Source: Pleurostoma richardsiae (lineage: Eukaryota; Ascomycota; Sordariomycetes; Calosphaeriales; Pleurostomataceae). Taken from it: DNA of 64,000 nucleotides. The stretch is from NCBI GenBank assembly GCA_030052745.1, contig JANBVO010000018.1:496001-560000 (forward strand), read 5' to 3'. Shown in pieces: positions 1-64,000 of this stretch (positions are counted from its first letter, which is position 1; every line of letters begins with the position of its first letter). The notes under the pieces are model-generated. The model worked only from the letters and a program-made list of their open reading frames with translations, made no database searches and was not told the DNA's origin. The position numbers and the translations under genes are program-made.

Positions 1-1097
1 TATCACCAGATCTGCGGCAACAAGCCACCAGCTGGGAGGATACGGTCACAAAATTCTTCACAAACGCCAAGTCGTGGCTGCTCGAAGCCAACGAGTCTAC
101 AGCCGATGTTGGGTCTTTGTCGATAAGCGGCAAGAAACGAACGGATGGCCTCTTCGCGGAGCTCGATCAAGCGCAGAAGGATATGGAAGCCGCGTTGACG
201 AACTCGTTCGATACGCCAACGGCGATGCGGGTCATTGCGGAGCTCATTAGCAAGGTTTACATCCACAACAATGCCAACAAGTCCGATAAAGACCTGGCGG
301 CGATTGAGGCAATCGCCCGGTGGATCACGAAGATTGTTGGCATTTTTGGCTTGGATGCCAATGCGAGCCCGCCGTATAATGGCATCGGCTGGGCGTCCGC
401 ATCACAAGACGGCGTCGTAGATCCCCATGAGGTTATCAAGCCGTACGAGGCTGTGCTGAATATCGTGCGTTCTGACGTCGAGGCTCTTAACCTCAGTCTC
501 CCTGAAGGCTCGGCCCTACCCAGTCTTCTGAAGCAGTCGGTGGAGGAGGACTTCTCAAAGCTCACCGACGCCGGTGTAAGAGATACCGAGCAGCTGGGTC
601 TGCCATATGTTCGAGCCGTCTCTTCGATCAGGGACGAGCTGCGGCGGCTGGTCTCTTCCACCTCTCCCGAGACTAAGAAGGCTATCCTGTCTCTGAGCGA
701 TCGTATCCGCGACTACGACCTGACCAACCTCGGCGTGTATCTCGACGACCGATCTGACGGGCAGCCCAGCCTCGTCAAGTTCGTGCCAGCGGCGGAGCTG
801 ATCGCCGCGCGAGAAGAGAAGGCAGCCAAGGAGGCAGAGAAGGCGCGGGCCAAGGAGGAGGCGAAACGGACGCGAGAGAAGGCGGAGCAGGAGAAGTGGG
901 AGAAGGCCAAGGCGCGGCCTGAAGACCTGTTCAAGGGGGACGAGCGGTTCGGCGAGTGGGACGCGGAGGGGATGCCGACAAAGCTGAAGGACGGCGGCGA
1001 GGTGCCCAAGAGCCAGTTCAAGAAGCTCAGGAAGGACTGGGAGAGGCAGAAGAAGCTGCACGACGAGTACGTGGCCAAGTTCGGGGCGAGCTCGTGA
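1..1097 (+). CDS. Cysteinyl-tRNA synthetase, C-terminal part (5' truncated by window edge)
   Basis: The frame is open from base 3 to a TGA at 1095-1097, giving about 364 visible residues, and it enters from the left edge. The enzyme charges tRNA-Cys in the cytosol. The visible part starts in the helical region after the catalytic Rossmann fold (SWEDTVTKFF near the first residues) and carries the DALR-like segment NSFDTPTAMRVIAELI. It ends in a long Lys/Glu-rich segment and the family's typical tail, which contains RPEDLFKG and SQFKKLRKDWERQKKLH. The HIGH and KMSKS catalytic signatures lie outside the window. No intron is needed in the visible part. The identification rests on the conserved tail and on the helical domain order. 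The gene looks intact as far as it can be seen. Confidence 0.9.
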   Translation, partial: SPDLRQQATSWEDTVTKFFTNAKSWLLEANESTADVGSLSISGKKRTDGLFAELDQAQKDMEAALTNSFDTPTAMRVIAELISKVYIHNNANKSDKDLAAIEAIARWITKIVGIFGLDANASPPYNGIGWASASQDGVVDPHEVIKPYEAVLNIVRSDVEALNLSLPEGSALPSLLKQSVEEDFSKLTDAGVRDTEQLGLPYVRAVSSIRDELRRLVSSTSPETKKAILSLSDRIRDYDLTNLGVYLDDRSDGQPSLVKFVPAAELIAAREEKAAKEAEKARAKEEAKRTREKAEQEKWEKAKARPEDLFKGDERFGEWDAEGMPTKLKDGGEVPKSQFKKLRKDWERQKKLHDEYVAKFGASS

Positions 1098-3240
1098 GGT
1101 CGGGCTGGTGCGCCGCGCGGTAAAAGGTGGTTTGTTTACTTAGAGAATACCAAGGCGAAAGTTCTGCTAGTTGAATGACAATCCGAGAGGAAATCATGAG
1201 AGCTCTCTACCGACTGAAGTCTTATCGACCCAGCCAGGTCCCCGCGCCAAGAGCTCTGCTGCAGGTTCGCAGCCCCCAAGCCAGCTCTGGGGATGACGAG
1301 TAGCGTGGCTCCATCCCTGCTCGCTTCGTTCCGAGATAAGCGTGCCAAGATGCGGGTGCGCGATCAGTCTTGGTTCTTGGCTTCTTGGCGCTGCACGCTG
1401 CTCTCAACCGAGACGTCAATCGATCCGGTTTCTGTGTTTTTGATATCTATCCAGATCATGTTATTTGGAGGTTTGCTCTCTTCAGCAGGACTTCTATTTT
1501 GCATTGAAGAGCAAGGCGTCTACGACAACACAAACAGAGCATTACCGCTCTGAAGGATACCTTGGCGGCGTCCGTTTCACATTCTAATTATGTCGACCCG
1601 AGTCTCCACGACCACCAGCTCCTGTTAAACGCGGGGTCCGCGGGGAGGGGGAGGACTGAAGGACGACTCAGAGTGTATTGCCTCGCTCTCACGCTGGCAC
1701 GACACTAGCAATGCGGATGGCAAGCCGGCGGGGACCTTAGCACAGCCCCTGCACAATCACCAGGCAGAAAAGAGCCATTTCCAGGAACGAGGGAGGCCCC
1801 CTCGTACGTGCGCTTGGCCACGCGGGGTGGCGAAGCCAGTGCCTTGCTTGATTGCATCAAGGCATGACGGCCACAGAGGTTCCTGTGTGTGGCATCCAAG
1901 GGCATCGCACAGAAACAGGAGCCGCGCAATCTGTCGAACGGGCCACGAGCCAGACGCCGCCCTGACACGCCGTCTGTGCTTGGCTGCGATTGACAACGAT
2001 AGGTTTGTAGAGGGATTAGAGGGGGCATGACGGGCGGCATCTGATGTCAGATGGATTCCTCTTGCTCGCCCCGGCTGTTTCATCGTCTCTCGCCTGTCAC
2101 CCAGTGACGCTCCCTTGCACAGCTGACCATGCCCGGATGAGCACAATGCACACTGTGCTCTACGATGGAGTGCGGAGTACACGTCGTTATCTCGCCCTGC
2201 CCATTGCAACGACAAGCAGAGCTACCCCTGAGTCGAGGTTGCCGTATCTGCCGAAGTCGCTGCTCCGTGCCCCTCTTCAGACCCAGGGAGAGACCCTGCA
2301 CCAGTTCCAGCTCGACAGGGTTGCCTGTGTCGGTGTGCTACATTTTCCCATGCCGGGAGGGAGGGGCCTGAGGGGCTAGGTGCGATATCGTAAGGTCGGA
2401 GTGTTTCCCAGTGGGGAAACAAGCGAGACGAACACAGACGGCCGTTGGCAGCGCCCATGTCGTCAGATGGAGTTCTATCTTTGGAAGCCCTCTCGAGATC
2501 GAAAATAGCTGTGTCTCGTCGAGCGAAAGAAGTGCGTGGCATAGTGTTAGAGAAGGGGATCGGCGAGCCTGCGCCGATCAGATTCCACGGTGCGGGCGGA
2601 AACAAGTTCAACCAAGCTTTCTTGGCCACGCTGGCCAAGGCGGGAAACCGAGCCGGAGCAAGTCCGCTGCCCGTACCTGGGAAAACTGGGCTCAGCTGAA
2701 ACATTTTGGCTGCCGCCATTCCCTTCTCTGGTGACATCGGCTGCAACGACGCCAAAAAGGGGCGCATTACGTACCCACGCAGCTCACGCAGCCCGCGCCG
2801 CTCGTTTGGTGTCGTCAAGGGCTTGAGAAGAAGATCGGCCAGGGGTCCAGGAAAGAGGGGCAGAGGGGCATGAGGGGGGGCCAAAGTGGCGCGGGAGGGC
2901 AGGGAGGGGCCAATGCGACTGGCTGATGGGCTCTTCAGTCGTCCTCAATGGCCCTGACGACATCATCGAGGGGAAGCTTCAATGCGGGCAGAGCAAGCAG
3001 GGCGGTGCCCTTCTCTTCTGAGGGCCGCCTTTCCCAGCCATTGGATGGAGCCACATGCGCGATGCGTCAAGCTGGAGCAGCTCGACCAGCTCACGCTTGC
3101 TGCAGCTACGGGCCAATCATCTACGCAGTCCCTTTCTGAGGCGCTGTCACAAGCACGGCAGCTTCGACCCAGTTGAGGTGGGGAGAGAATCAAGCTTGAG
3201 TGATGGAGCTCCCGCACCCTCCTTCGTGCTGCGGAGGAGG
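1098..3240. other. Intergenic region, about 2.1 kb
   Basis: No coding sequence could be supported on either strand. Open frames here (for example 2222-2884 on the minus strand) lack recognisable domains and have composition typical of random frames in GC-balanced DNA. The right end holds likely promoter elements of the CipC-like gene: AGGGG words at 2841-2909 and CCAAT boxes at 2910 and 3113. Confidence 0.6.
2841..2914. promoter_or_regulatory. Cluster of five AGGGG (STRE-like) words plus CCAAT
   Basis: AGGGG occurs at 2841, 2856, 2864, 2873 and 2905, followed at once by a CCAAT at 2910. AGGGG/CCCCT is the stress-response element bound by Msn2/4- and Seb1-type C2H2 factors. The cluster lies about 500 bp upstream of the CipC-like start codon. 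Assignment to that gene is inference. Confidence 0.4.
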
Positions 3241-3300
3241 ATATAAGGTCCTCTCCCCTCTCCTTCCGCCTCTCCGCTTCCGTCTTCTCTCCTTCATCAT
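3241..3300 (+). promoter_or_regulatory. TATA box and CT-rich initiator tract of the CipC-like gene
   Basis: An ATATAAG sits at 3241-3247 and is followed by a C/T-rich stretch to about 3300. This is the usual core-promoter layout of strongly expressed filamentous-fungal genes. The start codon is at 3411, leaving a leader of roughly 100-150 nt. Confidence 0.55.
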
Positions 3301-3410
3301 CCAACCTACTACGCACGCAAGCAAGATACCCATTTTGAGTCTTCCCTACCAGCAAGCAACTTCTATTCAACCAGTCTCTTATCCCTTTCATACCAATATC
3401 CACCATCACA

Positions 3411-3960
3411 ATGTTCGGCTTTGGTATGTCTCCCCTCGTTCTCCTCACCGCCCTAACCTCTCATCTACATCCCCATATGCCACCGTCTTCCAAGCTTCGA
3501 CAATTAGTTGACTAACACCTTCACTCCACAGGCGAAGCAAAGGAGGCCCGTGACGAGGTCTACGACGGCCAGCCCCACGAGTCCAAGCTCTCCCACGAGC
3601 TCATCGGCTCGGCCGCCGCCTTCGAGGGCATGCGCCTCTGGGAGAACGAGCAGCGCAAGGAGGGCAAGACCGTCGATCACGGCACCGCCAAGGAGCTGCT
3701 GGCCGCCGCCGCCGGCTTCGAGGTCGACAAGCTGGCCGAGACCAAGGGCCTGGACTTCGTCGACAAGGAGCGCGCCAAGCACCACGCCAAGAAGCAGGCC
3801 GAGCACCTCTATGACGAGCAGTACGGTGGCCAGGACCAGTATGACCCGTGAGTCTTCCGCCCGTTCCCTTTCCCTTATAGACAGTGTTTGAGGCCTTTGG
3901 CTGACGACGTTGGTACGCAGGAACACCCAGGACATCCCCAGCCACTTCCGTGACTACTAG
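3411..3960 (+). CDS. CipC-like stress/antibiotic-response protein (DUF3759)
   Basis: Three exons, 3411-3423, 3532-3847 and 3921-3960, encode 122 residues. The first exon holds only MFGFG. Its intron has a GTATGT donor and an ACTAAC branch point at 3511; the second has a GTGAGT donor and a TACGCAG acceptor. The protein carries the CipC pattern: SKLSHELIGSAAAFEGMRLW near residue 20, an HGTAKELLAAAAGFEVDKL segment in the middle, and KERAKHHAKKQAE followed by YDEQYGG near the end. CipC proteins were first seen as concanamycin-induced in Aspergillus and are abundant small cytosolic proteins of unknown biochemical role. Codon use is strongly biased to GCC, AAG, GAG and CTG, which fits high expression, as does the TATA/CT-rich promoter. 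Confidence 0.88.
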
Positions 3961-6469
3961 GAGGTGTATTAGCTCGGGGGCGGATGGAATGAGTGAGGTC
4001 ATTGCATGTCGTTGACGACGTGCTCTTGGACCCTGGTACGAGGGATAGGTACCTTGGCGCCTGGGAAGGGCCGGTCGGATAGGCAGTTTGAACCAATCCG
4101 AAATGCTCTTAAGCAACCATCGAGTGTTCCAACTATGCAACCTGGTGACTTGGTCTTCCCTTCCTCCCGGTGACGAATCCGCTCGTAGGTCAGTTCATCC
4201 AACTGTCGCCGTCCTCTTGGAGTCGAGCAATCGCCAGAAGGTCTTACCCGAACGGGATATTTCAAAGGCCAAAGGATACATCACGACGCCCGAAGCGCAA
4301 TAACCACACCAACCCCGTGCAGCTAGAGGACGGTCTTCTAGATCTTACCGTGGAACTTGAAGGCGGGAGTTTGAGAAGGCCGTTAACGCTGGGGCCAGGT
4401 CAGGGACCCCGTGACAATTCCCGGGTATCGTACTGTTTCCAAGACCAGATCCATCTCCACGGGCGTCATAAAATAAAGTTAGAGTATCATTATCCTCTCG
4501 TTGCTTTGTCGCAGATTTGGAGGTAGCCTTTTTATTCGGACAAGGCCAACGACCAGCTAAGCTGCGGCGTGTTTCTCAGTCTAATAGGTATCTGTCTGCT
4601 CTCTTGCTTCTCCGCTACGGGAGCTTGTGAAGTATCCCCCTATATTTCGCCGCTCTCAAGTCTCTGGTGCGGGTGGAAGACACTGCCTATTTGGTCCGTT
4701 TTGGGCGGCCGGCGATTATGGGCACCGGGACAGTGCGATCGCAGATCGGGACCGGCGTCGGAGAGGCAGAAGAGAAGCTTAAGCAGCCCATCAATGTCAA
4801 CGGTCTTCTGACGCTAGATCTTGTGAATGTAGACGTCTATCGCGCTACTCTCGGTGTATTTGACCACTTACAATGTGCTGTTCCTTATTTCGTTCCAGAT
4901 GCTCGCCATCTTGCTCGAAATAATTAATCTTGGCCGAAGAACGTACACTCTCCTTTTCGCCTTGCTAGACTTCCTCCCACTCCTCCGCTTCTGCTTATTC
5001 TTGAAAACGTGCTGCTCCTCTTGCTTATGGGAGCCATCAGCTCCTGCCTCGTCTCCACTCATAGCGTGCGCTGATTCTCTCACTCTTGTCGTGGGACTGT
5101 CGGCCTCACGGATTCCCTCGCCTGTCTTCTCACGAGTCAGCCATTCCGTATAATACGCGTCTTCTTCCTCCACGTCGCTAACTTAGTCGATGCCAGGTCT
5201 CAGTCCTTTCCTTTCTTCCTGTGCTCCTATCCCTCCCCCAATCTCTCTCTTGTCCTTCTTTTCTATCCTTCCCCCCTGTCCCTCCCTCTTTCCTTCCTGT
5301 CTGTCCGTCCTCTTTCCATATAAGACGAGGACGCCTGCCTGTATGGTTAGTCGTACGATAGATATCCTAGCTCGAAAGCTATGAATAGATCACACCTGTG
5401 AGTTCTGCAAGTGATTCCATATAGTTCTCGGGGCTCCTTGTATAGACGGCAACCCTAAATTGCACATACGTACCGCCGTTTTGCGCCTTCGATAGAGGTA
5501 GCGCAGGCCCCGTTGGCCAAGGTAGATACCACCGTTCGACGTTGACCACATGGGAAAGCCGCTTGTCATTCCATCAACCAGCTGGCAGTGATGAGGTATG
5601 CAGTTTCTACGAAACTGCCCCTGTTATGTATTGACCCTGGGAGGGCCTGAAAAAGCCCCTCTACGATCTTACGATTTCGTCATGGTCCATGACCTTCGAC
5701 GCGTTCGCCGAGATAAAATACTTCACAAGGCATCTCAATTCCCGCTGGGGCGATGAGTGCATGGAAAGGGAAAAGCCAGAAAGAATATGGAGGGATGCAG
5801 GGAACCCTGGGCCTAGATATGGCTGACAGATAATGGCGGATACCATGTGCGTTCCTATTTTATTATGCAGTAATGACCGACTACCTCCTTGAGAGAAGGG
5901 GAAACTTCAGTAATGAGTGATGATACAGCGTGACCATTCCCCCACGCACGAAATCGTAAGGAGCGAGCAGAAGCCGGAAGAAGCTTCTTAGACAATCTTC
6001 AACGAATCTCCTTGCGGACAAGAAATGGGAAGGAAGCGATCGGCCCGGAGAAGGCACGACCAGCTTGGGCTCTCGAGACGTTACGATCCAAAACCAGCTC
6101 ATCGGATAGGTCCAATCTCGCAGAGCGCGCTCCTCTTGGATCGCTCAAGGCGGCTTAAATCTGTTTCGTTCACCCCCTTTTTGCCTGTCGAGCAATGTCA
6201 GCGCCGCCATATGCGAACGACCAGAGAAGATGTCTCACCCATGTGGAGTTGTTTGATGCCAGGGAAGGGAAGCGTGGAGATGGGAGCGCAGTCCACCAGA
6301 TCCTGAGCCCTGGTCCTCCATAAGTTGATCTGAGGCAGGCCGAGTTGGTCGAGGCCTGATCGCATTCGCCCATGATAAAGATCCGCTCTGAGCCCATAGC
6401 GACTGACCTAGTAACACTGGTGCCACCAAAGGCAGAGTGGAACAGATCAGCAGCATCTCTGAACGCACA
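3961..6469. other. Intergenic region, about 2.5 kb
   Basis: No gene could be supported. It contains a pyrimidine-rich tract (5203-5316) followed by a TATA-like ATATAAG. A 101-codon open frame on the minus strand (4868-5173) has no in-frame ATG near its start and no recognised domain. A 70-codon ATG frame (about 4718-4927, plus) was considered and not called. Confidence 0.5.
5203..5316 (+). repeat. Polypyrimidine tract
   Basis: About 115 bases consist almost wholly of C and T on the plus strand, with runs such as TCCCTCCC and TTTCCTTCC, ending just before ATATAAG at about 5318. Such tracts are common in fungal promoters and leaders, but no gene could be placed downstream. It may also be simple low-complexity sequence. 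Confidence 0.5.
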
Positions 6470-6982
6470 CTAATTCGACAGATTGGAGCGAAATTGGCGT
6501 GATTCGGAACCGTGAGTCGCTCGGATATGACGCATTCGGTTGTCGTAGCGAGTGAAACTCTTGGGGCAGCCAAAGGGACACTGATACCGCGTGCCCAAGT
6601 GCACCGACTCCGTGTGCCGGCGGAGGTCCTTGGCCAGGCGAAACGGTGAGGCCCTGCAATGTGGCTCTGGGCATGGGAAGAGTCCGCTATTCCTTTCGTT
6701 AAAGGGGACGTCTGGCCATGGGATTCTGCTTGGGAAGGCTTACCTGGGTTTAAGCTGATGCACGGGTCCTGCCTGGATGTCCTTCGTACGAATAATGTCC
6801 GCTTGGTCAGCCGTTTCGAGAGACAGACCGGCGTCAGGAGGTGTAAGGTCTGCTAGATCAACAGTAGAGAGGGGCCAGGGACAGGGTTTCTGGCCTGTCT
6901 TCGATAGTTCTATATCCCAGAGAGTCAAGCACGGAGAGTCGTCGCCATTGCGCCAGTCAGGAGGGTGACGGAGACGGGAATC
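6470..6982 (-). CDS. Two-finger C2H2 zinc-finger protein, 5' end unresolved
   Basis: The supported exons are 6982-6744 (open frame, start not found) and 6686-6470 on the minus strand. They are joined by a 57-nt intron with a CAG|GTAAGC donor, a TTTAAC branch region and an AATAG acceptor. Across the junction the frame reads KPSGLFPCPEPHC, then PFRLAKDLRRHTESVH, then YQCPFGCPKSFTRYDNRMRH, IRATH and a TAG stop. This gives two successive C2H2 units; the second is a perfect C-x3-C-x12-H-x4-H. Upstream is an acidic, Pro-rich linker. There is no in-frame ATG after the stop at 6983-6985, so a 5' exon is missing. A candidate is the ATG frame at 7224-7096, but no convincing donor links it. Target and role are unknown. 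Without a start it could also be a decaying gene. Confidence 0.6.
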
Positions 6983-6985
6983 TCA

Positions 6986-9643
6986 CAGGAAGTCGAGCGT
7001 CGGAGCGCAGGTTAGGTTCGAGAGGCAGGGGTTTTATGGCTACGGTTATGTTTGAAGTTGAGAAGTGAATTGGGCAATATCCGGGGCGAAAATCAATGGT
7101 TGACTGCGGAAAGACAACTGTTTTTAGTTGTGCAATCGAAACTGGAGTGCCTTCGCAAATCGGTTTGCGACAGTGACTCTGCGTGACTTGGCTCTCTGGG
7201 ATATGTTCCTACCGAAGCCTCCATCAAGGATTTGTCTAATCAGGTGAAAATTGCCCTGGGATGGGGTAACGGGTAACAGATATTGGGTCTATCAGGTTGA
7301 GAAGGTTGAAGGTGAATTGCGCTCAGTTAGACGACCACAGCTAGATGCCTAGCCTGTCTCTAACTCTAGGAGCGCTCTTAGTTGATCCTAGAACTTGTTC
7401 TAGAAATACTAAAGATCAGGGAACTACTTATAGACGGATGAACACTCGAACTTGGACGAGGCTAGAACGCTGGTCTGCATACGCAGTCCACCTCCCCATC
7501 TTCCAAGCCGGACAAGAAGAGCTGAGTACAGACCAATAGAAATCGAGGTGCACAGATGCCGAGGATGAATCTGCCGCGTGGCGGAGGCCCAGTGCGGTAT
7601 TTGTTGCCTTCATCTGCTTGCCTCGTGGTGGAGGCGGTGAAGTAGAGTGCGTATTGTCATGTCCAAAAAGCCACCGATAAGCATGGGACATCAATAGCGC
7701 GAATCACGTCGCGAGAAGAAAACGTGGCGGAGGCCCTGAGGCACTGACTTGTCTCAGTCTAGAAGCTACGTATCGGCTCTGGACCCCAGGCCGAGTTGTA
7801 ATGGAGTCTATGCTTCCAAGTTGGCGTCGGCCTTTCTTGCAACTATTGGACAGAACTCGAAAGCATCGCCGGGAGCAGTGCCTCGCTCGTGCGACCCGTC
7901 GGAGGAGGCGCAACGAAGGGTTAAGGAACTATGATATCAGTTGATTAGGGCCGGAATCGGCTCGAGACGTCGAACTCCATAGATCATCGACTTTAGGCTT
8001 TGATTTACCAGCGAGGCGAGAAGGCTGAGCCTCGAGGAACGGTGAGCACTTCGCAATAGTGACAAGGCCTCGCGTGCTCGGTTACAGGCTCCGGCGATGA
8101 ACCAGAGCTGCGAACTCTCGATCTGTTTTCGACTGGCTGACAACCCCACCGGGGTATCTTTGCCGATCCGAACCGACGTAGCTGGAAGTCGCGGTGTTGA
8201 TGATCGGTCGACCGGTCAGACAATCGTCTAGTCGTATATCTGTCAAGACATCCGGTGCTGTATGATGCCAATCACTATGTAAGTGTATCTCAAGTTTGGA
8301 GGAGCTGACAGCCTCTTGTTGAAGTATGGACGAAGCAAGTCCCTCCAGCAGCAGCATTTCGCGGTCCCGTTTGCGGCAGACACTTGGCAAGCAAATTTTT
8401 GAAATGTGCTGCACACTCGCCACAGGGATATATAACCGCACGAAAAGTCGCATGAATGCCTTCAGTGTTAACGGCTCTGCCTCGGTCGGTTTGTCGGAGA
8501 CTCGCGCCGTCATTGTGTGTAAAATTGCCCAAGCTCAACGACTAAGTTCGGCTCTGTAGGAGAAAGAAGTGTTAGCGCGTCCATTCATGACATCCACAGG
8601 GCCTCGCTAAAGGTATATTTTTAGAGTGGCATTGCCCAGTTTTGGTGCAATAACGTGGCTCTTGATGGTATTGGTTGACAGTCCGGTGATGTCAACAAGA
8701 TCCGGTATCGACACGGGTGCTTCTGCATATCAACGGGTGCGGCATCGAGGCTACTACTGAAATCGGTGGCACCTGCAACTGGTTTCTGGCCGGTAGCGCC
8801 CGTGTCTGCGCCCTCCCGTCCGAACGACATAATGAATGAAAGGCACACAAAGACGGTGATGGCCAAAATGACCGTGCAGGATAAATTCCTGGCGCATGGT
8901 GCATGCAACGCCAGTTCGGGCTGTCGATTCTCTGGGTGCGTTCGAGGTCGAAACCACTAAAGGCGTACGTGTTCTAGGCCGTAGGAAGTTCGCAGTTCAA
9001 ATAATAAGCCTTAATTAAGGGACACAAAAGTCAAATGAGTGAATGAGGTTGCGCCGAAGAGGTCATCGTGAAGCACTGCGTCGAGGGGACAAATGTCGTG
9101 AAGAATCCGGCCTCGACTATTGCCCCTCGGAGTGTGGCAGAAATCGAAATCACCCGACCTTGGAGAAGCCCCACGAATGTCCAGAACCCCGGGGAACATC
9201 TCGCCACTGGAGCATGGGCATGGTGCATGTGCCAGATCTGGGGTAAGTAAGCGGAAACCCGCGGCTCTCTCGTGATGCCAGTCTCCCGGTATTATTGTAC
9301 ACAGGTTTACAGGTATTGTTCATAATGAATCATACCTCATCAGAGACTCGACGAGCATCCCATTGGTAGAAGTTTAAAGTTCTAGTGGTGATGCGGTGGG
9401 GTGCCGTCCCATTAGTGTGACTCTTCAGCTCTAGAAGGCTTAGACCAGTGTTTCTGACTCGACACCCCCCCTCCAAACCCCAATTGCCCAATGACAAGGC
9501 CGTAATTCCAGCTCTATAAAACATATAGAACTTCAATTCAACCCCATACCTTCCAATTCGGCGGTAGAAACATCCAACGCCCGAGTATAATCACAAGACT
9601 TGAGCTCAACATATTGAACCGCGACCACTTCCCATTCATTGAT
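6986..9643. other. Intergenic region, about 2.7 kb
   Basis: Apart from a possible first exon of the zinc-finger gene (7224-7096, minus, starting MEASVGTYPREP), nothing coding could be supported. A small perfect inverted repeat, CTAGAAC..GTTCTAG, lies at 7388-7403. The open frame at 8082-8513 (minus, 143 codons) shows no known domain. Confidence 0.5.
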
Positions 9644-10636
9644 ATGCCATTGACGGCGACGATAGCTACGACTTCGACCACAACTGCGCCACTATCGAAT
9701 TCACCAATGAGTCCATCATCGAGTCTGGAAGCCAACTCTACACCCACATCCTCCAAGGAGTCAATCGACTCTCCTGACGCGGCCATGCGACCATTCACAC
9801 TTGGGCGATGCCTATTCTGTCCCAATCTCTCACCAAGCTTCAGCGAAAGTGCGATGCACATGCAGAAGTCCCACGGCCTGTTTGTTCCACATCAACAACA
9901 TCTGCTAGTCGACCTCGAGACCCTCTTCAAATACCTACATCTCGTTATCTTTGGGTACCGAGAATGTATACAATGCGGCACAGAGAGAGCTACTGTACAA
10001 GCTGTACAGCAGCATATGACGGACAAGGGTCACTGCACATTCGATATATCCGAACCAGACTCGGAGTTTGCCGAGTTTTACGACTTCTCTGAGCCGGAAG
10101 ATGACGCAGAGAGTGATATCGAGGGCGATGATGACGAGAGGGACCAGGAGGAGACGGCGACACGCTCAAGTCCAAAACCACAACTGGCTGATGAAGACTC
10201 GATTCGGTTACCGTCCGGTAAAATCATATCGAGGCAGTCATCGGCACAAGCGGGGCCGTCAATCACTCAGGTACGCCGCCGGACTCGGCCCTTGGCTTCA
10301 CAACCAGAATACTCCCTGGTGGAGCCCGACAACGAGGAGGGATCCAGCAAAGAGGAACTAGACTCGGATATACATGATACACGATTATTATCAAAGAGAG
10401 AGAAACGCGAGAGGGCAACGTTGGCATGGCAATTGACAAATATGAGCGCGAACGACCGAAACAGCTTGATGCACTTACCCACGTCTCAGCAGCGTTCGAT
10501 ACTGCTGACACAACACAGGCACGCGGAAAAGGTGCAAAAAGAAGAGAGGCGAAGGCAGGGCAAAATTGATCGAAAGGGGAACAAGAATTTGTATGCATAT
10601 TGGGCGACGGAAACGCCCGTCTACCAATGTGGCTAG
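9644..10636 (+). CDS. REI1/ZNF622-like C2H2 zinc-finger protein
   Basis: A single exon of 330 residues begins at the ATG 9644. After a Ser/Thr-rich, low-complexity N-terminus come the two fingers of the REI1 family: CLFCPNLSPSFSESAMHMQKSH (C-x2-C-x12-H-x4-H, near residue 54), then the linker GLFVPHQQHLLVDLETLFKYL, then CIQCGTERATVQAVQQHM with DKGHC. An acidic stretch (FSEPEDDAESD) and a basic C-terminal region (KREKRERATL, VQKEERRRQGK) follow. Yeast Rei1/Reh1 act in cytosolic maturation of pre-60S ribosomal subunits, recycling Arx1 and probing the exit tunnel. The family's first finger (TCNTC-type) before this pair is absent here and no upstream exon encoding it was found. The protein may be a shortened paralogue rather than the true REI1. 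Confidence 0.72.
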   Translation: MPLTATIATTSTTTAPLSNSPMSPSSSLEANSTPTSSKESIDSPDAAMRPFTLGRCLFCPNLSPSFSESAMHMQKSHGLFVPHQQHLLVDLETLFKYLHLVIFGYRECIQCGTERATVQAVQQHMTDKGHCTFDISEPDSEFAEFYDFSEPEDDAESDIEGDDDERDQEETATRSSPKPQLADEDSIRLPSGKIISRQSSAQAGPSITQVRRRTRPLASQPEYSLVEPDNEEGSSKEELDSDIHDTRLLSKREKRERATLAWQLTNMSANDRNSLMHLPTSQQRSILLTQHRHAEKVQKEERRRQGKIDRKGNKNLYAYWATETPVYQCG

Positions 10637-11519
10637 ATACGCTGAATGGCTGCTCTCGATCTACTCGACGATGACCATGGGTTCTCACGGCGGAAATAGA
10701 ATTGCAGGCTCGGGTGGAATTGCTGTGTTGAGCATCTTCATTGGGAAAGCGCAGCTGCAGTAATTTCGCATCCTTTGGTATGGGCCGGGAGCCTCTAGCC
10801 CATGTCGCTGCTTCTTACCTGAATCCGGCAGCATCAAGGGTGCCGTAGCGCTTGGTCCCGCGCAAAAGTATCATCTATACCCGATAACAGGTCTTGTTTC
10901 GACCATTTTGCGATGAGCTGTCAATGCGCTGTAGCCTTGTGAGCAACGGCACTTTGCAAGCCAAAATTCGGCATCCTTGAAGGCCTAGCGGGGACGGCTG
11001 GCTGTCATGCCCACGATTCATGCGGCACGTGGCTGGTGCTCTCTGTTGCTCGAGTACGTAACGCCCTGGGTCTTGCGTCCTGTGAGAAAGAGAGAGGGCC
11101 TTAGTTAGTTGCCAGACTCATGCACGCCGAAAGGATTCTGTCGGCTTCGCATCGCGCGACATCTTTGATCACAGGGCGGCTATGATGTGGTCTCCCGTAT
11201 AAAGTCCCCTGAGGACCCTTGAGACTTGAGCTCAGGCATGGCCGGGCACTAAGCCCTAAGGTACCTAGGTAGATACTCTTGAGTTAGCAATCAAGACTCC
11301 AGGTGCCTGGGTACGTACTGGTAACTTGTGTATGCAGGTACCCGCACACCAAAGAGGCAGCAGCAGTCTGCCTCACCGCCTAAACCTCTACTCGTTCTGG
11401 CCGGACATCCCGACTTAGGCTTCATCTTTCAACTACCCGGCGATGTCGACATACGTATCAATCGTGATCTTTCAAGTTGGCGAAGTCTCCTTCGGTGAAG
11501 CAGAGAACTAGAAGCAGTC
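10637..11519. other. Intergenic/promoter region
   Basis: No gene is seen. The part nearest the next start codon holds repeated GGTACCTAGGTA-like words (11260-11345) of the kind common in Sordariomycete promoters. Confidence 0.5.
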
Positions 11520-13682
11520 ATGACATCGTTGCAGGGCCCGTCGGGCGGCGCCACGGTGCAGGAGCTGCATAGCGATCTGGCGCGAAGATACAGGACCCAC
11601 GGCACCTCAGTCGAGCAGATGTGGAGGTCGTTCGACAGCAAGCAACGAGAGAGATGTCTGAGAGCCGGAGCGATGGATGGCGTTGTATTGAAACACGCAA
11701 TGGATCGGGAGCTTGGCAACGTGTGCAAGATCGTCCCTGAGCTGAACCTGAAGGATGTTGCAGAATCTGGACCTGATTTCCTCTTGGACCTGCTCAAGCA
11801 CCGGGCCACAACATCCATCTTGGACCAGTACTGCTTTGGCATGCGAGATGGGCCGGGCGATTCTGCTTTCATCCAGGAAATGATTCGTACAAGAGGTCTT
11901 CGACATGTCGAGTCGTTCAAAGACTGCTATTCATTTTTCATGGACACAGAACAATACGGCGAGTCGTTCAGGATCATGTCTGAAAAGGAAGAGACTCTCG
12001 CACAGTTCAAGGTGGCAATTGATGCAGGCCTCTGCATTCCACAATCGGTCGGGGAGCTAGTACTACACAGGCAGGTCGCCCTGCTGCAGACCCTCAACAT
12101 ACTGATCGAGGACATACTTGAGGAAGGCTCGAAGACCAGGGATTCGAAGACGCCGAAGAGACCCGCCAAACCAACACCCAGCCCTATCGCCCAAATCCCA
12201 CCGAAGAAGATCACCATCAACGACGTAGTGGCCATAGTCAGCGACCAGAGAGCTGCGTACGAGGAATATCTGGCTTCGCTGTCTGCCGAGCCCCCACTGC
12301 TTTCTCACGCAGTGAACATCAGGTTCTTTACCCGGCCCGAACTCGTTGCCGATGAACGTGGTCGTATCCTACCCCTCCACACCGACAAGTACATCAGCGC
12401 CGCATTTTTCGAGGCCATTGATTGTGTGATCCAGGGTGCAGCGATTTGGAAGTACATCGAGCGCCTCTTCGGTCTTCTCAACGACCCTATCGTGGAAAAG
12501 GCTGGCCGTACCAACATCCTGCAAGAGCTGTCAAATGTTTGCCATGCAGAATACAATCGCACACAGGCCTTTCTCAAACGCAATGTCCAGACGGCATCGG
12601 GGTCAGAATGGTTCAGGCGTATCGCAGGTGCAGTGGACAAGGAAGGCAACGCGCGTGTCTCCATGAAGGGCGATCCAGCAAAGCTTACTCGGAGCGATCC
12701 CCAGCTCCACTATCTTCTCCGTCTTTGCCAACCTGGAACATCGGCAAACCAGGGATTCGAATGGGCGACCAAGCTAGGCGATCTCCACAACGCCCACCCA
12801 GAGGAGCGGGAGAAGCTGGAAGAGAGAGAGGTCGATACGCTGTGCGAACTGGTCATCATTATCAGCTTCATCCACGACCTCTCCCGGGCGGTTCGACTGC
12901 CTCCGCCCACTGACAAGAAAGGTCGGATCTTCTCATCTGAGTTACACAGCCTCAGGACTGAACTAGGCAAGCTCAGGGAGGCAATCGACCTTCGCGATTT
13001 TGTCGTCCCTATTGACAACCTCAAAGAGCCCGGTGTAGCAGACGCTGCCTTAAAGGCACTCGACAACTTTATTGCCGAGAAGACGGGTATGAGGTTGGGA
13101 TTTTTGTACCAAGATCTGGTTGATGATAGCGTGGCAAAACTTCACGATCATTGTATACAGACAGCCTCGAAAGCCAAGGCCCTAGGGGCGGCCGCGAGCT
13201 CTGCAGCACCAGTGTTCATCGAGCCAACACCACAGCCTGCCGAGAAAGTCGCACAGAGGAGAGAGAAGCAGAAGTCTCGTCCAGCAGCCACGTCTATTTA
13301 CGAGCTTGGCCTAAACCAAGAAGTAGCGGTCGCAGACGAGCTTGCCTCGCTGACCGTGACACCACCTGGAATACCAACGCCGATCTTCAAGGTGAGCCCG
13401 GCAACAGCCTCCGTCTTCTCAACACTCTTCACAAGGTCACAGTCACGCGGCTCAATCAGCTGGGCTGCCTTCCAAGCAGCCATGGCAGACTTGGGATTCT
13501 CGATGCTGCCCAAGATTGGCTCAGTGTATACATTCTTCCCACCAGACAGCATGTCTGTGGAGAGGTCGTTTACGGTCCACCGACCACACAGATCTCAGAT
13601 CGAGGGGGTATTCGTTCCTATCCTAGCTCGGCGCCTGCGACGAGTGTACGGGTGGGATGAGCAGTCATTTGAGCTGGCTTAG
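11520..13682 (+). CDS. Conserved fungal 'ipa'-like protein with HicA-reminiscent C-terminal module
   Basis: A single 720-codon exon starts at ATG 11520. The N-terminal two thirds are helical and soluble-looking, with no membrane segment. A low-complexity basic linker lies near residue 205 (KTPKRPAKPTPSP) and another near 575. The last 80 residues form a compact unit: SISWAAFQAAMADLGF, then GSVYTFFPP, then a FTVHRPHRS His-rich strand, then ARRLRRVYGWDEQSFEL. The same C-terminal pattern is known from many uncharacterised Pezizomycotina proteins, often labelled 'ipa protein'. The order (GF, GS..F, strand, HxPH, basic helix) resembles the dsRBD-like HicA fold, but that is inference from motif order only. 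The biochemical role is unknown. Expression signals were not examined in detail. Confidence 0.65.
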   Translation: MTSLQGPSGGATVQELHSDLARRYRTHGTSVEQMWRSFDSKQRERCLRAGAMDGVVLKHAMDRELGNVCKIVPELNLKDVAESGPDFLLDLLKHRATTSILDQYCFGMRDGPGDSAFIQEMIRTRGLRHVESFKDCYSFFMDTEQYGESFRIMSEKEETLAQFKVAIDAGLCIPQSVGELVLHRQVALLQTLNILIEDILEEGSKTRDSKTPKRPAKPTPSPIAQIPPKKITINDVVAIVSDQRAAYEEYLASLSAEPPLLSHAVNIRFFTRPELVADERGRILPLHTDKYISAAFFEAIDCVIQGAAIWKYIERLFGLLNDPIVEKAGRTNILQELSNVCHAEYNRTQAFLKRNVQTASGSEWFRRIAGAVDKEGNARVSMKGDPAKLTRSDPQLHYLLRLCQPGTSANQGFEWATKLGDLHNAHPEEREKLEEREVDTLCELVIIISFIHDLSRAVRLPPPTDKKGRIFSSELHSLRTELGKLREAIDLRDFVVPIDNLKEPGVADAALKALDNFIAEKTGMRLGFLYQDLVDDSVAKLHDHCIQTASKAKALGAAASSAAPVFIEPTPQPAEKVAQRREKQKSRPAATSIYELGLNQEVAVADELASLTVTPPGIPTPIFKVSPATASVFSTLFTRSQSRGSISWAAFQAAMADLGFSMLPKIGSVYTFFPPDSMSVERSFTVHRPHRSQIEGVFVPILARRLRRVYGWDEQSFELA

Positions 13683-14170
13683 GTGGGAGGTGTCTACAGG
13701 GTCGGTCTCAATGCGTAAGGCTGGCTGGTGTCTTGGCTCATCCATCAACCTCAGAGCTCTTCTTATTAATCAATATCTGGTAGGAACGGAGGGTTCATAC
13801 AAGTAATGCATGAATGCGAGCAAGATACATGGCGTGTATCTCGTATGTGCAGAAGCTTCCCTCCATAGATGATCATCGTATGGCAAACTTTAGAATCTAA
13901 GGTAACAAACGATTCTGACAGCTGGCTTAATATGCATTAACTGGGACACTGATTCCGTCACCAGCTAACAAAGCTTTGTCACAAATATCGTGTGCATGAA
14001 GTTGCCCATGACAGGGATCGATCTTGAGTTTCTAGGCAACAGGGTCTCAGCATTGAATTTGGAAATGGATCTAGATACGTTAGAGTCTCATGTCAGAGTC
14101 GAGCGGAATAGTCTACTCTTGATATTTTCTTCTCCTACGACTACGGCTTCCGCAGGTACGTCTCGGTCCG
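13683..14170. other. Intergenic region between convergent genes
   Basis: This holds the 3' flanks of the 'ipa'-like gene (plus) and the amidase gene (minus). It is AT-richer than the neighbouring genes. No coding or RNA gene is supported. Confidence 0.6.
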
Positions 14171-16218
14171 TTACTTGAGACAGTCGACGACAATCTTGGC
14201 GACGGCGAGACACTCCTCATCCCGCATCCTACTAGTAAATACCTGGACCGAGCAGGGTGCGTCGTTCAAAACTTCAGGGTTATCTATATGTGTCAGTTGA
14301 GGCCAAGACGAGGATGATCTTGCGATCACTTACATGGAGGTGCGACCTGCCCGGGCTTCACCTCGAATAACTCTGAGGATGGAACATCCGAAGCTTTCAT
14401 GTAAGGAATGACGCATGACGGATACTGCACAATCGGCGTTAGCTTGGCTATTATGGAACTTCCAGGCCCTTCACTCAGGCGTAAAACCTAGAGAATCCGG
14501 GGTAACTCACATCGAGGAGGTTCACGAAGTTCGTGTACGGTGGCAGACCGTACGCATCATGTTCGACCGCCGTGTTCTGCGCGCTAGGAGCGATCACAGC
14601 GTCTATTTTGTGTTGCCCCCACACCTTCCGCCAGCTGTCGATTATAGCGGCTCGTGCCAGGTTACTAGCAGCCAGTTTACCGAGCCCGTCCAAGGCATTG
14701 TAGGCAGGGTCCGCCATCCATCCAAGGCTCTCGACCTGGCTGTCGATAGCGAGCCTACTGGGGATGGGCGGTTCACCTCCGGACGCGACGACGCGGCTAG
14801 CCGTGTTATCCAGCCCAAAGAGCCGCCAGGAGACCTTGGTAGCCTCGGCCACTTGTCCTTCTTCAGGTAGGAGCTGTACGATCTCGTGGCCCTGCTCTCG
14901 CAAACGCTGGACAGCCTCGGCCAGTGCCTTCTTTACGGGTGGATGGAGTGGGAAGACGCTGTCCTCGGCAAGAACGCCGAACCGCAGCTTGGTCTTAGGG
15001 GCGATTTCAACACTCCTCCAGGGAATATCAAGCGCAGTGCTGTCGTAGAGAGCCGGTTGAGCATCGATGACAGCCTTGACAAAGATACCACACGCCTCTA
15101 GGTCATTCGATAATGGACCTGCGCAAGCTAGTACTGCACGCAGACCTGGATTGGCGCACCCTTGCTGCCCTCCGTATGGAATCCGGCTCGCTGTGGGTTT
15201 GAATCCATACGTCCCACAGCAAAGGGCTGGAATCCGAATTGAACCTTCAAGCTCGTCAGTTTTATGCGGCCAGGGGGGTTCCAGCAAGATGCTCTCGAAT
15301 GAACAGCCGGCACTACCGGTTCTTGGGAGCCGTCAAACGTACCGGCTATGTCAGTCCCGACGCCAAGAGGAGAGCCTCGAAACGCCACGAGGGCTCCTTC
15401 ACCGCCACTCGATCCTCCGGCCCCGAGCATGGTGTTCCAGGGGTTCAGAGTTCTCCCAAATACGTAATTGTGCGAATCAGCAGTCTAGGTCACCGACATT
15501 CAGCGCAAGACATGTGAAGAGTGAGAGCGACGAGAGAAAGCATGACATCACGCACCATCATGGTTTGCGGCACATTGGTCTTGACGTAGAGCACTGCCCC
15601 CAGCTCGAGCAGAATGTCCACCAGCGCTGCATTTGTCGTGGATATGCGGTCAAGATACGCAACCAGGCCGATCGTGGCTTGCGTGCCAATAACCTGGAAG
15701 GGGTCTTTCAAGCTGATGGGCAATCCATGGAGAGGGCCAAGCGGCTCTCCCCTTTCTCTCCGCTCATCCAGGCGACGGGCCCTTTCCTGGGCTTCTTCGA
15801 AGAACGTCTCCGTAAGGCAACAAGTCTGACAGTGTCTGTTAGATAGTGACTCCCAGGCTGCCTGCTTCGATGCCCATAGAGCTCGCTGCAGGGGATTGCC
15901 ACTCACCACTTGTTGCGCGATTGCTGCTCGCTTGGAGAACGCAACAGTAACCTCGAGGGCCGAGAGGTCGCCAGCGGCAAGTTTCTTGAGTAGGGTTGAA
16001 ACGTCAAAAGTCTCTGTAATTTGAAGCTCCTTCTCCGTGAGGATGCCGGAACGGCGTGGTATGTCGAGGGCGATGAGGTTATTCTTGGAGCTCTCCAGTG
16101 GTTTCTGCAGCTGTTCAAGAACATCTGCCGGGAGTTTCCACGCTTTGGGTATGGCCTCCTCGCAGCGGAGACGTTTCTCGGCTGCCCGGCTTTGCCAGTC
16201 GGAAACAGAGGTAGCCAT
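14171..16218 (-). CDS. Amidase-signature hydrolase (acetamidase-like), six exons
   Basis: The exons, 16218-15907, 15825-15556, 15484-15343, 15244-14511, 14424-14334 and 14283-14171, encode 553 residues, close to the 548 of Aspergillus AmdS. The amidase-signature catalytic triad is present: Lys144 in GLPISLKD, the cis-Ser in GGSSGGEG (residues 217-224) and the nucleophile Ser243 in GTDIAGSIRIP. The family hydrolyses small amides to acid plus ammonia, usually in the cytosol for nitrogen supply; the substrate cannot be told from sequence. All five introns have GT..AG ends and keep phase, and the exon joins restore conserved blocks such as the FGRTLNP motif. The gene is convergent with the 'ipa'-like gene. 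A second, unrelated-looking amidase sits at 40621. The reading frame is intact. Confidence 0.88.
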
Positions 16219-17670
16219 GTTTCCTTAAAATGTGTTTAATATACTGGGAATGACGCCAAGATGTAAGCATCAAAAAGGGTCGGTCACAATGAGGCATCCA
16301 CCGCGGGAACAAGGGTGCTTCTCTCCAGATACTTATATATTCGGCCGGCCATCTCCTATCTTGCGTCGGTTCATGAGGGGATCGTTCTGGAGGTGTGGAA
16401 CCGGGAATTTACCGGCACTGCGGTTGATCCCCCTCAGATAGCCTTAGATAGCGACTTCGAATATGAACGTAGTTCATTTGAGGCTAGAAAGAGCGAATGA
16501 AGGAACCGTTTCACTGGTCGGGTTTAGATGGATAGCTTGGCACGATCTAACCGCAAGCACTCGGCATAACCGTTCAGACTAGTACAACAGACATGAGCGC
16601 AAGCAACTTCCCCCCTCTAATCGTCTTTCAGTTCAGACGTCCAAGAGCTAAAGATAATATTCATATCTGTATATAATGTCTCCTGTCTGAAAAGTCAGTG
16701 AGTAGATCCTGAGTGGCTTGGTCTTCTACTTCAGGTCGAAGTATCAAGTCAAGGCTCCCTTACAAACAAGGTCTTCCCAAAGATGCTGTCAGCTTGAGGT
16801 TTACATTTTATTTTGAGGTGACAGTACAGGATTCGATTATCTCTCTTTAGGTTTCCGAATTGTAGAAACAAGCCTTCGCTGTCTCTTCTCATAGACTGGC
16901 CTCCTGAAGACAGAAGTTAGAGGTAGAGATGCTTCCAGTCTTTCTAGTAATAGTTCCCCTAGCAGGTCGGTAGAGGTCTATCCTTGGCTGTGTCGCCATC
17001 TTGAACACCGTCGCTGCACTGACGTTTTATGACAACTCTACGTGCCTCGTCAATGTGAGCCAAAGTTAGATAGTCTACGTCACAACTACAACTGAACAGT
17101 CTAGACAAGACTATAGTACTGATCTACCGTAAGCTTTAAAACCATCCTGTGTCGACTATGAGTATACTTATACAGTACGGTGCAATTAACTAGGTAGCTA
17201 CTAGATAAGTTTTATAGTCATGTCATGATCCCGAGTCAACCCTGGCTCATCAAGAGTATAATACAAGACGATGCTCTCAACCAAAATTTCATCTAATACC
17301 TTATAGTTGCACCAGCTGATGTAATTAGCAATTTGCGCAATGAGATCGAACGGTTACATGATATGTGGAGGATTGAGACCAGCCCTGTCGATTTCTTATC
17401 GGCCAGATATCGGGACAGTCGCATAAAGCACCAAGGTGGGAAGGTGGAAGAAGATCGACATGGGGCTTTACCTGCCGTTCAATATTACCGTGCACAAGCA
17501 TTTTAATCTCCGCACGGCACGTTGCATCGTCCTAGCGTATAACATGCTCACCGGCCATTGCTAGAAATATAAGAGTGCAGCCCCCGCTCAAGGTCATCTT
17601 ACGACACGTTGATGATGACCGTGGCTAGGGATTCAGCCTTTGCCTTGGGGTCTGGCGAAGGCGTGTTGCC
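16219..17670. other. AT-enriched intergenic region, about 1.45 kb
   Basis: No coding sequence was found on either strand. From about 16600 to 17330 the sequence is rich in TA, TTA and ATA words compared with its flanks, as in decayed repeats, but no terminal repeats or transposase remnants could be recognised. The right end serves as promoter for the secreted protein gene at 17671. Confidence 0.45.
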
Positions 17671-19436
17671 ATGCGTGTCTCGTCACTATGGTGGCTTCTC
17701 GCGGCTGCGACCGCTCTATGCCAGGAGACGGGAAACCACCCAGACTGGCCAAGGTGGTGCGGCAAAGTCTACGAAGCCGGGTGAGTGCCTGCTCAATTGA
17801 AGAGTCTGTGTTCACCCTGCTAAAGCGTTGACAGGTACCCGAGCTTTGATCCTGGTGGCCAGACCGTGCCGCCTACCCCTGTATCAGGAACGCCACTCTT
17901 GTTTGTACAGGTCAAGCCTCGATATAATATCTTCTTGGAGAGCGACGAGCTGGGAGAGTTTATCGTGAATGCCGCGCTATCCCAGTATCTGGGCGTGCCA
18001 TGGCCCAATTCGACATCTGGAACGGATCGTTTCTACTTTTCCATTAATCTCGCCTCAGATGACACGCCTCTTGTTGAGAACTCCGTCGCCATCAACTCCA
18101 CCAACAATGTCTTCAGCTTCACCTTCGCTCACCTCACGCCGCGCATTGAGCCGTACGAAGTTGTAATCTACGGGGCGCCGGAAGGAGGAGAGCCAACCGC
18201 CTCTGCGACAACGGAGCTATATTACCTCCCGGAGAAGACTAGCGGCAGCGTAACCAAGGTCGACAATCTGAGTGGCGGTATGTACTTTAGGAATACCGCT
18301 TCGAACGGGGTCTTCGAGCCCTTGTTGGCATACGGCTTCTACGCATCATACGACGGATTCCTCGGAGATAACGACACGGCTGAGATCCAGCGATATGCAG
18401 ACTTTGGGCTGAATGGAATGACGCCGCTGACAACGTATCCTGTCTCCGCCGATGCGTTCAGTTACATGGACAAGATCAACCTGAAGTGGATGTACGACCT
18501 GCGCGATGACTACAAGAACCTGACCTGGATCGAGGAGAAAGTGACCCCTGCAAGGGATGCAGAAGCAATCTTCGCGTATTGGCTAGCCGATGAGTGAGTT
18601 ATCGGAGAAAGCACAACTGACTACTGCTAACGTTCTACAGGCCGGACGGTTGGCAGGATCCCTTCAACGCAACGGTCCTTGGCAATCAACTCATCAAGAA
18701 GCTAGACCCTTATCACCTCGTCGCAGTCGTGCTCAACTGCCAGAACTACTACTTCAAAGAGTACTCAGCCGGGGCCGACGTCATCATGGAGGACGTCTAC
18801 CCGATAGGCATCAACTCGACCTGGTCGAAGTGGGGGACTGCGTGTAACACGACCCTTGGCGACTGCGGCTGCGACAACTGCCAGGGCAACGTCCAGGACG
18901 TCTCGAACAGGCTGGATGACCTGACCACCTACGAGACGTGGCTCGGCCTGTGGCACAAAACCAAGGTCCACAACCCGCAGAGTTTCCACGGAGAGGGATA
19001 CTGGGCGAGAGATCCCAGCGTCGAGGAGGAGTGGGTAATGACCACTCTGGCACTCAACCACGGGGCGCAGTCCATCATCTCGTGGGTCTATCCCGACACG
19101 GACATCTTATCCGTGGCCCACGGGACTATCGCCAAGGTGGTGACCAACTCACCGGTGGTGGACTTCATCGTCGGGCAGCGGCCGACGACGGTCAAGTTGT
19201 CGTGCTATGCCGTGGTTGATGTGGCTTACTGGTTAGTCGGGAAGCAGATGCTGGTCTCCGTGGCAAATGGTGGGTACGTGGATATCGATAAACCGGTCAG
19301 TTTCAAGGTGCCGGCTGCGGCTGGCATCTCGAGCACACCATGGGGCAATGTGTCTTGGACATACGACAGTTCCCGGCTGTCTGCGCCGTCTCTTTCGGCG
19401 TTGGCAACGAGCATGATAATCCTAGATCTTGCATGA
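17671..19436 (+). CDS. Secreted, probably GPI-anchored TIM-barrel-like glycosidase-type protein
   Basis: The exons 17671-17780, 17835-18593 and 18641-19436 encode 554 residues. The start was chosen because ATG 17671 gives a clear signal peptide (MRVSSLWWLLAAATALCQ); introns have GTGAGT donors and CAG acceptors, the second with a GCTAAC branch point. After an N-terminal beta-rich part with several NxS/T sites, the region from about residue 200 (YGFYASYDGFLGDN, KWMYDLRDDYKN, FAYWLADEPDGW, ADVIMEDVYPIG) has the alternating pattern of a TIM barrel with acidic residues at strand ends. A Cys-rich loop (CGCDNC) follows. The C-terminus is a Ser-rich site plus a hydrophobic tail (LSALATSMIILDLA), fitting a GPI signal. 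It resembles fungal cell-wall glycoside hydrolases of unknown specificity. No family number is assigned. Confidence 0.72.
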
Positions 19437-19946
19437 ATAGATTCAGCTGCCCCATATCTGAAGCGGTCCACATTCAAAGTCTCTGTCCTCGCTGACCCTG
19501 TTGGTCCTTCTGGTCGTTGCTCGCCGAAGCATGGCCAGTCTGAGGTCTCCCTCACGGACTGCCTACGCCGGAGTCTCCGGACCCAAAAGGCAGTTAAAAT
19601 AAGCTGTTGCGGGCCGAGATAAGCCAATTGTACGTGCAATTGTACCCTCAATGATGCATTAGACCATCATGACGTTTGGCATGTAACTCTCTACAAGTGA
19701 GCGACATGACGTCACCAAATCGATCTCACAGCGCCGCGCATCCAGCGCTCATACTCTCAAGTCTCTGCGAAACAGACGCCACCGTACATGAACTCACTCA
19801 CATAAGTTCTTCTCATCATCGCCAGATCTCCCTAGACCCGGCATTCTTAGTCCCAAATCTGACAGCTGCGCGCCAAGTCTCACCTGAACCACATCCCCAT
19901 ACACTTAACATAACGCTCCTACCTAGACGACCAGCTTGATACCACG
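19437..19946. other. Intergenic/promoter region with CRE
   Basis: No gene is seen. It contains a perfect cAMP-response element (19707-19714), annotated separately, and a C/A-rich leader before the next start codon. Confidence 0.55.
19707..19714. promoter_or_regulatory. CRE palindrome TGACGTCA
   Basis: A perfect TGACGTCA lies 240 bp upstream of the start codon at 19947. CREs are bound by Atf1/Atf21-type bZIP factors under stress MAP kinase control in fungi, which fits the stress-type protein downstream. Function is inferred from the motif alone. Confidence 0.45.
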
Positions 19947-20476
19947 ATGACCTCCAACTACAGCAACAACGCCGCCCCCGGCACCAACGTCGCCGGCTAC
20001 GACGACCCCGCGGGTACCCACGGCCCGCACGCCAGCCGCGTCGCCAACGCCGCCGACCCCAGGGTCGACTCCGACCGCGACCACCGCGGCGCCCCCGGCA
20101 TGACCGGCGCCGGTGCCGGCAACCCGGCAGCCACGACGACGTCGTCGTCGACGACGAGCGGGCCCGCCGCTGGCACCACCGGGCCCAAGGTCGCCAGGGA
20201 CGTCAAGGGCGTCTTCGCTCAGGCGCACGTATGTGTTCACCCGAGCACAGCACCAACCGAGCTCTTGAGCCTGGAGCAAAGAACGCGATGTCGCTGACTT
20301 GAGCTCTGATGTAGGGAATGGGCGAAACCCTCCGGGGCAACATCAACGCTGCCATCGACGATTTCACGGGCGACAGGACCAAGGAGACGAGGGACCAGGA
20401 GGTCGCGGCCAAGGGCAAACGGGAGTTTCAGAACCGGCAGTTTGAGGGCTCGACGACTGGTGAGAGGAGGTACTAG
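19947..20476 (+). CDS. Small disordered stress-type protein, unknown function
   Basis: The exons 19947-20228 and 20315-20476 encode 147 residues; the intron has GTATGT at its donor and GTAG at its acceptor. The first 80 residues are low complexity (Gly, Ala, Pro, Asp, Thr, with an Arg/Asp-rich patch), with no signal peptide or membrane segment. The second exon carries GMGETLRGNINAAIDDFTG and a Glu/Lys/Arg-rich end (KETRDQEVAAKGKREFQ, GSTTGERRY). The GxGExLRGxxNxxxD block recurs in small fungal hydrophilic proteins linked to stress or conidiation. That link is from general knowledge, not proven here. The coding DNA around 20131-20156 is a nearly perfect palindrome of ACG/CGT triplets, which encodes a Ser/Thr run. 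Confidence 0.65.
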
Positions 20477-20879
20477 AGCACAGGAACTGGAGTCTTCTTA
20501 CTGCATCGCGGACAGTCACTGCTAGCACTTGAGATGTCTTCTGCGGCTTCGTTCGAGTCTATGTTCCTAATGGTCCTGTAAAGATGGTCAGCCGGCCCCC
20601 TCCCTGTACACTACACTATCGCTTTACCCCTATCATGTCCAAGATTCAAGTCAGACTTTTCGACCGGAGCCGCACAAGCATCGATGATCGCATACAATGG
20701 TCCATAAAAATGTATTAACCTAAGACATCCCCTACCGTGCCCCGGGATATGAGGGTATACCTGACCTGCCACCTTGTATGCATGCATCGACACTATTAAT
20801 ACTCCAACCCATGACTTTTCCGTTCGAGTAAGGCCAAAAATGCGCCTGCGGGACGTGCCCGCCCTCTACCAATAAACCA
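20477..20879. other. Intergenic region between convergent genes
   Basis: It holds the 3' flanks of the disordered-protein gene and of PNS1. Nothing else is recognisable. Confidence 0.6.
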
Positions 20880-22543
20880 TTAAGCATGTATCGCCTGCTG
20901 AACATGCGGGTAGACCTGCACCATCTGCTGGTACAGGTCTGGGTGATCCCTTATCATCACCTCTGGGTCCCACGCGGCGGCAACGAAGATGGTGTCGACG
21001 CCGCTGCTCAGGGGCGTCGTGAATACGTTGCATATCTGCAGGCCGATCAAGAACGCAAACGCAACGATCACGGGCGTGTATGCCCCGCCGTTGTTGTAGG
21101 CGGGGTCTGTGAAGACGAGATACAGGTACGCGAGGAACGCGCAGGCGTATCCCACAAAGGTCGCACCCATGCCGAAGACGGGGCCAATCAGGCAGTCATT
21201 GATGAGAGCATCGATACCTCGGTCCTTGATCATCCTGAGAGAAAGGAGTGTTACCAAACGAGGTTTCATGTAAATGGGGCGATAGACATGACTTACTTCC
21301 AAGTGTCCTTCGCTGCGGCAAAGTAAGACTTGCCATACAGCGCAATGTGCGAGAAGGCGTAGCGGTTGACGAACTCGACGACCCAATGCAGGATCGAAAT
21401 GAAGCAACCTAGGACGCAGGTGAAGATCGTAGCGAGGATATCTCCCTGCGCCGCCGCTTGCTGCTGGGCGACTTGGCAGATCTGACGCAGAAAATTGATG
21501 ATAGCCACGACCAGACTGCCGAGGCTGATGCTTCCAAAGCTGTAGGTCAGTGACCTTCTCAGGGCTCCCCTGGTAACGTGTGTCGGGTACGAGCGTGAGC
21601 AAAAGTACCAGGAGCCGTAGACACCGGAGATGGTGGTATGAATGGTGTTCTTCAGCCACTCCGAGAACCAGTAGGCGGAAAATGTGATGAAGACGATAAG
21701 ACCAATCACCTTCGCGTCACTACAACCACCGACTCCCTCGCTGCAGGCTGGATTGGTTGAGTTCGGCGTGTACTTGACATAGACAGCGACGAACGTGACG
21801 GCGTAGTACGCAGCAAATGCAGCGCCGAGCAGTCCCCCGAGTGCGCTCACCAAGAAGACGTGGCCATGATGTTTGGCGATGTCGGTAGCCGTTCGCAGCA
21901 TCAGAGCACTGAATGGGATCCGCGGGATCCAACTAATGAAAGCGAAGATGTAGAAGATGCTGAATATGAGGAAGACGATGCCTCCGCTGTAGTATCTTCT
22001 GGAAAGCATGTAGATAGCTGTGACCAGGCCCCAGACAATGTTCAGGATACCGGTAATCCAGATGAACTGCTTTGGAAAAGCGCGAGCAAGGGTGACATAT
22101 CCCCAGCTGAAGACAATGGCGACACAGAGGCAAAAGGCGAAGAGGACGATGGTGTTCGTATTCAAAGTCAGGACGGTGTCGGCACTGTTGTAGATGCCGC
22201 CGCCGTTGGCGCTGCGCGTTGCTGCATATCCCTGGATGGCAATTCCAGACACGACGACGAAGCCCGCCATGAAGGCAATGAAGAGGATGCCAGCCCACAG
22301 GTCATGCCACTTCGGTCCTTGTACCTGGAAGGCCTGGTCGAAGGGGACCTTCTCGTTGCCGTAATCCGACGGGCCGTATTTCGGTGGCGGTCCTTGGGGC
22401 GGTCCCTGAGGCGGCGGGTACCCCTGGTAACCCCCTTGGGGCGGAGCGTAGGGAGCCTGGTTTTGGTATTGTGCATTGCCATCATTGTAGTATGCGCCTT
22501 GTGGTGGGGCCTGGCCGTAGGAACCAACTTGGCCGGACGCCAT
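20880..22543 (-). CDS. PNS1: Choline-transporter-like (CTL/SLC44) membrane protein PNS1
   Basis: The exons 22543-21297 and 21234-20880 encode 533 residues. The N-terminal 70 residues are cytosolic and rich in Pro, Gln, Gly and Tyr (PPQGGYQGYPPPQGPPQG). About ten hydrophobic helices follow, starting with DLWAGILFIAFMAGFVVVSG. CTL-family hallmarks are the GSISLGSLVVAIINFLRQIC block, the FVNRYAFSHIALYGKSYFAAAKDTW block that crosses the exon junction, and DCLIGPVFGMG. Pns1 is a plasma-membrane protein of the choline-transporter-like family; yeast Pns1 has no proven choline transport. The length fits fungal orthologues. The intron has a GTAAGT donor and a CTCAG acceptor. No membrane segment or conserved block appears lost. 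Confidence 0.9.
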
Positions 22544-23331
22544 TGTCGTCGAGATCGGAGGGTCACTTCTAGGCTTGTCTACCTACGTTTGCGTGTTCAG
22601 TCAGCACTGTGTGTCTGAGCAAACAATCGCAGGCCTCAAACAAACGTACGGAACAGGCAGGAGGATCAGGTTGTCGACGTAACGATGCCGCCCGAATGGT
22701 GAGGAACAGGTAGATCCGGCGCCTCGAATGAGGGAGTTTGACGGAGTTGCCCCAGGTCTGGAACGCTTTCACGTCGTAAGCTGGTCAACTGGCGTGGTAA
22801 TGGAAAGGGGACGGGGGAGAGAGAGAGAAGAAAAGAACAAAGGCAGACAGGATCATCACAAGCCAGCAGCTCGGGACTGGGAATTCAATGTCTCTGAGGA
22901 AGCTGAAGAGACCCGCCAATGACTTCATCAGACGGTATGGAGTACCTTACTACCCCCCACCTCCACTCCTCGGCAAACGTGCCGTGCTGGCGCACAGGCC
23001 AAGAAAGCTCCTTGCCTATTTGTGACTTTTCGGGTTTCGGAGCCGGCTGGGCACCGTTAACACACTATCGCATCCGCTCATTGCACCGGTGTCGAAACGA
23101 TAGTAGAAGAACAGACTATCGGGAGAGAAGACCATGCAACAAACCAAAACAAACAATTCAGTCTCCATCGCTCCTGAGCAATGCTTCCTATTGAAACACC
23201 AAGTTTCTAGGCATCCTGGGCACCTCCACTTCGCCTTCAAAAGCTCCGGATCTCTCCGTCCGACCCGTCACCATCTCGAAGAACCCCTGTTCGCCTTCTC
23301 CGGCTGTCTCCTCAATGTCTACAGACCATTA
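22544..23331. other. Intergenic region upstream of PNS1
   Basis: This is the promoter side of PNS1 (minus) and the 3' flank of the hemerythrin gene. A purine-rich stretch lies at 22806-22850 (on the minus strand a CT-rich tract, typical of a fungal leader). No gene is supported. Confidence 0.55.
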
Positions 23332-24128
23332 CTAGTCCTTGGGGAACTTCTTGAACATGTCCATCAGCTTATCCAGCGGCGCCGAAAGCAGGCCTGCGAC
23401 CGTCTCAAAGGGCGGCTTGTCAGGGGCCGATGGGTGGCTCTGCGTGGGCACGAAGAGCTTGGTTCGCTTGAAGCTCTTGGCCAAGTCCTCCGACTGAGTG
23501 CCTTCAATGCCGCCCTCGAGCGCTACCAGATCGTGCTTCTCCTCATCCTTGATGTGCCCTTGGAGGGTCTTCATCAGGCCATCAAGCACGGGAATGAACT
23601 CGGCGTCCTTGGGGTACATCTTCTGGAACTTGTACAGCCGCTTTTTGACCTATTGTTGCACCACGTTCAGTGTCAGTGAGCGCTCATGGAGACGCGAGCA
23701 GGTTCACGGTCTTGGTCACATAGATGAGTGCAGCGGAGGCGACAACTCACGACCAGATGCTCCTGACGGTCCTTGTCTGCAATTTCCCTGCCGTTGTCGA
23801 CATGCTCCTCTAAGGCCGGGTAGACGACGATCTCCTCCGCAATGGAGTGGCGGGCCAGCTCCCAGACGAACTGGTTCTGATAGCGGACCTTGGTGTCGTC
23901 GTCTGTGGCGCTCTTGATCTTGTTGTAGTAGTCTTCAAGCTCACGATGATCGTGCTTGATCGCGTCGGAAATGCTCATAATTCCAATTCCATTGGACATG
24001 TTCGCAGTTACCGAGAAGCCTCGAATGGATGAGTGGGAGAGGTGAAAACTGGCCGGCGAGACTGCACGAGGGGCCGAGCAGGTGACCCTTGTCGAGAGCT
24101 TTCCTGGGAGTACTCGAAGCCGAAACAT
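23332..24128 (-). CDS. Hemerythrin HHE cation-binding domain protein, likely mitochondrial
   Basis: The exons 24128-23751 and 23649-23332 encode 231 residues. The start at 24128 (MFRLRVLPGKLSTR) gives an Arg/Ser-rich, acid-free presequence of about 45 residues ending near GFSVTANM, as expected for mitochondrial import. Translation from further upstream would add an unlikely hydrophobic leader. The HHE domain follows: the first metal helix holds DAIKHDHRELEDYYNKI, the second WELARHSIAEEIVVYPALE, the third EHLV then VKKRLYKFQKMYP after the intron, and the fourth HIKDEEKHDL. The His/Glu pattern fits binding of two irons. Such fungal proteins are tied to iron or oxidative stress, but the exact role is unknown. 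The intron has a GTGAGT donor and an AATAG acceptor. Confidence 0.85.
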
Positions 24129-25216
24129 GGTGAGAGGGTCAGGCGGAAGAGCATGAGAAGAATTGAATAGGTGGTGGAGGCCAGGGAGGAATATGAAGAT
24201 CTTGAAGAGATGACCTGTAACATATAACAGGAATGGATTGGGTAATGGGAGATCAACGCAGGGACGCTTTGCAAAGCTCGCCTTCCCCGGATTCAAGGCT
24301 GCCACGCGCCATGCCATCTTGATCTACGAATGGCGAGGCAAGGATTTCAAATGTGACAGATGAGTCGATGATGCCTCGTTTTATGGGATTGCGGAAGGAG
24401 GCGCCTGCAACCATGCAGCTGCCGTTGCCATGCCGTCATGGACACGATCACTCCGGGCACGGCTGCGACGATGGTCATAATTAGCACCCAGACAAACACT
24501 CCCCCCCATCATAGTAAGTGAGCCTCAACAGTCGCAGGTGTTTGAGTATAGAGTGGAGTGCCTATATCTAGCTAGGTGCCTCGGGAATGGTATCTACGGC
24601 TGAACTGTGCGACTTGTCCTCCTCTCATACCCGCCTTGGGTGGCAGTCATTATCCCCAAGTTGATGTGGATCTGCAAACACAGAGCACTTAGCTCCCCTC
24701 GTTGTTCGGATGTGCCTCCGGAGATTTCTTGCTTCCCTGATTGGATTGATAATTGATGCACTTGGGCGATCGAGTCTGGCCCACCAAGCACTTTTCCATG
24801 CGGATGTCTGCGACAGGACGGTGCCCGGTATAGAAGAGAGTACTGTAGGGCAGAGCTAATGCGAGAGGTTGCTTTGACGGGTGAGCGATTGTCATTTTGG
24901 GGTCGGATTGATGGAGTTCATCCATGGGTAGAAAGACATCATCATGACCTCACCGGTGATCATCCGCAACGTAAGATATCAGCCATATACTTCACCACTT
25001 CAAGGAGCCTTTCCTCCGCGCTGAAACACGCTGAACAAACAGACAAAACAACAATCAGCTTCCCTACCTACCTACGGAGTGCAGTTACTGAGTTGAACAT
25101 CGCCGACTTCCTCGCTGCTACTTCCACTCTCAGATCGCTCATAATCTTGATCTTCTCCTGAATCCTAGCTCATTCCAGTGCATACCACCCTAGCAGACCT
25201 CTAGATAACAGACACC
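24129..25216. other. Intergenic region between divergent genes
   Basis: It holds promoters of the hemerythrin gene (minus) and the small protein at 25217 (plus). A CCTACCTACCTACGG word lies near 25063. No coding sequence is supported. Confidence 0.55.
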
Positions 25217-25528
25217 ATGTCAGACAAAGCGAAGGGGTTGTTCCAGCAGGGTGTGAACAAGACCCAGCAGACCACATGTGAGCCTCCACGCCCCATCATT
25301 TTGTCGGGACAAGCCTCGCTAGTATCCTCGCGAACGATCATGTTGACTGACCGAAGCAAACTACCAACAGCACAAGGGAAATCCGATCTCATTGCACCTC
25401 ACAAGGAGGTCCAAGATTCACGCACTAGCAATCTACACGATCCCATCAGCGAGGGCCAGACCACCGCCCAGAAGACCCCCGGCGCGCCTACGGAAAAGGG
25501 GCTTTTGTCTCAGCCGCCTGCCCGTTAA
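25217..25528 (+). CDS. 72-residue hydrophilic small protein, unknown function
   Basis: The exons 25217-25277 and 25371-25528 encode 72 residues. The 93-nt intron has a GTGAGC donor, a GTTGACTGAC branch region and an ACCAACAG acceptor; it is a multiple of three and stays open, so an unspliced 103-residue product is also possible. The protein is Lys, Gln, Thr and Pro rich (MSDKAKGLFQQGVNKTQQTT, EGQTTAQKTPGAPTEKG), with no signal peptide, membrane segment or cysteine. It resembles in style the small stress or conidiation proteins of filamentous fungi but no family was recognised. A clear TA-poor leader with CCTACC words lies upstream. Confidence 0.55.
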   Translation: MSDKAKGLFQQGVNKTQQTTCEPPRPIILSGQASLVSSRTIMLTDRSKLPTAQGKSDLIAPHKEVQDSRTSNLHDPISEGQTTAQKTPGAPTEKGLLSQPPAR

Positions 25529-26357
25529 GACGCTCACTAAAAGATGCGCTGAGGAGGATGTTATGTTTTGCTCTGCGGGTATAGACGTGCTGGATATTGG
25601 CACTACAGCTCATTTCATGGATGCCTGTCTAGGTACTTAATAGAATACACGATGAGAAACCATAGATTATGGTCATTGTTCGGCTTATTAGTCAAAGGAA
25701 AATCAGAATGACACCGATTATGGCGAAATTGTCTAGTTCCTGAAGTAGTACCTGTGATCTCATTTTCCTCTCCCTGAAGTGCGAACGTACACGCAGAAGA
25801 GTCGGGCTTTTCCAAGATACGCATCTTCCCAAACTTCCGGACCTACCGGGGAAGGAAAAAGCAAAGAGCTGGCGAGAGCTTCGCAGAAGCAGCGTAAGGG
25901 TCATCGTGGCAGCCACCACTAGCAGTGAAGAAGATTTGGTACTGATAATGAGCAAGCATGGCACTGGCTGGCAGGATATAGCACAGCTGCGCGGCACGTC
26001 TCGACTACCTCAAGTTTCTACCTATTGTAGCTCTCCACCAACAATCTAGATGCTGACATAGAAAAATCCAATTATGGGAGTGCCCATGTTTCTTCAGAAT
26101 GCCCGGGATGGCTGGGAGAGGTTCATACCATTATGGACACTTTTCTTATGATATTAGAGTTCTGCCTCCGAAATAATTAGTTCCTGACGGCGAACTCTAT
26201 CCTGTGGTGAAGACTACGCACCCAAAACAGTAAGATAACCTAGGTAGGTTAATGAGCTGTTGAAAACAAACTTTAAGCCTCTTTGAGGGTACCTGTCGGC
26301 CATTTCGGCCACTCTGCTCCCTTTCAGGTCGCAATACTAGGTTTCAGAATCTTCTTC
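25529..26357. other. Intergenic region
   Basis: AT-richer than the flanking genes. It contains an AACCTAGGTAGGTT word (26237-26250), related to repeated words at 11270 and 25063. No gene is seen. Confidence 0.5.
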
Positions 26358-27563
26358 ATGGGTCTTTCTCGGTCTCTGCGTGATTCTGGCGACGATACAA
26401 AGCCGTCTATGGCGGCCTTCTTGTCACCTTCCTGGCTATTCATCCTTGTCGCCTCCTGGAGGCTACTCGTATTCAGCGTATGCATGCTGGTGTGGATAAT
26501 CTGGACTCTTGGGCAGCTCCAAGGAGACGTTGTAAGTCCCTTCCCACACTGCCATGTGGAGAGCCGTCCGACCATTACCTGGCTTCAAATCTATCCTGCT
26601 GACGACACGCTAGGCATGTTGCGCTGGCACAGCGCCGCGCATAGGCAGGCCCTCGCCCGGAGACCGGCCGCTCGTGGTGTTCGCCTACGCCGAATCGGAA
26701 GTGGCCCGGACCAATCTCGAGTTCTTTATCAAGAAGGGTGTCCACCGCCGAGCCGACTTCGTCTTCGTCTTCAACGGGCCGACCGATGCCACGGAGATGA
26801 TTCCCCGGCTGCCAAATGTGTGGCAGGTACGACGTAACAATACATGCTTCGACATAGGTGCCATTGGGGAGGTGCTCAGGATAGACGGCCTCTGGAGGAG
26901 GTACAAGCGGTTCATCACCATGAACGCGAGCATTAGAGGTCCGTTCCTGCCGGTTTATAGCAATGCCTGCTGGTCGGATTTGTTCTTGAATCGGTTGAAT
27001 GACCACACAAAGGTCCGTTCTACTTTTCGTCCTGATCAGCAGTATGTTAACTAGTCTGCTAGCTTGTCGGCATGACGATGAACTGCATCCCGCGCCCACA
27101 CGTACAGTCCATGCTCTGGGCGACCGACTCCGTCAGCATGTCGATCCTGCAGGACCCCTTGTTGGCAAACAAGACGGGCCACGAAGACATCTATGGCGCC
27201 GCGGATGACCCCGTTGGCATGAGCGGCTGCTACAACACCTGGGACGCGGCAGTCCACGCCGAGATCGGCACCACTGAGCTGGTCACTTCCCAGGGGTACG
27301 CCGTAGATGCCATGATGACTGCCTTCCATGGCACCCAGGGCACCGAGGCGTACTGTGAGGCGAATCTAGGGCCGCCGGACCCTTTTTTTGACAAACAGTA
27401 CTTCGGTGCCAACGTCCACCCCTACGAGACGGTATTCATGAAAGCGAACAGAGACATTGAACCAGTCCTACTAGAACGTTTAACAACTTGGAACAAGAAC
27501 AGGAACTTCAACGCCTGGAACGCGTGCGGGCCGGATGAGCATCAGTCAAAAGGGTGGTGGTAG
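26358..27563 (+). CDS. Type II membrane glycosyltransferase-like protein
   Basis: The exons 26358-26531, 26614-27012 and 27063-27563 encode 357 residues. The N-terminus (MGLSRSLRDSGDDTK) is cytosolic, followed by one hydrophobic anchor near residues 24-50 (WLFILVASWRLLVFSVCMLV), as in Golgi type II enzymes. The luminal part has conserved blocks: PLVVFAYAESEVARTNLEFF, FVFVFNGPTDA, RRNNTCFDIGAIGEVL, FITMNASIRGPFLP, LVGMTMNC, QSMLWATDS and NVHPYETVFMKANRDI. This set is known from fungal and bacterial proteins related to glycan (rhamnan RgpF-type) glycosyltransferases; donor and acceptor are unknown. The acceptor of intron 1 was placed at 26613 because it alone restores the frame with a CTGACG branch point. 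Intron 2 is only 50 nt. Confidence 0.72.
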
Positions 27564-27777
27564 GATAATAAGCAGTGGAAACCTTGTTGACTTTCGAGTG
27601 ACTCAAGAAGGCATATTGGCTGGTATGGAAGAACGTACGGACCCATCCTCGTCTTGACTATGTATTCAACTAAGGCACTACCCCTTGACGCTCGGTTCTT
27701 CCTCTTCTATGGTGTTACCTGCTTGTACAGCACGCAAAACTTCCGATTGAATACATCTCCTAGTCTCCTTTGGTTGA

Positions 27778-29887
27778 TCAGGGTGTTTTTACTCTACATA
27801 GTCTCCCGTTTTCAGTAGGCAGACCATCTTGTGTCGCCAGGACCCAGGAGTCGGAACTCACTGCCGTCGCAGCCCAGAAGACGTCATGCGGATCGTATTT
27901 CTTCTTGATATCGAGCAGGCGTGGATAGTTCCCGCCATAGAAGGCATGTTTGAAGTCAGGTTCCAGCCGATCCGCCTCGCTCATGTAACTCCCGGAGTCC
28001 GGCGTAATATCTCTCAGGAGCTCCATCTCCTCGTGCGTCCATCGGTGACGGACCTGGAGTTGCTCTTCCGCTGTCACGTTTTGAGGCCAGAGAACGAAAG
28101 AGATAGAGTGGCTCAAGGCGTTTCTCCAGGCCGGAAGGACAGCATTACCGTGTCCTACAGGGGAGCCGCGTTCTAAGGTTGGGGTGACCTGACAGCCGTT
28201 CCAGACATGACCGTTCCCAACCATAGTGCGATACACAGCAACTGTTTCGTTCAACTTTCTCTTGGGATCAAAGTTCTCCTTCGGGATCAGCCTTGATCCA
28301 TAAGCCATGTTGTACGGCATAAGATTGCTCCACGTCGGGCCTAGCTTACTGTAAAACGCTGGATAGTAGGACGGAAATTCTTCCCAGGGGGTCTTCATGT
28401 GAATCCCAATAATTTCCATCTGCCGAACCCAAGGAGCTGTGATATTCCTGAGTTTATCAAGGGTCTTGTTAGGTGCAATGAAAGGGCTCAGGATGATTAC
28501 AGGCTGACCCAGAGGAGCCACCTGCGGAAAGTCTCCTTTGGGAAAAAGGTTCCATTGAGCCCAGGTCCCGAAACCTGCCATGCGTTCCATGTGAGTGAAA
28601 TATATGTAGACGCCATCCCAGAATGTATCGAGGGTGATGTTACTCTCATAGACACCCCACTCCATAGTGGCGACGGAGGTCGGCACGTCCCGGAATGCCC
28701 TCACCACCATAGAAGTGACGACCCCGAACGTGCTACCGCCTCCACCGCGTATAGCCTAGAAGAGATCGGTATTTTCGTCAGGTGAGGCTGTGCGAAACAC
28801 ACCGTCAGCGGTGACTACCTGAATTGACAGGACTTGGTCTGCTCCCATTCCGTGAAGAGAGCCAAGAGGTGAGTGGCCGCCTCCTTGGGTGTAGCCTCCA
28901 AAGATTCCGACAGACTAGGTCTTGTGAGCTCCTTCATTGTGCGAAGAGTGAGAGTCAACTTACATCGCAAATTCCAGTAACGACCATGACTCCGTGATCA
29001 GAAGCTACTTTGAGAAACTCGCGTGCCTGGACGCCAGCGGCGGCCTTAAAAGCTGGACCACTGTACCCAACACCCGTGTAATTAATATAGAATTCAATAT
29101 CATTGAGATGCTTAATCTGTCAGCAAGAATAACTGTAATTTCACTGGGTGTCGTACATGAGTCCATATAGACAAGGAGCCAGCTCCAAGTGACTTCCCAG
29201 ACAGGTCGTGGCCTGTATTCTTGATTACAAGCCTGACGCCGGTTTCACGAGCGAAGTTGACGGCGGCTTGTACATGGGCGACAGTAGTAGCGTTCACTAC
29301 GTAGCCAGGATATCCACCCTTTTGACGTTAGCTCGCCCGGCACAAAGGCGCCATATGGTACTGATCTCATTACCTGAGCACAACCGCGCGTGTCCAAATC
29401 CGACGGTGGCAGACAGGTTAAACCCTCGAATACAGGAGATACTACCTCTACAGGATGGCTTGTCCTACCGATGAACGAGGTCAGAACAGCATATTACAGG
29501 ACATAAGAGCTAAGCTTCGCACCGGTCGGTCTCAGAGACCCAGTTTGAAGACACCGCTTGGCATTGCGAAGCTCCGTAGTTGTTGTACACTGTATCGTTG
29601 TAACATACAGATGACAGAGGGGCCGGCTTCAATAGGGCACCTCCTAATGTGTCGTTTAGCCTGGATCAGGTGCTTTCCGTTGGCCAGTCAAGATCTCCAG
29701 GCAGAGGCTTGCACTTGTTGCCGCTTTCTCTTCGCCAGGAGTGACCCTGGTTTTTGCCTGGAAGCTCCGCATGATCTAGTGTTAGCTCCTCAAAATAGAA
29801 GAGGTTTGAAGTCAATCTGGCCGCAACAGGAACGAAAGTGAGCCAGATGCCCCCTAGAAGAAAAGAGAGATCGAAGAGAGACGCCAT
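27778..29887 (-). pseudogene. BBE-like (VAO family) FAD-linked oxidoreductase with two nonsense codons
   Basis: The exons 29887-29523, 29464-29374, 29318-29157, 29116-28964 and 28914-27778 would encode about 635 residues, the usual size of secreted berberine-bridge-like oxidases. Visible parts are a signal peptide (MASLFDLSFLLGGIW), the FAD PP-loop region ([15 protein letters not shown]) with its flavin-linking His, GIC with the second flavin-linking Cys, GGGHSPLGSLHGMGAD and GGGGSTFGVVTS. Two in-frame stops replace conserved Trp codons: TGA at 29668-29666 (residue 74, WPTEST*SRLND) and TAG at 28758-28756 (residue 310, DLF*AIRGGGG). Everything else, including all four introns, is intact, so the inactivation is recent or reflects an allele or sequence error. 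These enzymes oxidise alcohols, sugars or secondary metabolites. A Zn2Cys6 regulator is the next gene. Confidence 0.82.
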
Positions 29888-30379
29888 GGTAAGGACCGCG
29901 ATGATCCTGTATAAGATGGAGGTAGATAGGCTCGGCCTACTACTGTAAAAACAGCGTAGACGGGCATGTGAATGGAGCGATACCGATGGCATTTCAAAGG
30001 ACATGCTGCGTTTCATTGATTCATTTATTATAAATTGCTAAACCTGGTGATTGTGCTGGCCATCCTTACTTTGCTTTTGGGAGGTCCTATAGGCCACTTT
30101 AGCCGTGGATTTCGAGGTTACCTCCTCATGGCATCCCTCCGCTCATCGGTTAAACCCAGCGAGCCTCAGCATAAACAGGAGTTATCCATTTTCCAGACGA
30201 CCGCTATGTACGTCTCAGTCCAGCTTGCTCTTTGGTTGTGCACAAGTCATGTTCCGCCGGCAGATGTGTTCGACCGCAACCGAACTTCGCTCTCATTAAA
30301 GATCTTGTATGAAATTAGCTCTGGGAAAGATTGAAGGGTGTCCTAATTGGTGTCATGGTCCTCTCCCTTCCAATAAGTA
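29888..30379. other. Intergenic region between two minus-strand genes
   Basis: Promoter region of the BBE-like gene and 3' flank of the Zn2Cys6 gene. No additional coding sequence is supported. Confidence 0.55.
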
Positions 30380-31603
30380 TCAGCCTCCTCCGTTATATGG
30401 TTGACCCAAACCTAGCACTGCTTTGGGATATTGCAAAAGTAGGTCCCATTCCGGACCCATTTCCTTCATCGCGGAGGATGCCATTCGGGTTGCCCAGCCC
30501 TCCAAGAACCACCTCCTAGGGGCATTCATCATGACGGCGCACCAATGTAGGAAGATGGTAACGGCACCAGGCTCCCTATGGGAAAGAAGAGCGAGGTAAT
30601 CCGGCCTGACTGCGGCTGGCCACCAAATGAAGTCTATCCACGCGCGAGGTTGGCCATGCGCAGTGAGGATCCATTGGCGAAGTGCTTCGATGGCAGCGAG
30701 ATATGTGCCTCTCTCAGACTCCGTCGAGAGTTGCTTTTGGCCCAGAGCAGCCTCGAACGCTAATACAGACTGGAGAATTGCACCGACAGAGCAGACGCTC
30801 CCAACATCTTCAGGGTGCACGTGGCTCTCGACTAGTATCTTTATGCGACTCCGCTGAAACCAGGGTGCGATAGCGTTGCCGAGCAGTGCGGTGCTGCGCA
30901 GCGTAGATATGGTCTCCATGAAGTTGTTTTCACCAGAAGCATGCTGTGGAACGGCATTGAAGTGGAAGATCACGACGGAGACGGCGAACCCGAGCGCGGC
31001 GACCCAGTTGTGCTCGGTGATCGTCTTCACCGAACGCCGAAAGAGCCGGGAGGCCTCGATATGGTGCGTGTATGCGGTCACGCACATCTCCGGAGTAGGG
31101 GCCGGGGACCAAATTCGCGGGTAGAGAGACGCGAGCGCTAGCAGGCAGTGTTCGAGGAAAGGCTGTCTCCCGATCGCCATCGCGTGAGCGAACTCGTCAC
31201 TAACTACGCGGCACTCACCGTCGTGCAGAGACAGGAGCACCGCGGGGCTAATATCCAGCAGTCTGGGTATCTGCGGCTGCCCAAGCACAAAGTATTGGAT
31301 AAAGGGTTGGGATGTAAATGCTGCACCTGCTCTGTGTGCTCTCTCCTCTCCGTCGCCTCGTCTGGGCGGGTTTCCCATATGGAGAGACTGATAATCACAT
31401 AGCTGGTCTCGTTTCTTGCAGTTGGAGCAGATTGGCGCTTGAAGGTTGCACTAGGTATAAAACCGTAAGTCGGGAGACGCTGCTGGAGAGTGGCCGGAAC
31501 AGTCGGCAGACTCGCTCAGCGTCGGTGGACTGACCTTGATGTGCCTTCTCTTGCACTGGCCACAGCCGTTCCTGGATTTGGTATGGGACGACCGAGGGTA
31601 CAT
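30380..31603 (-). CDS. Zn2Cys6 (C6) fungal transcription factor
   Basis: The exons 31603-31535 and 31450-30380 encode 379 residues. The 84-nt intron (GTCAGT donor, ACCTAG acceptor) splits the zinc cluster; joined, it reads CGQCKRRHIK then CNLQAPICSNCKKRDQLC, a textbook C-x2-C-x6-C-x6-C-x2-C-x6-C at residues 14-41. The first exon holds only 23 residues, so the DNA-binding domain is easily missed. The rest is the helical, poorly conserved middle domain of short C6 regulators (no obvious full Fungal_trans motif), ending at a TGA at 30380. Such nuclear activators or repressors often control neighbouring genes. The adjacent BBE-like oxidase (same strand) and amidohydrolase (divergent) are the obvious candidate targets, by inference. 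The frame is intact. Confidence 0.85.
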
Positions 31604-32145
31604 GACGAGTGGAAGTCAAGGAATGTGGTTCTGGGTCAGAACGTTTCCTATCACTTTGCAAATACCTGGCATCACGATTTGTTGCGGAGTTGCTCCCGGG
31701 GCCGAACTCTTACCAGCTTTGCCTTGATAGGAGGCTGTGCCAGGGTTCCAATACTGCCAGTCTTAATAAATAACCGGGGCCCCGTCATGAGCTTGCCAAA
31801 TCGAGTTTGGTGTACGCACTCCAAGATGGAGCCATATAAGTCACCTGCTTCGTCGGCGCAAGCAATTCCCTTAGCTATCCCCGTGCTCCGTATATCTCCT
31901 CCCAAGTCGGGGGTTCAAGTCTGCGAATATACCGACATCGTTTTTGCCTTCTCTATTTGCAGTTTAGTGTACGTGAAACAGATTATTGGCAATGGATGAT
32001 CGCGCTGCTCTTGATGCCCACAGTGGCATTGCTCGCTTCTTTGTCCTGTACAAAAGGATGGACGGAGAGGCGTCCTCTGGCATGTATCGAGCAGCTTTCG
32101 TCGACTACCTTTCAGTTGTTCTTCTCCCATGAACCAAATCTCTAA
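31604..32145. promoter_or_regulatory. Shared promoter between C6 regulator and amidohydrolase
   Basis: A 540-bp gap separates the divergent Zn2Cys6 gene and the secreted amidohydrolase gene. No coding region is supported. A divergent arrangement with a pathway-specific regulator would allow joint control; this is inference and no operator was identified. Confidence 0.4.
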
Positions 32146-33423
32146 ATGATGAAGCTCCATCACATCCTGTCTTGTCTCGCAGTGTCCTGCGAAGTCTCCT
32201 CAGCCTGTTCCAACCATTACCAGCCGGCTATTGATGATGCGACGTATCTCGTCCGCCGCACGACCCCGGGCCGAGCCGTCCACCGGATGGTGTTGACCAA
32301 CGTCCGCGTCTTCGATGGCTACAAGGTCGGCCTACCACAGAGCGTCTACATCGAAGGCGAGCATATCAGCCGCCCCTTTCCTCACTGCTTCGCTACAGAG
32401 ACTGTTGATGCCGGCGGCCGGATCCTCATCCCAGGCCTGATGGATTCGCATATCCATGTCCCCGACGTTGCCGGCCTCGAGAACCTGACCGCTCACGGCG
32501 TCACGACCGCCTTCAATATGGCGTGCTACAACTACACTCAGTGCCATACCTTGTCCAACTTTCCTAATACGCCCGAGGGTGCCGGACTTGCAACCCTCTA
32601 CTCCTCCGGCATTGCCGCCAACAGCCCTCTGACTCCGAACAATTTCAACGGCGGCTACAGCCTCACCGCAGCCAGCTACTTGTCCGAGGACGGCGACCCT
32701 GCGGCATATATCGACTGGGCTTTTAATAACGGCTCTGACTACTACAAGATTGTGGTCAAGCAGCCGGGCCTTTCACAACGGCTGCAGGATGGCCTTGTCG
32801 CCGAAGCGCACAGGCTTGGCAAGCTGACGATGACACACGCTTCTCAACTCGAGTCCTACCTGATGGCGGTCCAAAGTGACACTGACGGCATCCAGCACAT
32901 TCCGTCAGACGGTGCTCTCCCTGCGGACGTCGTTGCTAGAATCGTTGCGCACAGGGGTCAGCAGTGGGTGACACCGACAATGGAAATATTCAAGCAGGCA
33001 TTCGCGCAACCGATCATCATGCTGCTGCTGCGGGGGAGCACGGAGACCAACGACACATACGCGTACGTGCGCAACAACGTCGCCAGCCTGCACAGGGCGG
33101 GAGTTAACATCCTCGCTGGGACCGATGCCGTAGGCACCGTCACCACGGCGGTCGTCAACCTGACGTTGTCTATCGGCTACACGCTGCACTCGGAGCTGGA
33201 GAATCTCGTCGGGGCAGGTCTGTCAGAGGCGGAAGCCCTTCGGGCGGCGACGGTCGTCCCAGCAAAGATGTACGGTCTTGACGACAGGGGCTCTATCGAG
33301 GTCGGCAAGCGTGCGGACTTGGTCCTGCTAGATGCTGATCCGCTGGCGAACATCACAAACACGAGGAAGATTTCAGGGGTTTGGGTTGGCGGCATCGAAT
33401 ATCTTGATGTGGTCAGCTCCTGA
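32146..33423 (+). CDS. Secreted metal-dependent amidohydrolase (imidazolonepropionase-like)
   Basis: A single exon of 425 residues; the start at ATG 32146 (or the next ATG) gives a signal peptide (MMKLHHILSCLAVSCEVSSA). The amidohydrolase TIM-barrel metal sites are all present: His102 and His104 in MDSHIHV, Lys201 in YYKIVVK (the carbamylated-Lys position), His231 in TMTHASQ, His251 in IQHIPSD and Asp327 in LAGTDAVG. The small beta-sandwich domain is split between the N-terminus (VHRMVLTNVRVFDG) and the C-terminus (GSIEVGKRADLVLLDADPL). The family hydrolyses C-N bonds in cyclic amides, dipeptides or carbamates; the substrate is unknown. Secretion suggests extracellular use. Several NxS/T glycosylation sites fit. 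It is divergent from the Zn2Cys6 regulator. Confidence 0.85.
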   Translation: MMKLHHILSCLAVSCEVSSACSNHYQPAIDDATYLVRRTTPGRAVHRMVLTNVRVFDGYKVGLPQSVYIEGEHISRPFPHCFATETVDAGGRILIPGLMDSHIHVPDVAGLENLTAHGVTTAFNMACYNYTQCHTLSNFPNTPEGAGLATLYSSGIAANSPLTPNNFNGGYSLTAASYLSEDGDPAAYIDWAFNNGSDYYKIVVKQPGLSQRLQDGLVAEAHRLGKLTMTHASQLESYLMAVQSDTDGIQHIPSDGALPADVVARIVAHRGQQWVTPTMEIFKQAFAQPIIMLLLRGSTETNDTYAYVRNNVASLHRAGVNILAGTDAVGTVTTAVVNLTLSIGYTLHSELENLVGAGLSEAEALRAATVVPAKMYGLDDRGSIEVGKRADLVLLDADPLANITNTRKISGVWVGGIEYLDVVSS

Positions 33424-33773
33424 ACTCGTCCTCCCGCATCGGCCATCAACTGGTTGATGTGCATGACGCACACATAAGACGATTCACTCGAAGTTAGCCA
33501 ATAGAAGACAATGGGCTGTAACGAGTTGGATTTCTATATTAGTAAAGTCGGAAAAATATCAGATTACCGGCAAAAAGCATCATGTAAATAGCCTATATAT
33601 GTTTCTGCAGTTGTCCTCAATTTTATACAAATCGCAGAAGGATGACGTGTCCTATGTGTTCATACATAGGTATTCTAAATCCTGCCCACCCTGCAGTACG
33701 ACGTGTTCGATCTTCAGTGACCCCAAAGACTTCGAGCCTCAGGATGTTCAGCATTTGATGACACAGATCAAAG
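33424..33773. other. Intergenic region
   Basis: 3' flank of the amidohydrolase gene and promoter of the next gene. AT-rich, with nothing else recognisable. Confidence 0.6.
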
Positions 33774-34720
33774 ATGAGGGCTGACGTCTCGATCGTCAGT
33801 CTCCTGTACCAGGCCCTAGGAGCCTTCGCCTGGGGACACAAGAATTGGAACTGGTTCGACCACAGGCACCAAGTTGTCGACCACTTCAAGTGGCAAAACC
33901 CATTCCCGTCCGATGGTGCAGATCCCATGGGATTCGAGGTGACTTGCGATGTCTTGGCTACTTTCCACGCGAAACAGTATACCGTCAAGGAACTCGTAGA
34001 AGACACGGATTACGCGTTTGTCGTTGGCAATTTTGGCTGGAACTACGGGACGCGACGGTACCCGGGTAGCTGGGACGGTGTGGATCAAGGGGGTGACAAG
34101 CGAGACGTCGTCATGATGGAGTACAACGATGTCCCAGAACCAGCGAGGGAGTGGATCGAGAGCCACCAGAACGAAGAGGATCCAGCGAAGAGCTGGCTCT
34201 TTCGGGTGTACGAGAAGCGCAGGGAAGCAGAGACCGAGTTTACGGAGGGGCAGATCGGTGACGGAGACCAGATTTGGGGGCTGGTAAAACCGACGAGCAC
34301 TGAAGGCAAGCTTGTGTTCTTTGCGCCGGCAGCATTGTACGAAATTCTACCATTGTTTGTGGCAAAGGGCAGTAGCTGCGAAGGTATGCAATATTCGCCC
34401 ATGCAGTAACAGTTAGATATGGACACTAAAGTGACTTCATAGTGGACTTCTTGGACCTGACCAAATACGGCCCCAGAGCGAAGCACAATGGAGTTATCGC
34501 GTATCCAGAGCGGCACGCTAAACCAGATCTCCGACATGACATTAGTATTAGAATCAAGGCACAGAAGACGATAGAGAATCCCGACGCTATGCATTGGAGG
34601 TTAATCTGGGAGAAAACACACATGAGTTGGCAGAGAGACGAAAGGAGGCGGAAGAGAAAGGAGCAGGTTGCCGAGAGACAGCAGTTATCTGGCGACACCG
34701 GAGTGAAGGATGAACTTTGA
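33774..34720 (+). CDS. Unknown protein with signal peptide and C-terminal KDEL
   Basis: The exons 33774-34383 and 34443-34720 encode 295 residues; the 59-nt intron has a GTATGC donor and a TTCATAG acceptor. The N-terminus (MRADVSIVSLLYQALGAFAWGH) looks like a signal peptide or short anchor. The body is hydrophilic, with conserved-looking aromatic blocks (KNWNWFDHRHQVVDHFKW, FVVGNFGWNYGTRRYPGSW) and a Lys/Arg/Glu-rich helix near the end (WQRDERRRKRKEQ). The last four residues are KDEL, the ER-retrieval signal read by Erd2. Together these suggest an ER-lumen resident, which is inference. No family was recognised, and the start is the first in-frame ATG of the exon. The KDEL could be coincidental. 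Confidence 0.55.
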
Positions 34721-35339
34721 TATGGTGTGCCCCGACGTCGGAAGCGGACCGAGAGAATGCATTAAGCATCTGAAGCTAATAATGCACAACTGACTCCTTG
34801 AAATAGTTCAAGTAATGTCTTGTGGACATGGATGATCGATGTAATTCGGCTGTAACCTTTGCTATCCTTCATTAAGGCCTATTTCCTGATACAGAAATGA
34901 GGCATTTTCCAAGTTTCACATAGGCGCATCACTAGACACGTACGATTCCACTCGCATGATCACAGAACGAATGGAAATAGTAAGTTGAGTAGTCCGACTG
35001 ACCAGGGAAATACTATTTTGCACTGCATAATTATAGTTACGGTAAGCGGCACCTTAGACATCTTGTTGGGCTACAGAGACTGGGGAATGGCAGTCTCGAT
35101 CACTTATCATAGGAAAGAGAGAAATCCCTATAGAAAAAAATTGTCATATGAGAGACGAGAGGTATCCATTGAATGAGTTAGAATTTATAAAGAAACAGGG
35201 GGAGACATTTCGGGGAAGACGGGAAAATTATAGGAAACGTGATAGAGTCGCATGGGGGAGGACAAGAGTGTCCAAGAAACAGGCGTGCTGATGGTCGACA
35301 ACAAGTAGGGCCATCATTCTGCTTTTATTCGTCCTATCC
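34721..35339. other. AT-rich intergenic region
   Basis: About 600 bp, visibly AT-rich (for example around 35110-35200), with no coding sequence. Confidence 0.5.
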
Positions 35340-36098
35340 TTAACAAAACACGCCCGGGTCTGTCCCTCCATGTGTGGCATCATCTTCCAGATCAAGTTTA
35401 CGGACTTCGCACTCGACGATGTCAAGAATGCGGGGCGCCGCATTCTGGAGGATCCGGTCCACGACCTTCTTCAGAAATGCTGATCAGATTCGTGCAAAAA
35501 CAGCTGTGAGCATTGGAGCGTATCTCACTGGATCATGCCGAATCATTTTTCTTGGTGGCATCTTTTGCAGCACATTCTCCACAAGAGGTCGCGCTCGATC
35601 ACTGGTCATGGTGCTTCGAGATATGTCGAGGAGCTCCGGAGGACCTGCGTCGCGGTAGTCGTAATTAAGATGGTCTCGAAAATCTCCTCGTCTATAGAAG
35701 GCAGAGACAGGTTGCGCAATGGTATCCGCGCCGCCTACACATGAATTCTCAAGGTGTTCGGGCTTTGCGCATGGAGAGAGTCCATAGCCCGAGTAATACT
35801 CTGATGTGCCGCTTGAAAGATCCAGACGCCTGTAGTTCCTCGATGTTTCGCACCGAGAGGAGGGTTCGCACCAAGGGAGGCCTTCATCTTCCAACTTATT
35901 CGACAACCGCTCCTGGCGCTTGGCTTGGGTCTTCCGTCGCATCATACTAGTGATGTGGTCGTAGTACTGATTGACGCTCCAGGATCGTGACGAAGCCGTG
36001 CTGAACTGCAGTGATGGTCCCAAGTTATGTTTTGAATAGCTCAAGTGCCTGCGTTGAAGAATGTTGAGCTGGCAGCCTTGCCCGAAATCGACCGGGGA
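35340..36098 (-). pseudogene. Decayed gene of unknown family
   Basis: On the minus strand one frame runs from about 36098 (after a TAG and an ATATAG acceptor-like site) to a TAA at 35342-35340. It is interrupted once by a TGA at 35486-35484 between VFARI and SAFLKKVVDRILQN. The composition is protein-like: Arg/Ser-rich (RRKTQAKRQERLSNKLEDEG), then helical (PLVENVLQKMPPRKMIRHDP; ILDIVECEVRKLDLEDD). No ATG start was identified, and the flanks are AT-rich. It could be a host gene that lost its 5' end and gained a stop, or an exon of a spliced gene. No domain was recognised. Confidence 0.35.
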
Positions 36099-36750
36099 TA
36101 TCTATATAACTATTTAGAACAGTAGTCGACTATTCCGGACTCCGTCTCAGCTATCTCCTGCTGCGCCGCACTTTGGCGCCGAGCCGCTGCAAGCCATGTA
36201 GCGGGGGGCGTCACGCCAGACCGAGATCAAAACAAGGAGCACCAAGCCTCTACTATATTTGCACACCCCCATTGACGGACCAGCAGATTAAGAGTCTGTC
36301 ATGGTATAGATCCATGGAGTTTATACAAGTGCTGGAGTCTTGGTCCTCTACGCATATTAGAATGAAGTAGGCATGATCGGTCCCTACAGACACAGTGGAG
36401 GATCTATGCTACAGGGCAGGCAATAGACCTGCCTTGAAGAGTTAGATAGTTGTGCCGTTATATAATATTGAGTGTGGTCATTAAAGGTATTATGCCACCC
36501 CTGTGTTTCCAGAGTCGACGTGGCTCAATCTGTACAAGTGGATGACGTTGGGTTGCCGCTGATATCAACCAATCTCTGAGGTAGTGCGTCCGGCATACCT
36601 CTTCACAGCGCCGAGACTGGAAGAAGCATCAAGCTAGAGCCAGCCTTCTTTGAAGTCGGGTTTATGGCACCTAGGAGGAGGTCCGTCCACTGTATAAGAT
36701 CTCTTTCGCTTATTTAATGATAGCCGCTGCCAGCCACGGGATCGGATAAT
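36099..36750. other. AT-rich intergenic region
   Basis: AT-rich, with many TA and TTA words. No gene is supported; the right end is the promoter of the SANT-like gene. Confidence 0.5.
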
Positions 36751-37815
36751 ATGATGGGAACAAGCAACACCCAGATCATCTCAAATTCCCAACTTCCAAT
36801 TACTTCTGAACTGGCTTTCTTTGTTCTCACATCCAATCCACCGAAGTATGGATCAATAATTATGTCCATGAACACCTCTGAGGAGATCACTAGTTTCCAC
36901 TTGCCTAACCAACAAATACCGACATTAGGGTTACTATCGAGGGAAAACGAATCACGAATGACGACCCGTGAGAGGCAGCTTGGCGAAGAAGGGCTTCGCA
37001 GTTGGGCACCATCATTCTTTGGCGGGTATCCCTGGCAGAATGTGGTCCCGCAAACATATCCACAGCTCAATGAGCCCCCACTTCACGCCAATATGGTTCT
37101 TCCAGTCGACGCATCCTTAGCATCCTGGGATCAGAATTCAACAACATCCGGTGATAGCATGCCTCTCTACCCGCCAGCATTTATGAGCGGCTACGGCTTA
37201 TCTTCGATTACGAGCTTTTCGGCAACACAAGAGTTCAATCCGCTGAGCTCTCAAGCTCTCATGCCAGGTTTCATAACAGCAACACCAGATCTTGGAGCAA
37301 TTGACGCACCATGTGTGATATTCCCTCGTAACACTCCTCAGCTCCAGTCTCAGGAACTTGCCTCGAACCCTCCGGATGCATTAACTAGTCCTCGCGGCTT
37401 ACCAAGAGAAATGTGGACAGAGGAACAAGATGCGTTTCTAATGGAGGCCAAGAAGAATGGAAGCACACATCCTGAAATCTCCGCTGCTATGAGGGATAAG
37501 TTCGGCGTCTACAGGAATCCAAATGTTTTATCCAAAAGATTTCGCTTAATCATCGACCGCCGGACGCTACAGGGCGATGTGAGTCTACCTTATTCATTGC
37601 CGAGAGCTGGGTCGGCCTTCCTAACTTACAAGGACCAGCTGATTCAGCATGCCGTACAGAGGGGTCTAGCTAAGTGCATGGAGTGCATCGACGAGGAGCT
37701 TGGAAAGCTTGAGGGCATGGATGATGGGGAAATTGAGGCGACGCGTGAAGAACTCCGGAAGCGGCTACCACAGTTTGCCCGCAGTCTTGCGATGGGCCAG
37801 TTTTTCGGCCGATAG
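36751..37815 (+). CDS. SANT/Myb-like DNA-binding protein
   Basis: A single exon of 354 residues from ATG 36751 (a second ATG follows at once). The first 215 residues are disordered, rich in Ser, Pro, Gln and Asn, with tyrosine-containing activator-like stretches (MPLYPPAFMSGYGLSS). A Myb/SANT-type helix bundle follows at about 221-268: MWTEEQDAFLMEAKKNGS, then HPEISAAMRDKFG, then NVLSKRFRLIIDRR, where the three helices and the leading Trp match the Myb-like trihelix pattern. The C-terminal 70 residues are helical and charged (ECIDEELGKLEGMDDGEIEA). Probably a nuclear regulator; no target is visible. AT-rich DNA precedes it. Confidence 0.6.
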   Translation: MMGTSNTQIISNSQLPITSELAFFVLTSNPPKYGSIIMSMNTSEEITSFHLPNQQIPTLGLLSRENESRMTTRERQLGEEGLRSWAPSFFGGYPWQNVVPQTYPQLNEPPLHANMVLPVDASLASWDQNSTTSGDSMPLYPPAFMSGYGLSSITSFSATQEFNPLSSQALMPGFITATPDLGAIDAPCVIFPRNTPQLQSQELASNPPDALTSPRGLPREMWTEEQDAFLMEAKKNGSTHPEISAAMRDKFGVYRNPNVLSKRFRLIIDRRTLQGDVSLPYSLPRAGSAFLTYKDQLIQHAVQRGLAKCMECIDEELGKLEGMDDGEIEATREELRKRLPQFARSLAMGQFFGR

Positions 37816-38054
37816 GATCCTTCAGGAGAAAGGGGTTCGACCATCCGAGGTCTGCTGCAGGGTCTGACGCCTGATGCATACAGTGACTGAGTAAGGATCA
37901 GTAAATAGGCGCTGTTAACATGGTTGGGAGTGATCTAGGGATATCCGGTCATGACATGTTTGCCGACGGCCGGCGACAATTTTTTCACTTTGTCTTGGTG
38001 CTCACAGCGCAACCCTCTGTATTCTAAGACTCCGACCCCGAGCTATTGCGTCGC

Positions 38055-39801
38055 TCATTCATCCAGTTTCTTCGGCTCGTCCTCCACCACCTGGATGCCC
38101 AATTCACCGTCGATGACCAGCTCGGTCTTGAAAATCAGGGTTTCCTTTGCCGGCCATGCCTTACTCAGGACAACATAGACGATGAAGGCGCTGACAAAAC
38201 CGTAATACCACACAAGATCCGCAATGTACTCCGCCCCGTCAATGTCCACATCCGCGTTGACGTTCTTCGCCAGGCTCGGCATCGTCGGCCCGATGCTGCA
38301 CAGCATTGCCAGGGCGGCCCGCCAGTTGCAACCCGCGACGTACCGGTACCGGCCGTGCGGCTTGTACAGGCCGCCGACGTCGACGCGCCTCTTCTTGACG
38401 ACCCAGTAGTCCGCGATGGAGATGGCGATGATGGGCGCGAGGAAGACGCCCAGGCTGGCCATGAAGTTGAGCAGGCTCTCGGCGCTGGTGACGATCTTCC
38501 ACGGCACCATGACCCAGCCGGCCACGACGGTGACGACGACGGCGGCGCGGCGGATGTTGACGTACTTGGGGAACAGGCTCGAGAGGTCGTTGGACGCCGA
38601 GATGACGTTCGCCGAGACGTTGACGCCGATCTGCGCGATCATCCAGGCAAAGCCGCAGTAGAAGGCGGCGGCGCGCGCCCCGGGGGACGTCCACTTCCCG
38701 GCGATGGTCAGGGGGTCCCAGATGTACTCGCCGTACAGAACCTTGGTGGCGGAGGCGCTGATGATGCCCAGAACTCCGACAAAGAAGCAGATGACCGGGA
38801 AGAAGATGGTCTGGAAGTAGATGTTCTTCGGGTTCTTGACGTAGCGCGTGAAGTCGGAGATGTTGGTACCCACGGTCGACCAGCTGCCCGTCTGGGACGT
38901 CAGCGTCGACACAATCAGCCACGCGCGGGTCCAGCCTGTCACCGTCGGCTTCTGGTCCCAGATGTCTCCGGAGCCGCCCGCCATGACGCAAACCGCGATG
39001 GTGGTGCCCACAGCGGCGGTGATAGTGACGAAGGCCTTGAAGACGAAGAACCACTTGAGCTTATGGGGATGGATCAGGAGGAAAGGCAGCTGGATGCTCC
39101 AGAATAGGAAGTGGCTGAGCAGACCCTGGCTGGTGATTCCCGCGCTGGCTGGGAGATGGTTAGAGATATTCAGGTAACTGGGCCAGATGGCAGCCAGAGC
39201 GATCGTCAGAGCGGTGCTGCCCGTGTAAGTCTGTATGGAGTGCCAGAACAGCGCCGTGACCAAGCGACAGACGACAGGAAACTTGGCGAGTTGATATCCG
39301 AAGGCGGATCTGATCCAAACAGGGAAGGGCACGCGTAGATATGCACCGGGGGCGCCATTGAAAGCAATGCAGAAAGCCATGACGGTGGAGCCGACGATGA
39401 CAGTCCATATCGCCTCGCGCCATGTCAGACCAATGGCGAGGATTGAAGCACCAATCTCCCAGCTTTGGGCGGAAAGCTAAACCTGTCGTTAATCGTGTGG
39501 CCTAGCTAGAGGCCCAGGGGTCTTCACTCACAATGTCCGACAGCCAGTACCCGAACACAGATGCAGCATTCCACACTCGCCGCTCAGGTGGAGTCACGTC
39601 GAGGTCGATGTTAGTCCATGTTCCATCCGGGGCAAAAGATGTCGATTGCTTTGGCAACACCCATCCCGAGACTTTGTGTTTGCCTTGAGCCTTTTCCTGC
39701 ACCCGGGCAGCTCGTCTACGCAGGTAGTCCATGGATAAAGTATGCAGTGTAGTTTTGCTGCGTTTTGGACCACGGTGAGCTTGGGAAGGTCTTCTGACCA
39801 T
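38055..39801 (-). CDS. NCS1-family nucleobase/allantoin permease (Fur-type)
   Basis: The exons 39801-39532 and 39476-38055 encode 563 residues; the 55-nt intron runs from a GTGAGT donor to a TTTAG acceptor. Translation could also start at the internal ATG 39732 (MDYLRRRAARVQEK). After a basic cytosolic N-terminus come twelve hydrophobic helices with NCS1 hallmarks: AQSWEIGASILAIGLTWREA, GAPGAYLRVPFPVWIRSAFG, VVCRLVTALFWHSIQTYTG, GTNISDFTRYVKNP, ANVISASNDLSSLFPKYVNI and APIIAISIADYWVV. Fungal NCS1 Fur permeases import uracil, allantoin or related purine-degradation products across the plasma membrane by proton symport. The substrate here is undetermined. The gene is divergent from an amidase across a promoter rich in GATA sites, suggesting a joint role in nitrogen scavenging. 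Confidence 0.88.
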
Positions 39802-40620
39802 AACCCACTACAAGGTCCCAACTTGACGGCCCCTTCGGGCTATATAGCTCGAACCAGGCTCATGAAGCCAGCGGGCGGACCATATCGGACCCTGTCGATC
39901 AGCCTGGACGGAGTACCGCGACCCGGTCCCTTGACCCACTCCACTCTTGCTCTCCTCTATATAAACTCTCGAGGCGGACAACTTTAACTCATGTAGCTCC
40001 TGAAGGTTGCACAGCCTCCGAACCTCCTATCATCTGCCGCAAGAGAAGGGTGGGTTCAACGGCGATCGCGACATCTCCCTGCTTATCATTCTTCTGACCT
40101 GCATATGAATCATATCAGCAGAAAAAACCAACGAAGACACTCCCTCCGACAGACTCGAGGGACGAAGAGAGATGCAGATAACGAGAAAGACGATAACGTC
40201 TTCGTATCTCCATCCTTATCATCTCGGCCGGAGCTAAGCCGTGGAGACCGGGAGCGCGGAGAAGACCGCGTGGAGAACGATCGTCCAATCGAGACACCGG
40301 CCATGATAAGGGTCACAAATGGCGAGCGCAGTTCTCCGCCTTGGATTCCTTTATGAGGCAAGGCGAGTCCGGTAGTCAACCTGCTAGGCCTCCGCCGTGC
40401 TTCATCGAGACACGGCGGCGGCATAACCGTAACCGACCCAAAGAGTAGCGCCGCCGGCCATCCAGGATCTCGCCGCCGGCACATTGAACAGTCGCTCGTA
40501 TGGCGTGCAGTATTTCTACCATATAGGGGTTATTGCAATCGTTGGAGACTGACGAGCTACCGTAGTAAACCAGAGACTTGGAAGCTCAATTGAAGACCAG
40601 TGATAGGGTTAATATTCAAA
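39802..40620. promoter_or_regulatory. Bidirectional promoter with GATA-factor sites
   Basis: The 0.8-kb gap between the NCS1 permease and the amidase holds GATA words: CTTATC at 40082-40087, AGATAA at 40176, CGATAA at 40191, CTTATC at 40215-40220, TGATAAG at 40304-40310 and TGATAG at 40601-40606. HGATAR is the binding site of AreA/Nit2, the activator for secondary nitrogen sources. At least five sites in 530 bp, between two nitrogen-acquisition genes, support nitrogen-metabolite regulation (inference). Confidence 0.55.
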
Positions 40621-42123
40621 ATGGTCGATGTTAAAGAAATCACTATTGCTCAAGCCCATGATGGCTTCAAGAGCGGAGCCTTCACGGCAGAGGACCTCGC
40701 CAAGGCCTTCCTCGAGCGCATCGCGACGCTCGATAAGGCGGGCCCGAAGATCAACTCCACGATGGCCATGTCAACGACAGCCATCGAGGAAGCAGCTGCA
40801 CTAGATGCGTACTTCAAGGAGACCGGCAAGTTCAAAGGGACGCTGCACGGCATCCCCATCCTCGTCAAGGACCAGGCGGACACCAAGGGCATCGAGACCA
40901 ACTACGGCTCCGCCGCGACCAAGGGGAACATCCCCGACGCGGACGCCACCGTCGTCCGGAAGCTCAAGGAGGCCGGCGCCGTCGTCCTCGGCAAGACGAC
41001 CATGGCCGAGTGGGCTTCTACGTGGTTCAGCGCCAACGGCGCGACCGGCTACGAGTTCACCAAGAACCCCTACAAGCTGGAGCACGACGTGAGCGGGTCC
41101 TCGGGCGGCTCCGGCGCTGCCCTGGCCGCTAGCTTCTGCGTCCTAGCCGTGGGCGAGGACACTGGCGGCTCGATCCGCGTGCCTTCGTCCTTCTGCAATC
41201 TGGTGGGCATCCGCGCGACGCCGGGCCTGATCTCGCGCACGGGCTTCTGCCCGCTCATTAAGGTTCAGGACACCCCCGGCCCCATGGCCAGGACGGTGAC
41301 GGACTGCGCGCTGATGCTCGATGCCATGGTGGGCTTCGACCCGACGGACGACTTCACGGGCTTCGCCGTCACGGCGGCGGCGCTCGGCCTGCCCCGGGGA
41401 GGGAGCTATGCCTCGGCCCTCGAGACGGGGCCGGAGAAGATCAAGAAGGCCAAGATCGGCGTGGTCAGGCAGCGGTTCGGGCCGGACTCGGACCCGGCCT
41501 GCAAGGCCGTCAACACGGTCGTGAAGGCGGCGATGGACAAGCTGCAAGCGGAAGGTACTACGTTCGTGGACGTGCATATCGACAACCTCGACTATTACCT
41601 GCAGTACTGCCAGACGTACCTGATACGGTCGCGTCACGACATCAACGAGTTCCTGGCGACGAAGCCGCACCTGCCGCAGGACATTGCGGACATCGTGCCG
41701 GAGAACCCCGTGAAGCCAGACTTCAAGCTCACGGCGGCCATGGCGCACGGCCCCAAGGACCCCACGGAGGACCCAACGCTCGTGAAGCGCCTGCTGGCGC
41801 GCGACGAGCTGAAACGCAAGGTGGACTGCCTCATCGCGGAGCTTGGGCTCGACGCCCTGGCGCTGCCGGACGTTCAGGTGCCGCCGCCGCCGCAGTCGGA
41901 TGCGGACAGCGGACGATTCGGGCCGGGCGGGCTCCCTGTCAACACATTCCTCGCCAGCAACACCCGCCTGCCAGCCGTCACGGTGCCGGCCGGTTTCACC
42001 GAGGACGGGCTGCCGGTAGGGCTAGAATTTGTTGGACTGGAGTATCAGGAACAGCACCTGTTAGAGCTGGCGAGGGGTGTGGAAGTACTAGTAGCGGCCC
42101 GAAAGGCTCCTCCGAATCTGTAA
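40621..42123 (+). CDS. Amidase-signature hydrolase, intronless
   Basis: A single exon of 500 residues; ATG 40621 is preferred over an upstream in-frame codon because it begins the conserved part and lies after AATATTCAAA. The amidase-signature triad is complete: Lys83 in GIPILVKDQ, the cis-Ser in GSSGGSG (159-165) and the nucleophile Ser184 in DTGGSIRVPSS. This is closer to the bacterial/fungal GatA-like branch than to the acetamidase-like enzyme at 14171. The family cleaves linear amides to release ammonia; the substrate is unknown. The codon set is GC-rich (third-position C/G) and the gene has no intron, unlike many neighbours. It is divergently paired with an NCS1 permease. Confidence 0.9.
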   Translation: MVDVKEITIAQAHDGFKSGAFTAEDLAKAFLERIATLDKAGPKINSTMAMSTTAIEEAAALDAYFKETGKFKGTLHGIPILVKDQADTKGIETNYGSAATKGNIPDADATVVRKLKEAGAVVLGKTTMAEWASTWFSANGATGYEFTKNPYKLEHDVSGSSGGSGAALAASFCVLAVGEDTGGSIRVPSSFCNLVGIRATPGLISRTGFCPLIKVQDTPGPMARTVTDCALMLDAMVGFDPTDDFTGFAVTAAALGLPRGGSYASALETGPEKIKKAKIGVVRQRFGPDSDPACKAVNTVVKAAMDKLQAEGTTFVDVHIDNLDYYLQYCQTYLIRSRHDINEFLATKPHLPQDIADIVPENPVKPDFKLTAAMAHGPKDPTEDPTLVKRLLARDELKRKVDCLIAELGLDALALPDVQVPPPPQSDADSGRFGPGGLPVNTFLASNTRLPAVTVPAGFTEDGLPVGLEFVGLEYQEQHLLELARGVEVLVAARKAPPNL

Positions 42124-43525
42124 GATACTAGGAGTGCAACCAATGCACATAGGGGAGCGTGTACCCTTACCATACAAATCAGATCCTGTATAAAAACAAA
42201 AAAACGGGTATCAAGAAAGTAGTACAAAGTAGGATGCCCTTTTGACCGACGTGCCTAATCTGAATGAAGGCGGCGGGACGGAGGTCATCAATTACCTCGC
42301 ATTGCGTCCTCTGTACGCCTCGTACATATTAGATGCAGCCGGTATCAGAATGAAGAAAAGCGTAGTCTATCCGTCAACACAAAAGCCCACTTTCCTCCCC
42401 GCAAAGTACCTGGTTAGGTGCTTCTTCATGCAACCTGGCTTCGATGATGTATCGGCCGGTTTCCGGCTCCGGGTTCCGGCTGCCGTCCGACAGCCGAGAC
42501 AAGTGGGGCCGGTGCCGGCCGATGCATTCCTCTTCCCAACGCTTCATCTGCGTTTTGATGATTCTACGCAGTTACTAAGAAAAGGTGTCTTTGAAAGAGT
42601 ACAGTTTGAGATGCACCAGTATATTGCCCTAGATTCTAAAATGACGTGTATGATTGGCCTGCTGCTGATGCCCATGTGCGGCGGGAACTGGCACCTCATC
42701 ATGATCTCGATGGCCTCGCGGACTCCGTGCAGGGTTACAGCTGATAGTTTGTTAGTTTGGGACTAGCCTCCGAGGTAGGAGCTCCCTCTCGGTGAAGTTG
42801 AAGCAAGTCGGAGACCGCTCCAACAGATCATCCCTGCGGATCGATGGACAGACCGCTCCTCCACCCCGGAGTTTGGGACGGTCGCTTTGCGTTACGACGT
42901 GGCTTTGTGTCTCGCGGAACTCATTCCGGCATCCGCTTGTAGCCCCGAGCCCCTTTCTTGTGCGCCGGATCCGGAGTGGAGTCCAGCGTCGAGGAAGCCA
43001 CGGCGTCCTGCCACGTACCGGTCCCAATCTCTGTGCTTCTTCTCACCGGTCAGTCACTTTCGCAATAGCCAGTGACCGAGAAGGTGTGGGTTCTCCACCT
43101 CCCCACCTTACCGTAAAGAGTTGCTGGCATGATCGGTGGAAGATCGATCGCCGGTTGAGGGTGCAATCCGGACGTCTACCGCTTCTATCTTTTGCCGGAT
43201 GGGGCACAATTTAGTTTATCCCCCCGCAGGAGCAATGCCCCCCGGGGCTCCACACTACGGACCGGCACCGGGGCATCACTCCGAAAGCGGCATGGGGAGA
43301 AGAATGGTCAGTCAACTATAGTTATCCTTATAGGTGGGCCAGGTCACCAGACATTCCATGGGACATGCCCCTCTGTTCTCCAGCGAGTGCTTCCTTTCAA
43401 TGGCGACCCGAAGTAGCTGCCTGACCTTTACATTGCTGTTGGTTGTTGAGTCCTATCGTGACACGCCTCTCCTTTCTTTAGGAAAGACCTCATAAACCCT
43501 TCTTACCTTTTGTTTTACTGGCACA
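42124..43525. other. Intergenic region, about 1.4 kb
   Basis: No coding sequence is supported; a 174-codon plus-strand frame (42242-42766) lacks an ATG start and domain signals. A CCGG-rich run lies at 42455-42485. The right half holds CreA-type words (see 43222-43273) and GATA/TTATC words just upstream of the sugar transporter. Confidence 0.5.
43222..43273. promoter_or_regulatory. Cluster of CreA/Cre1-type (SYGGRG) words
   Basis: CCCCGC at 43222-43227, the overlapping CCCCGG/CCGGGG at 43240-43247 and CCGGGG at 43268-43273 match the carbon-catabolite repressor consensus. They lie 250-300 bp upstream of a sugar-type transporter, a usual target of CreA. Confidence 0.4.
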
Positions 43526-45254
43526 ATGGGGTTCGGACGAGCCAAAGAAGACCGACCTACTCCTCCAGAGGTCTACAACTGGAAAATATACGTCGTCGCT
43601 CTCTCAGCAACTCTCGGTCTGTCCCCCACTTGACACCAGACCACCATCGAGTGCCTTCTCACTGACCGCTCTTTAGGGTCATGGATGTTTGGTTACAACA
43701 ACGGTGTGGTCGGTGGCTGTATGGTCCTTCCTGCATTTCGACGAGACTTCAACCTCCCACCCGCGGGCACCTTCCAGTACACAACCATAACCTCGAACAT
43801 TGTCTCCTTTCTCCAGATTGGTGCACTTGTAGGAAGTCTGTTGGTGTTTCCAATTGTCAAGTCATTTGGCAGGAGATCAGCGCTAGGCATATCGGGTGTT
43901 GTATTCTTCATAGGAGCTGCTATGCAGGCACGTCGCCTCAGACCTTCTGTCCCTCAGCGTGCATGCTTCTCCTCTGTGTCTTCTAACAAGTGACTAGACA
44001 TTCTCTAATGGGTCCCTGAGTCTGATGTACCTCGGCCGTGCCCTAAGCGGCGTAGGGCTCGGGTCCGTTACCGTGTCAGTGCCCATGTACATCGGCGAAC
44101 TTTCGCCACCCGCCATCCGGGGTTCTCTCATCGGCCTGTACGAGATCAACAACCAGCTCTCGTCACTCGTGGGCTTCTGGGCCAACTACTTCACCATCAT
44201 TGGAATCCCGGACGGCCAGTCCCGCCAGTGGCAGATCCCCCTCGCCATGCAGATGATCCCCGCTGCCCTTCTCTGCATCGCCGTCCTCGTGCTGCCCGAG
44301 TCACCGAGGTGGCTGGTCGAGCAGGGCCGCAGCTTGCAGGCCCGGCGGGTCCTTTCGTTCGTTAGGAACCTCGACCGGGACCACGAGTATATCTCCTTCG
44401 AGATTGACCGTGTTGAGGAGTCGCTCGCTCGCCAGCGGCACATGAAGGAGAAGGCCGGTAGCTGGCAGCTGATGAGAGAACTTATATGGCCGGGGAATCG
44501 CAACCGCCTTTCCATTGGCTGCGTGCTGATGTGGTGTGCCAACACCACTGGTACCATCGGTATCAACTCCTACGCTCCGGCCATCTTCGAGTCCATTGGG
44601 TTTAGTGGTACCACGCGGCACCTGTTCCTTTCTGGCTTCTATGCCCTAGCCAGAGCGGTGACGACGGTGCTAGGGCTGTCGTTTTTCATTGATATGGTCG
44701 GGAGACGCAAGCTCCTGCTGCTAGCGAGTGCAGGAATCGTCATTTCCCTGACGTACATTGGCGCCTTCAATACCGCCACCGTCGGGGATGTCAACAAAGG
44801 TGTCGGGGGCTGGATTGCCATGGCAGCTGTCTACATTTATGCTGTAAGTCAAACCCCTACCCTCCCAAGTGGAAGCTGACATGGCTAGGTATCTTTTGCG
44901 ACGGGCTGGAATGGCGTCCCCTGGGTGTACTGCGCGGAGATCTTCCCCAGCAGGATCAAGGACGTTGCCGTGTGCCTCACAACTTGGAACCAGTGGCTGG
45001 CCCAGTTCACTGTTGCTCGTGTGACTCCATACATGCTTGGGATCAATGAGAGCGGAAATGTGTTCTTCTTCTTCTTCGCGGGTGGCACCTTTGCCTCGGC
45101 ACTGTTCGTCTACTTCTTCCTCCCGGAGACGAAAGGCAGGACGCTTGAGGGCATGGACGAGATATTCGGCACGCCGTATAAAGGCGGCTCTGAGGGCCCT
45201 GTCATGTCACAGGCCATGGGTGATGAGCTGGTCCGCATCCCAACCACGGTGTGA
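43526..45254 (+). CDS. MFS sugar/quinate-type transporter
   Basis: The exons 43526-43616, 43677-43927, 43998-44843 and 44889-45254 encode 517 residues. Twelve membrane helices are expected. Sugar-porter signatures are present: FGRRSAL after helix 2, RALSGVGLGSVTVSVPMYIGELSPP, PESPRWLVEQGR at the end of the first half, DMVGRRKLLLL, and PETKGRTLEGMDEIF near the C-terminus. The N-terminal KEDRPTPPEVYNWKIY resembles quinate/inositol-type permeases; the substrate cannot be fixed. Intron 2 (43928-43997) begins with GC, not GT; only this GC-AG junction keeps the frame between GAAMQ and TFSNGS. The other introns use GTCTGT and GTAAGT. CreA-type words upstream suggest carbon control. Confidence 0.87.
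43928..43997 (+). other. GC-AG intron in the sugar transporter gene
   Basis: The donor reads CAG|GCACGT and the acceptor GTGACTAG|ACA, with a TCTAACAAG branch region. The exons on both sides end and begin on whole codons. A GT donor three bases downstream would break the frame. Confidence 0.65.
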
Positions 45255-45613
45255 TACTAACATGACCTCTACAACGGGCTTTAACGTGAACAGGCCGGTT
45301 TTCTTTGAATACGCATTGCCGCCCAGGTATTGCAAACTTGTCGCCTAATAATATTCCTTCAGTTTATTGGTAATCAAAAGTGAACGTTTCTATCAATGCC
45401 TAACAGGCGTAATGTAAGCTGTACACCACGAGGTACTTCATGCTTGGTGAGAGACGAAGCATCCTGGAAGTAAGGCAACAACGCACAATTCTAGGAAAGG
45501 GGTCGAAAGTTCACGCAGCAGCCATTTACTCGGCTGACAAGGTTCCATGTTCGCCAGCCAGTGATGAATAACCGTACAATTCAGACTACCTTCTTGTCCG
45601 AGCCGCCATCTCG
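45255..45613. other. Intergenic region between convergent transporters
   Basis: 3' flanks of the two MFS transporter genes. Nothing else is recognised. Confidence 0.6.
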
Positions 45614-47732
45614 CTATGGGTCCCGGCCCTCGACAGGATCCTGACCTTCGACGAGATTCTGTGCATCGCTGAAGAAGAAAAAAAGTCAGCGCTGAGCTCA
45701 ACTTGCGCTTATAATCAGCAACGTACGTGAGTAGGCGATCAGGTAGAAACCAGACCGCGGGTAAGACAGGAATTGTCGTTGCAAAACCGACGTAGGTGAA
45801 GTAGGCCATGATCGTATTGTACTGCAACTATATGTGAGAATCAATCGTAGCAAGGTAAATCTAATGAACTTACAGCTCTCGCAATTGCGGCCCTCTGCGG
45901 TGTACCTATGGCCGGCAGTCCGACAGTGATCGAGTTGTAAGCGGCATCGATGAGCTTCGGGGTTCCCATGCTCCCCAATTCTCTCACCAACTCCGCCCTT
46001 AAATGGCTCGTGTAGATTCCACCCCCGATAGCCGCGCCAATGGTGCTGCCGAGGGTGTTCATGCAGACGGCAAGCGAGGTCATCTGGGCGAGCTCGGTGT
46101 GTGGTACCGCCACCGTCAGCGCGACGAAGCAGCCCGTGCTCACGATGCCTGTACCGATGCCCTGAATCAGCTGCACGACGACAACCTCGGCGATGGAAGA
46201 CTGCCCCGTGCGGATGCGGAACATGACCCCATAGCCGATGACGCGGACCACCGCCCCGGCAGCGATGATCCACTTGTACCGCCTGGTCCACCACATGACG
46301 GCCCCCATGGAGAGTCCCGCGGTGAGTTACATGACGTTGGTGCCAGCCGTGATGAGGTTGGCGTCGCGGACGCTGAGACCCCGGGCCACAATGAGCCACT
46401 CGTAGAAGTAACTGTGCGTCACTGCAGCAGCAGTACCATCAAAGGAATAAACCAGCAGGGCTATGGTGATAGTCAGGTCCTTGAAGTAACGGCTCGGCAG
46501 GATAGGATGTTTGGCCACGAAACGTTCATAGAACGGCAATAGGAGCAGGAATACGGCACCGACAACCAAGCAGGCAATCAGCCAGCCGGTCCGCCAGCCT
46601 TTCGGGAGCGTCCCAGCTAGACTAGCTGGGAGGAGGATCAGCGCTAGGCCGCCACAGAACAGTGCAATGCCACCGAGGTCAATCTGGGAACAGAAATCGT
46701 AGAAGGAAATCCTCAACTTGGTTGGAAAGCCAAGTTTCTTGGCTTTGTACTGGAATCCTAGGACGGTACCGATAAGCGGGGCGAGCCCAACAGGCATGAC
46801 GATAGCCAGCATGCCGATTCCCCATCTCCAGCCAATGCCGCCGATCACACTGTCTGTGACAAAAGCAGAGATGAACCTGTTGGCAGTAAGAATCTACTCG
46901 GTTCCCAGGCTTCCACGTCTCGGGGTGCCTACGGCATGAACATGAAGGGCAGGAACTGTATCTGAACGGCGAACCCGCGTTGCCTGGCCGAGGAGAAGTC
47001 GGCCACCAAGATGTCGTTGATGGTGTTGACACCTGTCTGCCCGAGAACATGCAGCATGTATCCTGCAGCCCAGGCGTTATAGTTGGGCGACGCAGCACAG
47101 AGCACGTGTGCAATGATGAAGAAGAGAACCCAGACGGGGTAGAGCTCGCCACGGCCGAAGACGTCGGACAGCTTGGCAACAAGTGGCTTGAGGGTGGCAA
47201 AGCAGAGACCGCCGGCGGTAGTCAGGGATTGACTGGCAGAGATCCGCTGGAAGCTCGATAGCGCAAACACATAGTACCTGTAGACCGTTGTGTTGTCGAA
47301 CTCACTTCGATTAGTTAGCCAACAGGAGCTCCTGCGCGATCGAAATGATGATGCATCTCGGACATACTATGCAAACATGGATATGACAATCCTGTAGCTT
47401 GCTGTAAGTGCCACCATTTATTTATACTCGTGTGGTCACAGTTAGACATACGCAGTCAACAAGACCATCTTTCCATTCTTTCCCCAGACGGCCGTGATGG
47501 CTTCCATCTTCCTCGTGCCGGACGCCTCTCCCTCCACCACGAGGTCCGGCTTCTGCAGTTCGACGTCTAAGGTTGCATCATCGACAGGACGGACCTCGTC
47601 AATGTCGTTGCTGGAGAAGCCCACGGCATGGGCCGTGGTATTCGTCTCCATGTTTGCTGGGTGGAGGGCGTCCGAGTCACTTGGCGACTTTGATAACGGA
47701 GCAGGCGAGCTCCCTGTCCTATTGGAGTTCAT
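45614..47732 (-). pseudogene. Siderophore-iron-type MFS transporter with one in-frame stop
   Basis: The exons 47732-47452, 47397-47368, 47304-46933, 46876-45874, 45827-45727 and 45668-45614 would give 613 residues, the size of fungal SIT (Mir/Arn) transporters. The N-terminus is acidic and cytosolic; then LLTAYRIVISMFAY joins across a 30-nt exon to EFDNTTVYRYYVFALSSF. SIT-like signatures are KLSDVFGRGELYPVWVLFFI and GQTGVNTINDILVADFSSARQRG. A TAA at 46329-46327 (codon 411, between TNVM and LTAGLSMG) interrupts an otherwise continuous frame; the ancestral codon was probably CAA. Six exons with good splice signals argue that the gene was recently functional. It may be a null allele, a fresh pseudogene or a sequence error. 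SIT carriers import ferric siderophores by proton symport. Confidence 0.72.
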
Positions 47733-49131
47733 GCCTCCAAACTCATCCAAGCTTGTGACAGCGAGATGCCCATTTTATACATCGCAAGATTCGAAAACCA
47801 CAGAGAGGAGCCTGACACTTGACCTGGTCTTGCTATAATGCCCTCGTTGGCGCCACTGGTTTGTCGTTCCCAATCATCCACTGCGTATATCTAATGATAA
47901 CCCTCCGACGGGGGTCATCCGGAAGATCAATCTGCAGGTGACCGACCCTTCCTGGCCGGTTCGTTGGAAGCTATCGCCCATTGTGGGGTCCGGCCGGGAA
48001 TCATATGCAAGCTAATCGGGGACCCTGTACGCCAGGCAGACCGCCAAATACGACCCCAGGCCTCAAGCTATTCCCAATATCTCGCAGAGGTAACACCAAG
48101 GATCGACACAATGACATACTAAAGTATTTTCACAAGCCTCTGGAAGCTGCCGGGGTCAAGCGCTCACATTTCCCTCTGCTTGAGCCAAGGTTGAACTTCA
48201 ACCAGCGGACTGAGCAGTTCAATCTCGTGGGCTGGTCTTGTCTATACGTGCTGTAGTTCCCCGAACCCGCAAAAGCTTATCAAGAATTGCAGATCCCACT
48301 CGGCATTGATGGTGGCAGCCGACAGCCGAACACCTGTTCATTGTAGGAAGGTGTCTAGAAAGCCAAGACCTCCGGCCAGACCCCATGCGGCGTAATGATC
48401 AAGCAGGGATATTGATGAGGAAGATAAAGAGATGATAGGGCTGTCGCTCTATGGCCATTTAGCTATCTAACCTCCAGACACTGCGTAAGCTATCGAGAGG
48501 CATTGCAGCCGGCTCGTGTAAAGAGACCAGCTGCATCTGGTAAAATGACGATCTTTTGGGGCCGGCTCTCCTCCGTCACTCTGCAAAGCATACATAGGAG
48601 TCATGAGCAGGAAATGATGCGCGTGTCCAATTGTCTCGTTTTGCTGACATTGAATCGCTGTAAAACTGACAGACCTTTCTCGAAGCTGGAGTCTTTGGGC
48701 CATTGATGGACGAACTGGACGGCTTGCAAACTTTATTTCAGACAGTACTTCTGTTATGAGCTCGACTGAGTGCTTAGTCTTCGTTTAATCTCCATCCTGT
48801 CATTGTATGATGCATTATACCATATGGCTGAACGATGGCATATGGACAGCTCGGCCCGTGGTGTACCTCAACCCAGAAGACCACAAGCTTTTTGCGCCGC
48901 CATCTCATCAAAACCTTCGTCGGCCAGACCTCAGAAAGAGACTTGGAGAAGCTATTTACCCACATGAACCCTGCTTTTCATTGCTCTTCGTCCGATATAT
49001 AGGCACTTGAGGCTCGTCATGTGTCGGCTCTGTAAAGGCTGTTTAAAATTACCCCATTCCAACATCCTGCCAATCGTAGGCGCAGTGTTCCCGAGTCACA
49101 GTTCAGAAATCAGCCTTTGTAACACAAAGTG
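47733..49131. other. Intergenic region, about 1.4 kb
   Basis: Promoter region of the SIT-type transporter (minus) and of the first small secreted protein (plus). A TGATAA word occurs at about 47895. No coding sequence is supported. Confidence 0.5.
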
Positions 49132-49724
49132 ATGAAGACGACTCAGCTTGCCCTTGTGTTGGCCATAGCCAGCGCAGCCATCTGCGCCATTGTTGCTCCT
49201 TCGGCTTCGACAGCAGATATCACCGGCACAGCGCTGACTGCCGGCATCACAACTGCCCCAGCCCTCGAGTCGGCAGCGACCCTTGATCCTAGAGATGACA
49301 TCGACATATCCACATATGCCCGTGGGATAGACATCTCAGAACTCCCCCAGTGTTATGTAGGCTCCCAACTTTGAGGACTATACCGATCCACGATGCTGAT
49401 TTGAGTCCCTCTGTAGCAAACGTGCATGTTCACGGACAGGTGGGACAAATTCGACCCGATAAACCTGGCGCCGGAGAAGTTTTGCAACAGGAGGATGATC
49501 ATCACCTGGCAAAACGACTATTGGGGTCCGTGTGTCAAGAAGCACTGCCAGCTCATAGGCTCCGGTGAGTGAAACTGGAAGGATTCGCCTAAGGCCACTT
49601 GAGCGCGATTGCTAAAACCAAGATAGACGTCATGGAAGACTGGTACAAGAAGACTTGCCCAAGTGTTCGCAGATTTTACGTAGTTGCTGTGGCCACATTG
49701 GTCAAGCCCTTTGACGATGCATGA
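49132..49724 (+). CDS. Small secreted cysteine-rich protein, CFEM-like (copy A)
   Basis: The exons 49132-49356, 49417-49564 and 49627-49724 encode 156 residues. A signal peptide (MKTTQLALVLAIASAAICA) precedes an Ala/Thr-rich linker, the motif DIDISTYARGIDISELPQC and a Cys-rich domain. Cysteine spacing from Cys74 is C-x3-C-x19-C-x15-C-x4-C-x15-C. The first (P-x-C-x3-C) and last (C-x4-C-x15-C) parts match the CFEM consensus, but the central C-x-C pair is absent. CFEM proteins bind haem or serve as cell-surface or effector proteins in fungi; the assignment here is inference. The DPRD stretch could be a Kex2-like processing site. A convergent paralogue (copy B) lies 0.85 kb downstream with introns at matching positions and an identical 148-nt middle exon length. 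Confidence 0.7.
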
Positions 49725-50568
49725 GCGGAGGGTGCCGCCATACGAGACGACATCTGCACCGGGACCTGGGACATCTGATTGTGGAGGACAGATCCCTGGT
49801 GGGATGGAATGTCCCATCCATCCATAACGGCTATTAGACAGCTTGTCTGTGAACGCGACGTCAGAAACTGCAGGCGATGGTCGGACAGAGATACCAAGCA
49901 CTCACAATCGCTGCAACGTACTTGGGGCAAGGCCCTGTAGGTTCGGTCAACAGGTCTGCCAACTGGCATGTTTCAGTTGCGATGAGGTGTGGCAATCTGG
50001 GTCGAGGAGCCATTGCCATCAATCGCGCCGAAGCCTGTAACACCGTCTTTATGCAGGTTAGCCATCGCACAGGCAGCTTCGTATTTCTAAAAGGTGTTGT
50101 CGAATTGACTGACATCCCCATCGACGGGACTCTAAGATAACCATGGCTGTACCATGTTGGAGCTTCGCACGGAGGCTAGTGGTGGACTGACAGTGGAGAG
50201 CCGTCGGCCTTCGCTTCGTAGGTGACCGAGACTGTGACGTCCAAACGCTTCGCTTGAGCTTCACGATCGCAGCGTTATGGATGGTCCAGGTGTGTTGTGG
50301 TCACTTGTCAAGGTACTCTGGTTGCTGAGAGTGACCAGATGTAATAGTGCCGCTTGTGGGGAGCTTGTACTGATGAAAGGATATCGAAGTATAATGGCAC
50401 GTCCACCAGCCGGCTAGGTGAGCGAGGCAGCGTTCTTGGCCGAAAGCATTCCCATAGATCTCTTCCAAGCTTACGTGACGGGGGACTTGGAAGGGAATTA
50501 CCAGATCACGGCCAGACGGCCACTGGTCGAGGTTGATAAGCGAGACTTGCGTCTGTCCTCCAGCCTTT
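49725..50568. other. Spacer between the convergent secreted-protein paralogues
   Basis: The frames on both strands were searched for a third copy by looking for WDKFD and EKFC blocks; none was found. A minus-strand open frame at 49861-50121 has no recognised domain. Confidence 0.5.
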
Positions 50569-51184
50569 CTATGTCGTGAACACCCTTCCAGACTCTTTTG
50601 GACAGGTTTTCCAGAACCACTCTCTGGCCGCTGCGCAGATGTCAGCTACAGGATCCCAGTACCACAGGACGTTCATGCGGAGGCACTTACCGGCATTGCC
50701 TTCGGGGCAGTTCTCATATACGCACGGCCCGAGATAGTACGACTCCCAGTAGAAAAGCTTTTGCGGGTCGCAGAATTTTTCTGGCGGCAGGTTTATTACG
50801 TCGAACTTGTCCCATCTAGCCGTGAAGAAGCACATTTGCTATGGTAGATACTGTGTTAGCAATTCCCCGCTGTCGACACGCTCGGCAGGGGGGCATGTAA
50901 CGTACGTGACATTTCGGGAGTCCAGCCAGATCTATACCCCGTCCTGCGTACGTAGATATATCGATGTCCTCCCTGGCCTCAAGAGCCGCTCCTGTTTCGC
51001 GAGCCGCAACACTGATGAAGCCTGGAAGTGTTCTGGTCCCAGTGATATAATACTGACGCGGCCGACTCGTCGTAGTGGGTTCAAGTGTTCTCGTGCCAGT
51101 GATGTAGTATCGGGATCCCGGCATGGCTGCGGAGAGTGCCGAGCTGGCCATGGCCAGGGCTGCGATAATTGTATTAATCTTCAT
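50569..51184 (-). CDS. Small secreted cysteine-rich protein, CFEM-like (copy B)
   Basis: The exons 51184-50906, 50838-50691 and 50630-50569 encode 162 residues. After a signal peptide (MKINTIIAALAMASSALSAA) there are two copies of YYITGTRTL (residues 26-34 and 45-53) absent from copy A, then REDIDISTYAGRGIDLAGLPKC and a domain with C-x3-C-x19-C-x15-C-x4-C-x14-C spacing. WDKFDVINLPPEKFC and GPCV align with copy A. The second intron (60 nt, GTAAGT donor, GCTGAC branch point, GCGCAG acceptor) is a multiple of three and has no stop, so retention would give a 182-residue form with one extra cysteine. Convergent with copy A. Probably an extracellular or effector-like protein; function unknown. Confidence 0.7.
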
Positions 51185-51510
51185 ATTGTATGTTTGAGGG
51201 GTTGGTGTTCAAAAGTCTGTAAACACGGTGTCGTAGACAAACAGTTTATTAATGGGGTCTGATGTGATGGCCTTCCGATCGATGGCTATAAAGACGAGCC
51301 GAGTGAGCTGACCACACCGCAGAAAGGAAATCGGGCCCGCTTTACCGTCTTTAAACCAGCGGAGAAGTCTCGGTCGAGCCATGGCATACCGAGTGCAATT
51401 GTGCTTCTGCTGACCATGGTGTCCGGCTGCCGAAGGTTTCAGCGGACCAGTGGGCCATCAAGCTTGGTAAAATCGACCGCAAGACGATGATCATTGGGAT
51501 ACATGGCAAC
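51185..51510. other. Intergenic region
   Basis: Upstream region of copy B of the secreted pair and 3' flank of the glycosyltransferase-like gene. Nothing else is recognised. Confidence 0.6.
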
Positions 51511-53686
51511 TCATAGATGCTGCTGACCTTCTTTCCAACGACCCACGATATCCTCCCTCTCCGCCTCGTCCATCTTCTCCCACTCCAGCTCTCCCCGCGC
51601 CAGCCTCGCAGTCGCGATGAGGTCGTTCACGCTCGTGCGCCCAACCTTCTGTATCTCCTTGTACAATCCCATAAACGCGTACCCAGGAACTCCACAGGCG
51701 CCTTCTTTCGTATTAATACGGGTGCCTCGTGACTTTGTCTCTCACGAACCGTGGAACTTACCTGCTGCCGGTTTGAGCACCAACCCACCTACTCCTTTGC
51801 CAAATCCCTTCAGGAAACCAATCGGTCCTTCCCTCTGGGCTCCCTGGACTGGCTGAGTCACGAAGCCTGTCAAGCCGTCGTACAGACCGTGGCTAAAGCC
51901 CTGCGTCGTACGCGTTAGTATCTCCTAGAGTGTCTTGAACGCGGACTGCTTTCTTACCTTCCCAGCGGCGACCATGCCGCTCTTCCACCCCGTGATGCTA
52001 TGAGGCTCGCGAACCGTCGTATCGCCGTAAAGTCTTGGAGCGTTGTGAAATCCCCTCGCGAGACCGTGGGGGAAGGTCACAGGCGTCTTGAGTCCTGCTA
52101 CCATGGTTTGGCCGATGCCTTTCCCTGCCGAGACCACCACTGATGAATATGATCGAGAGGGGTTGCCGTCCAGGGCTGCTGCTGCTGAGCTCTCTTTTTT
52201 CGTTGTTGCCAGCCGATATGCCTCCCTTGGTCCCGCGGTCGCGCCGCCCAGTATCCCCTTGACGGCCTCTGAGGTCGCGGATGCCAGACCGGTCAGTGGG
52301 TCGTGAGGCCGTCGAGCAAGATCCCAGTCGTAGGCTCGGTGTCTGGAATATTAGTAGATGTGCTATAAATCTAGAAAAACAAGAGCCTTACAGTCGGAGT
52401 TCTTTGGCTTCCACTTCATTCCGGCTGACCAGAGTAAACGCCACGACCGAAGATATCAGCCGAGAGTCTCCTTTGATTCCCCAAGCAGCGAGACTCCGTT
52501 GTCCAGCAGGATACCGGGCACGATCGAGCCCGAGGCTTTGGAGTATTGCTGAGGAGGTAACGTCACCGCCTTCCTGGAGATGACTAAAACCGACGTGCTT
52601 AGGCCAATCGCCCGCTCTCTCTGGAATCAGTGGGCTGCTGCTAGGTGTTCAGCGCCGGTTAGCTAACATAAGGGAGGGACGTACCTGATATAAGTAACAG
52701 GGACGCCGAGCCGATGTAACAGGCCCGGCGCGAGCATCAGCTCTAACGGCTCAAGCTCTAGGACGTCATCGCGGAAGTGGTTAACGACGTCTCCGAGCTG
52801 CTGCCACGTGAAGATCTCTACAGCGGCAAAGGAAGCCCGGTTTGCAAAGGCGTAGCTGTCTCCCAGCCGGGTCAGCGGATGAGGGTAATTCCCGGTCGGT
52901 GTCCAGGGGTTACTGCCGTCTATCAGCATAGATGCACCATTTAAGCATGCCTTGGAGGCAGACGGACGTCGTCATGAGATGGAGAGGCACGCCCAACTTC
53001 TCTGCGCAGTGCACGTGGGAGAATGCCAAGGGCGTGGCGATGATAGCGTCGGCAACGAAGGGAGTGCCATCCTTCGAGGGCTCGATGCATGCTTTCCATG
53101 TCCGCGGCAAGATGTCTGTCATGGATGCCCGCCACTTTTGGATTCCCTCCTTGGTGACGGCCTGTCGGGGGTGATCGGCCGATAACGACCAGATCATCTC
53201 CTCTGCCTCTCCCCCAAGGTCGAAGAATTCCACGCCCTTCCGTTCGATCACATCCTTGTGTTCCGGGTGGGTGGCTAGGCGGACGTGGTTTTCGTTGAGT
53301 GAGCCCAGAGATTGTGCAATTGAGATGAAGGGGAGGACTTCGGACAACGGCCCCACGGCGAGCATGATGATATCTATTCTCGTGGTCTTGTCCGACTGCT
53401 TTGGTGAAATCATGGGACTGTCGATATAGGGCGGCGGAGGGATTTCTCCATCCGAAGTTTCAGTCGCCGCATCCGTTCCATCCGGTGTATACAGGATGGA
53501 GGCATCGGAGTCTGTGTCATCCAAACGCCATGCCGATAGAGGAACAGCAATATCGACGCCTTCTAGTGGACGGCTGCAGCCCTCGGCACATGCCGCCGTG
53601 GCCCGGTTCAGGCCCAGGTCAAGCCTGCCATCGTCGTCAAACCAGAACTTGAGACTAAAATCTCTTTCGTCAATTTCACGTATCAT
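51511..53686 (-). CDS. GT1 (sterol-glucosyltransferase-like) protein lacking the donor-binding half
   Basis: The exons 53686-52968, 52912-52685, 52637-52392, 52342-51958, 51900-51762 and 51704-51511 encode 636 residues in one open frame. The N-terminal half is the acceptor-side GT-B fold of fungal UDP-glucose:sterol glucosyltransferase relatives: PPPPYIDSP linker, IDIIMLAVGPLSEVLPFISIAQ, VRLATHPEHKDVI, GVEFFDLGGEAEEMI, then NPWTPTGNYPHPLTRL and APGLLHRLGVPVTYI. After HVGFSHLQEGG the family should continue with VYIGFGS and HHGGAGTT blocks of the sugar-nucleotide domain. Here it jumps within about 25 residues to the C-terminal segment (LAAWGIKGDSRLISS, AYDWDLARRPHDPLTG, GFLKGFGKGVGGLVLKPAA, GVPGYAFMGLYKEIQK). 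A glucosyltransferase reaction is therefore unlikely. ATG 53686 was preferred to a GTG at 53713. Confidence 0.75.
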
Positions 53687-55022
53687 GACGGGACCTGGAA
53701 GGAGTGATGTCACTAAATTACTCCGTCATTGTTGTGTTCTCGACGGCGGCGGGCGACTTTATGCTGGGCACTTCAATTTGGATGCCTGGCGATGGGGCGG
53801 TGCAGCCTTGAAGGATCTAGCGCTTGAAACGCTACCCGAATCGAAATGACCCTGCAAGAATTGATCAGACCTTGTAGATGCGCCTGATGACTGGCGAAGA
53901 GACGCGTGGCCTTGCACATTTAGAATACCTGGCATCAACCCTGGAGGACATCTCTCGTCCTTTGACTGAGGGCACACGTAATTGCTCAAATATTCCACCG
54001 CTTACAACGAAACGTGGGAAGTTGCTCGAATCATGTTCGCGTTGATATACTTGTCATTCAAGACTAACATTGCTGGCTCAATCATTGATTATTGGAAACC
54101 GTCATCATGAACCTGGGATGACTGCGATATATAGAGAAGCAGTGACAGGCCCGAGAACCAAGGTCGGAGGCCCGGAAACATCAAGGCACATCTAGCGAGG
54201 CCCTGTATGGAGTACTTGCTCACACTGGTGAGATAATTTGAGTCGCAGGGTTTCTCCTCTTGCCGGAAGTCGGATTGGACCTAGCACGCCGTATCCTCTT
54301 CTAGCCACGGAAGACGACTTCGCGGGTCTACCTGAAGGTACCGCGACGAAGAAAGAGGAAAAGGAGCAAGGTCAAAATTTCCGCACGCCTCGCCTATCCG
54401 AGGGGAGGGCGGCACCGAAAAACTTACCTGTGTCATGTAATTTTTCTCCAGTGCGGGGGTTGAACTTGCGGCTTGTCGATTATTGTCCTCCGATCGGCCA
54501 CGTTCGCAACATATACTAGGCCCTCACGTCTCCGGGTTTGACCTGAAGGTGTTCAGCGCCCACCACTAGACACTCACTTCTGCCTTAGTTTGATTGATAA
54601 GGGCAGGCCGGCAAACGCAGCACCCGAAGCGAGACCAGCGGACGAAGGCCATCAGCTGAATACCTCCACCAGACCACCTCAGCCATTTCACGTCTGTGTC
54701 GGACAGGTTGATATTACATGCGCTCGGCAACGGCTACTAGGCGCTCCTTGCTCGACGCATCACTGAAGAGCGAGCAAATCTGGCAGATGGCTGTGTCAGG
54801 AGGTGCCTCTCCTTGGGAGGCCCTCAGAGCCAATAGGTCACCAACACATGACGACCGACGTGGTGCATTGAGTGTGAGCTGAGAAGAGGAAGGAGAAGGT
54901 CGCATACGACACGACCACTTACCCTCGCCAGGCTCCTTTGCGACACTTCGAGACCGCCTGACTTAAGGTGGCCGGCCAGATAATGGCGCCTTTTTTGCGA
55001 CGCGTATCTTGCACCATTTCCC

Positions 55023-55044
55023 ACTTGGGACAGACTTGGGACAG
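55023..55044 (+). repeat. Two tandem copies of an 11-bp unit
   Basis: ACTTGGGACAG is repeated exactly twice head to tail. No function is seen. Confidence 0.6.
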
Positions 55045-55406
55045 AGCCGGAACAGAGTCGTTATGGCCTGAGTGGAACGACTTGATAGATAACAAGGAGC
55101 GGCCTCCTCGAGCCGTGGCCACCTGCTCTGCAAAGAGGTCTGTCTCTCCTGCTGTACCGCTTCAGGCCAGCAGAGGGTAGAGACTATACCGTATGACACA
55201 CTCGCCATATCTGTGTGTGCCAGTATGTGCACGGCACAAGATGGGCCGATGCGGCCTCTTTGATGGAACCATCAAGCGATCATCCATCGCTCCAGGGCGG
55301 CGTAGATGAGGTCATCAGCATTCCGGTTTGAGAGCCGCCACCAGGAGGAGCGTGAAGAACCGGTGCGATGACGGAAGATGGAGAGCACCCGAGACAGGCC
55401 GGTGAG

Positions 55407-55433
55407 GAGGCGGACGAGGCGGACGAGGCGGAC
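55407..55433 (+). repeat. Three tandem copies of a 9-bp unit
   Basis: GAGGCGGAC is repeated three times exactly. It is likely a minisatellite seed; no gene spans it with support. Confidence 0.6.
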
Positions 55434-55807
55434 GGAAAGGGAGGGGATAGCAAGACATTTTAAGAACGCGAGCCCCCTGTCCCGCGCGCCGACTCGCCGA
55501 GACTGTGCCTCGACGCGAGGAAACCGGAGTGGAGTGGGGCAGCGAAGCTATCTCGACGCGGTGCGCCTTGGACCCGGGCCGGTCGACGCGTTGATTGGCC
55601 GCTGTGACGATTGATGGGGAGTGATCGAGCAAATGAAAACACTGCAATTCTTTCGTCCTCTGGCCGGAGGGAAATGGACCTGCAGAAGCGCAAATCACCT
55701 TGCGAGACACGAGAGGAAGCACGACAATCTCGGACCAGTCAGCGCGCCGTCGAGCCTCGTCTCCTGCATCTCTGACGCCCATCGTGCTGCATGTCGTCGA
55801 GCCTTTC

Positions 55808-55832
55808 CTCTTCTCCTCTTCTCCTCTTCTCC
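55808..55832 (+). repeat. Tandem CTCTTCTC repeats in a polypyrimidine tract
   Basis: CTCTTCTC occurs three times in a row inside a longer C/T-rich stretch (about 55800-55850), as often seen in fungal promoters and leaders. Confidence 0.5.
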
Positions 55833-56209
55833 GTCTTCTCCTCATCTGTCTGTTGCTGTCTGGCAAATAGGAGATCTCGAAGAAGCTCTCGCATGAATGA
55901 TCGCCGGCTCCGTGTTCTTGTCGCCGATTCCCGAAGTACTGTACCTCGTTTCATCAGGTGAGATTCGACCTGCAGATGCACCCGCTCTCCGAGTCGCGTC
56001 GTCTTCCTACTCCCTCCCTTTCCCACCTTGTCTACCCACAAATCCAGATCGATCCCACCCCCCTTGCTTCGTCTAATTGCCTTTTGCTTGCCGTCATCCC
56101 CCACTCCGCTTCTCTGCATGCCTCCTTATGTAACCCTGATCTTCCCCGTGATCCCTCTGCCCCTTTTCCTGATTGGCAGTGGCCCCTCCTGCGCGCCAGC
56201 TCAGCCCTC

Positions 56210-56215
56210 ACGCGT
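56210..56215. promoter_or_regulatory. ACGCGT (MCB-like) word
   Basis: ACGCGT, the MBF-bound cell-cycle box, lies about 820 bp upstream of the KEN-box protein start. A single copy is weak evidence for G1/S control. Confidence 0.25.
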
Positions 56216-57031
56216 CGAGTTTTACCACGGTCAGGCACGTCAAGCAGCCCATTTCCGCCTGCAGGAAGCCAGTCTGAGGCCTGAGCGTGTGCGCACCACT
56301 CGACCCTTCCTGCTGCGCCCTCCAACTGCTCCCAACTGCTCCCTCACTGCCTCTTCTAACCGTCTGGAACTGTCTCATCCAACTGCTCAACCGCTAACGG
56401 GCGCCTCCTCATACAGCTCCATCGGCATCGCCCTCTGCTAGAGACATCTCTTTAATGGTCAATTTTTTTCTGCTCCTACTGAAGATACGAAAATCATCTA
56501 TAATCGCTAGTGCCTCCTCGCGCGGTCAAGCTCCAGCGGCGCCATTCCTCCAGAAGTACCGAAGTACGCATTAACTTAACACGTCCGCCGCGGCCTAGCC
56601 AGCAGGTCTCTTCCCATCCGACCGCTACCCGCCGGCCGCACACCAAGACCCTACCAAACGACCTTCTCCCTCCCTTTGGTGCAATAAGAATAGCACATCC
56701 GCCCTCCCACAACCCTTTTGCCACCTTTCTTCCTCCCCTCGTCCCTTCTCCGCTCCCACTTGCTCCCATATCATCATCTCATCGCGAGAGAGCGAGAAGA
56801 AGGAGTCAAAAACATAAACAAACATTCAGTGTCGACTCTTGCTCCCAAGACTCGACGGTAATTGCGTGGACTAGCAGGATTTCCTCCCACGCACCAATAC
56901 GTTTTACGGCAGATCGTAAGAGAAGCTCTGGTCAGCTCTAGCTCCGTTGGGGTGTTCAATTTGATCCTTGAGCTCTCGTCTCACCACGTCAACTGCTGCC
57001 TCTCGATCATCCTTCCATCATCCTCTGCACA

Positions 57032-58517
57032 ATGGCTGCCATTGCTCGCCAACCTTTCGCACCCCTTGACGGGGCTCGATTGCAGAACCTGACTAGCTTG
57101 AAGAACAGACAGAATGGTAGGTCTGGCTTACACCACGTCGTCGAAACACGAGCACAATCGTCCAGAATGCCCACATTTGAAGTTCCCATACCCTGTGTCC
57201 CCACTAGATCTTAAATCGTGCCACGCAAGATTCGATTACTCTTCCACAACACAACCTATCTCATCATCGCCCATCTCAGCCCCAATCCTCAGACCCTGTG
57301 CTAAACGTCCTGCAGCGATAGCTTCCCCGGCTCCCGTCAAGCGGAAGGCTGCTGACTTGGTCGATCTGGACGACTCCGAGAACGTCGACCCAGTCCTCTT
57401 CTCTAAGCGATCCAAAGGCACCGACAGCTTCGGGAAGGACTCATCCAAGGCTTCCTTCGTCCTCACCAAGGCGACTTCCATCCCATCCTTTCCCAGCAAG
57501 GATGCGCTCTCCTCCCTCACGAGTCCAGTCAAGACCACCACCTCCTTCCCGCATCCTCGAGCCATCCTTAATCCCAGGTCTCCGGCCGGCAAGCTCAACA
57601 CGAACATAGCCAAGTCCTCGCCTCTGTCTGCCCCGGCTGGACGCTCACCTACACGTGGAAGCAGGCGTATCGGCATCCTCTCCAAAACCCGCCGGCGCAC
57701 CGCCTCGCCCTTCACACGCGTCGACCCGCCCACGTTCAATCTCTCTCCCGCGCCGTTCTCCCTAAATGCCGCTCTCAAGGGCACCGTCGCTAGTTATGCC
57801 TCGCCCAGGGCGTCGGTCTCATCCTCCGTAGCTGCCAATCCCCTACCGGACCTGGATGAGTCGGATCTGAAGTCCTCCTGGTTCTTCGACATCCACGAGG
57901 ACACCCCGGAGCAGGAGATGACCAATCTGCTGCAGCACAGCACCTGCACGCTGGACATCAGCTCCGATGAGGAGAGCGAGCTGCGGGCCCGCCGCGAGCG
58001 TGCCGAGGGCCGCGACAAGGAGAACATCCCGCCCGTTGACGATATCTCCCAGACGAGTTCCAGGGCCGTGCGCGGCTGTGTTGCCAGCATGGAGTACGAG
58101 AAGCAGCGCGACCCTCTGGGTGATCTCAACGTCGAGGAGTTCTACGCGGAGGGGTGCGACAGCTCAACCGTCATCATCATCCCTGCTGATGAGGAGGACG
58201 GTCTGCCGCAGCAGCACGAGGAGCAGCCACCAGCACCCCTTGAGAGCGAGCCCGCAGTGCCATCTGCAGTACACTCTGCGCCCGAACCCGCGCTAGAGCA
58301 GCTACCCGTCAGCACTAGCCTCGATGCCGACGTAGACGCGCTGATGGGCTGCACCGAGAGCCCCAAGAAGGCGGCGGTGCTTGAGCCCATGGAGGGAACG
58401 GGCGAGACGTTCGACCTGTGGGAGAGCGGCAGCGCGAGGGACGAGGATGACGGCGCGCCGACGCCGGTACCCGCGAGTCCGTGCAGCGACACGACGGAGA
58501 TATTGGGCGAGTGCTGA
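57032..58517 (+). CDS. Disordered KEN-box protein, possible APC/C substrate
   Basis: The exons 57032-57116 and 57280-58517 encode 440 residues. The 163-nt intron (GTAGGT donor, ATCTCAG acceptor) was chosen because this acceptor alone restores the frame. The N-terminus, AIARQPFAPLDGARLQNLTS, looks conserved. The body is Ser/Pro/Lys-rich and disordered, with possible CDK sites (SPVK, SPTR, TASPF), a basic patch (KTRRRTASP) and an acidic C-terminal third. GRDKENIPPVD gives a KEN box at residues 275-277, the degron read by Cdh1-APC/C. A WFFDIHEDTPEQEMTNLLQH block around 235 looks like a folded or partner-binding element. The layout resembles securin-type regulators, but orthology is inference. 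The gene precedes thymidylate kinase on the same strand. Confidence 0.62.
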
Positions 58518-59233
58518 GGCGTGGTGTGTTGAGACCGGGGTGTGGAGTTGGTTTCGTGCCGCGGTTTCTGGGTCGATGCTTGTTCTGTCGTAATCTGCTC
58601 GGGTTGCGGACGGGGTTTACTGATAAAATCGGGGCGTTTCTGTGGCGTTCTTGCTGAATTAGGAGTTTCGGGGTATATCCTGTTGGGCTGTTTGTTTGTT
58701 TGGCCTTGGCTGTCTGCTTGGCTTCGATGGCCACCTGTGCGAGTTCTTGTTGGATCAGCTAGTTCTAGCACGCCTGCATTTAGCCCTGAGAATCTGTTGC
58801 TGAATTGATCGTTTCGGATTCATAGAGAACTCTATCAAGTGTGAAGACCGAGCGGTCCTAGGTACACCATCCACCTCGCGGCTATCGTGAAGGATGGCAG
58901 CATCCACTGTAGACGGTCTGTCATACTAATCCTAATCACCCAACAGGCGCAATGAACCGCCAGCTGACAGACTCCATCTCTCTTTCATCCATCTACCACC
59001 ATCAGTTGCAAGGGCCAGCTACCACCTGTCAATCTGCACCAGGTCTCACCGGCATGGTGGATATCACGTGACCCGCCTCCACACTATCCGCGGGGCAGCG
59101 TGCAGGTCACCTACCACATCAGGTCACCCCATCCACATGCCGGTTCGGCAGTAACCTCGCACCCTTGGCCAATTCCCATCCATCCGGTCCATAATTCACA
59201 AGAGAGCGTGCAGCTCTCTCCAGTGACGGGCAC
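58518..59233. other. Intergenic region
   Basis: 3' flank of the KEN-box gene and promoter of thymidylate kinase. It contains a TCACGTGA palindrome at 59064-59071. No gene is supported. Confidence 0.6.
59064..59071. promoter_or_regulatory. TCACGTGA E-box palindrome
   Basis: A perfect TCACGTGA lies 163 bp upstream of the thymidylate kinase start. It is the binding word of Cbf1/bHLH factors. Function is inferred from the motif only. Confidence 0.35.
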
Positions 59234-60452
59234 ATGGCCTCCATCAACGACCTCGCGACGGCCGCCACGGCCGCCATCGCAACCACCGCCTCGGCCCTCG
59301 CTCCCGAGGTCCCCGCTGCTGCCGTGGACGTCGGGGGGCCGTCCGCGGGGCAGGGTGACGACGGGGCGGCAGCAGCAGTACAGGCCGGGGAGGCGCCGAC
59401 GCCGCAGCTGCCGGGGCCGGTGGTGCGCGGCGCGCTGATCGCGCTGGAGGGGCTGGACCGCAGCGGGAAGACGACGCAGGTGAAGTTGCTGGAGCAGAGG
59501 TTTGTGGAGGCCGGGAAGAAGGTCAAGGTCATGCGGTTTCCGGGTGGGTTTCTCCAGTCTCTCTAATGTTGTGGTCTTATGCGGCTTGTTATTATGCTTT
59601 CCTAGATGAGATCTGAAGGCAGACAAAGAGGCGACTTGTTGTCATCCGCTGAACGCGGAGGTATCTTCAGAGGAGAGGCCAGGCATCTCAACTTAATTGG
59701 CTTTTGGGGAAGATGATGAGGGTTGGCAAGTGCCAACAGGATGACCTGATGAGACCTGAGGGAGTCCTGGCGCAGGTCTGAGGTCGCCATCTTGGTACTT
59801 GCCCATATATCCCTTCGACATCCATCGTTGTCACCATGCCGCCGCTATCTCTCAGGTCTTAATGGCTGATCACCTACCCCCAGATCGAACATCGCCAATC
59901 GGTCAGATGATCGACTCCTACCTCAAGTCGCAGCTCCCCATGGATGACCACGCCATCCACCTGCTCTTCACCGCCAACCGGTGGGAGGCCGCGCGGACCA
60001 TCACCTCCCTGCTCGCCTCCGGGACCACCGTCCTCCTCGACCGCTACTACCAGAGCGGCATGGTCTACTCCGCGGCCAAGCGGAACCCCTCCCTGACCCT
60101 GTCCTGGGCCCGCGCCCCCGAGGTCGGCCTGCCCCGCCCGGACATGGTGCTGTTCCTCGACCTCGACGAGGCGCAGGCCAAGACGCGCGGCGGCTGGGGC
60201 GGCGAGGTGTATGAGCGGGCGGAGACGCAGCGGCGGGTCAGGGAGCTGTTTTGGGGGCTGAGTATGGGGAGGGTGGGAGACGCCGAGGCGGAGGCGGACG
60301 TCAAGTTCAGGCAGGAGGAGGAGGACCTGCAAGTGGTCGATGCGAGTCCGTCGGTGGAGGAGGTGGCGGAGGAGATCTGGAAATTGGTGAAGCCGCGGGT
60401 GGAGGCGGTCGAGAAGGGAGAGGTGGGGACCACGGTCAGGGTGGTCTCTTAG
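59234..60452 (+). CDS. CDC8: Thymidylate kinase (dTMP kinase)
   Basis: The exons 59234-59543 and 59884-60452 encode 292 residues. The enzyme phosphorylates dTMP to dTDP with ATP and is essential for DNA synthesis. The P-loop is GLDRSGKT at residues 73-80; RFP then DRTSPIGQMIDSYL across the intron forms the dTMP-binding DR(Y/T) region, followed by DHAIHLLFTANRWE, LLDRYYQSGMVYSAAK, and DMVLFLDLDEAQAKTRGGWG of the lid. Compared with yeast Cdc8 (216 residues) there is an Ala-rich N-terminal extension of about 65 residues with no alternative Met before the kinase core. The intron is 340 nt, long for this window, but its GTGGGT donor and CCCCCAG acceptor give the exact family join. The reading frame is intact. 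Confidence 0.92.
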
Positions 60453-60940
60453 CTGGAGGCAGCCTTGCGTGACGAGGGCTTGTGGTGTGTATGAGTACAG
60501 GTGGATGTCGACTGTTGTGGGAGTACCTGATTCGTAACGACTGATATGAGCGGTAATGTACGATATTCGAAGCATCGACATGAGTACGATGCAGAGGGAA
60601 CTGATTCAACATGAGCAGAAAGCAAGACACAGTATATATTAGTGTCTATTGTCCATGTGTAGCTCTTGGTAAGATATGCAACCTAGAGAACCCAGACTTG
60701 TGATGCCGTACAATGCCAATGCGGTGTTGAGCCCACACGATCAAACGCCTCCATGTAGATAACCTCCAATCCGACAAATGACTGAGTGATGTTGAAGTCC
60801 GCGAGGACATGATGAATGTCCGTCCTTCATGCCAAGCGTTCTTGTTCCAAAACGCCCTTCTAATGCAAACATATAGGTTGAACAGAATGCTCCTGATGGT
60901 CATCAGGCCCGGCCCTACTGCATCCGGCTTCTCTATGTCC
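60453..60940. other. Intergenic region between convergent genes
   Basis: 3' flanks of thymidylate kinase and GTP cyclohydrolase I. No gene is seen. Confidence 0.65.
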
Positions 60941-62022
60941 TCATCGGCGGTTGACGCCAATGAGAGTCAGGAACTCATTCCTCGTTTTCTCCTTCCTCTC
61001 GAAGCAGCCCAGCACGCAGCTCGTGATAGTGCTGGAGCCAGTCTTCTCGACACCGCGCATAACCATACACAGGTGACTTGACTCCATGACCACGGCGACT
61101 CCCTGGGGCTTCAGTACTTCCATGATGGCGTTTGCAACCTCCTTTGTCAGACGCTCCTGGATCTGTAAGCGGCGGGCGAACATCTCGGCAATCCGAGGTA
61201 GCTTCGAGATCCCGATGACGGACTGGTTGGGGATGTAGGCAATGTGCATCTACGCAGATGCAGTGTCAGTTCCACCAAGTGTTATTTTGGTCTCATGAAT
61301 CGCCACATACCTTTCCGGTGAACGGCACCATATGGTGCTCGCACATGCTGAAGATCTCAATGTCTTTCACGATCACCATCTCATTATGCCCCTCCTCGAA
61401 TATGGCCCCATTGACTATGTCCCGCACGTTCTGCTGGTAGCCCTTTGTGAAGAATAGCATGGCCTTCGCATACCGCTCTGGTGTGGCTAGCAGACCCTCG
61501 CGGTCTGGGTCTTCGCCGACACATTCTAACAGCGTGCGGACCGCGCCGCACATCTTCTGCAGGCGCTCGGCCGCTTGCTCGGGGCTCTCTTCGAGACGTT
61601 CGCGGGTTCCTCGACCTGCAGAGTTTCTCATGTCAGACGATAGTCCATAGACAATTTGCTATGTCCGGGGCGGACGCAAGCATACTTGGCCGACTTAGCC
61701 CATCGAAGTCGATCACTGGACTCGGTGACCGCGTAATCTTGCCCTCGGTCTTCTTCGACTTCTTCTTCTTCGCAGGAATGTCCCTCGGGTCCCGAGCACC
61801 CTTGCTAAGGCTCTCCCTCCTCTCCGCCCTTGGGTGTTCCCCGTTGGGCCCGTGTGGGGGCCTGTGGTGCTTCCTCTTGTGCCGTTTTGTTGACGCCGAC
61901 GTCGAGTCGTCCCCGCTGTCTCGACCGGTCCGCTTCTTGCGGATCTCGCCATTCACAGAGTCATTGGCGCTCGAGACCTCGGAGTTCTTGGGCTCAGGTT
62001 CCGCGACGTTGAGTTCCACCAT
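60941..62022 (-). CDS. FOL2: GTP cyclohydrolase I
   Basis: The exons 62022-61686, 61615-61311 and 61249-60941 encode 316 residues. The enzyme converts GTP to 7,8-dihydroneopterin triphosphate, the first step of folate/pterin synthesis, as a cytosolic decamer. The zinc ligands are visible: Cys204 and His207 in [10 protein letters not shown], and Cys275 in [11 protein letters not shown]. Other signatures are [43 protein letters not shown] and [11 protein letters not shown]. About 110 residues precede the catalytic domain, including Lys/Arg-rich clusters ([17 protein letters not shown]) that could be a nuclear signal; this is longer than in yeast Fol2 (243 residues in total). The introns are GTATGC..GCAG and GTATGT..GTAG. 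Divergent from TAF11. Confidence 0.93.
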
Positions 62023-62505
62023 CTTGACAGCCCAATTGACGGTTCGGGGAAGACAATCATGGAGTAACGGGGAAGGCTAACAAGCAGGGGAGAGATTTTG
62101 CACCCCTCCGCTCGACGGATTTGATCGAGTCACACTGGGAGCTAAAGTTGTTAGCAAGGATCAGTCCTCTTCCGCCGCAAAATTCAAAGGTCCCCTCGAG
62201 TTGCTTATCTTATCGCCCGGACCCGCTTGACGTCAATTTAGCGCCAAGAAAACAAGATAAGGTTGTGGCGCAGGTGCGTTAAGGCTGGTGCTGTGGCTGG
62301 GCTTCTTTGCTCTCTCCTTGGTGCTCTTTAGACTGATCTCTTGATCTCAACATCTAGCCATCTCGCCTTCAGTTCCATCTGCGACTGCTCTCAAACCTCA
62401 TTCGACCCATTCTTTCAAAGCACTTTACCGAAACACAACTTGGAACTATTTCAACCCGCAGCCTTCTTTCCTGGAACACGCTCAAAGGCTCTCGCCAGCG
62501 GCAAA
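62023..62505. promoter_or_regulatory. Bidirectional promoter FOL2/TAF11 with a CRE
   Basis: A 483-bp gap lies between two divergent housekeeping genes. A perfect CRE, TGACGTCA, sits at 62228-62235, near the middle. Both genes probably share it. The leader of TAF11 is C/T-rich. Confidence 0.5.
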
Positions 62506-63614
62506 ATGGCGTCGCCGCCGTACTCCTACTCCCCCTCCGCCCTCTCTCCGCCCTACCCGTCGCACTCGCAACTTCCATCCCTCAATACGAGCATGACGTC
62601 CAAGAAGCGCTCCATCACCGGCGATGCCCTAACGCCATCGATCAAGCGCCGGAAGGCGAGCACCATGTCCATCACGTCAACCAGCTCCGCGCATCCCCTC
62701 CGCCAGACTTCCTTCCCGCCCGACGATTCGCCCTTCGGCGCTCGCAGCCCCTCCATCGACTTCGACAACGCCAGCCTAGTGAGCGGCAGCGCCGTCTCCA
62801 GCGCTGTAGGGCAGCCTCCACGCAAGAAGAGAGGACGCAAGTCCAAGGCGGAAAAGGCACGCGAGCAGACACCTTCCGTCGCACCGACTGCTATCAGCGG
62901 GGTGAGCGGCGCCGGCAGCGGGGCTGGACGGGACAAGAATAATGCTGCGGCTGAGGGCGCGGACGACGAGGATGAGCAGGTTGAAATGGGCGTCACTAAG
63001 AATGAACGCACCAAAGAGGAAAGAGAGGAGGAGCGGCGGCTGCGGTTCATGCTACTGTCGCAAATGGACAAGGATCAGCACGAGCGGTATGAGGTCTGGC
63101 ACGCCGCGAAGTTCAGCGACGCGGTCATCAAGCGAGTGAGTACACACATTGTCCTAGGCAACGGAGCGAGGTTCGTAGGTGGAGCTGACAGAACTCGCAG
63201 GTGGTCAACGCAACAGTATCACAGTCCGTGCCCAATAACATCGCGCATGCCGTCAAGTCTGCTGCGAAGGTCTTCATTGGTGACCTCCTAGAGCAGGCAC
63301 GCCGCGTCCAGGTGGAGTGGGTGGCCAAGACCGGAGAGAAGCAGAGCGACGTCCCCCCTCCGGAGTGGCCTTACGACGAGGATGAGCACTGGCCTGGCGG
63401 AGAGAACGGCGCAAAAGTTGGGAATCCCAAGGTGAAGCCTACGGAGCCACCACGTGGGCCTTTGCGGCCCGATCATCTGCGGGAGGCATGGCGGCGGTAC
63501 AACACCGGTGTGGAAGGAGGATCGGTGGGCCGTCTTGGCCTGTGGCATGTGCAGCAGCAGAGCGGGGTGGAGAGATTCGCCGTGAGGGCAGGTGGTCGAC
63601 GGTTGTTCAAGTGA
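62506..63614 (+). CDS. TAF11: TFIID subunit 11 (TAF11, histone-fold)
   Basis: The exons 62506-63135 and 63201-63614 encode 347 residues; ATG 62506 (MASPPYSYSPSALSP) follows GGCAAA and begins the protein, while an upstream in-frame ATG would only add leader sequence. The N-terminal 170 residues are disordered and basic (KKRSITGD, RKKRGRKSKAEKA). The TAFII28 histone fold spans the intron: RLRFMLLSQMDKDQHERYE, FSDAVIKR, then VVNATVSQSVPNNIAHAVKS and AAKVFIGDLLEQARRVQVEW. TAF11 pairs with TAF13 inside TFIID at RNA polymerase II promoters. The C-terminal extension contains LRPDHLREAWRRYN, typical of fungal TAF11. The intron has a GTGAGT donor and a CTCGCAG acceptor. Confidence 0.93.
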
Positions 63615-64000
63615 TCGGATAGAGATATCTGTCATCCAAAGAAATCACTGCGTCATGACACTTGAAGGTGGATTTAGGCGAGGGATGCTACAGCATAGCT
63701 TCCGTCTGCTTTCGGCTATGATTGCTTGATTAGTTGAACTGCAGGCGTTGAGGAAAACGGGTCCGGTCCATGACATAGAATCAGGCCTAGCTTCAATTCA
63801 CGGAGCAATCCTAATCAATGCTGTTTTCGCCTAGGTATGCCCGCAGATTCTGAGTCCCATTGCTTTCGAGCTGGCCGTCTTCTCCCACTACCCTCAATGC
63901 TTCCAGAATCCGTCATGTTCTGTTACTCTGCTAAATCTTGGTCGCTGCCCGTGTCTTCCCCTCGCGGAAATTAATCTATCACTAACTAGCCTCCTTTGGC
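63615..64000. other. 3' flank of TAF11 to window end
   Basis: No coding or RNA gene is recognised. Confidence 0.6.

Follow-up and report, generated by a model that had tools for sequence, protein, structure and literature searches.

Two small, presumably secreted proteins encoded tail to tail in the genome of Pleurostoma richardsiae raise the question of whether a cysteine pattern that resembles the CFEM domain at both ends, but not in the middle, reflects descent from CFEM proteins or a chance likeness. The CFEM consensus is defined by eight characteristically spaced cysteines that include a C-x-C (PMC4530338), and the mature parts of these two proteins, A and B, and of a third that we describe below, C, have six cysteines and no C-x-C. 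The genes for A and B lie in the window analyzed here, a stretch of 64,000 nucleotides (contig JANBVO010000018.1, positions 496,001 to 560,000), where a first-pass annotation had proposed that they belong to an unnamed, CFEM-derived family.

A convergent gene pair and its third paralogue

The gene models of A and B are as follows, with positions numbered from the first letter of the window.

49132..49356, plus strand: gene A exon 1, encoding a presumed signal peptide, a pro-region that ends in L-D-P-R, the DDIDISTYA arm and P-x-C1-Y
49357..49416, plus strand: gene A intron 1, 60 nt, phase 0, after codon C1+1, a site common to 9 of the 16 canonical CFEM genes examined here
49417..49564, plus strand: gene A exon 2, 148 nt, holding cysteines 2-5 of the six
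49565..49626, plus strand: gene A intron 2, 62 nt, phase 1, in codon C7+6 (CFEM numbering)
49627..49724, plus strand: gene A exon 3, with the final cysteine, the C-terminal tail and the stop
50906..51184, minus strand: gene B exon 1, encoding a presumed signal peptide, a pro-region (YYITGTRTL twice, L-E-A-R at its end), the EDIDISTYA arm and P-x-C1-H
50839..50905, minus strand: gene B intron 1, 67 nt, phase 0
50691..50838, minus strand: gene B exon 2, 148 nt, holding cysteines 2-5 of the six
50631..50690, minus strand: gene B intron 2, 60 nt, phase 1, which happens to be open in frame
50569..50630, minus strand: gene B exon 3, with the final cysteine and the stop

Over 156 aa, the splice model of gene A agrees fully with the public P. 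richardsiae protein NKR23_g6424, which is an annotation and not RNA evidence; the splice sites of B, of C and of the canonical CFEM genes were likewise read from GT-AG and reading frame rather than from RNA. The mature cysteine spacing is x3, x19, x15, x4, x15 in A and x3, x19, x15, x4, x14 in B, and a seventh cysteine of A lies inside the presumed signal peptide. With the cysteine spacing, the 148-nt middle exon and intron phases 0 and 1 all matching, the paralogous pair is real, and the shared DIDISTYA, WDKFD and INL.PEKFC blocks on which it had initially been recognized are indeed common to both proteins. The tail-to-tail layout was borne out as well, with A on the plus strand, B on the minus strand and 844 bp between the two stop codons.

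Two minor features were seen in gene B. Its pro-region contains two 27-nt copies, 57 nt apart and 85% alike, that encode YYITGTRTL (51026-51109), for which A has one similar ITGTALT and C no obvious counterpart. In addition, retention of intron 2 (50631-50690) would preserve the reading frame, and a database fragment, P0003, is such a read-through prediction.

A genome search with mature A found a third paralogue on another contig (C53).

L015:4606-5199: gene C, with exons of 237, 148 and 62 nt, encoding a 148-aa protein

Gene C has the B-type cysteine spacing, the 148-nt middle exon and the intron phases of A and B. In exon 2, A and B agree at 25/49 amino acids and at 92/147 nucleotides, and C matches A at 17/49 aa and B at 16/49 aa. 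The repeat of the pattern in a third gene, together with the exon 2 identity of A and B, means that the likeness of A and B exceeds chance. Residues invariant in all three include D-I-S-T-Y-A, R-G, L-P-x-C-x3-C, F-T, D-x-I-N, P-C-x4-C and W-x2-K-[TS]-C-P. When mature A, B and C were each run against the genome at E values up to 10, no gene other than these three was returned.

Judging from these identities, A and B are the closest pair, as would be expected from a local duplication. A clear nucleotide trace of the inverted duplication proposed in the first-pass annotation is missing outside the coding exons (best blastn E 0.11). Since the similarity outside the exons is gone, the duplication does not look recent. 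For exon 2 of A and B, the NG86 method gave a dN of 0.38 and a dS of 2.34, while LWL85 gave 0.39 and 0.71, and over a longer stretch NG86 yielded no dS; the two genes agree in 27 of 49 third codon positions, where 15.4 (SD 3.1) would be expected. As the estimates disagree, we conclude nothing about selection between A and B.

Comparison with CFEM profiles

When the mature domains were compared with the Pfam CFEM model (PF05730), A scored 16.5, B 17.4 and C 14.2 bits, all below the cut-off of 22. Nevertheless, of 24,736 Pfam models CFEM ranked first for both mature A and mature B, so the profile search proposed with the first-pass annotation singled out the expected domain for these two without bringing any score to the cut-off. 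Mature A and B each match the model in two stretches, the better one at profile positions 40-65, and with full-length A a match also appears at the beginning of the profile (positions 2-13). Mature C aligns over positions 2-65, but an unrelated model, ARM_KNTC1_1st, outscores CFEM at 17.3 bits, and CFEM is absent from the Pfam matches of full-length C.

The genome search for CFEM domains gave 17 matches, and 15 of them were spliced and combined into a local profile (L003 and L020 were left out; L002, L006 and L019 end before C8). Against this profile A scored 16.4, B 14.9 and C 12.3 bits, with A and B aligned at both ends and C throughout. Among 1000 shuffles in which the cysteines were held fixed, none reached the score of A, none that of B and one that of C; when the LPxCxxxC block (C1-C2) was also kept, the counts were 2, 2 and 1. 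An earlier profile built from all 17 domains unspliced (with the stops in L006 replaced by X) separates A less well, with 24, 0 and 8 of 1000 such shuffles reaching the scores of A, B and C, respectively. Comparing profile with profile, hhalign gave a probability of 68.8% for the A/B/C family against the local CFEM profile, which was reached by none of 200 Cys-fixed column shuffles, the best of these standing at 15.2%.

In the motifs themselves, A, B and C resemble CFEM proteins (PF05730, e.g. Csa2 of Candida albicans) at both ends. The P-x-C-x3-C of the CFEM start, P-x-C-[A/G]-x2-C, is present in all three, including an invariant Pro two residues before C1, with Y, H and Y at the A/G position. 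At the other end, where CFEM proteins have C-x3-4-C-x15-16-C, the C-x4-C is kept and the last gap is x15 in A and x14 in B and C. They further resemble CFEM proteins in being presumed extracellular, in their intron positions, which recur in CFEM genes of the same genome, and in the helices that low-confidence models predict at the expected cysteines. They differ in having six cysteines, no C-x-C, no axial Asp and a Pfam score below the cut-off. The earlier proposal of an unnamed family is supported for three genes, none of which has a Pfam match above the cut-off.

Intron sites compared with those of canonical CFEM genes

Of the 17 CFEM matches in this genome, 16 could be anchored on their cysteines for an intron table (L020, which has no anchors, was omitted). 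Nine of the 16 have a phase 0 intron after the residue following C1, two codons before C2, and intron 1 of A, B and C occupies exactly this site. Among the remaining genes the frame is continuous at this point in six and L003 was not resolved; a spurious candidate in L018 was disregarded. A phase 1 intron in codon C7+7 is found in 8 of the 16. Intron 2 of A, B and C is also in phase 1 and lies in codon C7+6, one codon away, and the C7-C8 gap of B and C is likewise one residue short. The other eight CFEM genes either have this intron at a different site (L001), read through to C8 (L003, L004, L008 and L023) or offer no candidate (L002, L006 and L019). Among the eight with intron 2, a read-through alternative also exists for L007 and L024, and L016, L021 and L022 have two acceptors per donor, which were picked by eye.

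The two positions at which introns interrupt the CFEM lineage, C1+1 in phase 0 and near C7+7 in phase 1, are thus both occupied in A, B and C, the first identically and the second one codon off. Since A, B and C share ancestry, we count this coincidence as a single event, and the chance of one exact match and one in-phase match within a codon, over approximately 195 nucleotide positions, is very roughly 1-2 in 10,000, a figure that assumes even placement of introns and leaves aside the background rate in other secreted proteins. Except for the cysteine anchors, this evidence is independent of residue similarity. In Sclerotinia, the exon-intron layout of CFEM genes is reported to track their phylogeny (PMC13030711). 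Among the open-licence papers listed for CFEM introns and for six-cysteine forms, no mention was seen of these intron sites as markers, nor of the A/B/C family.

It could be argued that A, B and C form an unrelated family of secreted six-cysteine proteins that came to look like CFEM proteins through convergent cysteine spacing. The Pfam scores below threshold, the poor structure models and the lack of a CFEM match by fold are what such a family would show; the profile scores above those of the Cys-fixed shuffles, and introns that coincide with those of canonical CFEM genes, exactly in one case and in phase within a codon in the other, are not. We therefore consider convergence improbable and descent from CFEM highly probable, the shared intron positions being our main reason for accepting it. 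The CFEM-derived origin suggested for the pair at the outset is accordingly supported, mainly by the introns together with the profile comparison.

Missing cysteines and the haem-ligand column

The loss of the central C-x-C had been noted from the start, and the motif is indeed absent; yet one of its two cysteines has probably been kept. In the 15 of 17 canonical domains that could be tabulated for spacing (L006 and L020 are left out, and the cysteines of L008, which has a C-C doublet, were assigned by hand), the gaps are 16-22 for C2-C4, 12-16 for C4-C6, 18-24 for C2-C5 and 10-14 for C5-C6. The x19 and x15 of the family fit both canonical ranges only if the third cysteine is C4, which would make C3 and C5 the lost ones; if it is taken as C5, the x15 gap is one residue too long. 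The profile alignments also put the third family cysteine at C4. On this spacing the family has probably lost C3 and C5 or, as a possible alternative, C3 and C4. Compared with the commonest local CFEM form, A, B and C have five more residues between C2 and C6.

Losses of cysteines in pairs have precedents. MbCFEM4 and MbCFEM11 of Marssonina brunnea are reported to be without the third and fourth CFEM cysteines (PMC9684206) and resemble A, B and C in having lost two central cysteines and kept the others, but they are seven-TM proteins with a recognized CFEM domain, whereas A, B and C are short and have no Pfam match above the cut-off. The N-termini of the C. albicans ferric reductases, for which a CFEM fold has been proposed despite little sequence similarity, are described as having six of the eight CFEM cysteines and three of the four disulfides (PMC9635878). 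These, in contrast, are located inside ferric reductases, and their ligand position is taken by Asp in four and by Asn in six. Elsewhere in the P. richardsiae genome, the CFEM match at L020:1001-1186 lacks C1 and C7 by our reading of the alignment, the same pair reported missing from MbCFEM10 (PMC9684206); paired losses of this kind may hint at bonded partners.

Anchoring the third cysteine at C4 also sets the column of the haem ligand, three residues before it. This column holds Asp in 9, Asn in 5 and Leu in 1 of the 15 canonical domains, and in the favoured alignment A and B have Glu and C has His; were C5 the anchor, the residues would be Ala, Pro and Pro. The axial Asp that ligates ferric haem is thus missing from A, B and C, which leaves the canonical haemophore mechanism without its ligand, though the Asp is not present in every CFEM protein. 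As a separate observation, all five CFEM domains beside Fung_rhodopsin (L016, L017, L019, L021 and L022) have Asn in this column, and Asp occupies it in nine of the other ten domains in the table; for Fusarium graminearum, the Asp was reported in seven out of eight receptors of this kind (PMC6459559).

As coordination of iron by Glu or His is possible in principle, A, B and C can be imagined as natural, ligand-swapped CFEM haem binders that differ in redox preference, with one disulfide fewer and an arm that replaces the handle of Csa2. We regard this as very improbable. The Asp-to-His form of a Candida protein is reported to bind both ferric and ferrous haem and to be inactive in vivo (PMC9635878), so a natural His form would need a purpose other than the Candida relay. 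If Glu and His do sit at the haem-ligand site, the family would be a natural test of how this site sets redox preference.

A possible receptor origin for the family

Another route to short six-cysteine proteins would start from a PTH11-like receptor with a CFEM domain: loss of the membrane part would leave a soluble ectodomain that perhaps carries ligands for receptors of this type or acts as their decoy. The five CFEM loci listed above that adjoin Fung_rhodopsin, four of which have both introns, speak for this, as does the report of seven TM regions in MbCFEM4 and MbCFEM11, proteins that are without two of the central cysteines (PMC9684206 Table 1). The intron structure is not specific to receptors, however, since L007 has both introns and no listed Fung_rhodopsin neighbour, and the ligand column separates the five receptor-type domains, with Asn, from the family, with Glu or His. 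A regular-expression scan for six-cysteine domains with the family spacing at 30 Fung_rhodopsin loci (of 71 matches) gave six hits, none of which follows a splice acceptor and all of which were judged random; among all hits in the loci scanned, only A, B and C are preceded by AG at the expected place. A receptor origin thus seems unlikely to us, and we continue with descent from a CFEM gene as the preferred reading.

Genomic surroundings and iron uptake

The first-pass annotation had placed the pair next to a siderophore-type transporter. Three ORF pieces at 45.8-47.4 kb on the minus strand do match transporter models, and the nearest ends 1.8 kb before gene A, but the models matched are MFS_1, TRI12 and Sugar_tr only; an MFS transporter is therefore present, whereas its siderophore type is not borne out. 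The adjoining fourth ORF piece, at 45.4-45.8 kb, matches nothing. Further neighbours in the window include a sugar transporter, an amidase, a cytosine/purine permease and a glycosyltransferase 28 domain.

The neighbourhood bears on the idea that A, B and C are haemophores like Csa2/Rbt5, taking up iron together with a siderophore transporter encoded nearby. CFEM descent and an MFS transporter on the minus strand near gene A would fit such a role. Against it stand the absence of the canonical axial Asp from all three proteins and the transporter pieces themselves, which have no siderophore-carrier assignment. Nor was there a transporter among the 11 of 19 listed ORFs scanned in the 9.9 kb around copy C, where a DHHC match below the cut-off was the only one. 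Finally, a scan of the window with the iron-response GATA motif found no perfect site and 8 with one mismatch, against 19.5 expected, so that such sites are not enriched. To a haemophore role in iron uptake we give little credence.

Secretion, maturation and predicted fold

Secretion of A, B and C is suggested by a hydrophobic N-terminus. The maximum of the Kyte-Doolittle average over 12 residues in the N-terminal region is 2.7 in A and 2.2 in B, starting at residue 6 in both, and in C the peak is weak (1.6, compared with 1.5 elsewhere in the protein). Each protein has L-x-x-R once, directly before the conserved arm: LDPR in A, LEAR in B and LDTR in C. This motif has been employed to find effectors processed by Kex2 (PMC8528282), and A, B and C share with these K2PP effectors a pro-region closed at its putative cleavage site by L-x-x-R, one of the motifs (KR, RR or LxxR) that define them. 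They depart from them in that A and C have Asp at P3 of the putative site, a residue reported as unfavourable for Kex2 (PMC8528282). If cut after L-x-x-R, the mature proteins would be 102 (A), 91 (B) and 95 (C) residues long. The conserved arm would then occupy the position of the N-terminal handle described for Csa2 (PMC9684206, PMC9318983).

The comparison of predicted structures with CFEM that had been suggested earlier yielded models of low confidence. Two AlphaFold runs, with alignments of 3 and 4 rows, had mean pLDDT values of 47.8 and 48.1. Both models, at this low confidence, show helical segments that cover C1-C2, precede cysteine 3, run from cysteine 3 to cysteine 5 and precede cysteine 6, an order of predicted helices that is compatible with CFEM; the confidence is too low for the models to test the fold. 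Foldseek with either model returned no significant match and no CFEM structure, and a search of the PDB by sequence returned nothing relevant.

A proposed origin and function

The gene models, the paralogy, the spacing, the intron positions shared with CFEM genes, as read from splice sites, and the profile similarity above controls are directly supported. We favour, with some reserve, the explanation that A, B and C are a family of secreted, CFEM-derived pro-proteins that has lost two cysteines, and the fold, disulfides, cleavage, secretion and function that we infer for it would be as follows. An ancestral CFEM gene would have given rise to this small family of secreted pro-proteins, from which the signal peptide would be removed and the pro-region probably cut off after the invariant L-x-x-R, a Kex2-type site. 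What is left, 91-102 residues that begin with the conserved arm (DISTYA...RG), would fold as a CFEM-like helical domain with three disulfides instead of four, C3 and, as the likelier second, C5 having been lost. It would then work outside the cell as a ligand binder or a host-directed effector.

This last step, in which A, B and C act extracellularly as CFEM-derived ligand binders or host-directed effectors rather than as canonical, Asp-ligated carriers of ferric haem, we put forward only tentatively. An effector role is plausible by analogy with Verticillium dahliae, where the two CFEM proteins with Asn for Asp are those reported as suppressors of immunity; the eight cysteines were reported as required for this suppression (PMC8867779), so that a six-cysteine form need not have kept it.

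The family seems to be an unusual branch of the known CFEM proteins and not wholly new. Counts of CFEM proteins commonly rely on the domain profile and the eight cysteines (e.g. PMC8867779, PMC4530338). A, B and C illustrate that likely CFEM descendants can fall below both criteria and yet stay recognizable by the positions of introns within the domain. If these intron anchors work in other fungi, they would offer a cheap route to hidden secreted proteins derived from CFEM.

Distribution and annotation

Searches of 5.8 billion proteins, at E values up to 10, returned nothing beyond A and two gene B fragments, and the family is apparently lineage-restricted. A alone gave 1 match from 236 candidates, the A-B-C profile 3 from 6529, and residues 70-160 of B 1 from 5; these searches depend on shared exact words of 5 residues (at most 100), so distant relatives or those in sister species may escape them. 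The B query did not retrieve B at full length, nor did the profile search retrieve C, so both appear absent from public annotation, though A is annotated. The two fragments are the following.

P0002: gene B fragment, source jgi, on a contig of 1,406 nt
P0003: gene B fragment, on a contig of 1,798 nt

Compared with gene B of the window, P0002 has Val for Ala in the LEAR site, which keeps LxxR, and the difference in P0003 is Val for Met before the second cysteine, which may be no more than a start codon. Since both fragments differ from the window, a variant strain seems to exist.
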